From contig PKEB01000018.1 of assembly GCA_002863125.1 (NCBI GenBank), positions 1 to 35,328 of the forward strand: a stretch of DNA of 35,328 bases, in the 5' to 3' direction. Position 1 is the first letter of the stretch; each line of letters starts with the position of its first letter. Positions 1-35,328 of the stretch are shown here, in pieces. The stretch comes from Flavobacteriales bacterium (GTDB lineage: Bacteria > Bacteroidota > Bacteroidia > Flavobacteriales_D > Sanyastnellaceae). The position numbers and the translations under genes are program-made. The notes beneath the pieces were generated by a model. The model was not told the origin of the DNA. It made no database searches and worked only from the letters and a program-made list of their open reading frames with translations.

Positions 1-507
1 TCCTTTTCCTCCACCTCCTGCACTAGCTTTTATAATTAAAGGCAGGCCAATTCTCTCAGCCTCTATCAAAGCTTCTTCAGGGTCTGAAATAGCTCCCTCT
101 GTACCAGGAACTAATGGAATATTTCTGTCTGACACAGCTTCCTTTGCTGAAAGTTTGTCTCCCATTATTCTAATCGCATGAGCTTTGGGACCAATAAATA
201 TTATACCAGCTGATTCAACTGCTTCGGAAAAGTCAGCATTTTCAGATAAGAATCCATAACCTGGGTGGATAGCATCAGCACCAGTATTCTTTGCTGCAGC
301 AATTACTTTATCAATCAATAAGTACGATTTTGAAGAAGGAGGAGGCCCAACACATACACTTTCATCAGCTGCAAGAACAAATGGTGCTTTAGCATCAGCT
401 TCAGAATATATAGAAACAGTACTAATCCCCATTTCTCTACATGTCCTAATAATTCTAAGGGCAATTTCTCCTCTATTTGCAATCAGTACTTTCTTAATTG
501 ATTTCAT
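1..507 (-). CDS. accC: Biotin carboxylase, N-terminal part (cut by window edge)
   Basis: Reading the minus strand from the ATG at 505-507 gives 169 residues open to the window edge. The start ([17 protein letters not shown]) is the classic N-terminus of biotin carboxylase subunits of acetyl/propionyl-CoA carboxylases and pyruvate carboxylase. [10 protein letters not shown] and GDKLSAKE follow at their usual places, and the fragment ends in the glycine-rich ATP-grasp loop (ASAGGGGKG). In the family this domain carboxylates biotin on the carrier protein using ATP and bicarbonate. The fragment cannot tell an acyl-CoA carboxylase from pyruvate carboxylase. The DNA is AT-rich (about 200 G/C in 510 bases by hand count) and uses AGA, ATA and TTA codons that are rare elsewhere in the window. 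It starts 31 nt downstream of the SRP RNA, so it may be read from that promoter. Confidence 0.93.
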
Positions 508-538
508 TCCTCGAAGCTTGTAAAGTATTGAAAAGAAA

Positions 539-635
539 GGGGCAAGCGATTCTTATCGCACCGCTCAACCTCATACCCTTGCTGTCTTCCGACCCTGGGG
601 GATTCAGAGGGAGCTGGTCGTAAGAGACTTGCCCC
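539..635 (-). ncRNA. ffs: Bacterial small signal recognition particle RNA (4.5S-like)
   Basis: The minus-strand transcript starts GGGGCAAG (635-628) and ends CTTGCCCC (546-539); the two ends pair perfectly. In the middle lies the SRP domain IV core, CCCCCAGGGTCGGAAGACAGCAAGGGTA, here described as CAGG-tcGGAA-gac-AGCA: the GGAA tetraloop and the conserved AGCA side of the asymmetric bulge are both present. The 97-nt length fits the small bacterial SRP RNA. The RNA binds Ffh and targets membrane and secreted proteins co-translationally. A TATATTTG box lies 5 nt upstream of the first G. A short open frame on the same strand covers it but is not a gene. Confidence 0.93.
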
Positions 636-640
636 GACTG

Positions 641-648
641 CAAATATA
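641..648 (-). promoter_or_regulatory. Bacteroidota -7 box for the SRP RNA
   Basis: On the minus strand this reads TATATTTG, a perfect TAnnTTTG, ending 5 nt before the first G of the SRP RNA. No convincing TTG is seen 19-21 nt further upstream, so the -33 element is weak or absent. Confidence 0.65.
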
Positions 649-650
649 GG

Positions 651-679
651 TTGTAACAAATATTTCAGGACTATATTTA
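651..679 (+). promoter_or_regulatory. Possible promoter of the glycosyltransferase gene
   Basis: TTG (651-653), 18 nt, then TATATTTA (672-679), one mismatch from TAnnTTTG, 27 nt before the ATG at 707. It would fire divergently from the SRP RNA promoter. The match is imperfect. Confidence 0.35.
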
Positions 680-706
680 GAGCTTTATTCGAGTAACCCA
701 AACCAC

Positions 707-1663
707 ATGGACTTAAGCATAATTGTACCACTATACAATGAGGAGGAAAGCCTGCCAGAGCTGAAAGCTTGGATTGACCGTGTGCTGGAGGGGCGCTCGT
801 ATGAGGTCATCTTCGTGGACGACGGGAGCCGGGACGATTCATGGAAGATTGTGTCGCAATTGTCGCAAGCGGATCCGGCTCGGGTGGTGGGCATTCGGAT
901 GGCTCGTAACTACGGCAAAAGCGCTGGACTTCAACTCGGTTTCAAAGCGGCACAAGGCCGCGTTGTCATTACTATGGATGCCGATTTGCAAGACTCGCCC
1001 GAGGAAATTCTGGAATTGGAATGCAAAATCATCGAGGACGGATTTGACCTCGTAAGCGGGTGGAAGAAAAAACGCCACGATCCCCTCAGCAAGACCATCC
1101 CCACGCGGCTATACAACGCCGCCACGCGCTGGGTAAGCGGCATCCAGTTGAACGATTTCAATTGCGGGCTCAAAGCGTACCGACTCGAAGTCGTCAAGGC
1201 CATTGAAGTGCAAGGTGAAATGCACCGGTACATCCCCATTTTGGCAAAGAGCGCTGGTTTCGATCGCATTGGAGAGCAAGTCGTGCAGCACCAGGCGCGC
1301 AAGTACGGCTCATCGAAATTTGGCTTGGAGCGGTTCATCAACGGGTTTTTGGACTTGATGACCATCGGCTTCATGTCGCGGTTTTCGCGCAAGCCTATGC
1401 ACTTTTTCGGGGCACTCGGCATCGTGATGTTCCTGGCGAGCTTGGCCGGGTTCTCTTGGATTGCGGTTGGGAAGCTCATTTCCATCTGGGAGGGAAACCC
1501 TTCGCGCAACATCACTGAGATCTCGGCATTTTACGTGTCGTTGACAGGCATGGTGATTGGCGTGCAGTTTTTCTTGACGGGATTCCTCGCAGAGATGACG
1601 TCGCGCAACGACATGAAGCGCCACGATTACCAGGTGGCCGAGCACATCGAACGCTCCGAGTAA
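707..1663 (+). CDS. Family 2 glycosyltransferase, GtrB/DPM1-like, membrane-bound
   Basis: This 318-residue protein should move a sugar from a nucleotide donor to a polyprenyl phosphate lipid on the cytoplasmic face. It has the GT-A start (VPLYNEEESLPEL), VDDGSRDDS around residues 38-45, the metal-binding DAD at 91-93 followed by LQDSPEE, NCGLKAYR, and the HQARKYGSSKFG motif typical of dolichyl/undecaprenyl-phosphate glycosyltransferases. Two hydrophobic segments follow near residues 232-258 and 276-300, as in GtrB-type enzymes. Length is normal for the group. It converges on mnmA with 13 nt between the stops and no clear terminator. The first 15 codons are AT-rich (TTA, ATA, GTA, CTA) while the rest is GC-rich. 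The sugar is unknown. Confidence 0.9.
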   Translation: MDLSIIVPLYNEEESLPELKAWIDRVLEGRSYEVIFVDDGSRDDSWKIVSQLSQADPARVVGIRMARNYGKSAGLQLGFKAAQGRVVITMDADLQDSPEEILELECKIIEDGFDLVSGWKKKRHDPLSKTIPTRLYNAATRWVSGIQLNDFNCGLKAYRLEVVKAIEVQGEMHRYIPILAKSAGFDRIGEQVVQHQARKYGSSKFGLERFINGFLDLMTIGFMSRFSRKPMHFFGALGIVMFLASLAGFSWIAVGKLISIWEGNPSRNITEISAFYVSLTGMVIGVQFFLTGFLAEMTSRNDMKRHDYQVAEHIERSE

Positions 1664-1676
1664 GGACGGGTTTTTA

Positions 1677-2840
1677 TCAAGATGCAATGACTCCGGAGCC
1701 GATGCATTCGTCTCCATCGTACCACGCCGCAAATTGCCCGGCAGCTACGCCCGATTGTGGCTGTGCAAAAGCAATTTCGTAATGTGTTTCGTGCCGAGTC
1801 ATGGTAGCCGCTTGCAAGGGCTGCCGGTACCGAATGCGCACCTGCAACGCCTCGGTGCTTTCTCCGATGGCCAATTCCCGGTCTGGCCGGACCCAATGCG
1901 CTTCATCTGCATGAATGCGAAGGGCATGCCGCAAGAGCCCGGGGTGGTTTTCGCCCTGTCCCACAAACAGCAAGTTGCGCTCCACATCCTTTTCGAGGAC
2001 GAACAGGGGTTCGGGTTTGCCGCCTACCTGAATCCCTCTGCGCTGGCCTACGGTAAAAAAGTGGGCGCCGCTGTGTTGTCCGACACAAACCCCATCGTCT
2101 GGATTCCAGTGCACCGGCACTGAAGCATCGGTTTTCTCTGCAACGGCAGCTCGCGCACGCGCAGCGTCAATTTCGATGATGTCGCCGGTTTTGGGTTCCA
2201 ATTGTTGTTGGAGAAAATCCGGCAACCGCACTTTTCCGATGAAGCAAAGCCCTTGGCTGTCCTTCTTATTGGCCGTGGGCAAGTCAATTTCCTCTGCCAA
2301 CCGCCTCACCTCAGGCTTGGTCAATTCCCCAATGGGAAAATGCGCCTTCTCGAGTTGGGCTTGGGTCAGTTGGCACAAAAAATAGCTCTGGTCTTTGTTG
2401 GTGTCAACGCCCGCCAGCAACCGGTGGGTCACCTGTCCATCCACCTCAAGCGTTTCCTTGCGGCAGTAATGGCCGGTCGCTACGCCTTCTGCCCCCAATT
2501 CAAGGGCAGACTCGAGGAACAAGTCAAACTTGACTTCGCGGTTGCACAGCACATCTGGGTTGGGGGTCCGACCCGCAGCGTACTCCTCGAACATGTAGTC
2601 CACAATGCGCTCCTTGTATTGGGCGGAAAGGTCGAGGACTTGGAATGGGATGCCGAGGTGAGACGCAACGAGCATGGCGTCGTTCGCGTCATCGATCCAC
2701 GGGCATTCGTTGTCGATGATTACGGATTCGTCGTGCCAATTGCGCATGAAGATGCCGATGACTTCGTGGCCTGCTTGCTGCAGGAGCCACGCCGCCACAC
2801 TTGAATCCACTCCACCGGAAAGGCCCACGACGATTCGCAT
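1677..2840 (-). CDS. mnmA: tRNA-specific 2-thiouridylase MnmA
   Basis: MnmA thiolates uridine 34 of the tRNAs for Lys, Glu and Gln, taking sulfur as a persulfide and activating the base with ATP. The 387-residue protein begins with the PP-loop SGGVDSS (residues 8-14). It carries the two catalytic cysteines of the family, C99 in [12 protein letters not shown] and C199 in [10 protein letters not shown], close to the E. coli positions 102 and 199. TGHYC, KDQSYFL and the C-terminal beta-barrel (TVGQRRGI onward) are also present. Length is about normal for Bacteroidota. The gene is divergent from the sigma-factor gene. A perfect TAnnTTTG box ends only a few bases before the ATG, so the mRNA may be leaderless or nearly so. 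Confidence 0.96.
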
Positions 2841-2844
2841 GTGG

Positions 2845-2852
2845 CAAAGGTA
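2845..2852 (-). promoter_or_regulatory. -7 box of mnmA
   Basis: On the minus strand this is TACCTTTG, a perfect TAnnTTTG, ending 4 nt before the ATG at 2840. Usual spacing would put transcription start at or next to the start codon. No clear TTG is seen at -33. Confidence 0.5.
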
Positions 2853-2966
2853 ATTCTTCCGGCCACAGCCGTGCAGTGCGTTTCAGACGCCTCAGGGATT
2901 TTAACGTACCTTGTACATCAGCGGGGGCGCGTGAGGCAACCTTGCCATTAAGATGCCGTCTAATCA

Positions 2967-3545
2967 ATGGCGGAAGCCATGTCTGAAAACGAATTACGTC
3001 AACACATCGAAGGGTGCAAGAACGGAAACAGGCTGTCCCAACAGTGGGTTTTCGATCGCTACTACCGGTTGATGTTTGGTGTGTGTTTGCGGTATACCAA
3101 CGACACAAATCGCGTCCAAGACATGGTGCAAGAAGGGTTCCTCAAGGTGTTCACCAACATCGAAGGGTACACTTCGAAAGGTTCTTTTGAAGGTTGGATG
3201 AGACGCATCATGGTCAACACGGCCATTGACGCCATTCGAAAAGTGAAAGCCGATCGAATGGATGCCACAGACGACGAACACCTCGAAGTGTTGGTTGGTG
3301 TGGAAGAAGAGGAGGAAGAAACTGGGCGCGAATTCACCGTCCAGGAAATTCTCGATGCCATGGAGCAGTTGTCTCCGTCGTACCGGGCGGTCTTCAACCT
3401 CTACGTCTTTGACAATTACAGCCACCAAGAAATTGCTGAACAACTCGGAATTTCAGTGGGGGCCTCAAAATCGAATTTTGCCAAAGCCAAGCGGAATGTC
3501 AAACGCATTTTGCTCGGTGAGAACGAATTGAAAGTTGCGAAATGA
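2967..3545 (+). CDS. ECF-type RNA polymerase sigma-70 factor
   Basis: A 192-residue sigma factor with only regions 2 and 4. Region 2 runs about residues 25-93 (FDRYYRLMFGVCLRY, VQDMVQEGFLKVF, GWMRRIMVNTAIDAIRK). An acidic linker rich in Glu follows (about 110-120). Region 4 (LSPSYRAVFNLYVF, HQEIAEQLGIS helix-turn-helix, KRNVKRIL) runs about 133-185. It should direct core polymerase to a small regulon when freed from its anti-sigma factor. The start could instead be the ATG at 2979 (MSENEL), since nothing decides between them. Its stop overlaps the next gene by 4 nt (ATGA), so the two are translationally coupled. That supports the next product as its anti-sigma partner. Confidence 0.93.
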   Translation: MAEAMSENELRQHIEGCKNGNRLSQQWVFDRYYRLMFGVCLRYTNDTNRVQDMVQEGFLKVFTNIEGYTSKGSFEGWMRRIMVNTAIDAIRKVKADRMDATDDEHLEVLVGVEEEEEETGREFTVQEILDAMEQLSPSYRAVFNLYVFDNYSHQEIAEQLGISVGASKSNFAKAKRNVKRILLGENELKVAK

Positions 3546-4903
3546 GCGAAAACTTGAACTGGTTAGATCAATTGAAAAACAGCTTCCGGGGCTTTGAGCC
3601 TGAGGTGACTGGGGATTGGGGACGAATGAAGCAGGAGTTGGATGCATTGAATTCAGGTGCCTCCGACGAAATGCAGCGCCGCATGCGTAATGCACAACGC
3701 ATCGCAGCGGGAGCCACCGCCATTGCAGCGGGCATGGCACTCTGGGTGATGACACCGACGCTCCTTGACGAGGAGCAGGCAGGAGGATCCGGTGATGTTG
3801 CGGTGGTGGATGGACACGGGGGTGAGGCAGCTTCGAACGATGCTTCCGGTACCGCCTCCTCGCTCTTCTCACCTGCAGGAGATGAACGCGATTTGCGTGC
3901 ATCTGCCGGTGCCCGAACGTCCAATACGTTCATCGTGGATTTGCCCAGCCTTACCGTGAAAGCACCCGCGCCTGCCAGCAGTGAAGCACATACCGTGGAG
4001 GCCAACGATCGACCTGCTGCGGGTTCCGTGGCGGATGAGTCCGAGTCACAAGCGTCAGCCGTGGAAGCATTGAACGTGGAGGCGCCTGCCGAAGCGTCCC
4101 AGCCGATGAGCGCTGAGGAGCGATTGGATGCAGCACTGGATGCGATGACCGCCAGTGTGCAAGAAGCGTGCGCTGGAACGGAGGTTACGTTTGCCTTGAG
4201 TGGTTTGGACCAAGAGGGATCTGTTCTCTGGAACTTCGGTGATGGCGGTTTCTCTCAAGAAATGGCGCCCACGCACATTTACGACGATGCGGGTTCCTAT
4301 GACATCACGGTTTCGGTTCGTGCACATGGCGATGGCATGATCCGCACACGAACCGTTGAGAACATGATTGTTGTGCGACCGAAGCCCGAGGCTGAAATGG
4401 ATTGGGAGTTTTTTGAAGCAACCTCCAATCAAGCGCGCGTCCACTTGATCGACGAGACAGCAGATGCGAGCAGCAGCACATGGTTGCTTGAGCAAGAGGG
4501 GGTGCAAGAAGCGCAGGCTGTGCTCGAAATCCCAGGTGCTTACCATGTGAACCTCGTTGCCAGCAACAAGTTTGGCTGCCAAGACATTGCAATGGAGGAC
4601 ATCCATCTGGGCTCGAGAAAGGAGGCCATTGCGCCGGCCTTGTTTTCGCCCGATGGCGATGGTCGCTATGACACATTCATGCCGCTCATGTTGATGGACT
4701 TCGATGGCAAGTGGGAATTGACCATTTGGGACGGTGACGAGCAGGTTTTTGAAACGTCCAAAACACGTCGGCCTTGGCGCGGCGAAATGGCAAGCGGAGG
4801 CTCGGCTGAAATCGGGAAGAAGTACACCTGGAAACTCGTGACCGAGACGCCCACGGGAGAGAAGCACCTCTTCGTCGATGAGGTGTTGATTGACGGCGAG
4901 TAA
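3542..4903 (+). CDS. Membrane PKD protein, putative anti-sigma factor
   Basis: A 453-residue protein coupled to the sigma gene by an ATGA overlap. It has no N-terminal signal peptide. Residues 1-50 are a soluble, probably cytoplasmic segment, followed by one hydrophobic helix at about residues 56-78 (AAGATAIAAGMALWVM). The long outer part has a low-complexity Ala/Ser/Glu stretch (about 80-200), a PKD domain (about 220-280; NFGDGG, GSYDITV), a second Ig-like region, and a C-terminal domain (about 360-450; LFSPDGDGRYDTF, WELTIWDGDEQVFE, PWRGE) resembling the gliding-motility C-terminal domain. Topology and context suggest that the N-terminus holds the sigma factor and the outer domains sense something at or beyond the periplasm. 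I see no ZAS or FecR motif, so the anti-sigma role is inference. Confidence 0.72.
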   Translation: MSENLNWLDQLKNSFRGFEPEVTGDWGRMKQELDALNSGASDEMQRRMRNAQRIAAGATAIAAGMALWVMTPTLLDEEQAGGSGDVAVVDGHGGEAASNDASGTASSLFSPAGDERDLRASAGARTSNTFIVDLPSLTVKAPAPASSEAHTVEANDRPAAGSVADESESQASAVEALNVEAPAEASQPMSAEERLDAALDAMTASVQEACAGTEVTFALSGLDQEGSVLWNFGDGGFSQEMAPTHIYDDAGSYDITVSVRAHGDGMIRTRTVENMIVVRPKPEAEMDWEFFEATSNQARVHLIDETADASSSTWLLEQEGVQEAQAVLEIPGAYHVNLVASNKFGCQDIAMEDIHLGSRKEAIAPALFSPDGDGRYDTFMPLMLMDFDGKWELTIWDGDEQVFETSKTRRPWRGEMASGGSAEIGKKYTWKLVTETPTGEKHLFVDEVLIDGE

Positions 4904-5019
4904 AGAAAGGGCAATTCAAGGCCCTGACGGTTGCTAAGCGGAAGCGATTGCGTACTTTGCGGATGCAACCCTTGTGTGTTTTTTGTGTTCCTTATTTAGC
5001 ACCACTGATCAATCTTTTC

Positions 5020-8000
5020 ATGGCAACTCGTTTTTACACTCCAAAACGCTCAACAACGGTTCGTAGGCTGACTGCGGGCATCCTGAGTTTGGCTTCGATG
5101 CTGGTTTTTACAACCACCACGCTAGAGGCTCAGGAGGACATTCAAATCAGCGCTGGCGGTGAAGTCGTTATCTGCGACGGATTTTTCTATGACGATGGTA
5201 TCCTGGGAGCTGTGGATGGAGGGCCTTACACAGACCAAGATTACACCATCACCATTTGTCCTGAGACAGACGGGGATGCCATCCAAGTGGTCTTCCTCGC
5301 CTTCGATTTGCAAACGAACGCCAACCCGAACAACAACGACGTCTTGTACGTTTTTGACGGCGATGACACGAGTGCGGAAATGGTTGGGGCCGGCACGAAC
5401 AATAGTTTACAAGGGGTTAGTTTCACTGCGTCGACATTCAATCCCACGGGGTGTCTGACGTTTGTCTTTAATTCCAACAACGGCGCCACTGCAGGCGCTG
5501 CAGGTTGGGTTGGCACCATTGCATGTGTTACCCCGTGCACCTACCCGGAGTCAGGGTACGATATGACCGATCCCGAGCCGTTTGAGCCGGGGCAACCGAG
5601 CGTTGGGGTGTGTCCGGGGCAAGAAGTGTCATTCGATGGTAGCAGTTCCATGGGGGATGGTGTAGACCTGGAATACTGGATTTGGAACTGGGGCGACGGC
5701 ACCGTTGATTCCACCACAAATCCGTTGACATCACACTCGTACGAAGAACCCGGGGAATACCTCGTTTCGTTGGTGGTTGCAGACGAAAACAACTGCACCA
5801 GTGTCAACCTTGAAATCTATCAGGTTCTGGTCAGTACCATTCCCATCTTCAACGCTGAATTCAGTTCGCCGCTGTGCACTGAATCCCCCGGTTTCTTAGA
5901 TGGCAACCCGGTGCAGAGTATTACCTGGACTGCGCTACCACCGTTGGCCGTGTCCGAAGAACTGCCTATGCCCGATGCTACAGGGGCGTGGTTCGAGTCG
6001 GAATTGTACATCGACTTTTTTGATGATGGTCAGACATTGGACGATTGCGATGATCTGCTCGGCATCAACGCGCTTATGGAGCACTCGTTTGTGGGTGACT
6101 TAACCATACAAGTAGAATGCCCTGATGGAACGCAGGTGCTGATTATGGAGAATAACAACTCCGGTGCCGACGATTGCAGCGGAGGGAACGACCTCAACGG
6201 CTATTACCTCGGCGAACCCGATGATTTCGACGGTACAACCCCCAATCCAGGTGTAGGTTACTGGTACACGTTCACTGAGGACGGAGAATACCTCCTGGAC
6301 GGTGCGGACAACCCCGACGTTACCGGCAACAGCATCCCCGCTGGTGAGTATGGTCTGTGCGGTGATATCTGCGATTTTGTTGGCTGTCCACTGAATGGTA
6401 TTTGGACTTTCCAAGTCATTGATCAGTGGGGTGCGGATAACGGTTTCCTCTTCGAATGGGGCATTGACTTCAACCCAGAAATCGTTCCGGGTGTTACGAC
6501 GTTTACACCGACCATCGGTGCGGACATGGATTCAAGTTACTGGCAGGTTAGCTCCTCCACCTACGGTGTGGAGTCGATTGATACCGAGGCGGATTACGTG
6601 GACTTGATGTTCGATACGCCGGGTGAATATGAATTTGTGTACACGGTCACGAACAACTTCAGCTGCACGTGGGACACCACAGTCGTGGTTGAAGTAATCC
6701 CTGGTTTGGGCAATTCAGTAACAGCGGGCATGGATCAAATCTTTTGCCAAGACCCCGTGCAGCTTGAGGGTGCTTTTGTGGATGGAGAAGAATCCTCATG
6801 TTCGGCTTCCGAGGGCAGTGTAAACTACTGCTACGGTCCGAATGAGTACTCCGTATTCACCTACTGCCCAGACAACCCGGGCGACGGCACCATGATGACC
6901 ATCGATTTCAGCAGCGGCGGCGTCCAAGCTTTCTGGGATGCTGTGACCATTTTCGATGGCGATTCAGATACCGCGCCGCTGTTGGCAAACCTCGATGGGG
7001 ACCTCACGGGGCAAACCTTTACCGCCACCAACCCAGACGGTTGCATAACGATTGTGATCACTTCCGATGGCTGGGGATCATGCTCTGATGGCACGGTTGA
7101 GGAAATGAATTACTGCGTATCGTGTGGCGGTCAGGTTGAGTGTGGATACAACTGGACGTGGGATCCACCGACGTACTTGGATGATCCCTTCAGCCCGAAT
7201 CCGACCGTTACAGCGTTTGATGGCCAACCCATCGAGTACACGCTTTTGGTGGAACCCGTTGGTATGCCGTACTGTGGAACGGAAGACGTAGTGTCCGTCA
7301 TCCCTGGATTTGAGTACAGTGTGGATTTTGAAGAGCCATCTTGTTTATTAACGGATGGCTACGTAGCAGTTGACATCAATGAACCGCCGGCAGAAGGACC
7401 TTGGACGTTGACATTGTCGGAAGGTGGAACCCTCGTTCAGTCCGTTGAGTCCAATGGGGGACTTGATGTATTTGACAACCTCGTATCCGGCACCTATGAA
7501 TTGGAGTTGAGCGACACGGGCGGTTGCGTTTATTATATGGACATTGTTTTGAGTCCGCCGCCACCGATGGACTTCGACATCACGCCGGATCCAACGATTT
7601 GCATCAACGGTTATGCGGTGCTGGAGGTTAGTTCGGACATGGACCCAACAGGCGAATGGACCTACACGTGGGACAACGGCTTGGGCACGGGCGACATGCA
7701 GACAGTAAACCCTGTCGAGGAGACGGATTACGAGGTATTCGCCACGGACGAGAACGGCTGCCTCTCGGAGCCGCAGACCGTCACGGTCCAGGTATACGAT
7801 TCCCTGAGCGTGGGTTTGGATGCTCCGGAATTAATCTGTGGTGGTGCCTTCGCAGAATTGGAAGCCACGGGCTTCAGCGGCGGAAGTGGGGCAGGCTATA
7901 CCTTCAATTGGACATGGGAAAACGCGGCAACGGGATCGAACGATCCGTACTGGGTGGACTACCCTGCAGCGACGGGCACGTATTGCGTGACGCTGACGGA

Positions 8001-8862
8001 CAACTGTGAGTCGCCGGCGGTCACTTCGTGCGAGACGGTTACCATTGAAACGCCGATACCGGCTGCATTTAGCTCGGATACAACCAAAGCATGCGTTCCC
8101 GGCGTATTCCAATTCGAAAGCCTGGTAGATCCTGCGCTGATCTCGCAAACAGAATGGTTCTTCGGTGACGGCGAACTGAGCTACGAAGCCAACCCCGCTC
8201 ACGCGTACTTGAGCCCTGGTGGCTATGACATCACGTTCAATATCACGTCCCTGATTGGGTGCGAGTACACCAATTTCCAGCCGAACTACTTGCAGGTGTA
8301 CACTCCACCATACGTGGGCTTCACCGCATCCCCGCAACCGACGCGTGTCCCCGACACCGAGATTCAGTTTGAAGCGGTCAATAGTTCGAACGTGGTCGAC
8401 TGGTACTGGTTGTTTGACAGCATCAACGGGTTGGGCACGTCCGATATGCCGCACCCGGATTTCACCTTCCCCATGGACGTGGGAGGGGATTACCCAGTTA
8501 CCCTTGTGGTCACGGATGATAACGGCTGCAGTTCGCAAATCACTCGCATCATTGAGATTCAAGACATGTTTGTCTTGTACATCCCGACGGCCTTTACGCC
8601 GAACAACGACGGGGTCAACGATGCCTTCTTTGTTCAAGGGGCCGATCTCGATCCGAATCGCTTCGAAATGCGCATTGTCAACCGCTGGGGCAACCTTGTC
8701 TTTGAGACCAACGACATCAACGAAGTGTGGTACGGACCCGCCAACGAGGATTCGGAGCACTTTGCCCAAGACGGTCTTTACTACTACAGCGTGGTTGTGT
8801 ACAGCCTGAGCAATCCCGCGGAACGCAAAGAAATTACCGGTTCGGTCTTGGTGACGCGCTAA
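5020..8862 (+). CDS. Large secreted CUB/PKD/P-domain protein with gliding-motility C-terminal domain
   Basis: From ATG 5020 the product is 1280 residues and opens with a good signal peptide (RRLTAGILSLASMLVF...LEAQ). An in-frame ATG at 4948 adds 24 residues ahead of it and is less likely. Domains in order: CUB-like (about 30-165), PKD (NWGDG, about 190-260), proprotein-convertase P-like domain (about 335-480), Ig/PKD-like (about 500-555), second CUB-like (about 590-690), further Ig-like repeats, two PKD domains (FFGDGE, then WYWLFDS; about 1030-1170), and the terminal domain (IPTAFTPNNDGVNDAFF ... VNRWGNLVFET, about 1190-1280). That last domain is the usual tail of Bacteroidota T9SS type-B cargo. 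Likely a cell-surface or released adhesin or matrix protein; no catalytic motif is seen. It lies 116 nt after the membrane PKD gene. Confidence 0.88.
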   Translation: MATRFYTPKRSTTVRRLTAGILSLASMLVFTTTTLEAQEDIQISAGGEVVICDGFFYDDGILGAVDGGPYTDQDYTITICPETDGDAIQVVFLAFDLQTNANPNNNDVLYVFDGDDTSAEMVGAGTNNSLQGVSFTASTFNPTGCLTFVFNSNNGATAGAAGWVGTIACVTPCTYPESGYDMTDPEPFEPGQPSVGVCPGQEVSFDGSSSMGDGVDLEYWIWNWGDGTVDSTTNPLTSHSYEEPGEYLVSLVVADENNCTSVNLEIYQVLVSTIPIFNAEFSSPLCTESPGFLDGNPVQSITWTALPPLAVSEELPMPDATGAWFESELYIDFFDDGQTLDDCDDLLGINALMEHSFVGDLTIQVECPDGTQVLIMENNNSGADDCSGGNDLNGYYLGEPDDFDGTTPNPGVGYWYTFTEDGEYLLDGADNPDVTGNSIPAGEYGLCGDICDFVGCPLNGIWTFQVIDQWGADNGFLFEWGIDFNPEIVPGVTTFTPTIGADMDSSYWQVSSSTYGVESIDTEADYVDLMFDTPGEYEFVYTVTNNFSCTWDTTVVVEVIPGLGNSVTAGMDQIFCQDPVQLEGAFVDGEESSCSASEGSVNYCYGPNEYSVFTYCPDNPGDGTMMTIDFSSGGVQAFWDAVTIFDGDSDTAPLLANLDGDLTGQTFTATNPDGCITIVITSDGWGSCSDGTVEEMNYCVSCGGQVECGYNWTWDPPTYLDDPFSPNPTVTAFDGQPIEYTLLVEPVGMPYCGTEDVVSVIPGFEYSVDFEEPSCLLTDGYVAVDINEPPAEGPWTLTLSEGGTLVQSVESNGGLDVFDNLVSGTYELELSDTGGCVYYMDIVLSPPPPMDFDITPDPTICINGYAVLEVSSDMDPTGEWTYTWDNGLGTGDMQTVNPVEETDYEVFATDENGCLSEPQTVTVQVYDSLSVGLDAPELICGGAFAELEATGFSGGSGAGYTFNWTWENAATGSNDPYWVDYPAATGTYCVTLTDNCESPAVTSCETVTIETPIPAAFSSDTTKACVPGVFQFESLVDPALISQTEWFFGDGELSYEANPAHAYLSPGGYDITFNITSLIGCEYTNFQPNYLQVYTPPYVGFTASPQPTRVPDTEIQFEAVNSSNVVDWYWLFDSINGLGTSDMPHPDFTFPMDVGGDYPVTLVVTDDNGCSSQITRIIEIQDMFVLYIPTAFTPNNDGVNDAFFVQGADLDPNRFEMRIVNRWGNLVFETNDINEVWYGPANEDSEHFAQDGLYYYSVVVYSLSNPAERKEITGSVLVTR

Positions 8863-8880
8863 CCGCACCTACCGGACATG

Positions 8881-8912
8881 AAAAAGCCCAGGCCATCAGC
8901 CCGGGCTTTTTT
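8881..8912. terminator. Bidirectional intrinsic terminator
   Basis: AAAAAGCCC pairs with GGGCTTTTT (one A/C mismatch inside, then GG/CC) around a small loop, with A-runs and T-runs on both sides. It sits between the convergent ends of the secreted PKD gene (8862) and the M1 lipoprotein gene (8931) and can serve both. Confidence 0.88.
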
Positions 8913-8930
8913 GTTTTCATGTCTTCTAGA

Positions 8931-10811
8931 TTATTCGCTCCATGCGAGCAATTCATCCATGGTCCCCGTTGATACGCTGTGGTAGTTTGGACGGGCCTTG
9001 GTGTAAATGGCATCCGCCATCGCCTTCTGCTCCGTATCGACCATCGCTTTGTACAGGGGCGTCAGGAACTTGCGTCGGCCAATCTCCACGAGGAACGTTT
9101 CCAACCGTGCATACGATGGTTGGTATTGACTTCGGATGCTCTGCTCGAGCCACGCGAACAAAACTTCGTTGTTGCCGGTGGATGAAATGCCCCACGCTGC
9201 GTCGAGTTCCGCCAGGCGTTCGGGGGCAGTTGCGTCGTTCAAGTTGGAGAGGAATCGGTACCGCTCCTGGTACACCCACTCATTCCACGGCAGGTCGCTG
9301 GTCGCTGTCGTCCATGCTTCCCAGCCAGCCAATGCGGCGTCCACGCGCTCAATGCGAGCAGAGCTGACGGTCGGGCAGTTGTCAGGCAATCCAGGGCCGA
9401 AAATCCATGCATCCAAGTTTACAGCGGCCTGCAGCTCGTCTGAAATGAGCAGTACCGACTTGAGGTAGTCGATGAAGCGGTCGGTATCCATGACCGAAAA
9501 TGCGTGCGTGGCAAAGTAGGTCTTCAGGAAACTGTCGAACGTCTCGCGTCCGACAACCTCTTCGATGCGGCGCAAGAAAAAGTAGCCCTTGTCGTAGGCA
9601 ATGGCGGTCAATCCGTCGTCGGGATCGCGGTTTTGCAGGTGCAACTTCAAGTGGGTGTCATCGGGATTCAAGTCCATGATGGCGTCAACTTCATCGACCA
9701 ACCCTTGGTAGCTCAAGGTGGCCAGCATCTCGGAAACGTCACGGCCGTAGACCGATTCCATGATGCGCTGCTCAAAGTAAACCGTGAAGCCCTCGTTCAG
9801 CCAGAAGTCGTCCCACGTCGCGTTGGTGACGAGGTTGCCGCTCCAGCTGTGCGCCAATTCGTGGGCCACCAAGGAAACCAAGCTGCGGTCGCCGGCGATG
9901 ATGGTTGGTGTGGCGAACGTCAACCGCGGGTTTTCCATTCCGCCAAACGGAAAGGCCGGGGGCAGCACCAGCAGGTCGTAACGCTCCCACGCGTACTTGC
10001 CGTAGAGGTTTTCAGCTGCCACGAGCAAATCCTCCATTTCGGCAAATTCATACGCGGCAGCTTCAATGAGTTCCGGCACGGCATACACGCCCGTGTGTTC
10101 ACCAACGCTTCGGAACTCCACATTCCCAACGGCCAGTGCTAACAGGTAAGATGGGATCTTCTGGTCCATGCGGAAATCATAATGACCGTCAGCTGATTGC
10201 GCGGTGGGGTTGGTCGCGCTCATCAGCGCCATGGTGCCTTGGGGTACGTCTACGTGCGCCTCGTATGTGAAGCGAATGCCGGGGGAGTCTTGGCACGGAA
10301 TCCATGTACGCGCCAAGATGGCTTGGCTCTGTGTGAAGAGGAAGGGGTTGTCGCCTTCGACCCAAAGCAGTGCGCCGGCCTCCGGCGAACTCTGGTAGTC
10401 GATGCTGACCTGTCGGCTGTCACCGCTCACTGGAAAACTGAGGGGTTGCCCGATGAAGCGTTGGGCCGGACCCAGTTCAAAATCCACGGCCTCGCCGTCC
10501 ACGCGCACCGCTTGGATGGTCAAATCGGTGCAATCGAAGATGATGCGCTCGGCGTCTGCGGCTGCCTCGATATCGTACGTCGCAGTTGCCGTGATGACGC
10601 GGGTGTAAAAATCGACGGCGGCGTTCCAGTTCAAGTGGGTGACAACCGCCTCATCGGGTCGGCTGTAGCTGTGGTGGTCGGTGGCTCGTTTCATGTCAAG
10701 AATGGCTTGGGTTTTGGCCGAGTCGGCCGGGGCTTCGTTGCCGCAGCTGGCCAGAACGGCTGCCAGGGTGAAGACGCCTCCAACAAGGAAGGATAGGCGC
10801 ATGGTATTCAT
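8931..10811 (-). CDS. M1 family metallopeptidase, LTA4H-like, lipoprotein
   Basis: A 626-residue zinc aminopeptidase. The N-terminus has a lipoprotein signal with lipobox LASC and acceptor C23, so it is probably tethered to a membrane outside the cytoplasm. QSQAILARTWIPCQDSP (about 161-177) matches the substrate-binding region of leukotriene A4 hydrolase/aminopeptidase B relatives. GGMEN (290-294) binds the peptide N-terminus. HELAH (317-321) with E340 in NEGFT gives the zinc site and catalytic Glu318. A helical C-terminal domain follows, as in LTA4H. It probably trims peptides in the periplasm or at the outer membrane. Its start overlaps the bioY stop by 4 nt; it is the last gene of a long minus-strand run ending at the 8881-8912 terminator. 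Confidence 0.94.
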   Translation of the reverse strand: MNTMRLSFLVGGVFTLAAVLASCGNEAPADSAKTQAILDMKRATDHHSYSRPDEAVVTHLNWNAAVDFYTRVITATATYDIEAAADAERIIFDCTDLTIQAVRVDGEAVDFELGPAQRFIGQPLSFPVSGDSRQVSIDYQSSPEAGALLWVEGDNPFLFTQSQAILARTWIPCQDSPGIRFTYEAHVDVPQGTMALMSATNPTAQSADGHYDFRMDQKIPSYLLALAVGNVEFRSVGEHTGVYAVPELIEAAAYEFAEMEDLLVAAENLYGKYAWERYDLLVLPPAFPFGGMENPRLTFATPTIIAGDRSLVSLVAHELAHSWSGNLVTNATWDDFWLNEGFTVYFEQRIMESVYGRDVSEMLATLSYQGLVDEVDAIMDLNPDDTHLKLHLQNRDPDDGLTAIAYDKGYFFLRRIEEVVGRETFDSFLKTYFATHAFSVMDTDRFIDYLKSVLLISDELQAAVNLDAWIFGPGLPDNCPTVSSARIERVDAALAGWEAWTTATSDLPWNEWVYQERYRFLSNLNDATAPERLAELDAAWGISSTGNNEVLFAWLEQSIRSQYQPSYARLETFLVEIGRRKFLTPLYKAMVDTEQKAMADAIYTKARPNYHSVSTGTMDELLAWSE

Positions 10812-11389
10812 GGGGTTTCTACGTTTCGGGATTTGAGGGCGGCAGCGACCAAGCGCTGAATCAGCACGAGTGCCAATCCGCCAAAAGCGGTTTTGATAAA
10901 TAGCCCCGGAAGCAAACGCTCCACCGAGGCCAGCATGGACTCTTCAACGGGGATGATGGCTCGGTACCAGAAGAGGCCGAGACCGAGTATGATGAATTGG
11001 CCCGCAAAAAGGAGCAAGGCGCCGATCAAAACGGATTTCGTGTTTTGGAATTGCTCCATGGCGTACCCGGCGAGCAAGCCCGCGATGGGAAAGGCGAGCA
11101 AGAAGCCCCCTGAGCTGCCTGTGAATCGATCCCATCCATAGGTCCCGTAAGAAAATACGGGAGCCCCTAAACCGCCGATGATCAGGTAGGCCACAACGGC
11201 CGCGACACCAACGCGCCAGCCGAGTAGAATGGGCAGAAAGACCACGAGCAAGGATTGCAGCGTGATGGGAATGCCGTCTTCCGTGGTGAACGGGGTGATG
11301 GGCGACAGGGTGACCAGCAGGCCCACGGCCAACAAGAACACCAGCCATTTGACCCAAGCGGCTTGGTCGTGGATGAGCGTTGCGAGCAT
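10808..11389 (-). CDS. bioY: BioY-type biotin transporter (ECF transporter S component)
   Basis: A 193-residue integral membrane protein with about six hydrophobic segments. It shows the BioY pattern: TPFTTEDGIPITLQSLLVVF after the first helix, IGGLGAPVFS, and the glycine-rich TGSSGGFLLAFPIAGLLAG. BioY binds biotin with high affinity and brings it in, alone or with the shared EcfA/EcfT energising module, which is not in this window. It sits between two M1 peptidase genes, overlapping the downstream one by 4 nt and starting 9 nt after the upstream one. No biotin-binding regulator or riboswitch is visible. The tie to the peptidases may be only co-transcription. Confidence 0.93.
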   Translation of the reverse strand: MLATLIHDQAAWVKWLVFLLAVGLLVTLSPITPFTTEDGIPITLQSLLVVFLPILLGWRVGVAAVVAYLIIGGLGAPVFSYGTYGWDRFTGSSGGFLLAFPIAGLLAGYAMEQFQNTKSVLIGALLLFAGQFIILGLGLFWYRAIIPVEESMLASVERLLPGLFIKTAFGGLALVLIQRLVAAALKSRNVETP

Positions 11390-11398
11390 GCGCGAGGA

Positions 11399-13216
11399 TT
11401 AGCGATTGCGCTCGTACAAGCGGTTGATTTCAGGGTCGAATTCCACGCGGTTGTTGGACCGGTCCACATCGGCCATTTGGCGCGCAGCATCCAGCTCGAC
11501 GGAGGCGATGCCGCTTCCGGTGGGCACGTCGAATGAATACGTGGGGTGTGTCCACGGCCAATCCGGCAACAACGCTTCGCCGTCCGCCAAGGGGCGGTGG
11601 CCGCGCATCATCACCAACGGAGCCACATACGTCGTCGCGCTGCCGTCGGTATACGTCACCGTAATGTTTTGCGGCATGGGCATGGCGCCAATGCGCGAGC
11701 ATTCGATGGTCGTCGTCTCTGCGCCCTCGGCCACACGGTCGATGGCGTAATCGATTTGGTGCGTCGTGTGGATGAAGTACTGGAAGTACCAATCCAAATC
11801 AAACCCGCACACCTTTTCCATGCTGCGCTTGAAATCGTTCGGCCCGGGGTGCTTGAATTTCCAATCGCGGTAATACGCCTTCAGCCCTTCATCGCGGAGT
11901 TCAGGTCCCATTACGGCGGCCAATTGCGCCAGCAGCGTTTCGCCTTTGGAATACGCTCCCACGCCGTAGGCACGGTTGGTTTGGTAGTGGTCGGCGTGGG
12001 TAATCAACGGCTCTTCGTTGCCGCTGAGTGCTTGGTTGATGTAACTCGAAAACGAACCTTGATGCGGTGGCTCGTCGCTGCCCGGACCTACGAAGAGGTG
12101 GCGCATGCACAATTCGGTAGCGTAGCTGGTCATGCCTTCGTCCATGTACTCGTACAGGCTCTCGTTGGTGGCCAGCACCGCTTGGAACCACGAGTGGGCC
12201 ATTTCGTGGACGGTCACCCCAACGAGGCTGCGGAGGCTGCGTTGCCCGGTGATTAGCGTGGCCATCGGGTACTCCATGCCGCCGTCGCCGCCTTGGATGA
12301 CCGAGTATTGCGGGTAGGGGTAGGGACCAATGAGGTCGCTGAGAAAGGCCATGGCCTTGGCCGTGTATTCCGGTAGGGCGGCCCAGTTCTCATCGTACTC
12401 GGCGTTGGGCTGGTTGTAGAAGTTCAACGTCACATCGCCGGCCATAGCGGTGGTGTGGACGTAATCGGGATCGGCTGCCCAGGCGAAATCAATCACGTCC
12501 TCCGCTGTGAACCGCCAGGTGCCAGTGGCTCGCGCATCTTCAAGGCTTCCGGTGAGTTCGCCGGTACCGCCGACTTCATATCCGGCAGGGAGCTGGATGG
12601 TCACGTCATAGTCCCCCCAGATGCCGTGGTATTCCCTGCCGATGTACGGCTCGGTGTGCCAACCGTCGTGGTCGTATTCGCAGAGCTTCGGGTACCATTG
12701 GGTCATGGAGTATTCGACGCCTTCCTTGTTCATCCAACCGCTCCGGCGAATTTGGCGCGGCACCTGTGCCGTCCATTCCATTTCGAACGTGGCTTTTTTG
12801 CCGGCGTTGATGGCGCTGTTGAGGGTGACATCGAGCAAGGTGCCATCGTGCTCAAAGGCCACCTGCTTCCCGTTGACACGGAGCGAAGCCACTTCAATCC
12901 ATCCCCATTCATCTTCAGGCAGTTCAAAAATGCGCGAACCCACCCGGCGGTCCGGATCACTGATGGTGCGCGAACGCACGTCCATCATGCTACCGGGCTG
13001 AAACGCGTTGAAAAACAGGTGGAAGTACGCTTTGTCAAGCGATTCCGGGCTGTTGTTGCGGAGCACCACTTTCATGGAGCCACTGTATTGGTGGGCAGCA
13101 GTGTCCACGGTGATGTCCATCGTGTAATCCACAGCTTGCTGCCATCCCGGGTATTGGGCAGCGCCAGTTGCGCAGGTGAAAATCAATAACGAAAGAGTCA
13201 GGAGAATTCGGTTCAT
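11399..13216 (-). CDS. M1 family metallopeptidase, exported
   Basis: A 605-residue exported zinc peptidase, clearly different from the lipoprotein M1 enzyme downstream. The signal peptide (NRILLTLSLLIFTCATGAAQ) likely ends at A20. The zinc motif is HEMAH (337-341) with the third ligand E360 (DEGMT) and catalytic E338. GGMEYP (312-317) takes the place of GxMEN, as in the Bacteroidota group of M1-like proteins. The ends QTNRAYGVGAYSKG and FDLDWYFQYF fit that group. Probable role is peptide breakdown in the periplasm or outside. It starts 42 nt after the GT22 stop, where TATTTTCG (one mismatch to TAnnTTTG) could be a weak internal promoter. Confidence 0.93.
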   Translation of the reverse strand: MNRILLTLSLLIFTCATGAAQYPGWQQAVDYTMDITVDTAAHQYSGSMKVVLRNNSPESLDKAYFHLFFNAFQPGSMMDVRSRTISDPDRRVGSRIFELPEDEWGWIEVASLRVNGKQVAFEHDGTLLDVTLNSAINAGKKATFEMEWTAQVPRQIRRSGWMNKEGVEYSMTQWYPKLCEYDHDGWHTEPYIGREYHGIWGDYDVTIQLPAGYEVGGTGELTGSLEDARATGTWRFTAEDVIDFAWAADPDYVHTTAMAGDVTLNFYNQPNAEYDENWAALPEYTAKAMAFLSDLIGPYPYPQYSVIQGGDGGMEYPMATLITGQRSLRSLVGVTVHEMAHSWFQAVLATNESLYEYMDEGMTSYATELCMRHLFVGPGSDEPPHQGSFSSYINQALSGNEEPLITHADHYQTNRAYGVGAYSKGETLLAQLAAVMGPELRDEGLKAYYRDWKFKHPGPNDFKRSMEKVCGFDLDWYFQYFIHTTHQIDYAIDRVAEGAETTTIECSRIGAMPMPQNITVTYTDGSATTYVAPLVMMRGHRPLADGEALLPDWPWTHPTYSFDVPTGSGIASVELDAARQMADVDRSNNRVEFDPEINRLYERNR

Positions 13217-13258
13217 GGTTTCAAGTCGCTTTCCGCGAAAATACGGAACCCTCAGCGT

Positions 13259-14812
13259 TCACTGTGTTCCGCACTCGACGGCCGGGTCGATGCGGTAAAT
13301 CAGCATGCGTTCGACGCGGTTGTGGGGGTTGAGGTCAGCGAGCAAGCGGTCCCATCGGCTGGGTGGAACTTGTTGCACGTATTCCATCGAAGGGTAGATG
13401 GGTTTGTACCGCTGCACGGCCTCCCCGAGCAAGCGATCACCGGAGAAAACGATGTAATTCGGAAAGGTGTAGCGCGGGCTGTTGCACATGACCTGCCGGT
13501 GGTTGGCTGCATCGGTACTGAGGTCGCTCGTCCAGTATTTCTTCCACGAACCGCTGTAAAACTGCGGAGGCATCGCACCGCCATCGGCATGTACGATGAG
13601 GAAATTTTCGAGGTCACCGCGATCATACAGCGCAGTCATCGCGTCCACTCGGGACTTTTTGGGCTGAATGAAGCACAACCCAATGCCGGTTCCGACGCTC
13701 AATAGCAAACCAACCGCAACGAGGCCGCGATGCAACTGTGCGCGGCGTTGCCAGAACCCCGAGCCCTCGACAAAGGCATGCCAACCGATGCTTCCAGCGG
13801 CGACAATGAACGGCACGGCAGGCAGGATGAAGCGCTCTTGCTTGTTGGGGAAGGCGCTGTGGAAGAGGAAGAAGGCCAAGGGGGGAATGACGAGGATTGC
13901 GAGGCGCTTGACTTCCCGTGCCGTTCCATATACCCAGACCAGCGAAAAGGGTGGGACCAGCAGCCCCAAAACCACCCAGAAGTACTGGTGCCAGAAACCT
14001 TGGGGATAAGCGCCTGCGTGGGTCGAGTTGTATTCGATGTAGGCGCGCAGCTGCGCGAACGGCTCGCCCCAGATGAAGACATCTTGGAGTTGTCCCAGCG
14101 CGAAGGTCAGCAGCGCTGCACAGCCCATGATGGCGCTGTTGAGGACGGCCTGTTGCCATTTGCGTTCATGCACCAGCAAAGCGATGACCCAGCCCAATCC
14201 GAACACACCGCATTGGTAGCGCAAGGCAGTCGCGATTCCGATTCCGATTCCGGCCAGTGCCCAAGTCTTCCACGTTCTTCGCTCCGTCCGCACCACCACC
14301 CATGCAGCCCACAACAGCGACGGTATGCAGACCACCTCAACCAGCTGCCGAACGCCGAGCAAGGGAAAGAGCCCAAAGGCAGCCAAGGCCCACCCGGTCC
14401 AGCGGGCTGGACGTTCACCTCCGAGTTTCTGTGCAATGCGGAAACCCAGTGCCACGATCAGCAGGCTGAACAGGCCATGAAGCATCCGCAGGAGAAGCAT
14501 TTGGCCGGCCGGGTCCACAAAGCCCAAAGCATTGCAGACCCTGAAGTACCCGCTTACGATGCCGGCGTAGGCGAGGTTGGCTTGGTGTGGAGTCGGGTTT
14601 TCGATGCCGTTGGCACGCTGCGACCAAGGCATCCAGTTGTTGTAATCTTCACCCACCGCCCAGGAGGCGCCCGTTTCCACGACGAGGAAATGGTCGTCGT
14701 GCATGAGGTAGCCCGGCGAGTTGAACGCAGCGAGGAGGCGCAGGGTCAACCCGACGAACAGGATGAGGCGCATTGGTCGCCGTCTGAGGATATCCGCACG
14801 GGTTGTCCCCAT
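13259..14812 (-). CDS. GT22-like (ALG9/PIG-B type) polyprenol-dependent mannosyltransferase
   Basis: A 517-residue multi-pass membrane protein with about ten hydrophobic segments. An acidic pair in HDDHF (D39, D40) lies in the first outer loop, as in GT-C enzymes. WGEPFAQLRAYIEYN (about 248-262) and NKQERF (323-328) match the GT22 hallmarks (WG.PF....YI..N and HKEERF). The family adds mannose from a lipid-phosphate donor on the outer side of the membrane, in eukaryotes to N-glycan or GPI precursors. Here the acceptor is unknown. A soluble C-terminal domain of about 120 residues follows the last helix. The start at 14812 lies 3 nt after the ribH stop; MRLILFVGL at 14773 is an alternative. Confidence 0.85.
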   Translation of the reverse strand: MGTTRADILRRRPMRLILFVGLTLRLLAAFNSPGYLMHDDHFLVVETGASWAVGEDYNNWMPWSQRANGIENPTPHQANLAYAGIVSGYFRVCNALGFVDPAGQMLLLRMLHGLFSLLIVALGFRIAQKLGGERPARWTGWALAAFGLFPLLGVRQLVEVVCIPSLLWAAWVVVRTERRTWKTWALAGIGIGIATALRYQCGVFGLGWVIALLVHERKWQQAVLNSAIMGCAALLTFALGQLQDVFIWGEPFAQLRAYIEYNSTHAGAYPQGFWHQYFWVVLGLLVPPFSLVWVYGTAREVKRLAILVIPPLAFFLFHSAFPNKQERFILPAVPFIVAAGSIGWHAFVEGSGFWQRRAQLHRGLVAVGLLLSVGTGIGLCFIQPKKSRVDAMTALYDRGDLENFLIVHADGGAMPPQFYSGSWKKYWTSDLSTDAANHRQVMCNSPRYTFPNYIVFSGDRLLGEAVQRYKPIYPSMEYVQQVPPSRWDRLLADLNPHNRVERMLIYRIDPAVECGTQ

Positions 14813-14815
14813 GGG

Positions 14816-15316
14816 TTAGCCGCCGTAGAGGTTGGATTTAAGTTCAAGCATCTGCAAGCAGGCAACGGCTGCTTCTACGCCTTTATTGCCGTGCTCACCG
14901 CCCGATCGTGCGCGGGACTGCTCAATGGTGTCGTCGGTGAGTACGCAAAAAATGGTCGGGTTCCCGGTGTCGAGGCCCACCCGAAGGATGCCTTCGCTCG
15001 CCGCGTTGCAGACGTAGTCGAAATGGGCTGTTTCGCCGCGGATGACGGAGCCAATGGCGATCACCGCGTCGCAGGGTTGGTCGGCTTCCATGAGCCACTG
15101 GGCGCCGAGGGGGAGCTCAAAAGCTCCGGGCACTTCGTGGACGAGCGTGTTGTCGGCCGTGACGCCTGCAGCGCGCAGCACCTCAAGGGCTCCGTCGCGC
15201 AGGGCATGGGTGATCTCGGCGTTCCACGCGGAAACAACAATGCCCACTCGATAGCGGGCACCGTTGGGCAGCTGAGCTGCGTCGTACAAATTTAAATTCT
15301 TACCGGCAGTAGCCAT
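14816..15316 (-). CDS. ribH: 6,7-dimethyl-8-ribityllumazine synthase
   Basis: RibH condenses 5-amino-6-ribitylamino-uracil with dihydroxybutanone phosphate, the next-to-last step of riboflavin synthesis. The 166-residue protein has VSAWN near the N-terminus, PGAFELP (substrate-binding loop), GSVIRGETAHFDYV with the catalytic His, and RSGGEHGNKG, which matches the phosphate-binding RAGGKAGNKG segment. Length is normal. It begins 5 nt after the TPR gene stop and ends 3 nt before the glycosyltransferase start, so it is inside the operon. No FMN riboswitch is visible. No other riboflavin gene is clustered here, although a RibD/DHFR-fold reductase lies at 22970. Confidence 0.96.
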   Translation of the reverse strand: MATAGKNLNLYDAAQLPNGARYRVGIVVSAWNAEITHALRDGALEVLRAAGVTADNTLVHEVPGAFELPLGAQWLMEADQPCDAVIAIGSVIRGETAHFDYVCNAASEGILRVGLDTGNPTIFCVLTDDTIEQSRARSGGEHGNKGVEAAVACLQMLELKSNLYGG

Positions 15317-15321
15317 GGGCG

Positions 15322-16014
15322 TTACCCTTCGGCCAATGAGGCTGCAAGCGCTTCAGAGGCGTTGTTCTGTTGGCTGGTGGGGTAGTCTTCCACGATGCGG
15401 TCGAGGTGCTTTTTGGCTTGGGCGTTGTTGCCCAACTCGATTTCAACGAGTGCACCCTTGTACAAGAACATGGGGGCCAACACGTCCTCAGCCATGCTGG
15501 AAATCGCCAGAGAGATGGCGTTGTTAAATGCTGCTTGTGCTGACTCGTAGTCCGCCAATTCGACGTAGCAGTCGCCGATGTTACCTGCCGCGAGGACCTG
15601 CACCACGTCGTCGCCGACGTTTACTTCTTCGAATGCGGCGATAGCGCCTTCGAAATCACCGGCGTCGCGGTAGTAAATGCCCATGCGGTACGCGGCACGT
15701 TGGCCTGCTGCAGTGCCTTCGTGGTCGGCCATGACTTCTTGGAGGCCCGCTGCGTAGCCGTCACCGAGGGCGGCGAGGCTCATGGAATCCATCTCGAAGT
15801 AGTTCTCCGCGCGCCACGCATCTGTTTCGGCAGCAGCTTCTGCGGGACCAACAACAAACGATTGGTAACCGATGACGGCCAAAATCAACACCGCCAATCC
15901 ACCGACGCCGTACGTCAAGGTGCTGCGGTTCTCATCTACGAAACGCTCGGTTTTCGTGTACACTTCCCCTACGTCGAGCAGGGTATCGTCTTCGGGCTTG
16001 GTCTTCTTCGCCAT
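15322..16014 (-). CDS. TPR-containing membrane-anchored protein (YfgM-like)
   Basis: A 230-residue protein if started at MAKKTK (16014). An upstream in-frame ATG at 16047 would add 11 residues. A charged cytoplasmic head of about 38 residues precedes one transmembrane helix (about 39-58; GVGGLAVLILAVIGYQSFVV). The rest contains tetratricopeptide-like repeats (AAYRMGIYYRDAGDFEGAIAAFEEV; AGNIGDCYVELADYESAQAAFNNAI; FLYKGALVEIELGNNAQAKKHLDRI). The build resembles YfgM/ancillary SecYEG-associated proteins, which help handle exported proteins. That role is inferred from architecture only. It is the first gene of the minus-strand run, with a TATTTTTG promoter box between it and recF. Confidence 0.83.
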   Translation of the reverse strand: MAKKTKPEDDTLLDVGEVYTKTERFVDENRSTLTYGVGGLAVLILAVIGYQSFVVGPAEAAAETDAWRAENYFEMDSMSLAALGDGYAAGLQEVMADHEGTAAGQRAAYRMGIYYRDAGDFEGAIAAFEEVNVGDDVVQVLAAGNIGDCYVELADYESAQAAFNNAISLAISSMAEDVLAPMFLYKGALVEIELGNNAQAKKHLDRIVEDYPTSQQNNASEALAASLAEG

Positions 16015-16054
16015 GGGTTTGTCGTTCTCTGTAAATTTTACGTCCAAGGACGGG

Positions 16055-16062
16055 CAAAAATA
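16055..16062 (-). promoter_or_regulatory. -7 box of the TPR-ribH-GT22-M1-bioY-M1 run
   Basis: Minus-strand TATTTTTG is a perfect TAnnTTTG, 40 nt before the MAKK start codon. Its -33 region would fall on the first codons of the divergent recF gene, where no exact TTG is seen. Confidence 0.55.
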
Positions 16063-16076
16063 GTGAAATTCGCATC

Positions 16077-17231
16077 ATGGTTCTCGAACATCTTCACTTG
16101 CTGCATTTCAAAAACCACGAAGGTTCGGATTTGACCTTCGGCGCAGAAGTGAATTGCTTGCTCGGGGACAACGGCAGCGGGAAGACCAACGTGCTTGATG
16201 CGGTGCATTATTTGTGCCACACCAAGAGTTATTTCAACCCCATTGACGGCCAGAACATCGCACACGGCGAGCAACACATGCTCATCCAGGGCACGTTTGC
16301 CCGGCACGACCAGCAAGAAAAGGTCAGCTGTGCGGTGGAGCGCGGTGTGAAGAAGGTGTTTCGCCGCAACGAGAAAGCGTACGACCGCTTGGCGGATCAC
16401 GTGGGCCGTTTCCCGGCGGTGATGATTGCCCCGGCCGATGCGGTCTTGATTCAGGAGGGCAGCGAAACCCGCCGCCGTTGGATTGACTCCGTTATCTCGC
16501 AGTTTGATCGGGAATACCTCAGCCAGCTCATGGCGTACAATAAGGCGCTGAACCAGCGTAACACCCTGCTGCGCTACTTCGCCGAAAACAGACGGTGGGA
16601 TGCCGAGGCCCTCGAGCCGTGGGATGCCCAGCTCGTTCCGTTGGCGGTTTCCATCCGGGCCAAGCGGGCGGAATTCGTCGAGCGTTTCGTGCCCGGCTTC
16701 CTCGAGACTTACCGCGAAATCACGAACGGTGCAGAAACCGTCAGCGTGCGCTACTTAACTGAAGTTGCCACAACGGAAGAAGAAGTGCACCAGCAATGGA
16801 ACGAAGCGCAAAACGATGACCGCCGCCTGCGCCGCACAACACGTGGCATCCACAAGGATGATTTGGCGTTTGACCTGGGTGAACATCCGATCAAGAAGTT
16901 CGGTTCACAGGGCCAGCAGAAGTCGTTCCTCATCGCCTTGCGCCTTTCGCAGCTGGCGTACATCGAACAGGCGACGGGCGTCAAGCCCATCCTGTTGCTG
17001 GACGACATTTTCGACAAAATCGACGACAAGCGGATGCAGGCGCTCATGCGCTGGGTGACGGCTGGCGAGTTTGGTCAGGTGTTCATCACGGACACCGACC
17101 TCGGTCGTATCCCCGGCATGTTCCGCGAGACCGGGGCCGATGTGCGCGTTTATGAAGTCAAATCGGGAACCGTGCGCCAGGTGGATGATGTGGCTGCAAA
17201 TCCTTTACCTTCGGAGCATGGAGCGCAATGA
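16077..17231 (+). CDS. recF: DNA replication/repair protein RecF
   Basis: RecF is an SMC-like ATPase that binds gapped DNA with RecO and RecR and helps load RecA. The 384-residue protein begins LEHLHLLHFKNHEG, has Walker A GDNGSGKT (30-37), then NVLDAVHYLCHTKSYF, the ABC signature GSQGQQKSFLIALRL, and Walker B ILLLDDIFDKID near the C-terminus. Length is normal. The next gene starts inside its last codons with a 14-nt overlap, an arrangement that joins recF to a DUF721/DciA-like gene. Confidence 0.96.
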   Translation: MVLEHLHLLHFKNHEGSDLTFGAEVNCLLGDNGSGKTNVLDAVHYLCHTKSYFNPIDGQNIAHGEQHMLIQGTFARHDQQEKVSCAVERGVKKVFRRNEKAYDRLADHVGRFPAVMIAPADAVLIQEGSETRRRWIDSVISQFDREYLSQLMAYNKALNQRNTLLRYFAENRRWDAEALEPWDAQLVPLAVSIRAKRAEFVERFVPGFLETYREITNGAETVSVRYLTEVATTEEEVHQQWNEAQNDDRRLRRTTRGIHKDDLAFDLGEHPIKKFGSQGQQKSFLIALRLSQLAYIEQATGVKPILLLDDIFDKIDDKRMQALMRWVTAGEFGQVFITDTDLGRIPGMFRETGADVRVYEVKSGTVRQVDDVAANPLPSEHGAQ

Positions 17232-17511
17232 TGCCAAACCGCTGAAGGCGGCCATTCAACAGTTTATTCGGGCCCACCGCATGCAGGGCAAGCTGGATGA
17301 AGTGGATGTGGTCAAAGCGTGGGGCGTGGTATTTGGTGTGTTTGTCGAGAAGCAAACCCGTTCCCTGCGGTTGCAATTGGATGGCAAGTTGTGGGTCAAA
17401 CTGGACAGCGGCCCGCTCAAAGAGGAGCTCATGATGGCCAAGGGAAAGATGGTCGACCTCCTGAACGAGGAATTGGGCCGTCCGCTCATCAAGGAAATCG
17501 TTATTCAGTAA
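17218..17511 (+). CDS. DUF721/DciA-like protein
   Basis: A 97-residue protein starting at the ATG at 17218, which overlaps the recF end by 14 nt in another frame. The fold markers are DVVKAWGVVFGVFVEKQTRSLRLQLDGKLWVKLDSGPLKEELMM, described here by its core: an AW..VVG-like turn, then V.L.S...EL, followed by NEELGRPLIKEIVI. This is the DUF721 pattern. In bacteria lacking DnaC/DnaI, the DUF721 protein DciA loads the replicative helicase DnaB. Its place next to recF fits a replication role. The protein is short, carrying only the DUF721 domain. The assignment rests on motif pattern and context. Confidence 0.8.
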   Translation: MERNDAKPLKAAIQQFIRAHRMQGKLDEVDVVKAWGVVFGVFVEKQTRSLRLQLDGKLWVKLDSGPLKEELMMAKGKMVDLLNEELGRPLIKEIVIQ

Positions 17512-17614
17512 ACGCCGCTGTACGAAGCAGTTGGACCCGCCGATGGGCGAGCGGTGACAAAAATCCCCGCGTTTTGCAACGAAATCGGTATTTTGGCTGT
17601 TACACCTGCACAAG

Positions 17615-19639
17615 ATGAAGTCGATTACTTGGATAGGATTGGGAGCGGCGTTGGTGTCGCTGGGGTTGATGGGTGCCATCGACAGACCTGAGCATTGGCA
17701 TCAAGACGGCCGCCCATACCATACCGCGGAGTTCCGATCGGCGTACGGTGGTTTGCCGGATTCGTCCAACACCTTGTTTACAGGAAGCGGCAAATGCGCC
17801 GGCTGCCACGGCAAAGACCCCAACAGCTTTGCCAGCATCGCCGGTCAGACCTTCCCCGCACAGCCCATGCCCGACGGCTGGGACGTGAACGTCACGGACT
17901 ACTGGCGCAGCACCCTCATGGCCAACAGTGCCCGCGACCCGTTCTGGCGAGCGAAGGTGCGCCACGAGGTATTGGTGAACCCCGACCACCAGCTCGAGCT
18001 CGAGGACAAATGCACCTCGTGCCATGCGCCGATGGGGCATTTTGCCGCTCACCACGACGGAGAGCCGCATTACACCATGGCCGCACTGCTTCAGGACAGC
18101 CTGGCGCTCGACGGTGTGAGTTGCGTGGCGTGCCACCAGCAAGCCCCAACAGCCGGTGATACCCACAGCGGCAACCTCGAATTTGACGATAGCCTGGAGT
18201 TCAACGCGGACATGTTCGTCCACACCTACAAAGCTTACGGTCCATACGGTTTGGGCAAGGATGAGCCGCCGCTGTACGAGCTGCCGATGATGCAGTATGC
18301 ATTTTATAAGCCACTTTACGGCGAGCACGTGCCGAACGGCGAAGTCTGTGCAGGGTGCCACACCTTGGTAACGCACGCCACCGACCTCGAAGGGAACTAC
18401 ACCGGCATCGATTACGTGGAACAGGCGACGTACCACGAGTGGTTGAATTCCACGTACGCACCGGACGGCGAGGAACCGGCAACGTGCAACACGTGCCACA
18501 TGCCGCGCATCGACGACCCGGTCATCATCAGTTCCGGCTATGTATTCCTCGAACCGCGCACGCCCTACGGCCTGCACTCGCTTGTGGGAGGCAATGCGCA
18601 AATGCTCGAAATCATGCGCGACAACACCGAGGCGCTTGGTTTGGAAACGGCGCCGGAATTGTTTGACTCAACGCTTCAGCGCACGCGCGACATGCTGCGC
18701 AACGAAACGGTGGACTTGAATGTCACCATGGGCGATTGGATCGATGCATGGGGCGCCACGTGCGAGGTGCAGTTGACCAACAAGGCCGGACACAAATTCC
18801 CATCGGGCTATCCGGCACGCCGTGCTTGGATCGAAGTGAAAGCCTCCCAGAATGGCGAGGTCATTTGGCACAGCGGCGGATGGGAGAACGGCAGCATCAC
18901 AGGCGTTGATGAGAGCGGTTTGGCGGAATACGAGCCGCACCACACCGTCATTAATGACCCGATGCAGGTGCAGATTTACGAATTGGTGGCAGCCGATGTA
19001 GAAGGCAACCCCACCAACGTGCTGGAACGCGCCGCCTCCTCGCTGAAGGACAACCGCCTCACGCCGAAGGGCTTTAGCTACACCCACCCGGTGTACGACA
19101 CAACGCGGGTCGAAGGCTTGGCCCTCGACGATGCGCTCTTCGAAGTGGGGCAAGGCCGGCACACCGTGACGTACGAAATGGGCGGTGCCGTGGGGTCAGG
19201 CCCAGTGGACATGGAGGTGACCGTGTGGTACCAAGCCATGCCGCCCCGCTGGGTCGAGCCGATGTTCGCGTTTGAAGACAGCACCATCCAAGCTTTCCAA
19301 GCGTTCTTCGAGGCGCAAGGTGCGGCACCGGAATTAGTGGCCGACACCGCCTTCACGGTCAACGTCGTGGGTGGAGTTGGAGGTGCCGAATTGGAATCCA
19401 CGGCTTGGGCGGTTTACCCCAATCCAACGGATGACGGATGGATCAACCTGCAAGGACCGATCCAGCGCACGTCCACGTTGTGGGAGGTGTTCGATGCGAA
19501 GGGCTCACGGGTAGCTTCCGGATGGATGCAACCGGGCTCGACACCGGCGCTGCAGTTACCGGCGGTAAAGGGGCATTACGTCGTGCGGTGGACGCTCGAT
19601 AGCGGGGAGACGGTGTCGCGAAAGGTGGTACGCCGCTAA
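17615..19639 (+). CDS. Five-haem cytochrome c with T9SS C-terminal sorting domain
   Basis: A 674-residue exported protein. A short hydrophobic N-terminus (WIGLGAALVSLGLMGA) acts as a signal peptide. Five haem c motifs are visible: CAGCH (61-65), CTSCH (133-137), CVACH (170-174), CAGCH (245-249) and CNTCH (291-295), all in the first half and resembling the cytochrome c554/multihaem family. The second half is a beta-rich region (about 370-560). The last ~75 residues (VYPNPTDDGWINLQG ... GHYVVRWTLDSGETVSRKVVRR) look like a T9SS type-A sorting domain. So the cytochrome is probably carried across the outer membrane and fixed on the surface. Electron donor and acceptor are unknown. It converges on the phoH-like gene with only 1 nt between stops. 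Confidence 0.9.
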   Translation: MKSITWIGLGAALVSLGLMGAIDRPEHWHQDGRPYHTAEFRSAYGGLPDSSNTLFTGSGKCAGCHGKDPNSFASIAGQTFPAQPMPDGWDVNVTDYWRSTLMANSARDPFWRAKVRHEVLVNPDHQLELEDKCTSCHAPMGHFAAHHDGEPHYTMAALLQDSLALDGVSCVACHQQAPTAGDTHSGNLEFDDSLEFNADMFVHTYKAYGPYGLGKDEPPLYELPMMQYAFYKPLYGEHVPNGEVCAGCHTLVTHATDLEGNYTGIDYVEQATYHEWLNSTYAPDGEEPATCNTCHMPRIDDPVIISSGYVFLEPRTPYGLHSLVGGNAQMLEIMRDNTEALGLETAPELFDSTLQRTRDMLRNETVDLNVTMGDWIDAWGATCEVQLTNKAGHKFPSGYPARRAWIEVKASQNGEVIWHSGGWENGSITGVDESGLAEYEPHHTVINDPMQVQIYELVAADVEGNPTNVLERAASSLKDNRLTPKGFSYTHPVYDTTRVEGLALDDALFEVGQGRHTVTYEMGGAVGSGPVDMEVTVWYQAMPPRWVEPMFAFEDSTIQAFQAFFEAQGAAPELVADTAFTVNVVGGVGGAELESTAWAVYPNPTDDGWINLQGPIQRTSTLWEVFDAKGSRVASGWMQPGSTPALQLPAVKGHYVVRWTLDSGETVSRKVVRR

Positions 19640-19640
19640 A

Positions 19641-21017
19641 TCAAAGGAATGTGTTGGCCAAGTTGGCCAGGTCGGAGCGCTCGCCCTTTTCGAGGGTGAT
19701 GTGGGCGTAGAGGTCTTTGCCGCGCAGGCGGTCGATGACGTAGCTGAGCCCGTTCGATTGCTCGTCGAGGTAGGGCGTATCGATTTGGCGGACGTCACCG
19801 GTCAAAATGATTTTGCAGTTCTCTCCAGCGCGTGTGATGATGGTCTTCACCTCGTGCGGTGTCAGGTTTTGCGCTTCGTCGATGATGAAGATGGCGTTGG
19901 TCAACGACCGGCCGCGGATGTAGGCGAGCGGGCAGATGGTGATTTTTTTCTGGGCCTTAAGCTCCTCAATGACGCGGCTTTTGCGTTCGTTCTCCCCGAA
20001 TTGGGATTTGATGAAATTGAGGTTGTCCCACAGGGGCTGCATGTACGGGTTGATCTTCTCTTCTGCATCGCCGGGCAAAAAGCCGATGTCCCGGTTGGAC
20101 AGCGCGACGATGGGGCGGGCGAGGATGATCTGGTCGAAGCGGTTGCGCTGTTCGAGGGCGCCAGCGAGCGCGAGCAGGGTCTTGCCCGTACCGGCCACAC
20201 CGCAGATGGTCACCAGCGAAACGTCGGGGTTCGTGATGGCGTGCAGCGCGAACGCTTGCTCTGCGTTGCGGGGCTTGATGCCGTAGGCGTAGTCCTTGTC
20301 GATGCGCTCGATGGAGCGCGTGGCTTCGCTGAAGTAGCCGAGGGCGCTGGATGATCCGTTGCGCAGAACGTAGTAGTGGTTGTTCTGGCGGTAGGGGTCG
20401 AGCATCGTAATCTTGCGCGTTGAACCTTGGACGTAGAGCTTACGGATGGCGTCGGCGTCGACGCCTTCGATGAGGGTCTTGCCAGTGAACCGGAGCTTGA
20501 CGTCACGAACTTGGCCGTTTTTGTAGTCTTCAGCGGGCAACTCGAGGGCCTTGGCCTTCAGCCGAAGGTTGATGTCCTTGGTGACCAAGGTGACCACAGT
20601 GGAGGGGTCTTCTTTTTGCAGTTTGAGGGCGGCGTCGAGGATGCGGTGGTCGTTGGACTTGGAGCCAAACACCTGATTGGCTTCGCTGTGATCGCTTTCC
20701 TTGTGCAAGACGATTTTGAGCTTTCCGCCTTCGCCGTTGTCGATGTCAATCCAATCCTGAAGGGTTTGCGCTTTGCTCAAGCGATCAATGATGCGGATGC
20801 ATTCGCGCGCTTCAAAATTCTTCGTTTCATTCCCCACCTTGAACTGGTCGAGTTCCTCTAATACTGTAATCGGAATCGCTACCTGATGCTCCTCAAACCG
20901 TGACAAGGCGCTGTGGTCAAAAAGTAAAACGCTGGTGTCGAGCACGAAGGTTTTGGTGGTGACTTTAGCGAGGGAAGGAGTTGGAGCAGTTCCGGTGTTC
21001 GGTGGAGTCGATGTCAT
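19641..21017 (-). CDS. PhoH-like protein, PIN domain plus PhoH ATPase (PhoH2 type)
   Basis: A 458-residue two-domain protein. The N-terminal PIN RNase domain (about 20-165) keeps its acidic residues: D27 (FVLDTSVLL), the E54/E55 region, D123/D128 (NDHRILDAA) and D148 (TKDINLR). The C-terminal PhoH ATPase has Walker A GVAGTGKT (273-280) and Walker B FIIDEAQN (377-384). Such PhoH2/YlaK proteins act as ATP-driven RNA-unwinding ribonucleases. Length is normal. A TAAGTTTG promoter box lies 20 nt before the start codon, so the gene seems to have its own promoter although it follows rimM on the same strand by 100 nt. Confidence 0.94.
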   Translation of the reverse strand: MTSTPPNTGTAPTPSLAKVTTKTFVLDTSVLLFDHSALSRFEEHQVAIPITVLEELDQFKVGNETKNFEARECIRIIDRLSKAQTLQDWIDIDNGEGGKLKIVLHKESDHSEANQVFGSKSNDHRILDAALKLQKEDPSTVVTLVTKDINLRLKAKALELPAEDYKNGQVRDVKLRFTGKTLIEGVDADAIRKLYVQGSTRKITMLDPYRQNNHYYVLRNGSSSALGYFSEATRSIERIDKDYAYGIKPRNAEQAFALHAITNPDVSLVTICGVAGTGKTLLALAGALEQRNRFDQIILARPIVALSNRDIGFLPGDAEEKINPYMQPLWDNLNFIKSQFGENERKSRVIEELKAQKKITICPLAYIRGRSLTNAIFIIDEAQNLTPHEVKTIITRAGENCKIILTGDVRQIDTPYLDEQSNGLSYVIDRLRGKDLYAHITLEKGERSDLANLANTFL

Positions 21018-21036
21018 CGTCGTGGGTTGGTTTGTT

Positions 21037-21044
21037 CAAACTTA
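21037..21044 (-). promoter_or_regulatory. -7 box of the phoH-like gene
   Basis: Minus-strand TAAGTTTG fits TAnnTTTG exactly. Usual spacing gives a leader of about 13 nt. The -33 TTG is not clear. Confidence 0.5.
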
Positions 21045-21117
21045 TCCGACACATCATGTCCTTCGTGTTAACTCGAATGTACTTGTCAACACCGCCTTAT
21101 GGAGTTTTAGCGATGGC

Positions 21118-21699
21118 CTATTGGCTTTCGTCGCCGTCCCACCATTCGCCCTCCGTAGCATCCTGCCCTAAGTAGGTTTCAAGCAATCCTTCGGGCAAGT
21201 CCACGGCGAGCGATTGTGCTGAGCGGTCCACCTTCACTTCAATCTGCGCCGGAAGTGGAATCAGGACTTCTTTGTTGTGCGCCTCCGCGTGCACTTCGAG
21301 GATGGGGTACATGGCGTAGTCGAGCACCTTGCGGATGGTTCCAATCGCATTGCCTTGGGCATCGGTCACCGTCCAGCCATTCACTTCATGCAGGTAGAAC
21401 ATATTGCCGTCGAGCTGTGGGAGCATGCTGGTGGGCAGGTATGCCGTACAGCCCGCAATGGCCTTGGCCTTGGCTTCGTTGTCCACGCCTTCCAGTTCTA
21501 CCACGTACTTGTCCGCGGTGTTGTGCGGCCGCATGGCATCGATGAAGTGGGGGACCAGCCTTTCACCGACTTCAACCCACACGGCTTCGAGTGCCTCGTA
21601 CGCGTGGGGCTCATCGGCATCGATAAAGAGGACCATGGCCCCTTTGTACCCGTGGGGCTTGGTCAATTTTCCGAGGACAAAACAGTCGGCCTTGTTCAT
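21118..21699 (-). CDS. rimM: Ribosome maturation factor RimM
   Basis: RimM binds the 30S subunit and ribosomal protein S19 and helps mature the 16S rRNA 3' domain. The real start is the ATG at 21699 (MNKADCFVLGKLTKPHGYKG), giving 193 residues. The open frame continues far upstream but only through the antisense-frame reading of the rpsP repeat. The N-terminal beta-barrel shows GKLTKPHGYKG and the C-terminal PRC-barrel shows YLHEVNGWTV, IGTIRKVLDYAMYPILEV and VLIPLP. It lies 79 nt after rpsP, the common rpsP-rimM pairing, with a strong hairpin in the gap. trmD and rplS, which often follow, are not here. Confidence 0.95.
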   Translation of the reverse strand: MNKADCFVLGKLTKPHGYKGAMVLFIDADEPHAYEALEAVWVEVGERLVPHFIDAMRPHNTADKYVVELEGVDNEAKAKAIAGCTAYLPTSMLPQLDGNMFYLHEVNGWTVTDAQGNAIGTIRKVLDYAMYPILEVHAEAHNKEVLIPLPAQIEVKVDRSAQSLAVDLPEGLLETYLGQDATEGEWWDGDESQ

Positions 21700-21725
21700 G
21701 ATGCGCGTGCCAGTTCGGTGCAAAG

Positions 21726-21756
21726 AAAAGGGCTGACACCGGAAGTGCAGCCCTTT
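21726..21756 (-). terminator. Hairpin with T-run between rpsP and rimM (terminator or attenuator)
   Basis: Minus strand AAAGGGCTG CAC TTCCG GTG T CAGCCCTTTT: a 12-bp stem with one bulged T and a TTTTCTTT tail. It could end most rpsP transcripts and lower rimM expression. Confidence 0.7.
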
Positions 21757-21778
21757 CAAATATTCAGTTGAGTGAGAA

Positions 21779-22792
21779 TCAGTCTTCCTTCTTCTCTTCG
21801 TCGTTGCTTTCTTCTTCAGCTGGAGCTTCCTCAGGAGCTGGGGCTTCCTCGGCTGGTGCTTCTTCAGCGGCGGCCTCAGCAGCAGGAGCCTCCTCAGCTG
21901 GTGCTTCTTCAGTAGCGGCCTCAGCAGCAGGAGCCTCTTCGGCTGGCGCTTCTTCAGCGGCGGCCTCAGGAGCTGGGGCTTCCTCGGCTGGTGCTTTTTC
22001 AGCGGCGGCCTCAGCAGCAGGAGCCTCTTCGGCTGGCGCCTCTTCAGCAGCGGCCTCAGCAGCAGGAGCCTCTTCGGCTGGCGCTTCTTCAGCGGCGGCC
22101 TCAGCAGCTGGAGCCTCTTCGGCTGGCGCTTCTTCAGCGGCGGCCTCAGCAGCTGGAGCCTCTTCGGCTGGCGTTTCTTCAGCAGCGGCCTCAGCGGCAG
22201 GAGCTTCTTCAGCAGCGGCCTCAGCGGCAGGGGCCTCCTCGGCTGCGGCTTCGGCAGCAGGTGCTTCCTCGCCAGCTTCAGCAGCGGCTTCACCGGCGGC
22301 TTCAGCAGCAGCAGCGGCTTCAGCTTCGGCAGCAGCGTTCTCTGCAGCTTGTTGTGCAGCTTCACGAGCCGCGTTCACTTCTTGTTCAGCTTTGAGGCGA
22401 GCAGCCTTCTCTTTGTCGCTGGCGCTGGTCAACGCATCGATCTTCGATTGAACCTTGGCGTTCTTGTCGGCCATCCACTTTTCGAAGCGCTTCTGTGCTT
22501 CTTCCTCCGTGAACGCGCCCTTCTTCACACCATTCAAGAGGTGGTTGTGGTAGACGACGCCTTTGTACTTCATCAACGCGCGAACGGTATCGGACATCTC
22601 CGCACCGACTTGCAGCCAGTACAATGCACGGTCGTGCTTGACTTCGATGGTCGCCGGGTTGGTGTTGGGGTTGTAAGTGCCGACCTTTTCGATGAATCGG
22701 CCATCACGTGGAGCGCGAGCGTCAGCTGCTACTACGTGGTAGAATGGTTTGCCTTTTTTACCGTGGCGTTGGAGTCGCAATCGAGTTGCCAT
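21779..22792 (-). CDS. rpsP: 30S ribosomal protein S16 with long Ala/Glu/Pro repeat tail
   Basis: S16 is a 30S assembly protein, usually about 80-90 residues. Here residues 1-85 are an ordinary S16 (ATRLRLQRHGKKGKPFYHVV, GTYNPN, ALYWLQVGAEMSDTVRALM). About 90-170 is a charged, Ala-rich probable helix. Residues 175-326 are an array of EEAPA/AEAAA blocks with seven full 15-residue units, ending in an acidic tail (ESNDEEKKED). The total is 337 residues. Bacteroidota S16 proteins often have an acidic extension, but this one is very long. The tail is probably disordered and outside the ribosome core. The promoter is clear (TTG-20-TAATTTTG). Because the unit is 45 bp, all other frames are open too and give false genes. 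Confidence 0.95.
   Translation of the reverse strand: MATRLRLQRHGKKGKPFYHVVAADARAPRDGRFIEKVGTYNPNTNPATIEVKHDRALYWLQVGAEMSDTVRALMKYKGVVYHNHLLNGVKKGAFTEEEAQKRFEKWMADKNAKVQSKIDALTSASDKEKAARLKAEQEVNAAREAAQQAAENAAAEAEAAAAAEAAGEAAAEAGEEAPAAEAAAEEAPAAEAAAEEAPAAEAAAEETPAEEAPAAEAAAEEAPAEEAPAAEAAAEEAPAEEAPAAEAAAEEAPAEEAPAAEAAAEKAPAEEAPAPEAAAEEAPAEEAPAAEAATEEAPAEEAPAAEAAAEEAPAEEAPAPEEAPAEEESNDEEKKED
21815..22270 (-). repeat. 45-bp in-frame tandem array in the rpsP tail
   Basis: Three 30-bp units (EEAPAAEAAA) followed by seven full and one partial 45-bp units (EEAPAEEAPAAEAAA with few changes: T207, K266, P275, T294). The near-identical DNA suggests recent expansion by slippage or unequal exchange. Confidence 0.92.
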
Positions 22793-22861
22793 GAGAGAAA
22801 CGTTTTAGAAGGGTCCTAAACCCCGTTGTTAATGTCAGTATGTTGTCCCGTTAAGGGAGCG

Positions 22862-22892
22862 CAAAATTACACGCTCTTTCCACAACTTCCAA
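22862..22892 (-). promoter_or_regulatory. Promoter of rpsP-rimM
   Basis: On the minus strand TTG (22892-22890), exactly 20 nt, then TAATTTTG (22869-22862). Both parts fit the Bacteroidota consensus. The leader to the rpsP ATG is about 65 nt. Confidence 0.8.
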
Positions 22893-22969
22893 CGAATGCG
22901 TGGAAAAAAGCGAATCCCTCCAACTTTTCGCGGCTTTCGTTGTAATCATTGTACTGGATTCTTTGCCGC

Positions 22970-23602
22970 ATGCAGATCATCAATGTCATGGGCGCCAGCA
23001 TCGACGGGCGCATTGCTTCCCATCCCAACGAGTCGGATGCGGAACGCAAGCACTATGGCTTTACCAATGAAGCAGACCATGCGCACCTGCGCCGCTTGCT
23101 CGCCACGTGCGATGCGGTGATTGTGGGTGGACACAGCGTGAACGTCAGCGGCGGCGTGATGGAGGTTCAGCGCGAAGATGGCGTGTACCCAACGTGGGTG
23201 CTGTGCTCGAATTCGGGTTTCGCGAGCAATCAACCCATTTGGTCGCAGCCGAATACGCCCAAATGGTTGGTGTCGCGCGAGGCACTGGCAGAGGATCGCT
23301 GCCCCGGTGGCGTGCGCAATTTCGTGTACGGACATGAAGGCGTGGCGAAGGCAGCGGTTGAGGCGTGCCGAGCAGCGGGGTTCGAGCGGGTACTGCTTTT
23401 CGGGGGTGGCATCATCAACCGAGCATTCTATGCAGCGGGTGTTGTGGACGAGTTGATTTTGACGGTCTGCCCGGTGGTGGTGGGGCGCAGCAGCGGGGTG
23501 CCCGTGGTGGCGCCGGAGCTGGATGTTCCCGTTCATTTGGAATTGACCCAAACCGAAACCGAGGGGGACCTGGTCTTCCTCCATTACCTTGTGAAGCGAT
23601 GA
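22970..23602 (+). CDS. RibD C-terminal/dihydrofolate reductase-fold protein
   Basis: A 210-residue single-domain protein started at 22970 (MQIINVMGASIDGRIA). An in-frame ATG 21 nt upstream is less likely. The start (NVMGASIDGRI), CDAVIVGGHSVNVSG, and FERVLLFGGGIINRAFYAAGVVDELILTVCPVVVGR are the NADPH and substrate pattern of the RibD_C/DHFR superfamily. Known members reduce the ribose of pyrimidine intermediates in riboflavin synthesis, or reduce folates and related compounds. There is no deaminase domain, so it is not a full RibD. It is the first of four genes linked by 4-nt ATGA overlaps (to 25636). Substrate unknown; a reduced pterin or pyrimidine is a reasonable guess from its neighbours. 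Confidence 0.87.
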   Translation: MQIINVMGASIDGRIASHPNESDAERKHYGFTNEADHAHLRRLLATCDAVIVGGHSVNVSGGVMEVQREDGVYPTWVLCSNSGFASNQPIWSQPNTPKWLVSREALAEDRCPGGVRNFVYGHEGVAKAAVEACRAAGFERVLLFGGGIINRAFYAAGVVDELILTVCPVVVGRSSGVPVVAPELDVPVHLELTQTETEGDLVFLHYLVKR

Positions 23603-24162
23603 ATGCTAAGCCAACCGCTTTCTTGGAAATCGAACACAAATTCGTGGTGGACACAGGGTTTGACCGCGAAGCATTGTTCGAGGCATGCCGTGCGTTGGAG
23701 CCAGAGCGCGAGAAAGCGCTGACGGTTACGGATACGTATTACGCGCCGCTGGGTCAGGCCAACCGAATCTATCGGCACCGCATCGACAAGGAAATCCAGC
23801 AGCTGACCTTGAAGAGCCGGGGCGGTGACAACGAGGTCCGCACCGAAATCAATTTGGATTTGGGTGCTGCCCGCTCCCAAGCAGACGCGGTGGAGGCGTG
23901 GATGGGCGTCATTGGTGCGCTGCCCGGATACGGCATTGTCAAGGAGATCCGGGTGTTTGATTTCCCCGATTGCGAAGTGGTGTATTACGAAGCCACACAC
24001 AAAGCGTTGCGCGTCTGCTGTGTGGAATTCGAGGCCAAATACGCGGGGAGCGAAGAGGAGGGATTAGCCACCTTGCAGCGCTACGAACGTCGACTTGGAT
24101 TTGACGCCAACGACCGCGAGAAGGTGAATTTGTTTGACTTATTGGTGACGGCACAATCATGA
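23599..24162 (+). CDS. CYTH domain protein (triphosphate tunnel metalloenzyme family)
   Basis: A 187-residue protein, beginning MNAKPT at the ATG that overlaps the previous stop. The CYTH signature ExExK is present as EIEHK (residues 10-14). It is followed by IYRHRIDKEIQQLTLKSRG (the R.R....LT.K strand pair) and EVRTEINLDL (the R.E strand). YYEATHKALRVCCVEFEAKY near the C-terminus fits the later acidic strands. Family members bind metal and a triphosphate in a beta-tunnel and hydrolyse tripolyphosphate or thiamine triphosphate, or act as class IV adenylate cyclases. The gene lies between a reductase and FolB-cupin genes, which suggests a nucleotide-like triphosphate substrate (inference). Strong longer frames that begin upstream at 23365 are only overlap with the previous gene. 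Confidence 0.86.
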   Translation: MNAKPTAFLEIEHKFVVDTGFDREALFEACRALEPEREKALTVTDTYYAPLGQANRIYRHRIDKEIQQLTLKSRGGDNEVRTEINLDLGAARSQADAVEAWMGVIGALPGYGIVKEIRVFDFPDCEVVYYEATHKALRVCCVEFEAKYAGSEEEGLATLQRYERRLGFDANDREKVNLFDLLVTAQS

Positions 24163-24935
24163 ATGCAGCGACGCACGACATCATCGCATTGCAGGACCTG
24201 CGGGTGACCTGCCTGGTGGGCATCCATCCCCACGAGCGCATCACGCCGCAGCCCTTGGTGGTCCAATTGAAGCTCTACTTCGAGCGTAAGCCCGGACATT
24301 TCGGGCGGACGCTGGCAGAGAGTTTGGACTATGGTTTTGTGTGCGGGGACGTGGCGTTCTTGCTGGAAGCGGCGCAATTCCAGTTGCTGGAAACGGCGGT
24401 GGAAGCCATCTGTGCCACCTTGCTCATGACGCCGCCGCCGGACCGCCCGAGCATTCGCCCGGACGCCGTGGAGGTGAGCATCCAAAAGCCTCAGGCCCTC
24501 GGCGGCAAAGCTGTGCCGGTGGTCACGGTGCTGCGGCACGCGGAAGAAATGCAGTACGGCATCGAGCACAACGACTTTGGGCACGTGGACATCCTGCACG
24601 AAAACCAAGACTGCGGGGTGTACTTGCTTCACATCCCGGCCGGTGGTCAAATCCCGGCCCACATCCACAAAGTCATGGGGGAGGCCGAATTGGTCATGTC
24701 GCGTGGGCTGCTGCTCCAAGGCCAGCCTGTTGACGACGGCATTGCCCACCTGTGGCCGCTCGAGTTCGTGCACCAGTACGACAACCCCACCGATACCACC
24801 CGCACGATCTTGTGCGTCAACCGTCCAAAATTCGATCCAGCAGATGAGATCGCTGTTCCGGTGCCTGAAAACTGGCCCGACCCACGTCCGCACCGGAAGC
24901 GCTTTTTCGGATTGGAAACCAACCTCAAGCCATGA
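24159..24935 (+). CDS. Dihydroneopterin aldolase (FolB)-cupin fusion protein
   Basis: A 258-residue two-domain protein. Residues 5-125 are FolB-like: DIIALQDLRVTCLVGIHPHER with E26, QPLVVQLKLY, ESLDYGFV with the conserved Y58, FQLLETAVEAI with E78, and VEVSIQKPQAL with K110. FolB cleaves or epimerises dihydroneopterin in folate synthesis; its Tyr and Lys are kept here, so it may be active. Residues 135-225 are a cupin with the metal motif PAHIHKVMGEAE (H168, H170, and E175 or E177) and a second His, H205. No common folate enzyme carries this cupin as far as I know. Overlaps are 4 nt (ATGA) on both sides. No folK or folP is adjacent, so a non-folate pterin role is possible. Confidence 0.85.
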   Translation: MNAATHDIIALQDLRVTCLVGIHPHERITPQPLVVQLKLYFERKPGHFGRTLAESLDYGFVCGDVAFLLEAAQFQLLETAVEAICATLLMTPPPDRPSIRPDAVEVSIQKPQALGGKAVPVVTVLRHAEEMQYGIEHNDFGHVDILHENQDCGVYLLHIPAGGQIPAHIHKVMGEAELVMSRGLLLQGQPVDDGIAHLWPLEFVHQYDNPTDTTRTILCVNRPKFDPADEIAVPVPENWPDPRPHRKRFFGLETNLKP

Positions 24936-25636
24936 TTGCACGTCCCACCATCCTCATCACCGGCGCCACCAAAGGCATCGGCCGCGCGCTCGTCGAACGC
25001 TTCGCAGCGTCAGCCGGCGAACTGCACCTTGTGGCGCGCAACGCCCGGGACCTCGAATCGCTGCAGAAAAAATTGCAATCGGACGACTGCCGTGTGCACG
25101 TGTACCCAGCGGATTTGAGCAAGCCCGCGGAGGTCACTGCCTTGGTGCACAGCTTGCGCTCGAACATGGATGCACTGCATCTGCTCATCAACAATGCAGG
25201 CGTGTACCTGCCGGGTCAATTGCTCAGCGAACCCGCCGGTAATTTGGATTATATGATGCAGCTTAATGTATTGTCGCACTATGAGTTAGTGCGTGGTTTG
25301 CATGGAAAAATGCCCGTGGGTTCCCACCTCATCCATATGGCCTCTGTCGCCTCGCGCAAGCTCTTCACAGGCAAGCCTTCGTACAGCATCAGCAAGCACG
25401 CCCAGGGTGCCTTGACCGAAGCATTCCGTCACGAACTGCGGCCGCTCGGCATTCGCGTCACCAACGTCATGCCGGGACCCACATGGAGCGCGTCGTGGGA
25501 AGGGGTCGAATTCCCGGAGAACCGACTGCTCGATGCCAAGCACATCGCTGAGGCGGTGTGGCAGGCGTGGCAACTCCCACCTGAAGCGGTGATGGAAGAG
25601 CTCGTGATCCGACCGTTTGAGGGGGACATTGACTGA
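24932..25636 (+). CDS. Short-chain dehydrogenase/reductase (SDR)
   Basis: A 234-residue classical SDR. Cofactor motif TGATKGIG (10-17), NNAG (87-90), the catalytic Ser in HMASVAS (S138 or S141) and Y151-x3-K155 are all present. ARN at about 35-37 after the second strand suggests NADPH. PGPTWSASW lies where the substrate loop should be. SDRs reduce carbonyls, and some reduce pterins (sepiapterin reductase, FolM, PTR1). Sequence alone does not assign this one. It is the last gene of the four-gene coupled set and ends 81 nt before dnaE, with no obvious terminator. Confidence 0.92.
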   Translation: MIARPTILITGATKGIGRALVERFAASAGELHLVARNARDLESLQKKLQSDDCRVHVYPADLSKPAEVTALVHSLRSNMDALHLLINNAGVYLPGQLLSEPAGNLDYMMQLNVLSHYELVRGLHGKMPVGSHLIHMASVASRKLFTGKPSYSISKHAQGALTEAFRHELRPLGIRVTNVMPGPTWSASWEGVEFPENRLLDAKHIAEAVWQAWQLPPEAVMEELVIRPFEGDID

Positions 25637-25717
25637 GGAAAACCTTGAAGAAATCGCGTGAATAACTGCCGGTCTTTTGAAGGGGACTGGGCGGTTGCGA
25701 ATGCGTAGTTTCGAGGG

Positions 25718-28700
25718 ATGTTTTTGATTTACGATACGGAGACGACGGGCTTGCCGCGGGATTGGAATGCGCCGTTGACGGACAGCGAGAACTGGCCGCG
25801 ATTGGTGCAGTTGGCGTGGCAATTGCACGACGCGCAGGGCAAGCTGATTTCGCGGGGAAACCGCATCGTAAAGCCGGATGGATTCACCATCCCATACACT
25901 TCGGCCAAGATCCACGGCATCACAACGGAACGCGCCGAGAAGGATGGGCACCCGCTCGCGGAGGTGCTGGCCGAATTTGACAAGGATCTCGCCCAGGCGA
26001 CCTACGTCATGGGCCACAACATCGAATTTGACGTCAACATTGTCGGCGCGGAATACCACCGGTTGGCCCAACCCGTCGAAAAGCTGACGGACAAACCGGT
26101 CATCGATTCCAAAAACGAGGCTACGGACTTCTGCGCCATTCCCGGCGGACGCGGTGGCCAATTCAAGTGGCCCACGCTCACCGAGCTCCACCACAAGCTT
26201 TTCAACACGGGATTCGACGAGGCGCACGATGCAGCGTACGACGTGGACGCCACGGCCAAATGCTTTTTCGAGCTGTGCCGCCTGCGCGTCATCCAACGTC
26301 CCGAGATCGAAGATCCGGACGGCATTGTGTACGAGGCGCCCAAGCTCGAGGCTGCAAATTTTGAGGCCGCAGCGCCCCAAGCCGCGCCGACCAAGCCCGC
26401 GCAGAAAGCAGCCAAAGCCCTCAGCGACGACGTCCCGTACATCCACCTGCACGCGCACAGCCAGTTCAGCATTTTGCAGGCGGTCGGCAACGTGGGCGAA
26501 CTCGTGGACACGGCGGTGAGCCACGGCATGAATGCGTTGGCCATCACGGACCACGGCAACATGATGGGGGCGTTCCAGTTCGTCCGGGTGGCCAACAAGG
26601 CCGGCATCAAGGCCATTGTCGGCGCCGAGCTCAACGTTTGCCGCGACCACACCGACCGCAGCGCCAAAGATGACGGCTACCCGACTGTTTTCCTCGCCAA
26701 AAACAAGAACGGCTACCACAAACTCACTAAGCTCAGTTCCAAGGCCTACACCGACGGGTTCTACTATGTACCGCGCATCGACAAGGCCTTGGTCGAGCAA
26801 TTCAAGGAAGACATCATCGTCACCACAGGCGGGCTGTTTGGGGAGATCCCATCGCTCATCTTGAACGTTGGTGAGCAGCAGGCGGAGGAGGCGTTCGTCT
26901 GGTGGAAGGAGACGCTGGGCGAGAACTTTTACGCGGAAATCAACCGTCACGGCCTCGAGGAGGAGAGCGTGGTCAATGAAGTGCTGCTGCGTTTATGCGA
27001 GAAGCACGATGTGAAATGCATCGCGGCCAACAACGCCTATTACCCCAGCAAAAAGCAAGCGGATGCCCACGACATTTTGTTGTGCGTGAAAGACGCGCAA
27101 AACGTGAGCAAGCCCAAGAAGTACATTGGCAAGCGCGGGCGGGAGTTCCGGTTTGGTATGCCCAACGATGAATTTTACCTCAAGTCACCGGCGGAGATGC
27201 GGAAGCTCTTTGCGGATTTACCCAAAGCGCTCGAGACCACCCAAGCAATCGCAGACGCGTGCGAAACCTATGAGTTGGAGCGCGACGTGTTGCTGCCTGC
27301 CTTCGAGATTCCGGACGAATTCGTGCACGCGGAAGACGCAGAGGACGGAGGCAAACGTGGGGAAAACGCCTACCTGCGGCACCTGACCTACGAAGGCGCC
27401 AAAAAGCGCTACCCCGAGATCACCGACGAAATCCGTGAGCGCATCGATTTCGAACTCGAGACCATCGAACGCACCGGCTACCCCGGCTACTTCCTCATTG
27501 TGCAGGACTTTACCACCGCCGCCCGCGAGATGGGCGTGAGCGTGGGACCGGGACGGGGATCGGCCGCTGGTTCAGCTGTGGCTTACTGCGTGGGCATCAC
27601 CAACGTGGACCCGATTGAGTATGATTTGCTGTTTGAGCGTTTCCTGAATCCGGACCGTGTAAGCTTGCCCGATATCGACATTGATTTTGACGATGAGGGG
27701 CGGGGCAAGGTCATCGACTACGTGATCAACAAGTACGGATCGAACCAGGTGGCCCAAATCATTACTTACGGCTCCATGGCCGCCAAGAGCTCCATCCGCG
27801 ACACCGCACGTGTGCTCGAGCTGCCGTTGCCTGATGCCGACCGCATTGCGAAGCTGATGCCGGACATCAGCCTCAAGAAGCTGTTTACGCTCGACGACAA
27901 AACCCTGAAGGAAAAACTCCGTGGCAACGAAGGTCTCCAGCAGGTCAACAACATCAAGGAACTCGCGAAAAAGGCGTCCCTCGAAGGCCAGACGTTGCAG
28001 ACCGCCCGCGTCCTTGAAGGCAGCCTGCGCAACACGGGCATCCACGCCTGCGGCGTCATCATTACACCGACTGACATCACCGACTACGTGCCGGTGGCAG
28101 TCGCCAAGGACAGCGACATGGCGTGCACGCAGTTTGACAACGCCGTTGCCGAAGACGCCGGCCTCCTCAAGATGGACTTCCTGGGCCTGAAAACCCTGAC
28201 CATCATCAAGGACGCGGTGCGCAATGTCAAGGACCGCCACGGCCTCGATCTCGACCCGGACAGCTTCCCGCTCGACGACACCAAGACCTACGAGCTCTTC
28301 CAACGCGGCGAGACCATCGGCATCTTCCAATACGAATCCGCGGGGATGCAGAAGTACCTCAAGGATTTGAAGCCCACGGTGTTCGGTGACCTCATTGCGA
28401 TGAACGCGTTGTACCGCCCAGGGCCGCTCGAATACATCCCGTCGTTTGTCAAGCGGAAGCACGGGCAGGAGCCCATCACGTATGACCTCGACGCGTGTGA
28501 GGAATACCTCGAGGAGACGTACGGTATCACCGTCTACCAGGAGCAGGTAATGCTCCTGTCGCAGAAGTTGGCCGGCTTCACGAAGGGAGAGGCGGATACG
28601 CTGCGGAAGGCGATGGGCAAAAAGAAGGCGGACCTCATTGCCAAAATGAAGCCGCAGTTCCTCGAGAAAGGCGCCGATCGCGGCCACGACACCAAGAAAC

Positions 28701-30010
28701 TGGAGAAGATCTGGAAGGACTGGGAGGCGTTTGCCTCGTATGCCTTCAACAAATCCCACTCCACGTGTTACGCGTGGGTGGCGTACCAAACCGCTTACCT
28801 GAAGGCCAACTACCCGGCCGAATACATGGCGGCGGTGCTGTCCAACAACATGAACGACATCAAGCAAGTGACGCTGTTCATGGAGGAAAGCCGCCACCGG
28901 GGCATCCCGGTCCTCGGCCCGGACGTGAACGAATCGCTTTTCAAATTCCGCGTTAACGCTGAGGGCGCCATCCGGTTTGGGCTCGGGGCGATGCGCGGCG
29001 TAGGCGAGGGGGCGGTCCAATCCGTCATCGACGGCCGCAACGACGGGGCGGGGGCGTATAAGAGCCTCTTTGATTTTGCGCGGCGGGTAAACCCGAAGGA
29101 CGTCAACAAACGCGTCTTCGAGGCGTTGGCGTTGGGCGGAGCCTTCGACGGGTTTGAGGGGCTGCACCGCGCGCAGTTCTTTGCCGAAGACGAGAAGGGC
29201 CGCACCCTCATCGAACTCGCTGTGCGTTACGGTGCCGGTCACCAAGAGGCCGAGTCGTCGGCGCAGGCATCGTTGTTTGGAGGGATGGAAGAAATGGAGA
29301 TGCCAGAACCGGCAATCCCGGTGTGCGAGCCGTGGGACCAGATGGACCTCTTGGCACGGGAGCGCGACGTCATCGGCGTGTACATCTCCGGCCACCCACT
29401 CGACAAATTCCGGTTCGAGATCAAGCACTTGTGTTCGCCCGACGAGGGGCTGGAGGTGCTCAACGAGCCGCTCGCATGGCGTGGACGCGAATTGCGGTTT
29501 GCCGGCCGCGTGGTCGAGGCGCAGCACCGCATTTCCAAAGCGGGTAGGCCGTTCGGGAGTGTAACCATCGAGGACTACCATGCGAGCCAACGCTTCATGC
29601 TGTTCGGTGACGATTACCTCAAGTTCAAGGACTACGTGGTCGAAGGGTGGTTCGTGTTTGTGCGCGGCTCGGTGGAGCAACGCCGCTTCCGGGACGACCC
29701 CAACAACGTCGAATTCAAGGTGCGGCACATTGAGTTGCTGGCGGACGTGCGCGAAAAGTGGGTCTCACGGCTGCGGTTGCAGTTGGACTTGCAGGCGCTG
29801 GACGAGGAGCGTCTCGATCGCATTGGTCAGATGATCGAAGGCAGTCCGGGATCGGTCGGCCTTACGATTGAGGTACACGACCAGGGCATGGCACTGGAGA
29901 TGCCGAGCCGGTCGCACAAGGTGACGCTGAGCGATGATTTTGTCGACCAGCTCGAGGAACTCGTCAATGGGGGTGGCCTGCACTACCGCTTAGAAACGAG
30001 CAAGCAGTAA
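25718..30010 (+). CDS. dnaE: DNA polymerase III alpha subunit with fused N-terminal 3'-5' exonuclease
   Basis: A 1430-residue replicative polymerase. Residues 1-195 are a DEDDh exonuclease (DnaQ-like): D6 and E8 in YDTETTG, HNIEFD, and HDAAYDVDAT with the catalytic His and last Asp. A ~45-residue Ala/Pro/Lys linker leads to the PHP domain from about residue 240 (IHLHAHSQFSILQAV, AITDHGNMMGAF). The polymerase core has GPGRGSAAGSAVAYC and catalytic LPDIDIDF at about 650-657. Later come AFNKSHSTCYAWVAYQTAYLK, tandem HhH and an OB fold (LRFAGRVVEAQHRIS...GRPFGSVTIED). So proofreading and polymerisation are in one chain, a known trait of Bacteroidota DnaE. The start codon ATG 25718 opens directly on the exonuclease domain. 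Confidence 0.96.
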   Translation: MFLIYDTETTGLPRDWNAPLTDSENWPRLVQLAWQLHDAQGKLISRGNRIVKPDGFTIPYTSAKIHGITTERAEKDGHPLAEVLAEFDKDLAQATYVMGHNIEFDVNIVGAEYHRLAQPVEKLTDKPVIDSKNEATDFCAIPGGRGGQFKWPTLTELHHKLFNTGFDEAHDAAYDVDATAKCFFELCRLRVIQRPEIEDPDGIVYEAPKLEAANFEAAAPQAAPTKPAQKAAKALSDDVPYIHLHAHSQFSILQAVGNVGELVDTAVSHGMNALAITDHGNMMGAFQFVRVANKAGIKAIVGAELNVCRDHTDRSAKDDGYPTVFLAKNKNGYHKLTKLSSKAYTDGFYYVPRIDKALVEQFKEDIIVTTGGLFGEIPSLILNVGEQQAEEAFVWWKETLGENFYAEINRHGLEEESVVNEVLLRLCEKHDVKCIAANNAYYPSKKQADAHDILLCVKDAQNVSKPKKYIGKRGREFRFGMPNDEFYLKSPAEMRKLFADLPKALETTQAIADACETYELERDVLLPAFEIPDEFVHAEDAEDGGKRGENAYLRHLTYEGAKKRYPEITDEIRERIDFELETIERTGYPGYFLIVQDFTTAAREMGVSVGPGRGSAAGSAVAYCVGITNVDPIEYDLLFERFLNPDRVSLPDIDIDFDDEGRGKVIDYVINKYGSNQVAQIITYGSMAAKSSIRDTARVLELPLPDADRIAKLMPDISLKKLFTLDDKTLKEKLRGNEGLQQVNNIKELAKKASLEGQTLQTARVLEGSLRNTGIHACGVIITPTDITDYVPVAVAKDSDMACTQFDNAVAEDAGLLKMDFLGLKTLTIIKDAVRNVKDRHGLDLDPDSFPLDDTKTYELFQRGETIGIFQYESAGMQKYLKDLKPTVFGDLIAMNALYRPGPLEYIPSFVKRKHGQEPITYDLDACEEYLEETYGITVYQEQVMLLSQKLAGFTKGEADTLRKAMGKKKADLIAKMKPQFLEKGADRGHDTKKLEKIWKDWEAFASYAFNKSHSTCYAWVAYQTAYLKANYPAEYMAAVLSNNMNDIKQVTLFMEESRHRGIPVLGPDVNESLFKFRVNAEGAIRFGLGAMRGVGEGAVQSVIDGRNDGAGAYKSLFDFARRVNPKDVNKRVFEALALGGAFDGFEGLHRAQFFAEDEKGRTLIELAVRYGAGHQEAESSAQASLFGGMEEMEMPEPAIPVCEPWDQMDLLARERDVIGVYISGHPLDKFRFEIKHLCSPDEGLEVLNEPLAWRGRELRFAGRVVEAQHRISKAGRPFGSVTIEDYHASQRFMLFGDDYLKFKDYVVEGWFVFVRGSVEQRRFRDDPNNVEFKVRHIELLADVREKWVSRLRLQLDLQALDEERLDRIGQMIEGSPGSVGLTIEVHDQGMALEMPSRSHKVTLSDDFVDQLEELVNGGGLHYRLETSKQ

Positions 30011-30095
30011 ACTTTTTCACGTGCGCTGTGGTTAGACGTGGATAAAAGGCATGTTAATCCTCGCCAATTTTGAACGGGCGGTCGGGTTGGCCTGC

Positions 30096-30103
30096 TAACT
30101 TTG
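30096..30103 (+). promoter_or_regulatory. -7 box of trxA
   Basis: TAACTTTG fits TAnnTTTG. A TTG lies 23 nt upstream, slightly longer than usual. The leader to the ATG is about 45 nt. Confidence 0.6.
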
Positions 30104-30153
30104 AAATTCAAATTTGCGAGGGGCTGCGGCCGTGAGCTTAAAGACTGAAAAAA

Positions 30154-30471
30154 ATGGCTGTAGAATTTACCGCTGAAAACTTTGATGACTTGGCACTGAA
30201 GAGTGACAAGCCCGTCATCGTCGACTTTTGGGCCGAATGGTGCGGACCTTGCCGCATGGTAGGACCCGTTGTTGAGGAATTGGCAAACGATTATGACGGA
30301 CGCGCCGTCGTTGGCAAAGTCAACGTCGACCACCACGGAGACATTAGTATGAAATACGGAGTGCGCAACATCCCTACCATTCTCTTCCTGAAAGGAGGCG
30401 AGGTCGTGGACAAGAGCGTTGGCGCTGTTCCAAAGAACGTATTGATTGAAAAATTGGACGCCTTGCTCTGA
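30154..30471 (+). CDS. trxA: Thioredoxin
   Basis: A 105-residue classical thioredoxin that reduces disulfides in cytoplasmic proteins, being recharged by thioredoxin reductase. The active site WCGPC is at 29-33 with the preceding FWAEWC. NIPTI gives the cis-proline, and FLKGGE follows. No signal peptide, so it is cytoplasmic. It has its own promoter and a terminator at 30527-30552, so it is a single-gene unit. A perfect 7-bp inverted repeat (TGCATCG TT CGATGCA, 30483-30498) also lies just after the stop and may help protect or end the transcript. Confidence 0.97.
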   Translation: MAVEFTAENFDDLALKSDKPVIVDFWAEWCGPCRMVGPVVEELANDYDGRAVVGKVNVDHHGDISMKYGVRNIPTILFLKGGEVVDKSVGAVPKNVLIEKLDALL

Positions 30472-30526
30472 GCCCTGCTCGGTGCATCGTTCGATGCAAA
30501 TGCTTCACTGCGTTCACAACTTAAGG

Positions 30527-30552
30527 TCCTCACCTTCCGGTGGGGATTTTTT
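30527..30552 (+). terminator. Intrinsic terminator of trxA
   Basis: TCCTCACC TTCC GGTGGGGA (one G-T pair) followed by TTTTTT: an 8-bp stem with a 4-nt loop. Confidence 0.85.
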
Positions 30553-30601
30553 GTGCGCGGCTGTGGCGTGCGCTCCCGGCGCGGCTTCGTACCTTTAAGA
30601 C

Positions 30602-31546
30602 ATGCCAATGAATTTGGATCCTTCTTTGCTGCAGCGCCTCGGCCGCCTCGAGTTCTTGGCGCGCCAGGCCGTGGAAGGCTTCATCACCGGCCTGCATAAA
30701 AGCCCGTTCCACGGCTTCTCCGTGGAATTTGCGGAACACCGACTCTACAACCCCGGTGAGTCCACGCGCCACATCGACTGGAAGCTCTACGGTCGCTCTG
30801 ACAAACTCTTTGTCAAGCGCTACGAGGAAGAGACCAACTTGCGGTGCCAACTCGTGCTCGACCGCAGCGGGTCCATGTGGTACCCGTCCGAGGTCACCCC
30901 CGACGGTCACGAGCTGAACAAGCTCAAATTTGCCATCCACAGCTGTGCGGCACTGATCGAGCTGTTCCGACGCCAGCGTGACGCCGTCGGCCTTAGTGTT
31001 TTTGCTGACGAACTGGAATCTCACATCCCGGCTAAATCCTCCGGAGCGCACATGCGAATGATCTACCACGAGCTGGAGCAATTGCTCGATGAGGTAGGGA
31101 AGCAGCGCAAGGGCACGTCTACGGTGGAGGCCTTGCATCAGATTGCGGAGGCGATCCCGCGCCGTTCGTTGGTGGTGGTCTTCAGTGATTTACTCGATCG
31201 CGGCGGCGACATCGACGAGCTGATGGCCGCGCTCCAGCACCTGCGCCATAACAAGCACGAGGTAGTGCTCTTTCACGTCCTCGAAGATGCCACGGAGATG
31301 GAATTCAACTTCCAGGACCGCCCAACCATTTTTGAAGACCTAGAAACGGGCGAGGAGCTGCGCTTGCATCCGGCCGAAGTGCGCGACGCGTATCAATCGC
31401 GTATGGCTCAACTCCGCAAGGACCTCGATGTACGGTGCGCTAAGTACCGCATCGATTGGGTGGATGTAGACATTGCGTCGGGGGTTTTCCCAGTGCTGTC
31501 GGCCTACCTGGTGAAGCGTGCCAAGATGCGCGGCGCGAAGGCTTGA
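30602..31546 (+). CDS. DUF58/von Willebrand A-like protein
   Basis: A 314-residue soluble protein. DUF58 markers are the HKSPFHGFSVEFAEHRLYNPGE start, RHIDWKLYGRSDKLFVKRYEEE and then a vWA-like fold: LVLDRSGSMWY has the D-x-S-x-S metal site, and LVVVFSDLLDRGGD the later strand. In Bacteroidota such genes are usually paired with a MoxR AAA ATPase and other vWA/BatA genes involved in cell envelope or protein assembly. No MoxR gene is visible in this window; the tRNA gene follows instead. TACCTTTA (30590-30597) just before the start is one mismatch from a -7 box. Exact function unknown. Confidence 0.9.
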   Translation: MPMNLDPSLLQRLGRLEFLARQAVEGFITGLHKSPFHGFSVEFAEHRLYNPGESTRHIDWKLYGRSDKLFVKRYEEETNLRCQLVLDRSGSMWYPSEVTPDGHELNKLKFAIHSCAALIELFRRQRDAVGLSVFADELESHIPAKSSGAHMRMIYHELEQLLDEVGKQRKGTSTVEALHQIAEAIPRRSLVVVFSDLLDRGGDIDELMAALQHLRHNKHEVVLFHVLEDATEMEFNFQDRPTIFEDLETGEELRLHPAEVRDAYQSRMAQLRKDLDVRCAKYRIDWVDVDIASGVFPVLSAYLVKRAKMRGAKA

Positions 31547-31685
31547 CGCGAATGGAGCGAGGGCCGGAAGCTTTAAACATCGGTGGCGTATCTGACTTTT
31601 TCCCTGATTTTCAATGAGTTCAAATACCCGCTGAATCTTTCTTTGGCGGCGACCGCAACTTTTTTTTGAATGTGGCGTAGAAGTG
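31547..31685. other. Non-coding stretch before the tRNA promoter
   Basis: I see no gene, clear terminator or repeat here. It is less GC-rich than the flanking gene and contains a run of eight T. Confidence 0.4.
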
Positions 31686-31717
31686 TTGCAGAAGAAGGAA
31701 TGAAATTCTTATCTTTG
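31686..31717 (+). promoter_or_regulatory. Promoter of the tRNA-Asp gene
   Basis: TTG (31686-31688), 21 nt, then TATCTTTG (31710-31717). Both parts fit the Bacteroidota consensus. The leader before the mature tRNA is about 32 nt. Confidence 0.78.
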
Positions 31718-31754
31718 CGCACCGCTGCAAACGAGCAGCACACTGTTGTGAAAC

Positions 31755-31828
31755 GGTCTGGTAGTTCAGTTGGTTAGAATACATGCCTGTCACGCATGGG
31801 GTCGCGAGTTCGAGTCTCGTCCAGACCG
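31755..31828 (+). tRNA. tRNA-Asp (anticodon GTC)
   Basis: Full cloverleaf of 74 nt: acceptor GGTCTGG/CCAGACC with discriminator G, D arm GTTC...GAAT, anticodon stem CATGC/GCATG with loop CTGTCAC (GTC at 31789-31791), variable GGGTC, and T arm GCGAG TTCGAGT CTCGT. CCA is not encoded (next bases CACC). Confidence 0.97.
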
Positions 31829-31840
31829 CACCGACACAAC

Positions 31841-31876
31841 AAAGCCCTGTAAATCAATGATTTATGGGGTTTTTTC
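31841..31876 (+). terminator. Terminator after tRNA-Asp
   Basis: CCCTGTAAATC pairs with GATTTATGGGG (two wobbles) with a very small loop, followed by six T. The preceding AAAG extends the stem with the T-run. Confidence 0.85.
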
Positions 31877-31910
31877 ATAGCCGTATTTGGACCATGGTTC
31901 TAACATAGAA

Positions 31911-31939
31911 AAAAAAGCGGGGGCCGTCGCCCCCGCTTT
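31911..31939 (-). terminator. Terminator of the choice-of-anchor I gene
   Basis: On the minus strand AAAGCGGGGG CGACGG CCCCCGCTTTTTT: a 10-bp stem rich in G/C, then a T-run. It lies 28 nt after the stop at 31967. Confidence 0.92.
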
Positions 31940-31966
31940 CCCATTCTAACCAAAGCCAGATCGTTT

Positions 31967-34900
31967 TCAGTCGCAGGACTGAGCGAAGTTGGCCAAGAAG
32001 TCGAGCAGGTCGCTCGAGGTTACGTACCCATCACCATTCAGGTCGCCCTCGAGGTAAACACAGCTTCCATCATCGAAGAGCGCCGTTGGATCGTAATTGC
32101 ATGCACCTTCATACGTACATCCCAAATCGTCCAAGGTGTATACGCCGGTGTCTTCACACGGCTCATTTGCTTCACCTGGAGTTGGCACGGTGTAGCATCC
32201 GTTTCCGTAGTAGTCAAACGACTGCGAATACTCACCCAAAGACGGCATCAAGGTCACCATTCGGATATCTCCATTTGGATCGCCGAGAACAATGATATCT
32301 CCGCCACTGGACAAACCACTGCCGAAGCTGCCTTCTGCATCTTCATAGCCCAACCAGTAGCCACCGGCTTCAATGATAACGTCTTCGAACGTCAGGTCTG
32401 TCAACGCCGTATTATCGTCGAGCATGAAGCCTTCCAAAGAACAAGGGTAGTCGCCGTCATTGTACAATTCGATGTAGTCCTCAGGCTCTCCGCTGGTATG
32501 ACCCTCCGAGATGTAGACGTTGTCCAACGAGCACGGTTGGTATTCCGCAGAGGAGTCCAATGCATAGGCTGTCAACGTGCCAGAGATTTCATTGGATGTA
32601 ACCAAGTAAGGGATGCCGTTTGGTGAATCTTCCGCTGATACGAAGACCAGGCCTTCAGGACCAAGGTCACCTGCAGCGCCAGGATTGGCAACGAGATCAC
32701 CGTCAGGCACATTGAAGTCACGGTTGCTGAGGTAGCGCTCGTACTGCGGTGCTGATGGGTCGGTGATGTCGTATACCATAACACCGGATACCCGCTCAAG
32801 GCCAATGAAGGCATACGTGCGGCCGTTCATGGTGCCGATATCAATGCCTTCAGGCTCGGGTCCCTTGTCATCAGAACGGTTGTCGAAACTGCCGTTGGAA
32901 TCGTTGGTGCTGTTGAAATCCAATGGCAACAGCTCAGCAGTAATCTGCTCGAAATCATCACCAGAATCGTAGACCAGTTGACCATCGGTCGTGAAGATGG
33001 AGAACGAACGCGCTCCGTAAGAGTAGATCTCGTCGTAATCACCGTCGCCGTCTGTATCACCCATCGTCGTGGTTGTCTTGAGACGTCCGAGGTTTTCATC
33101 CAATTGGAGGGTCGCTGCATCAGGGAAAGCGATGGAATCCAACACCAAGTCGCGCACGCGGTCTTCTTCTGACCAGCTGTCGTAGTCACGTGCATCGCCT
33201 TCATTGGCCAATACGAGGTATTCAACACCACCCGCCTCGTATGCGTGAATAGCGTCAGGCTGGTACATGCCTTTGACGGGCCAATTCGCAATGTTGATCA
33301 TGCCGTCTTCATTCGATACATCCAAGGCGTTTTCGGGCAAGCTGTGGTCCTTGAAACCAAGTCCCCAGATGTCCTCGACACTTTGGGTAGCCATGTCAAT
33401 AACGACCATGCAGTTGTTCTCTTGGCAACTGACGTAAAGCTTCGAATCACTTGAATTGAATGCCGCGTATTCGGGCTCCAAGTCTTGTGCGATGCTGGCA
33501 CCTGGACCAAAGATTCTGACACTTTCATCCAACATATCAGCTGTGATGCTTTCGAAGCCGACATGTGTGGAAACTGGTGATTGTGGGTTGCTGACGTCTA
33601 CAAACGTGACAGAGCCAACCGGGTCAATGGTGTACGTGTCATTTGGCTGGCCTTCATTGCTTACAGCCAAGGTTGTTCCATCGTTTGAAATCGTGATGGC
33701 ATCGGGCAAGAAGCCGGCTGGGCTCGAGCTTACAAAGTTTCCGTCGACATCGTAGATAACAACATTTCCGGCAACACCAACTTCGGCCGCTTCAATCGCT
33801 ACAGCCACGTAATCACCAAAGACCACCAATCCATTTGCACTCGCGCCGTACTCTGTAGCGTCCATTGCGAAGAGGAAGGTGAGGGAGTCTGGGTTGGACA
33901 TGTCCAATGCTTGCACCGATGCTTCTGCCGCATTCACAAAGAACAACCGCTGTGTACCAGAATGGTAGTCAACGATTTCAGCTGCACCGGCATCCCAGAT
34001 CCCGGTCTGGTACGAGCCCGAGACTTCAGCTGATACATTTGACAACCAGCAGCTTCCGTCTTCGACGGTCGCGTTGGGGTTGAAGTTTTCAGCTGTAGGA
34101 TCTGTGCACCCTTCCACGTCTTCGTTTTCGTCGCAGATGCCATCGCTGTCAGCATCGTTGATGCAATTGCCATCGCAATCGGTGATGCCATCGGAATACG
34201 TGCAGCTTGAATCATCTGCCACCGCATCTGCGTTATAGTTGCATGCCAACTCGTCGGTACAACCCAGTACCCCGCAAGATGCGTTCTCCTCACCTGGGGT
34301 AGGAGTCGTATAACATCCTGCGCCATCAGCATCATAGCTCACGGACAAGTTGCCTACGGAAGGACCTGCATCAACAATGAGCATATTGCCCGCTGGGTCA
34401 GCGAGTACCACAATGTCTCCGCCGCTTGAGAGTCCGCTACCGAAGCTACCTTCTTCGTCCTCATAGCCCAACCAGTATCCACCGGCCTCTATTACTACTT
34501 CTCCAAACGTAAAGTCTTCGAGGGCGGTGTTGTCATCCAGTTGGAAGCCGGTGAGCATACACGTGGCTCCGCTGTTGTAAATCTCGATGTAATCCTCAGG
34601 ATCACCGCTCGTGTGGCTCTCGCTGACGTAGACGACTCCCAATTCACACAACGGCACTTCTGGGTCTTCATTTTCATCGCAGATGCCGTCGTTGTCAGCA
34701 TCGTTAATGCAATTCCCATCGCAATCGGTGATGCCATCAGCGTACGTGCAGCTTGAATCGTCAGTATCTGCCTCAGCGTTGTAGTTACAGGCCAGTTCGT
34801 CAGTGCAGCCGAGTGTTCCGCACGAAGCATTGGCCTCGCCTGGGGTTGGTACAGTGTAGCACCCAACGCCCTCTGCGTCATAACTCACGGACAAATCACC

Positions 34901-35328
34901 TACGGAAGGACCTGCATCAACAATGAGCATGTTGCCCGCTGGATCAGCGAGTACCACAATGTCTCCACCGCTTGAAAGTCCGCTACCGAAGCTGTCCTCA
35001 TCGTCTTCATAACCCAACCAGTAGCCTCCGGCCTCGATTACGACTTCTCCAAACGTAAAGTCTTCGAGGGCGGTGTTGTCATCCAGTTGGAAGCCGGTGA
35101 GCATGCACGTGGCTCCGCTATTGTAAATCTCGATGTAATCTTCAGGATCACCGCTCGTGTGGCTCTCGCTGACGTAGACGACTCCCAATTCACACAGCGG
35201 CATTTCTGGCGCTTCACATGAACCGCTGTACATGTGGGCTCCGAGGTGACTGAAGTCATCGGCTGCGTAGATGTCCCACTCACAAACCCCTGCTGCGAGG
35301 CTGCCTGCAGTGAACACGGTAGTACCGT
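31967..35328 (-). CDS. Secreted lamin-tail/choice-of-anchor I protein (N-terminus outside window)
   Basis: At least 1119 residues are visible; the frame is open to the window end, so the true start and signal peptide are missing. In order (counting from the GTG at 35317): lamin-tail domain 1 (about 40-165), a calcium-like linker (GCTDELACNYN, DCDGNCINDADNDGICD), lamin-tail domain 2 and the same linker again, a ~520-residue choice-of-anchor I beta-propeller-like region (about 430-950; SVTFVDVSNPQSP, LANEGDARDYD, GPEPEGIDI), lamin-tail domain 3, and a last ~25 residues DLNGDGYVTSSDLLDFLANF, dockerin-like. No T9SS type-A or gliding-type tail is seen; the DLNGDG end may take that place. Probably a surface or released binding protein, function unknown. 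Confidence 0.85.
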   Translation of the reverse strand, partial: GTTVFTAGSLAAGVCEWDIYAADDFSHLGAHMYSGSCEAPEMPLCELGVVYVSESHTSGDPEDYIEIYNSGATCMLTGFQLDDNTALEDFTFGEVVIEAGGYWLGYEDDEDSFGSGLSSGGDIVVLADPAGNMLIVDAGPSVGDLSVSYDAEGVGCYTVPTPGEANASCGTLGCTDELACNYNAEADTDDSSCTYADGITDCDGNCINDADNDGICDENEDPEVPLCELGVVYVSESHTSGDPEDYIEIYNSGATCMLTGFQLDDNTALEDFTFGEVVIEAGGYWLGYEDEEGSFGSGLSSGGDIVVLADPAGNMLIVDAGPSVGNLSVSYDADGAGCYTTPTPGEENASCGVLGCTDELACNYNADAVADDSSCTYSDGITDCDGNCINDADSDGICDENEDVEGCTDPTAENFNPNATVEDGSCWLSNVSAEVSGSYQTGIWDAGAAEIVDYHSGTQRLFFVNAAEASVQALDMSNPDSLTFLFAMDATEYGASANGLVVFGDYVAVAIEAAEVGVAGNVVIYDVDGNFVSSSPAGFLPDAITISNDGTTLAVSNEGQPNDTYTIDPVGSVTFVDVSNPQSPVSTHVGFESITADMLDESVRIFGPGASIAQDLEPEYAAFNSSDSKLYVSCQENNCMVVIDMATQSVEDIWGLGFKDHSLPENALDVSNEDGMINIANWPVKGMYQPDAIHAYEAGGVEYLVLANEGDARDYDSWSEEDRVRDLVLDSIAFPDAATLQLDENLGRLKTTTTMGDTDGDGDYDEIYSYGARSFSIFTTDGQLVYDSGDDFEQITAELLPLDFNSTNDSNGSFDNRSDDKGPEPEGIDIGTMNGRTYAFIGLERVSGVMVYDITDPSAPQYERYLSNRDFNVPDGDLVANPGAAGDLGPEGLVFVSAEDSPNGIPYLVTSNEISGTLTAYALDSSAEYQPCSLDNVYISEGHTSGEPEDYIELYNDGDYPCSLEGFMLDDNTALTDLTFEDVIIEAGGYWLGYEDAEGSFGSGLSSGGDIIVLGDPNGDIRMVTLMPSLGEYSQSFDYYGNGCYTVPTPGEANEPCEDTGVYTLDDLGCTYEGACNYDPTALFDDGSCVYLEGDLNGDGYVTSSDLLDFLANFAQSCD
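34109..35200 (-). repeat. Two tandem 546-bp in-frame repeats (lamin tail plus linker)
   Basis: Units 34655-35200 and 34109-34654 each encode 182 residues starting PLCELGVVYVSES and ending in the DGICDENED linker. They differ at only about 15 residues, so the duplication is recent. A third, more divergent lamin-tail copy without the full linker lies at about 32153-32539. Confidence 0.88.

Follow-up and report, generated by a model that had tools for sequence, protein, structure and literature searches.

A block of four plus-strand open reading frames (22970-25636), in which successive pairs share a 4-base ATGA overlap, was found in the window, the 35,328-nucleotide stretch of contig PKEB01000018.1 from a Flavobacteriales bacterium that was analysed here (Table 1). 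We give about even weight to the reading that this block is the form which the pterin branch of folate synthesis takes in this lineage, because FolK, FolP and DHFR are encoded elsewhere in the genome, the FolB-cupin fusion of the block is the sole FolB found, and relatives lacking the block mostly possess an ordinary FolB. The CYTH protein, a triphosphate tunnel metalloenzyme (TTM), would strip phosphate from 7,8-dihydroneopterin triphosphate (DHNTP), the role of folQ, and the FolB half of the fusion would convert dihydroneopterin to 6-hydroxymethyl-7,8-dihydropterin for the FolK and FolP encoded elsewhere. The cupin would act on or sense the pterin product or the released glycolaldehyde, and the RibD_C protein and the short-chain dehydrogenase (SDR), as NAD(P)H reductases, would hold pterins in the reduced state or clear away the by-product. 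Of these assignments, we infer the CYTH substrate, the role of the cupin and the roles of both reductases. The coordinates of the reading frames confirm the four coupled genes described in an earlier note on this DNA, and Pfam scores, fold matches and invariant motifs bear out the identities proposed there (RibD_C, CYTH with ExExK, FolB-cupin and SDR).

Table 1. Genes of the block and its two neighbours, with positions in the window.
Feature	Position	Strand	Basis
RibD_C-fold NAD(P)H reductase, 210 aa, without deaminase domain	22970..23602	+	Pfam RibD_C
CYTH / triphosphate tunnel metalloenzyme, 187 aa; predicted triphosphatase	23599..24162	+	AlphaFold fold match, motifs
FolB-cupin fusion, 258 aa	24159..24935	+	Pfam FolB; cupin fold match, ligands
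Short-chain dehydrogenase (SDR), 234 aa, TGxxxGIG + YxxxK	24932..25636	+	Pfam adh_short
rpsP, divergent upstream neighbour, outside module	21779..22792	-	named by eye from translation
dnaE, downstream neighbour, outside module	25718..30010	+	named by eye from translation

The FolB-cupin protein is comprised of a FolB domain (approximately residues 6-128) and a metal-type cupin (approximately residues 134-225). The former scores 69.5 bits with Pfam FolB (gathering score 31.8; residues 9-117) and 46.4 bits with the broader domain model TIGR00526 (cut-off 45.05), and stays at 35.9 bits below the cut-off of 72.15 of the NCBIfam equivalog TIGR00525, a point against the folate reading. Residues E26, Y58, E78 and K110 are invariant in all 15 sequences aligned and match E. 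coli FolB, E26 and E78 being the catalytic glutamates of the FolB site; for the tyrosine and the lysine, the titles of structures 7su4 and 7su6 mention Tyr53 and Lys98. Judging from these residues, the FolB active site is intact and aldolase activity is predicted. Models of the two halves match DHNA (Z 15.8) and the manganese cupin TM1459 (Z 11.2), respectively. Pfam gave no match for the cupin half of the window copy, and Cupin_2 was weakly matched by two of eight members (best 0.011); the cupin ligand residues H168, H170, E175 and H205 are invariant (15/15) and follow the His-x-His, Glu, His ligand order of metal cupins. A limited literature search found no FolB-cupin protein standing in for the normal enzyme.

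The fusion is the only PF02152 match in the genome of the window (G000), and none of the 6 genomes with FolB-cupin among 61 family genomes shows a second FolB; 47 of the 61 carry a FolB without fusion (one, in G051, is a fragment below cut-off) and eight show none. FolK is present in all six FolB-cupin genomes and DHFR in five of them, with a canonical copy in G000, and FolP-length matches were found in nine of the ten genomes tested. The FolK, FolP, DHFR and RibD-length genes of G000 lie outside the block. Absence of folK and folP, on which the earlier note had built, thus holds for the window and fails for the genome. The cofactor path of unknown kind that it derived from missing folate genes is not supported, FolK, FolP and DHFR being located elsewhere and the block's FolB being the only one found in G000; a block FolB that is the sole housekeeping one had been named there as evidence against the proposal.

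We consider it rather unlikely that the block is instead a tetrahydropterin branch, in which an SDR of the sepiapterin reductase type, together with a RibD_C protein that reduces pterins, would yield a tetrahydrobiopterin-like cofactor from DHNTP while FolB and CYTH set the shares going to folate and to the cofactor. Against the folate reading stands that searches of G000 and G049 gave no FolE, although four congeners have it. In the three congeners examined (G057, G024 and G004), FolE adjoins, away from the block, a PTPS homologue with C-x5-HGH, given as the PTPS-II motif in PMC5041015, which favours such a branch and speaks against the folate reading; however, the FolE-PTPS pair also occurs in G042 and G011, both without FolB-cupin in the family search. 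The SDR (Pfam adh_short, 125.9 bits) has as its nearest solved structure the sepiapterin reductase of Chlorobium tepidum (2bd0; full length, E 1.8e-27, profile 3.3e-40), and Trp-196 of that enzyme, a substrate-binding residue (PMC7520308), aligns with W189, which is invariant in 7 of 7 sequences. The Trp match is not diagnostic, since 4bmv, another SDR, has the same residue aligned. The second binding residue, Phe-99, aligns with a proline (P94). The motif TGX3RXG of pteridine reductases such as FolM and PTR1 (PMC1971073) is not matched, the window SDR reading TGATKGIG with G15 and G17 invariant (7/7). Moreover, the core in G619 and G780 does not include this SDR, an SDR of another type lying upstream of it, and the FolB part, FolB-cupin being the sole FolB found, most likely serves folate.

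The RibD_C protein contains a single Pfam family (RibD_C, 66.9 bits, cut-off 24.1), and its best solved-structure match by profile is the diaminopyrimidine-phosphate reductase 6p8c (E 1.3e-9). It stays below the NCBIfam cut-offs for ribD_Cterm (51 vs 150.15 bits) and rib_reduct_arch (39.7 vs 186.45 bits); neither this protein nor the CYTH protein reached any NCBIfam cut-off, and for the SDR none was reached in the best 25 of 231 matches. A function as riboflavin enzyme is unlikely because a separate RibD_C match is located in a 380-aa frame of G000 (contig C2), and a second match above cut-off is present in eight of nine block-bearing genomes (G215 has a weak match only). Substitution for a missing DHFR was likewise rejected, G000 having a canonical DHFR. 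The family search with the RibD_C profile returned 7 of 61 genomes: the six block genomes and a weak match in G034. The canonical DHFR and the RibD-length gene elsewhere in the genome, and the lack of TGX3RXG in the SDR, speak against the pterin-reducing roles that the earlier note gave to both reductases.

Searched alone, the window CYTH protein matched nothing in Pfam or NCBIfam, and a PDB sequence search gave no usable match to solved members. Pfam CYTH was matched by one of eight aligned members (E 2e-7), which is not the window copy; of the two copies from a distant family, that of locus L109 scores 19.2 bits (cut-off 23.2) and that of L110 has no CYTH match. The assignment is made because of the predicted fold and the invariant ExExK, RxR and ExE residues. 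The AlphaFold model (pLDDT 87) matches the triphosphate tunnel metalloenzymes PH1012 (2dc4; Z 19.8, rmsd 2.0 over 161 aligned residues) and SaTTM (Z 18.0), and E10, E12, K14, R59, R61, K72, R81, E83, K115, E126, E143 and E145, and with them the three motifs, are kept in 14 of 14 sequences. The fold is also that of class IV adenylyl cyclase (3n0z, Z 17.5) and of thiamine triphosphatase (mouse 5a64, Z 15.2), yet either function is very improbable under the motif rules of PMC8233210: the HF motif ahead of ExExK is absent, the thiamine-stacking W/Y position two residues before RxR is I or V, and RxR keeps its first arginine and ExE its second glutamate, each in 14 of 14 sequences. These residues point to a triphosphatase rather than a cyclase, and we regard the protein as a candidate for the "missing folQ", a phosphohydrolase acting on DHNTP. 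In E. coli, the DHNTP dephosphorylation step is now assigned to NudB. A survey of 2007 (PMC1971073) described the DHNTP pyrophosphatase gene as "still missing in most genomes", and PMC8233210 calls the function of CYTH proteins in the cell largely elusive. Literature searches found by title no paper on a pterin-acting TTM; a Helicobacter paper with the words "triphosphatase" and "dihydroneopterin" (PMC3688963) concerns GTP cyclohydrolase and is unrelated.

Within the genus the block occupies one conserved site, the rpsP-dnaE interval. At 10 of the 16 loci compared, a protein that begins like rpsP adjoins the block or lies close to it (the window copy, masked by another ORF, is uncounted), and the dnaE cluster occurs at 14, the window among them. 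Vertical inheritance accounts for much of the synteny in the genus because of this single site, and the dN/dS values of 0.025-0.13 (computable in 12 of 16 comparisons, four genes with four relatives) indicate that the block genes are under constraint.

Distribution was followed in the 61 family genomes, in 399 genomes from 70 genera of the order, and in 395 genomes of the phylum. In the order sample FolB-cupin occurs in 18 genomes and CYTH in 17 of the same genomes, the exception being G172, whose contig starts inside FolB-cupin; the block is narrowly distributed, its bearers belonging to 2 of the 70 genera. FolB-cupin adjoins the CYTH and RibD_C genes at every examined locus with a long enough contig, and no gene intervenes within the block in the 18 loci examined. 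Among the phylum genomes, G619 and G780, from a distant family, are the sole full-length matches besides G000. They carry RibD_C, CYTH and FolB-cupin in the same order, with gaps of 47-207 bp, no DnaE or S16 match in the surrounding 20 kb and the upstream SDR of another type (loci L109 and L110). The SDR is an addition to this three-gene core, seen in the window's family. In trees built for each of the three core proteins, L109 and L110 branch close to or within the genus, at poorly supported nodes; transfer between lineages would be consistent with this. A mobile or viral origin was rejected, as FolB-cupin was confirmed in none of its 62 pattern matches on IMG/VR contigs and had no match among PLSDB plasmids. 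Also against the folate reading, the fusion is absent in five of the 22 congeners listed (completeness 95, 86, 87, 79 and 64%), for some of which assembly gaps may be the cause, and G049, a congener at 95% completeness, shows no FolB of any kind. Outside close relatives, absence is weak evidence, because the genome profile searches scored only candidates that had passed a permissive prefilter, and the profile of the fusion gives ordinary FolBs low scores (at most 22.8 bits at 30 family loci). G519 has a weak FolB match (E 7.2e-7) with no block around it.

The proposal that the four genes form one path keeps the support of CYTH/FolB-cupin co-occurrence, the core in the distant family, the intact FolB site and the triphosphatase residues of CYTH, and loses its premise of missing folate genes; in the order sample the block is moreover narrow, at 2 of 70 genera. 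A stronger version, that RibD_C, TTM and FolB-cupin form a self-contained module from DHNTP to 6-hydroxymethyl-dihydropterin, we put forward tentatively: the TTM would be a dedicated pterin-triphosphate hydrolase, the cupin would add a new step on pterin or glycolaldehyde, and the module would have taken the place of the usual FolB and may have been passed between distant Bacteroidota. It is unlikely that CYTH is a general inorganic triphosphatase and RibD_C and SDR act in unrelated reactions, the operon being kept by shared expression with only FolB-cupin related to pterins. SaTTM does prefer inorganic triphosphate (PMC8233210), the RibD_C and SDR families are broad and without an NCBIfam cut-off reached (SDR: best 25 of 231 matches), and synteny at one locus of one genus is weak functional evidence; but co-occurrence in two genera of the order sample and the return of the core in a distant family would be surprising if the genes had no functional link, and no CYTH, RibD_C or SDR of the block type lies within approximately 1.5 kb of 30 ordinary FolB genes in relatives (the best 30 of 53 matches, some ending at contig ends).

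In some marine Bacteroidota, the only folate aldolase found is thus a cupin fusion encoded beside a predicted tunnel-fold triphosphatase and two reductases. The linked triphosphatase, of unrelated fold, is a testable candidate for a folate step lacking an assigned enzyme in many bacteria and, if the assignment is true, it would give the CYTH superfamily the first role in pterin metabolism known to us.

Compared with known systems, the block copy has the fold, Pfam family and catalytic residues of FolB, the dihydroneopterin aldolase, but carries a C-terminal cupin and has diverged from the family FolBs without fusion (71.5 bits, against 84 to 116 bits for those FolBs in the same genome search, not counting the G051 fragment). 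A FolB-fold protein and an SDR are also paired in the FolX/FolM synthesis of tetrahydromonapterin (table in PMC5041015), whereas the FolB half scores higher as FolB than as FolX (35.9 vs 25.8 bits) and the SDR has TGxxxGIG in place of the FolM motif. The full-length match of this SDR to 2bd0 keeps the Trp-196 position and has a proline at that of Phe-99. With the CYTH/TTM triphosphatases SaTTM and PH1012 the block CYTH shares the predicted tunnel fold, ExExK, RxR and ExE, but it is without usable sequence match to them and is linked to a pterin gene. Its proposed position in the pathway, next to FolB, is that of FolQ, the Nudix DHNTP pyrophosphatase of Lactococcus and plants (PMC1971073), whereas its modelled fold, a TTM tunnel, is unrelated to the Nudix fold.

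The block is comprised of four plus-strand genes with an ATGA common to each adjacent pair, an arrangement claimed in the earlier note and borne out by the ORF coordinates. Pfam membership is clear for the RibD_C, FolB and SDR proteins. The third protein is FolB up to about residue 128 and cupin thereafter; Pfam found no match in the cupin half of the window copy and matched Cupin_2 weakly in two of eight FolB-cupin members, and the model (mean pLDDT 74) matches dihydroneopterin aldolases (Z 15.8) and the cupin TM1459 (Z 11.2). Searches with the window copy of the second protein found no family match; its identity as CYTH, the triphosphate tunnel metalloenzyme (TTM) fold, had been called from sequence alone and is upheld by the TTM matches of its model (pLDDT 87; PH1012 at Z 19.8, SaTTM at Z 18.0) and by a Pfam CYTH match at 2e-7 in one of eight aligned members. 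Purifying selection acts on the block genes, since dN/dS ranges from 0.025 to 0.13 in 12 of 16 comparisons (four genes, four relatives), the other four not being computable owing to saturated synonymous sites.

Features of the block, its flanks and the compared loci (L numbers)
Feature	Location	Strand	Basis
RibD_C gene	window 22970-23602	+	Pfam
CYTH gene	window 23599-24162	+	predicted fold; Pfam CYTH match in one aligned relative
FolB-cupin gene	window 24159-24935	+	Pfam (FolB); model (cupin)
SDR gene	window 24932-25636	+	Pfam
rpsP	window 21779-22792	-	
dnaE	window 25718-30010	+	
PTPS homologue beside FolE	L112 5003-5422	-	C-x5-HGH
PTPS homologue beside FolE	L113 5107-5526	-	C-x5-HGH
PTPS homologue beside FolE	L114 5256-5675	-	C-x5-HGH
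ORF between SDR and RibD_C genes	L110 (G780) 12040-12891	-	weak Transposase_31 match
Alpha/beta hydrolase	L109 (G619) 12810-13874	-	Pfam
Alpha/beta hydrolase	L110 (G780) 13753-14931	-	

Residues E10, E12, K14, R59, R61, K72, R81, E83, K115, E126, E143 and E145 of CYTH are invariant in 14 aligned proteins. The motif rules of PMC8233210 disfavour a class IV cyclase (HF motif absent, first arginine and second glutamate present) as well as a thiamine triphosphatase (the stacking position is occupied by I or V). Invariant across 15 FolB-cupin proteins are E26, Y58, E78 and K110 in the FolB half and H168, H170, E175 and H205 in the cupin. The FolB-half residues align with E. coli FolB at the catalytic positions, of which Tyr53 and Lys98 are named in PDB titles.

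FolB-cupin is present in 6 of 61 family genomes, where a profile search found no other FolB in the genome; any FolB occurs in 53, and 47 carry a FolB without cupin fusion (one a fragment below the cut-off). Across 399 order genomes it occurs in 18: 17 of 22 listed congeners, i.e. members of the window's genus, plus G013, which belongs to a different genus. CYTH occurs in 17 genomes, all of them among these 18; G172 alone lacks it, and its contig begins inside FolB-cupin. Eighteen loci from 17 of these 18 genomes were compared (G203 gives two; G272 was left out). The complete set of four, each gene either intact or truncated at a contig end, is present in 16 loci, the remaining two (L073 and L079) stopping at a contig edge. 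No gene is inserted within the block in the 18 loci, and insertions flank it on either side in some relatives. The RibD_C/CYTH overlap is kept in 15 of 17 loci with both genes, overlaps being conserved in most, not all, loci. In-genus synteny alone is modest evidence, since the block also keeps its setting between rpsP and dnaE.

The window rpsP product (337 aa) has an Ala/Glu/Pro-rich repeat tail as its second half, and the whole protein differs in length among relatives, with 273 aa in L071 and only 230 aa in L012. The dnaE product (1430 aa) starts with a stretch (MFLIYDTETTGLPR) that appears exonuclease-like, judged by eye from the translation. The G203 bin holds two diverged block copies (L073 and L074); FolB-cupin of L074 is identical to that of L079 (G172) over the stretch present in both, so G203 is likely a mixed bin.

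Among 395 phylum genomes, full-length FolB-cupin recurs in G619 and G780 of one distant family (316 and 308 bits), accompanied by RibD_C (232 and 243 bits) and CYTH (200 and 196 bits) in the window's order and strand, 47 to 207 bases apart, with no DnaE or S16 match in the surrounding 20 kb. The co-occurrence does not extend to the SDR, as the one lying upstream is of another type; in G619 it is closest, among curated families, to a subfamily named for glucose 1-dehydrogenase, and the solved structures that it matches are FabG/alcohol dehydrogenase-type enzymes. RibD_C, CYTH and FolB-cupin therefore form the core, with which the SDR is associated and may be exchangeable. Compared with the window, G619 and G780 show identities (CYTH 45 and 43%, FolB-cupin 51 and 49%, RibD_C 48 and 50%) similar to those of G013 from the window's own family (37, 52 and 52%), so that transfer of the core between lineages would fit these sequences, with poor tree support. 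The ORF of G780 with the weak transposase match is absent in G619, and the alpha/beta hydrolase adjoins the upstream SDR in this family.

The earlier suggestion of an unknown cofactor path, drawn from a lack of folK and folP, does not stand: the window's own genome, G000, carries FolK (contig C4), a FolP-length match (C2), DHFR (C22) and a RibD_C match in a frame of RibD length (C2), and FolB-cupin is the only FolB found there. A FolP-length match occurs in 9 of 10 genomes, the exception being G057, whose sole Pterin_bind match sits in a 919-residue frame; the DHFR search gave no match in G013, a genome 79% complete. FolE is present in G004, G024, G039 and G057; genome profile search found none in G000 or G049, the latter also giving no FolB. 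With G000 98.7% complete, a gap and real loss are both possible.

A tetrahydropterin role for the window SDR would agree with the PTPS homologue adjoining FolE in congeners G057, G024 and G004, all three copies having C-x5-HGH, the PTPS-II motif according to PMC5041015; the same pair, with this motif, however, occurs in other genera (G042 and G011, loci L047 and L048), where a family profile search found no FolB-cupin. The nearest solved structure to the SDR is Chlorobium tepidum sepiapterin reductase, for which PMC7520308 gives Trp-196 and Phe-99 as two substrate-binding residues; the Trp position is kept but the Phe position is not, and the equivalent Trp is also found in another SDR, 4bmv. 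We regard such a role as rather unlikely and favour a folate pterin branch.

FolE converts GTP to dihydroneopterin triphosphate. Because of its fold, motif and linkage, CYTH is the natural candidate for the phosphate removal that follows, as a putative hydrolase of this pterin; PMC1971073 lists the step in 2007 as having no assigned enzyme in most bacteria. By analogy with SaTTM, CYTH would remove the terminal phosphate first, leaving the diphosphate, and may therefore need repeated action or a partner. The FolB half would then give 6-hydroxymethyl-dihydropterin and glycolaldehyde, either of which could be a substrate of the cupin and the two reductases. Searches of the open-access literature, with papers judged mostly by title, gave no pterin-acting TTM/CYTH protein and no FolB-cupin fusion; PMC3688963, which mentions both triphosphatase and dihydroneopterin, is unrelated, and the paper that mentions both the CYTH domain and folate biosynthesis is by title on biofilm proteomics. 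We class the block as a pterin branch of folate synthesis in which the aldolase is a fusion and the hydrolase a new candidate.
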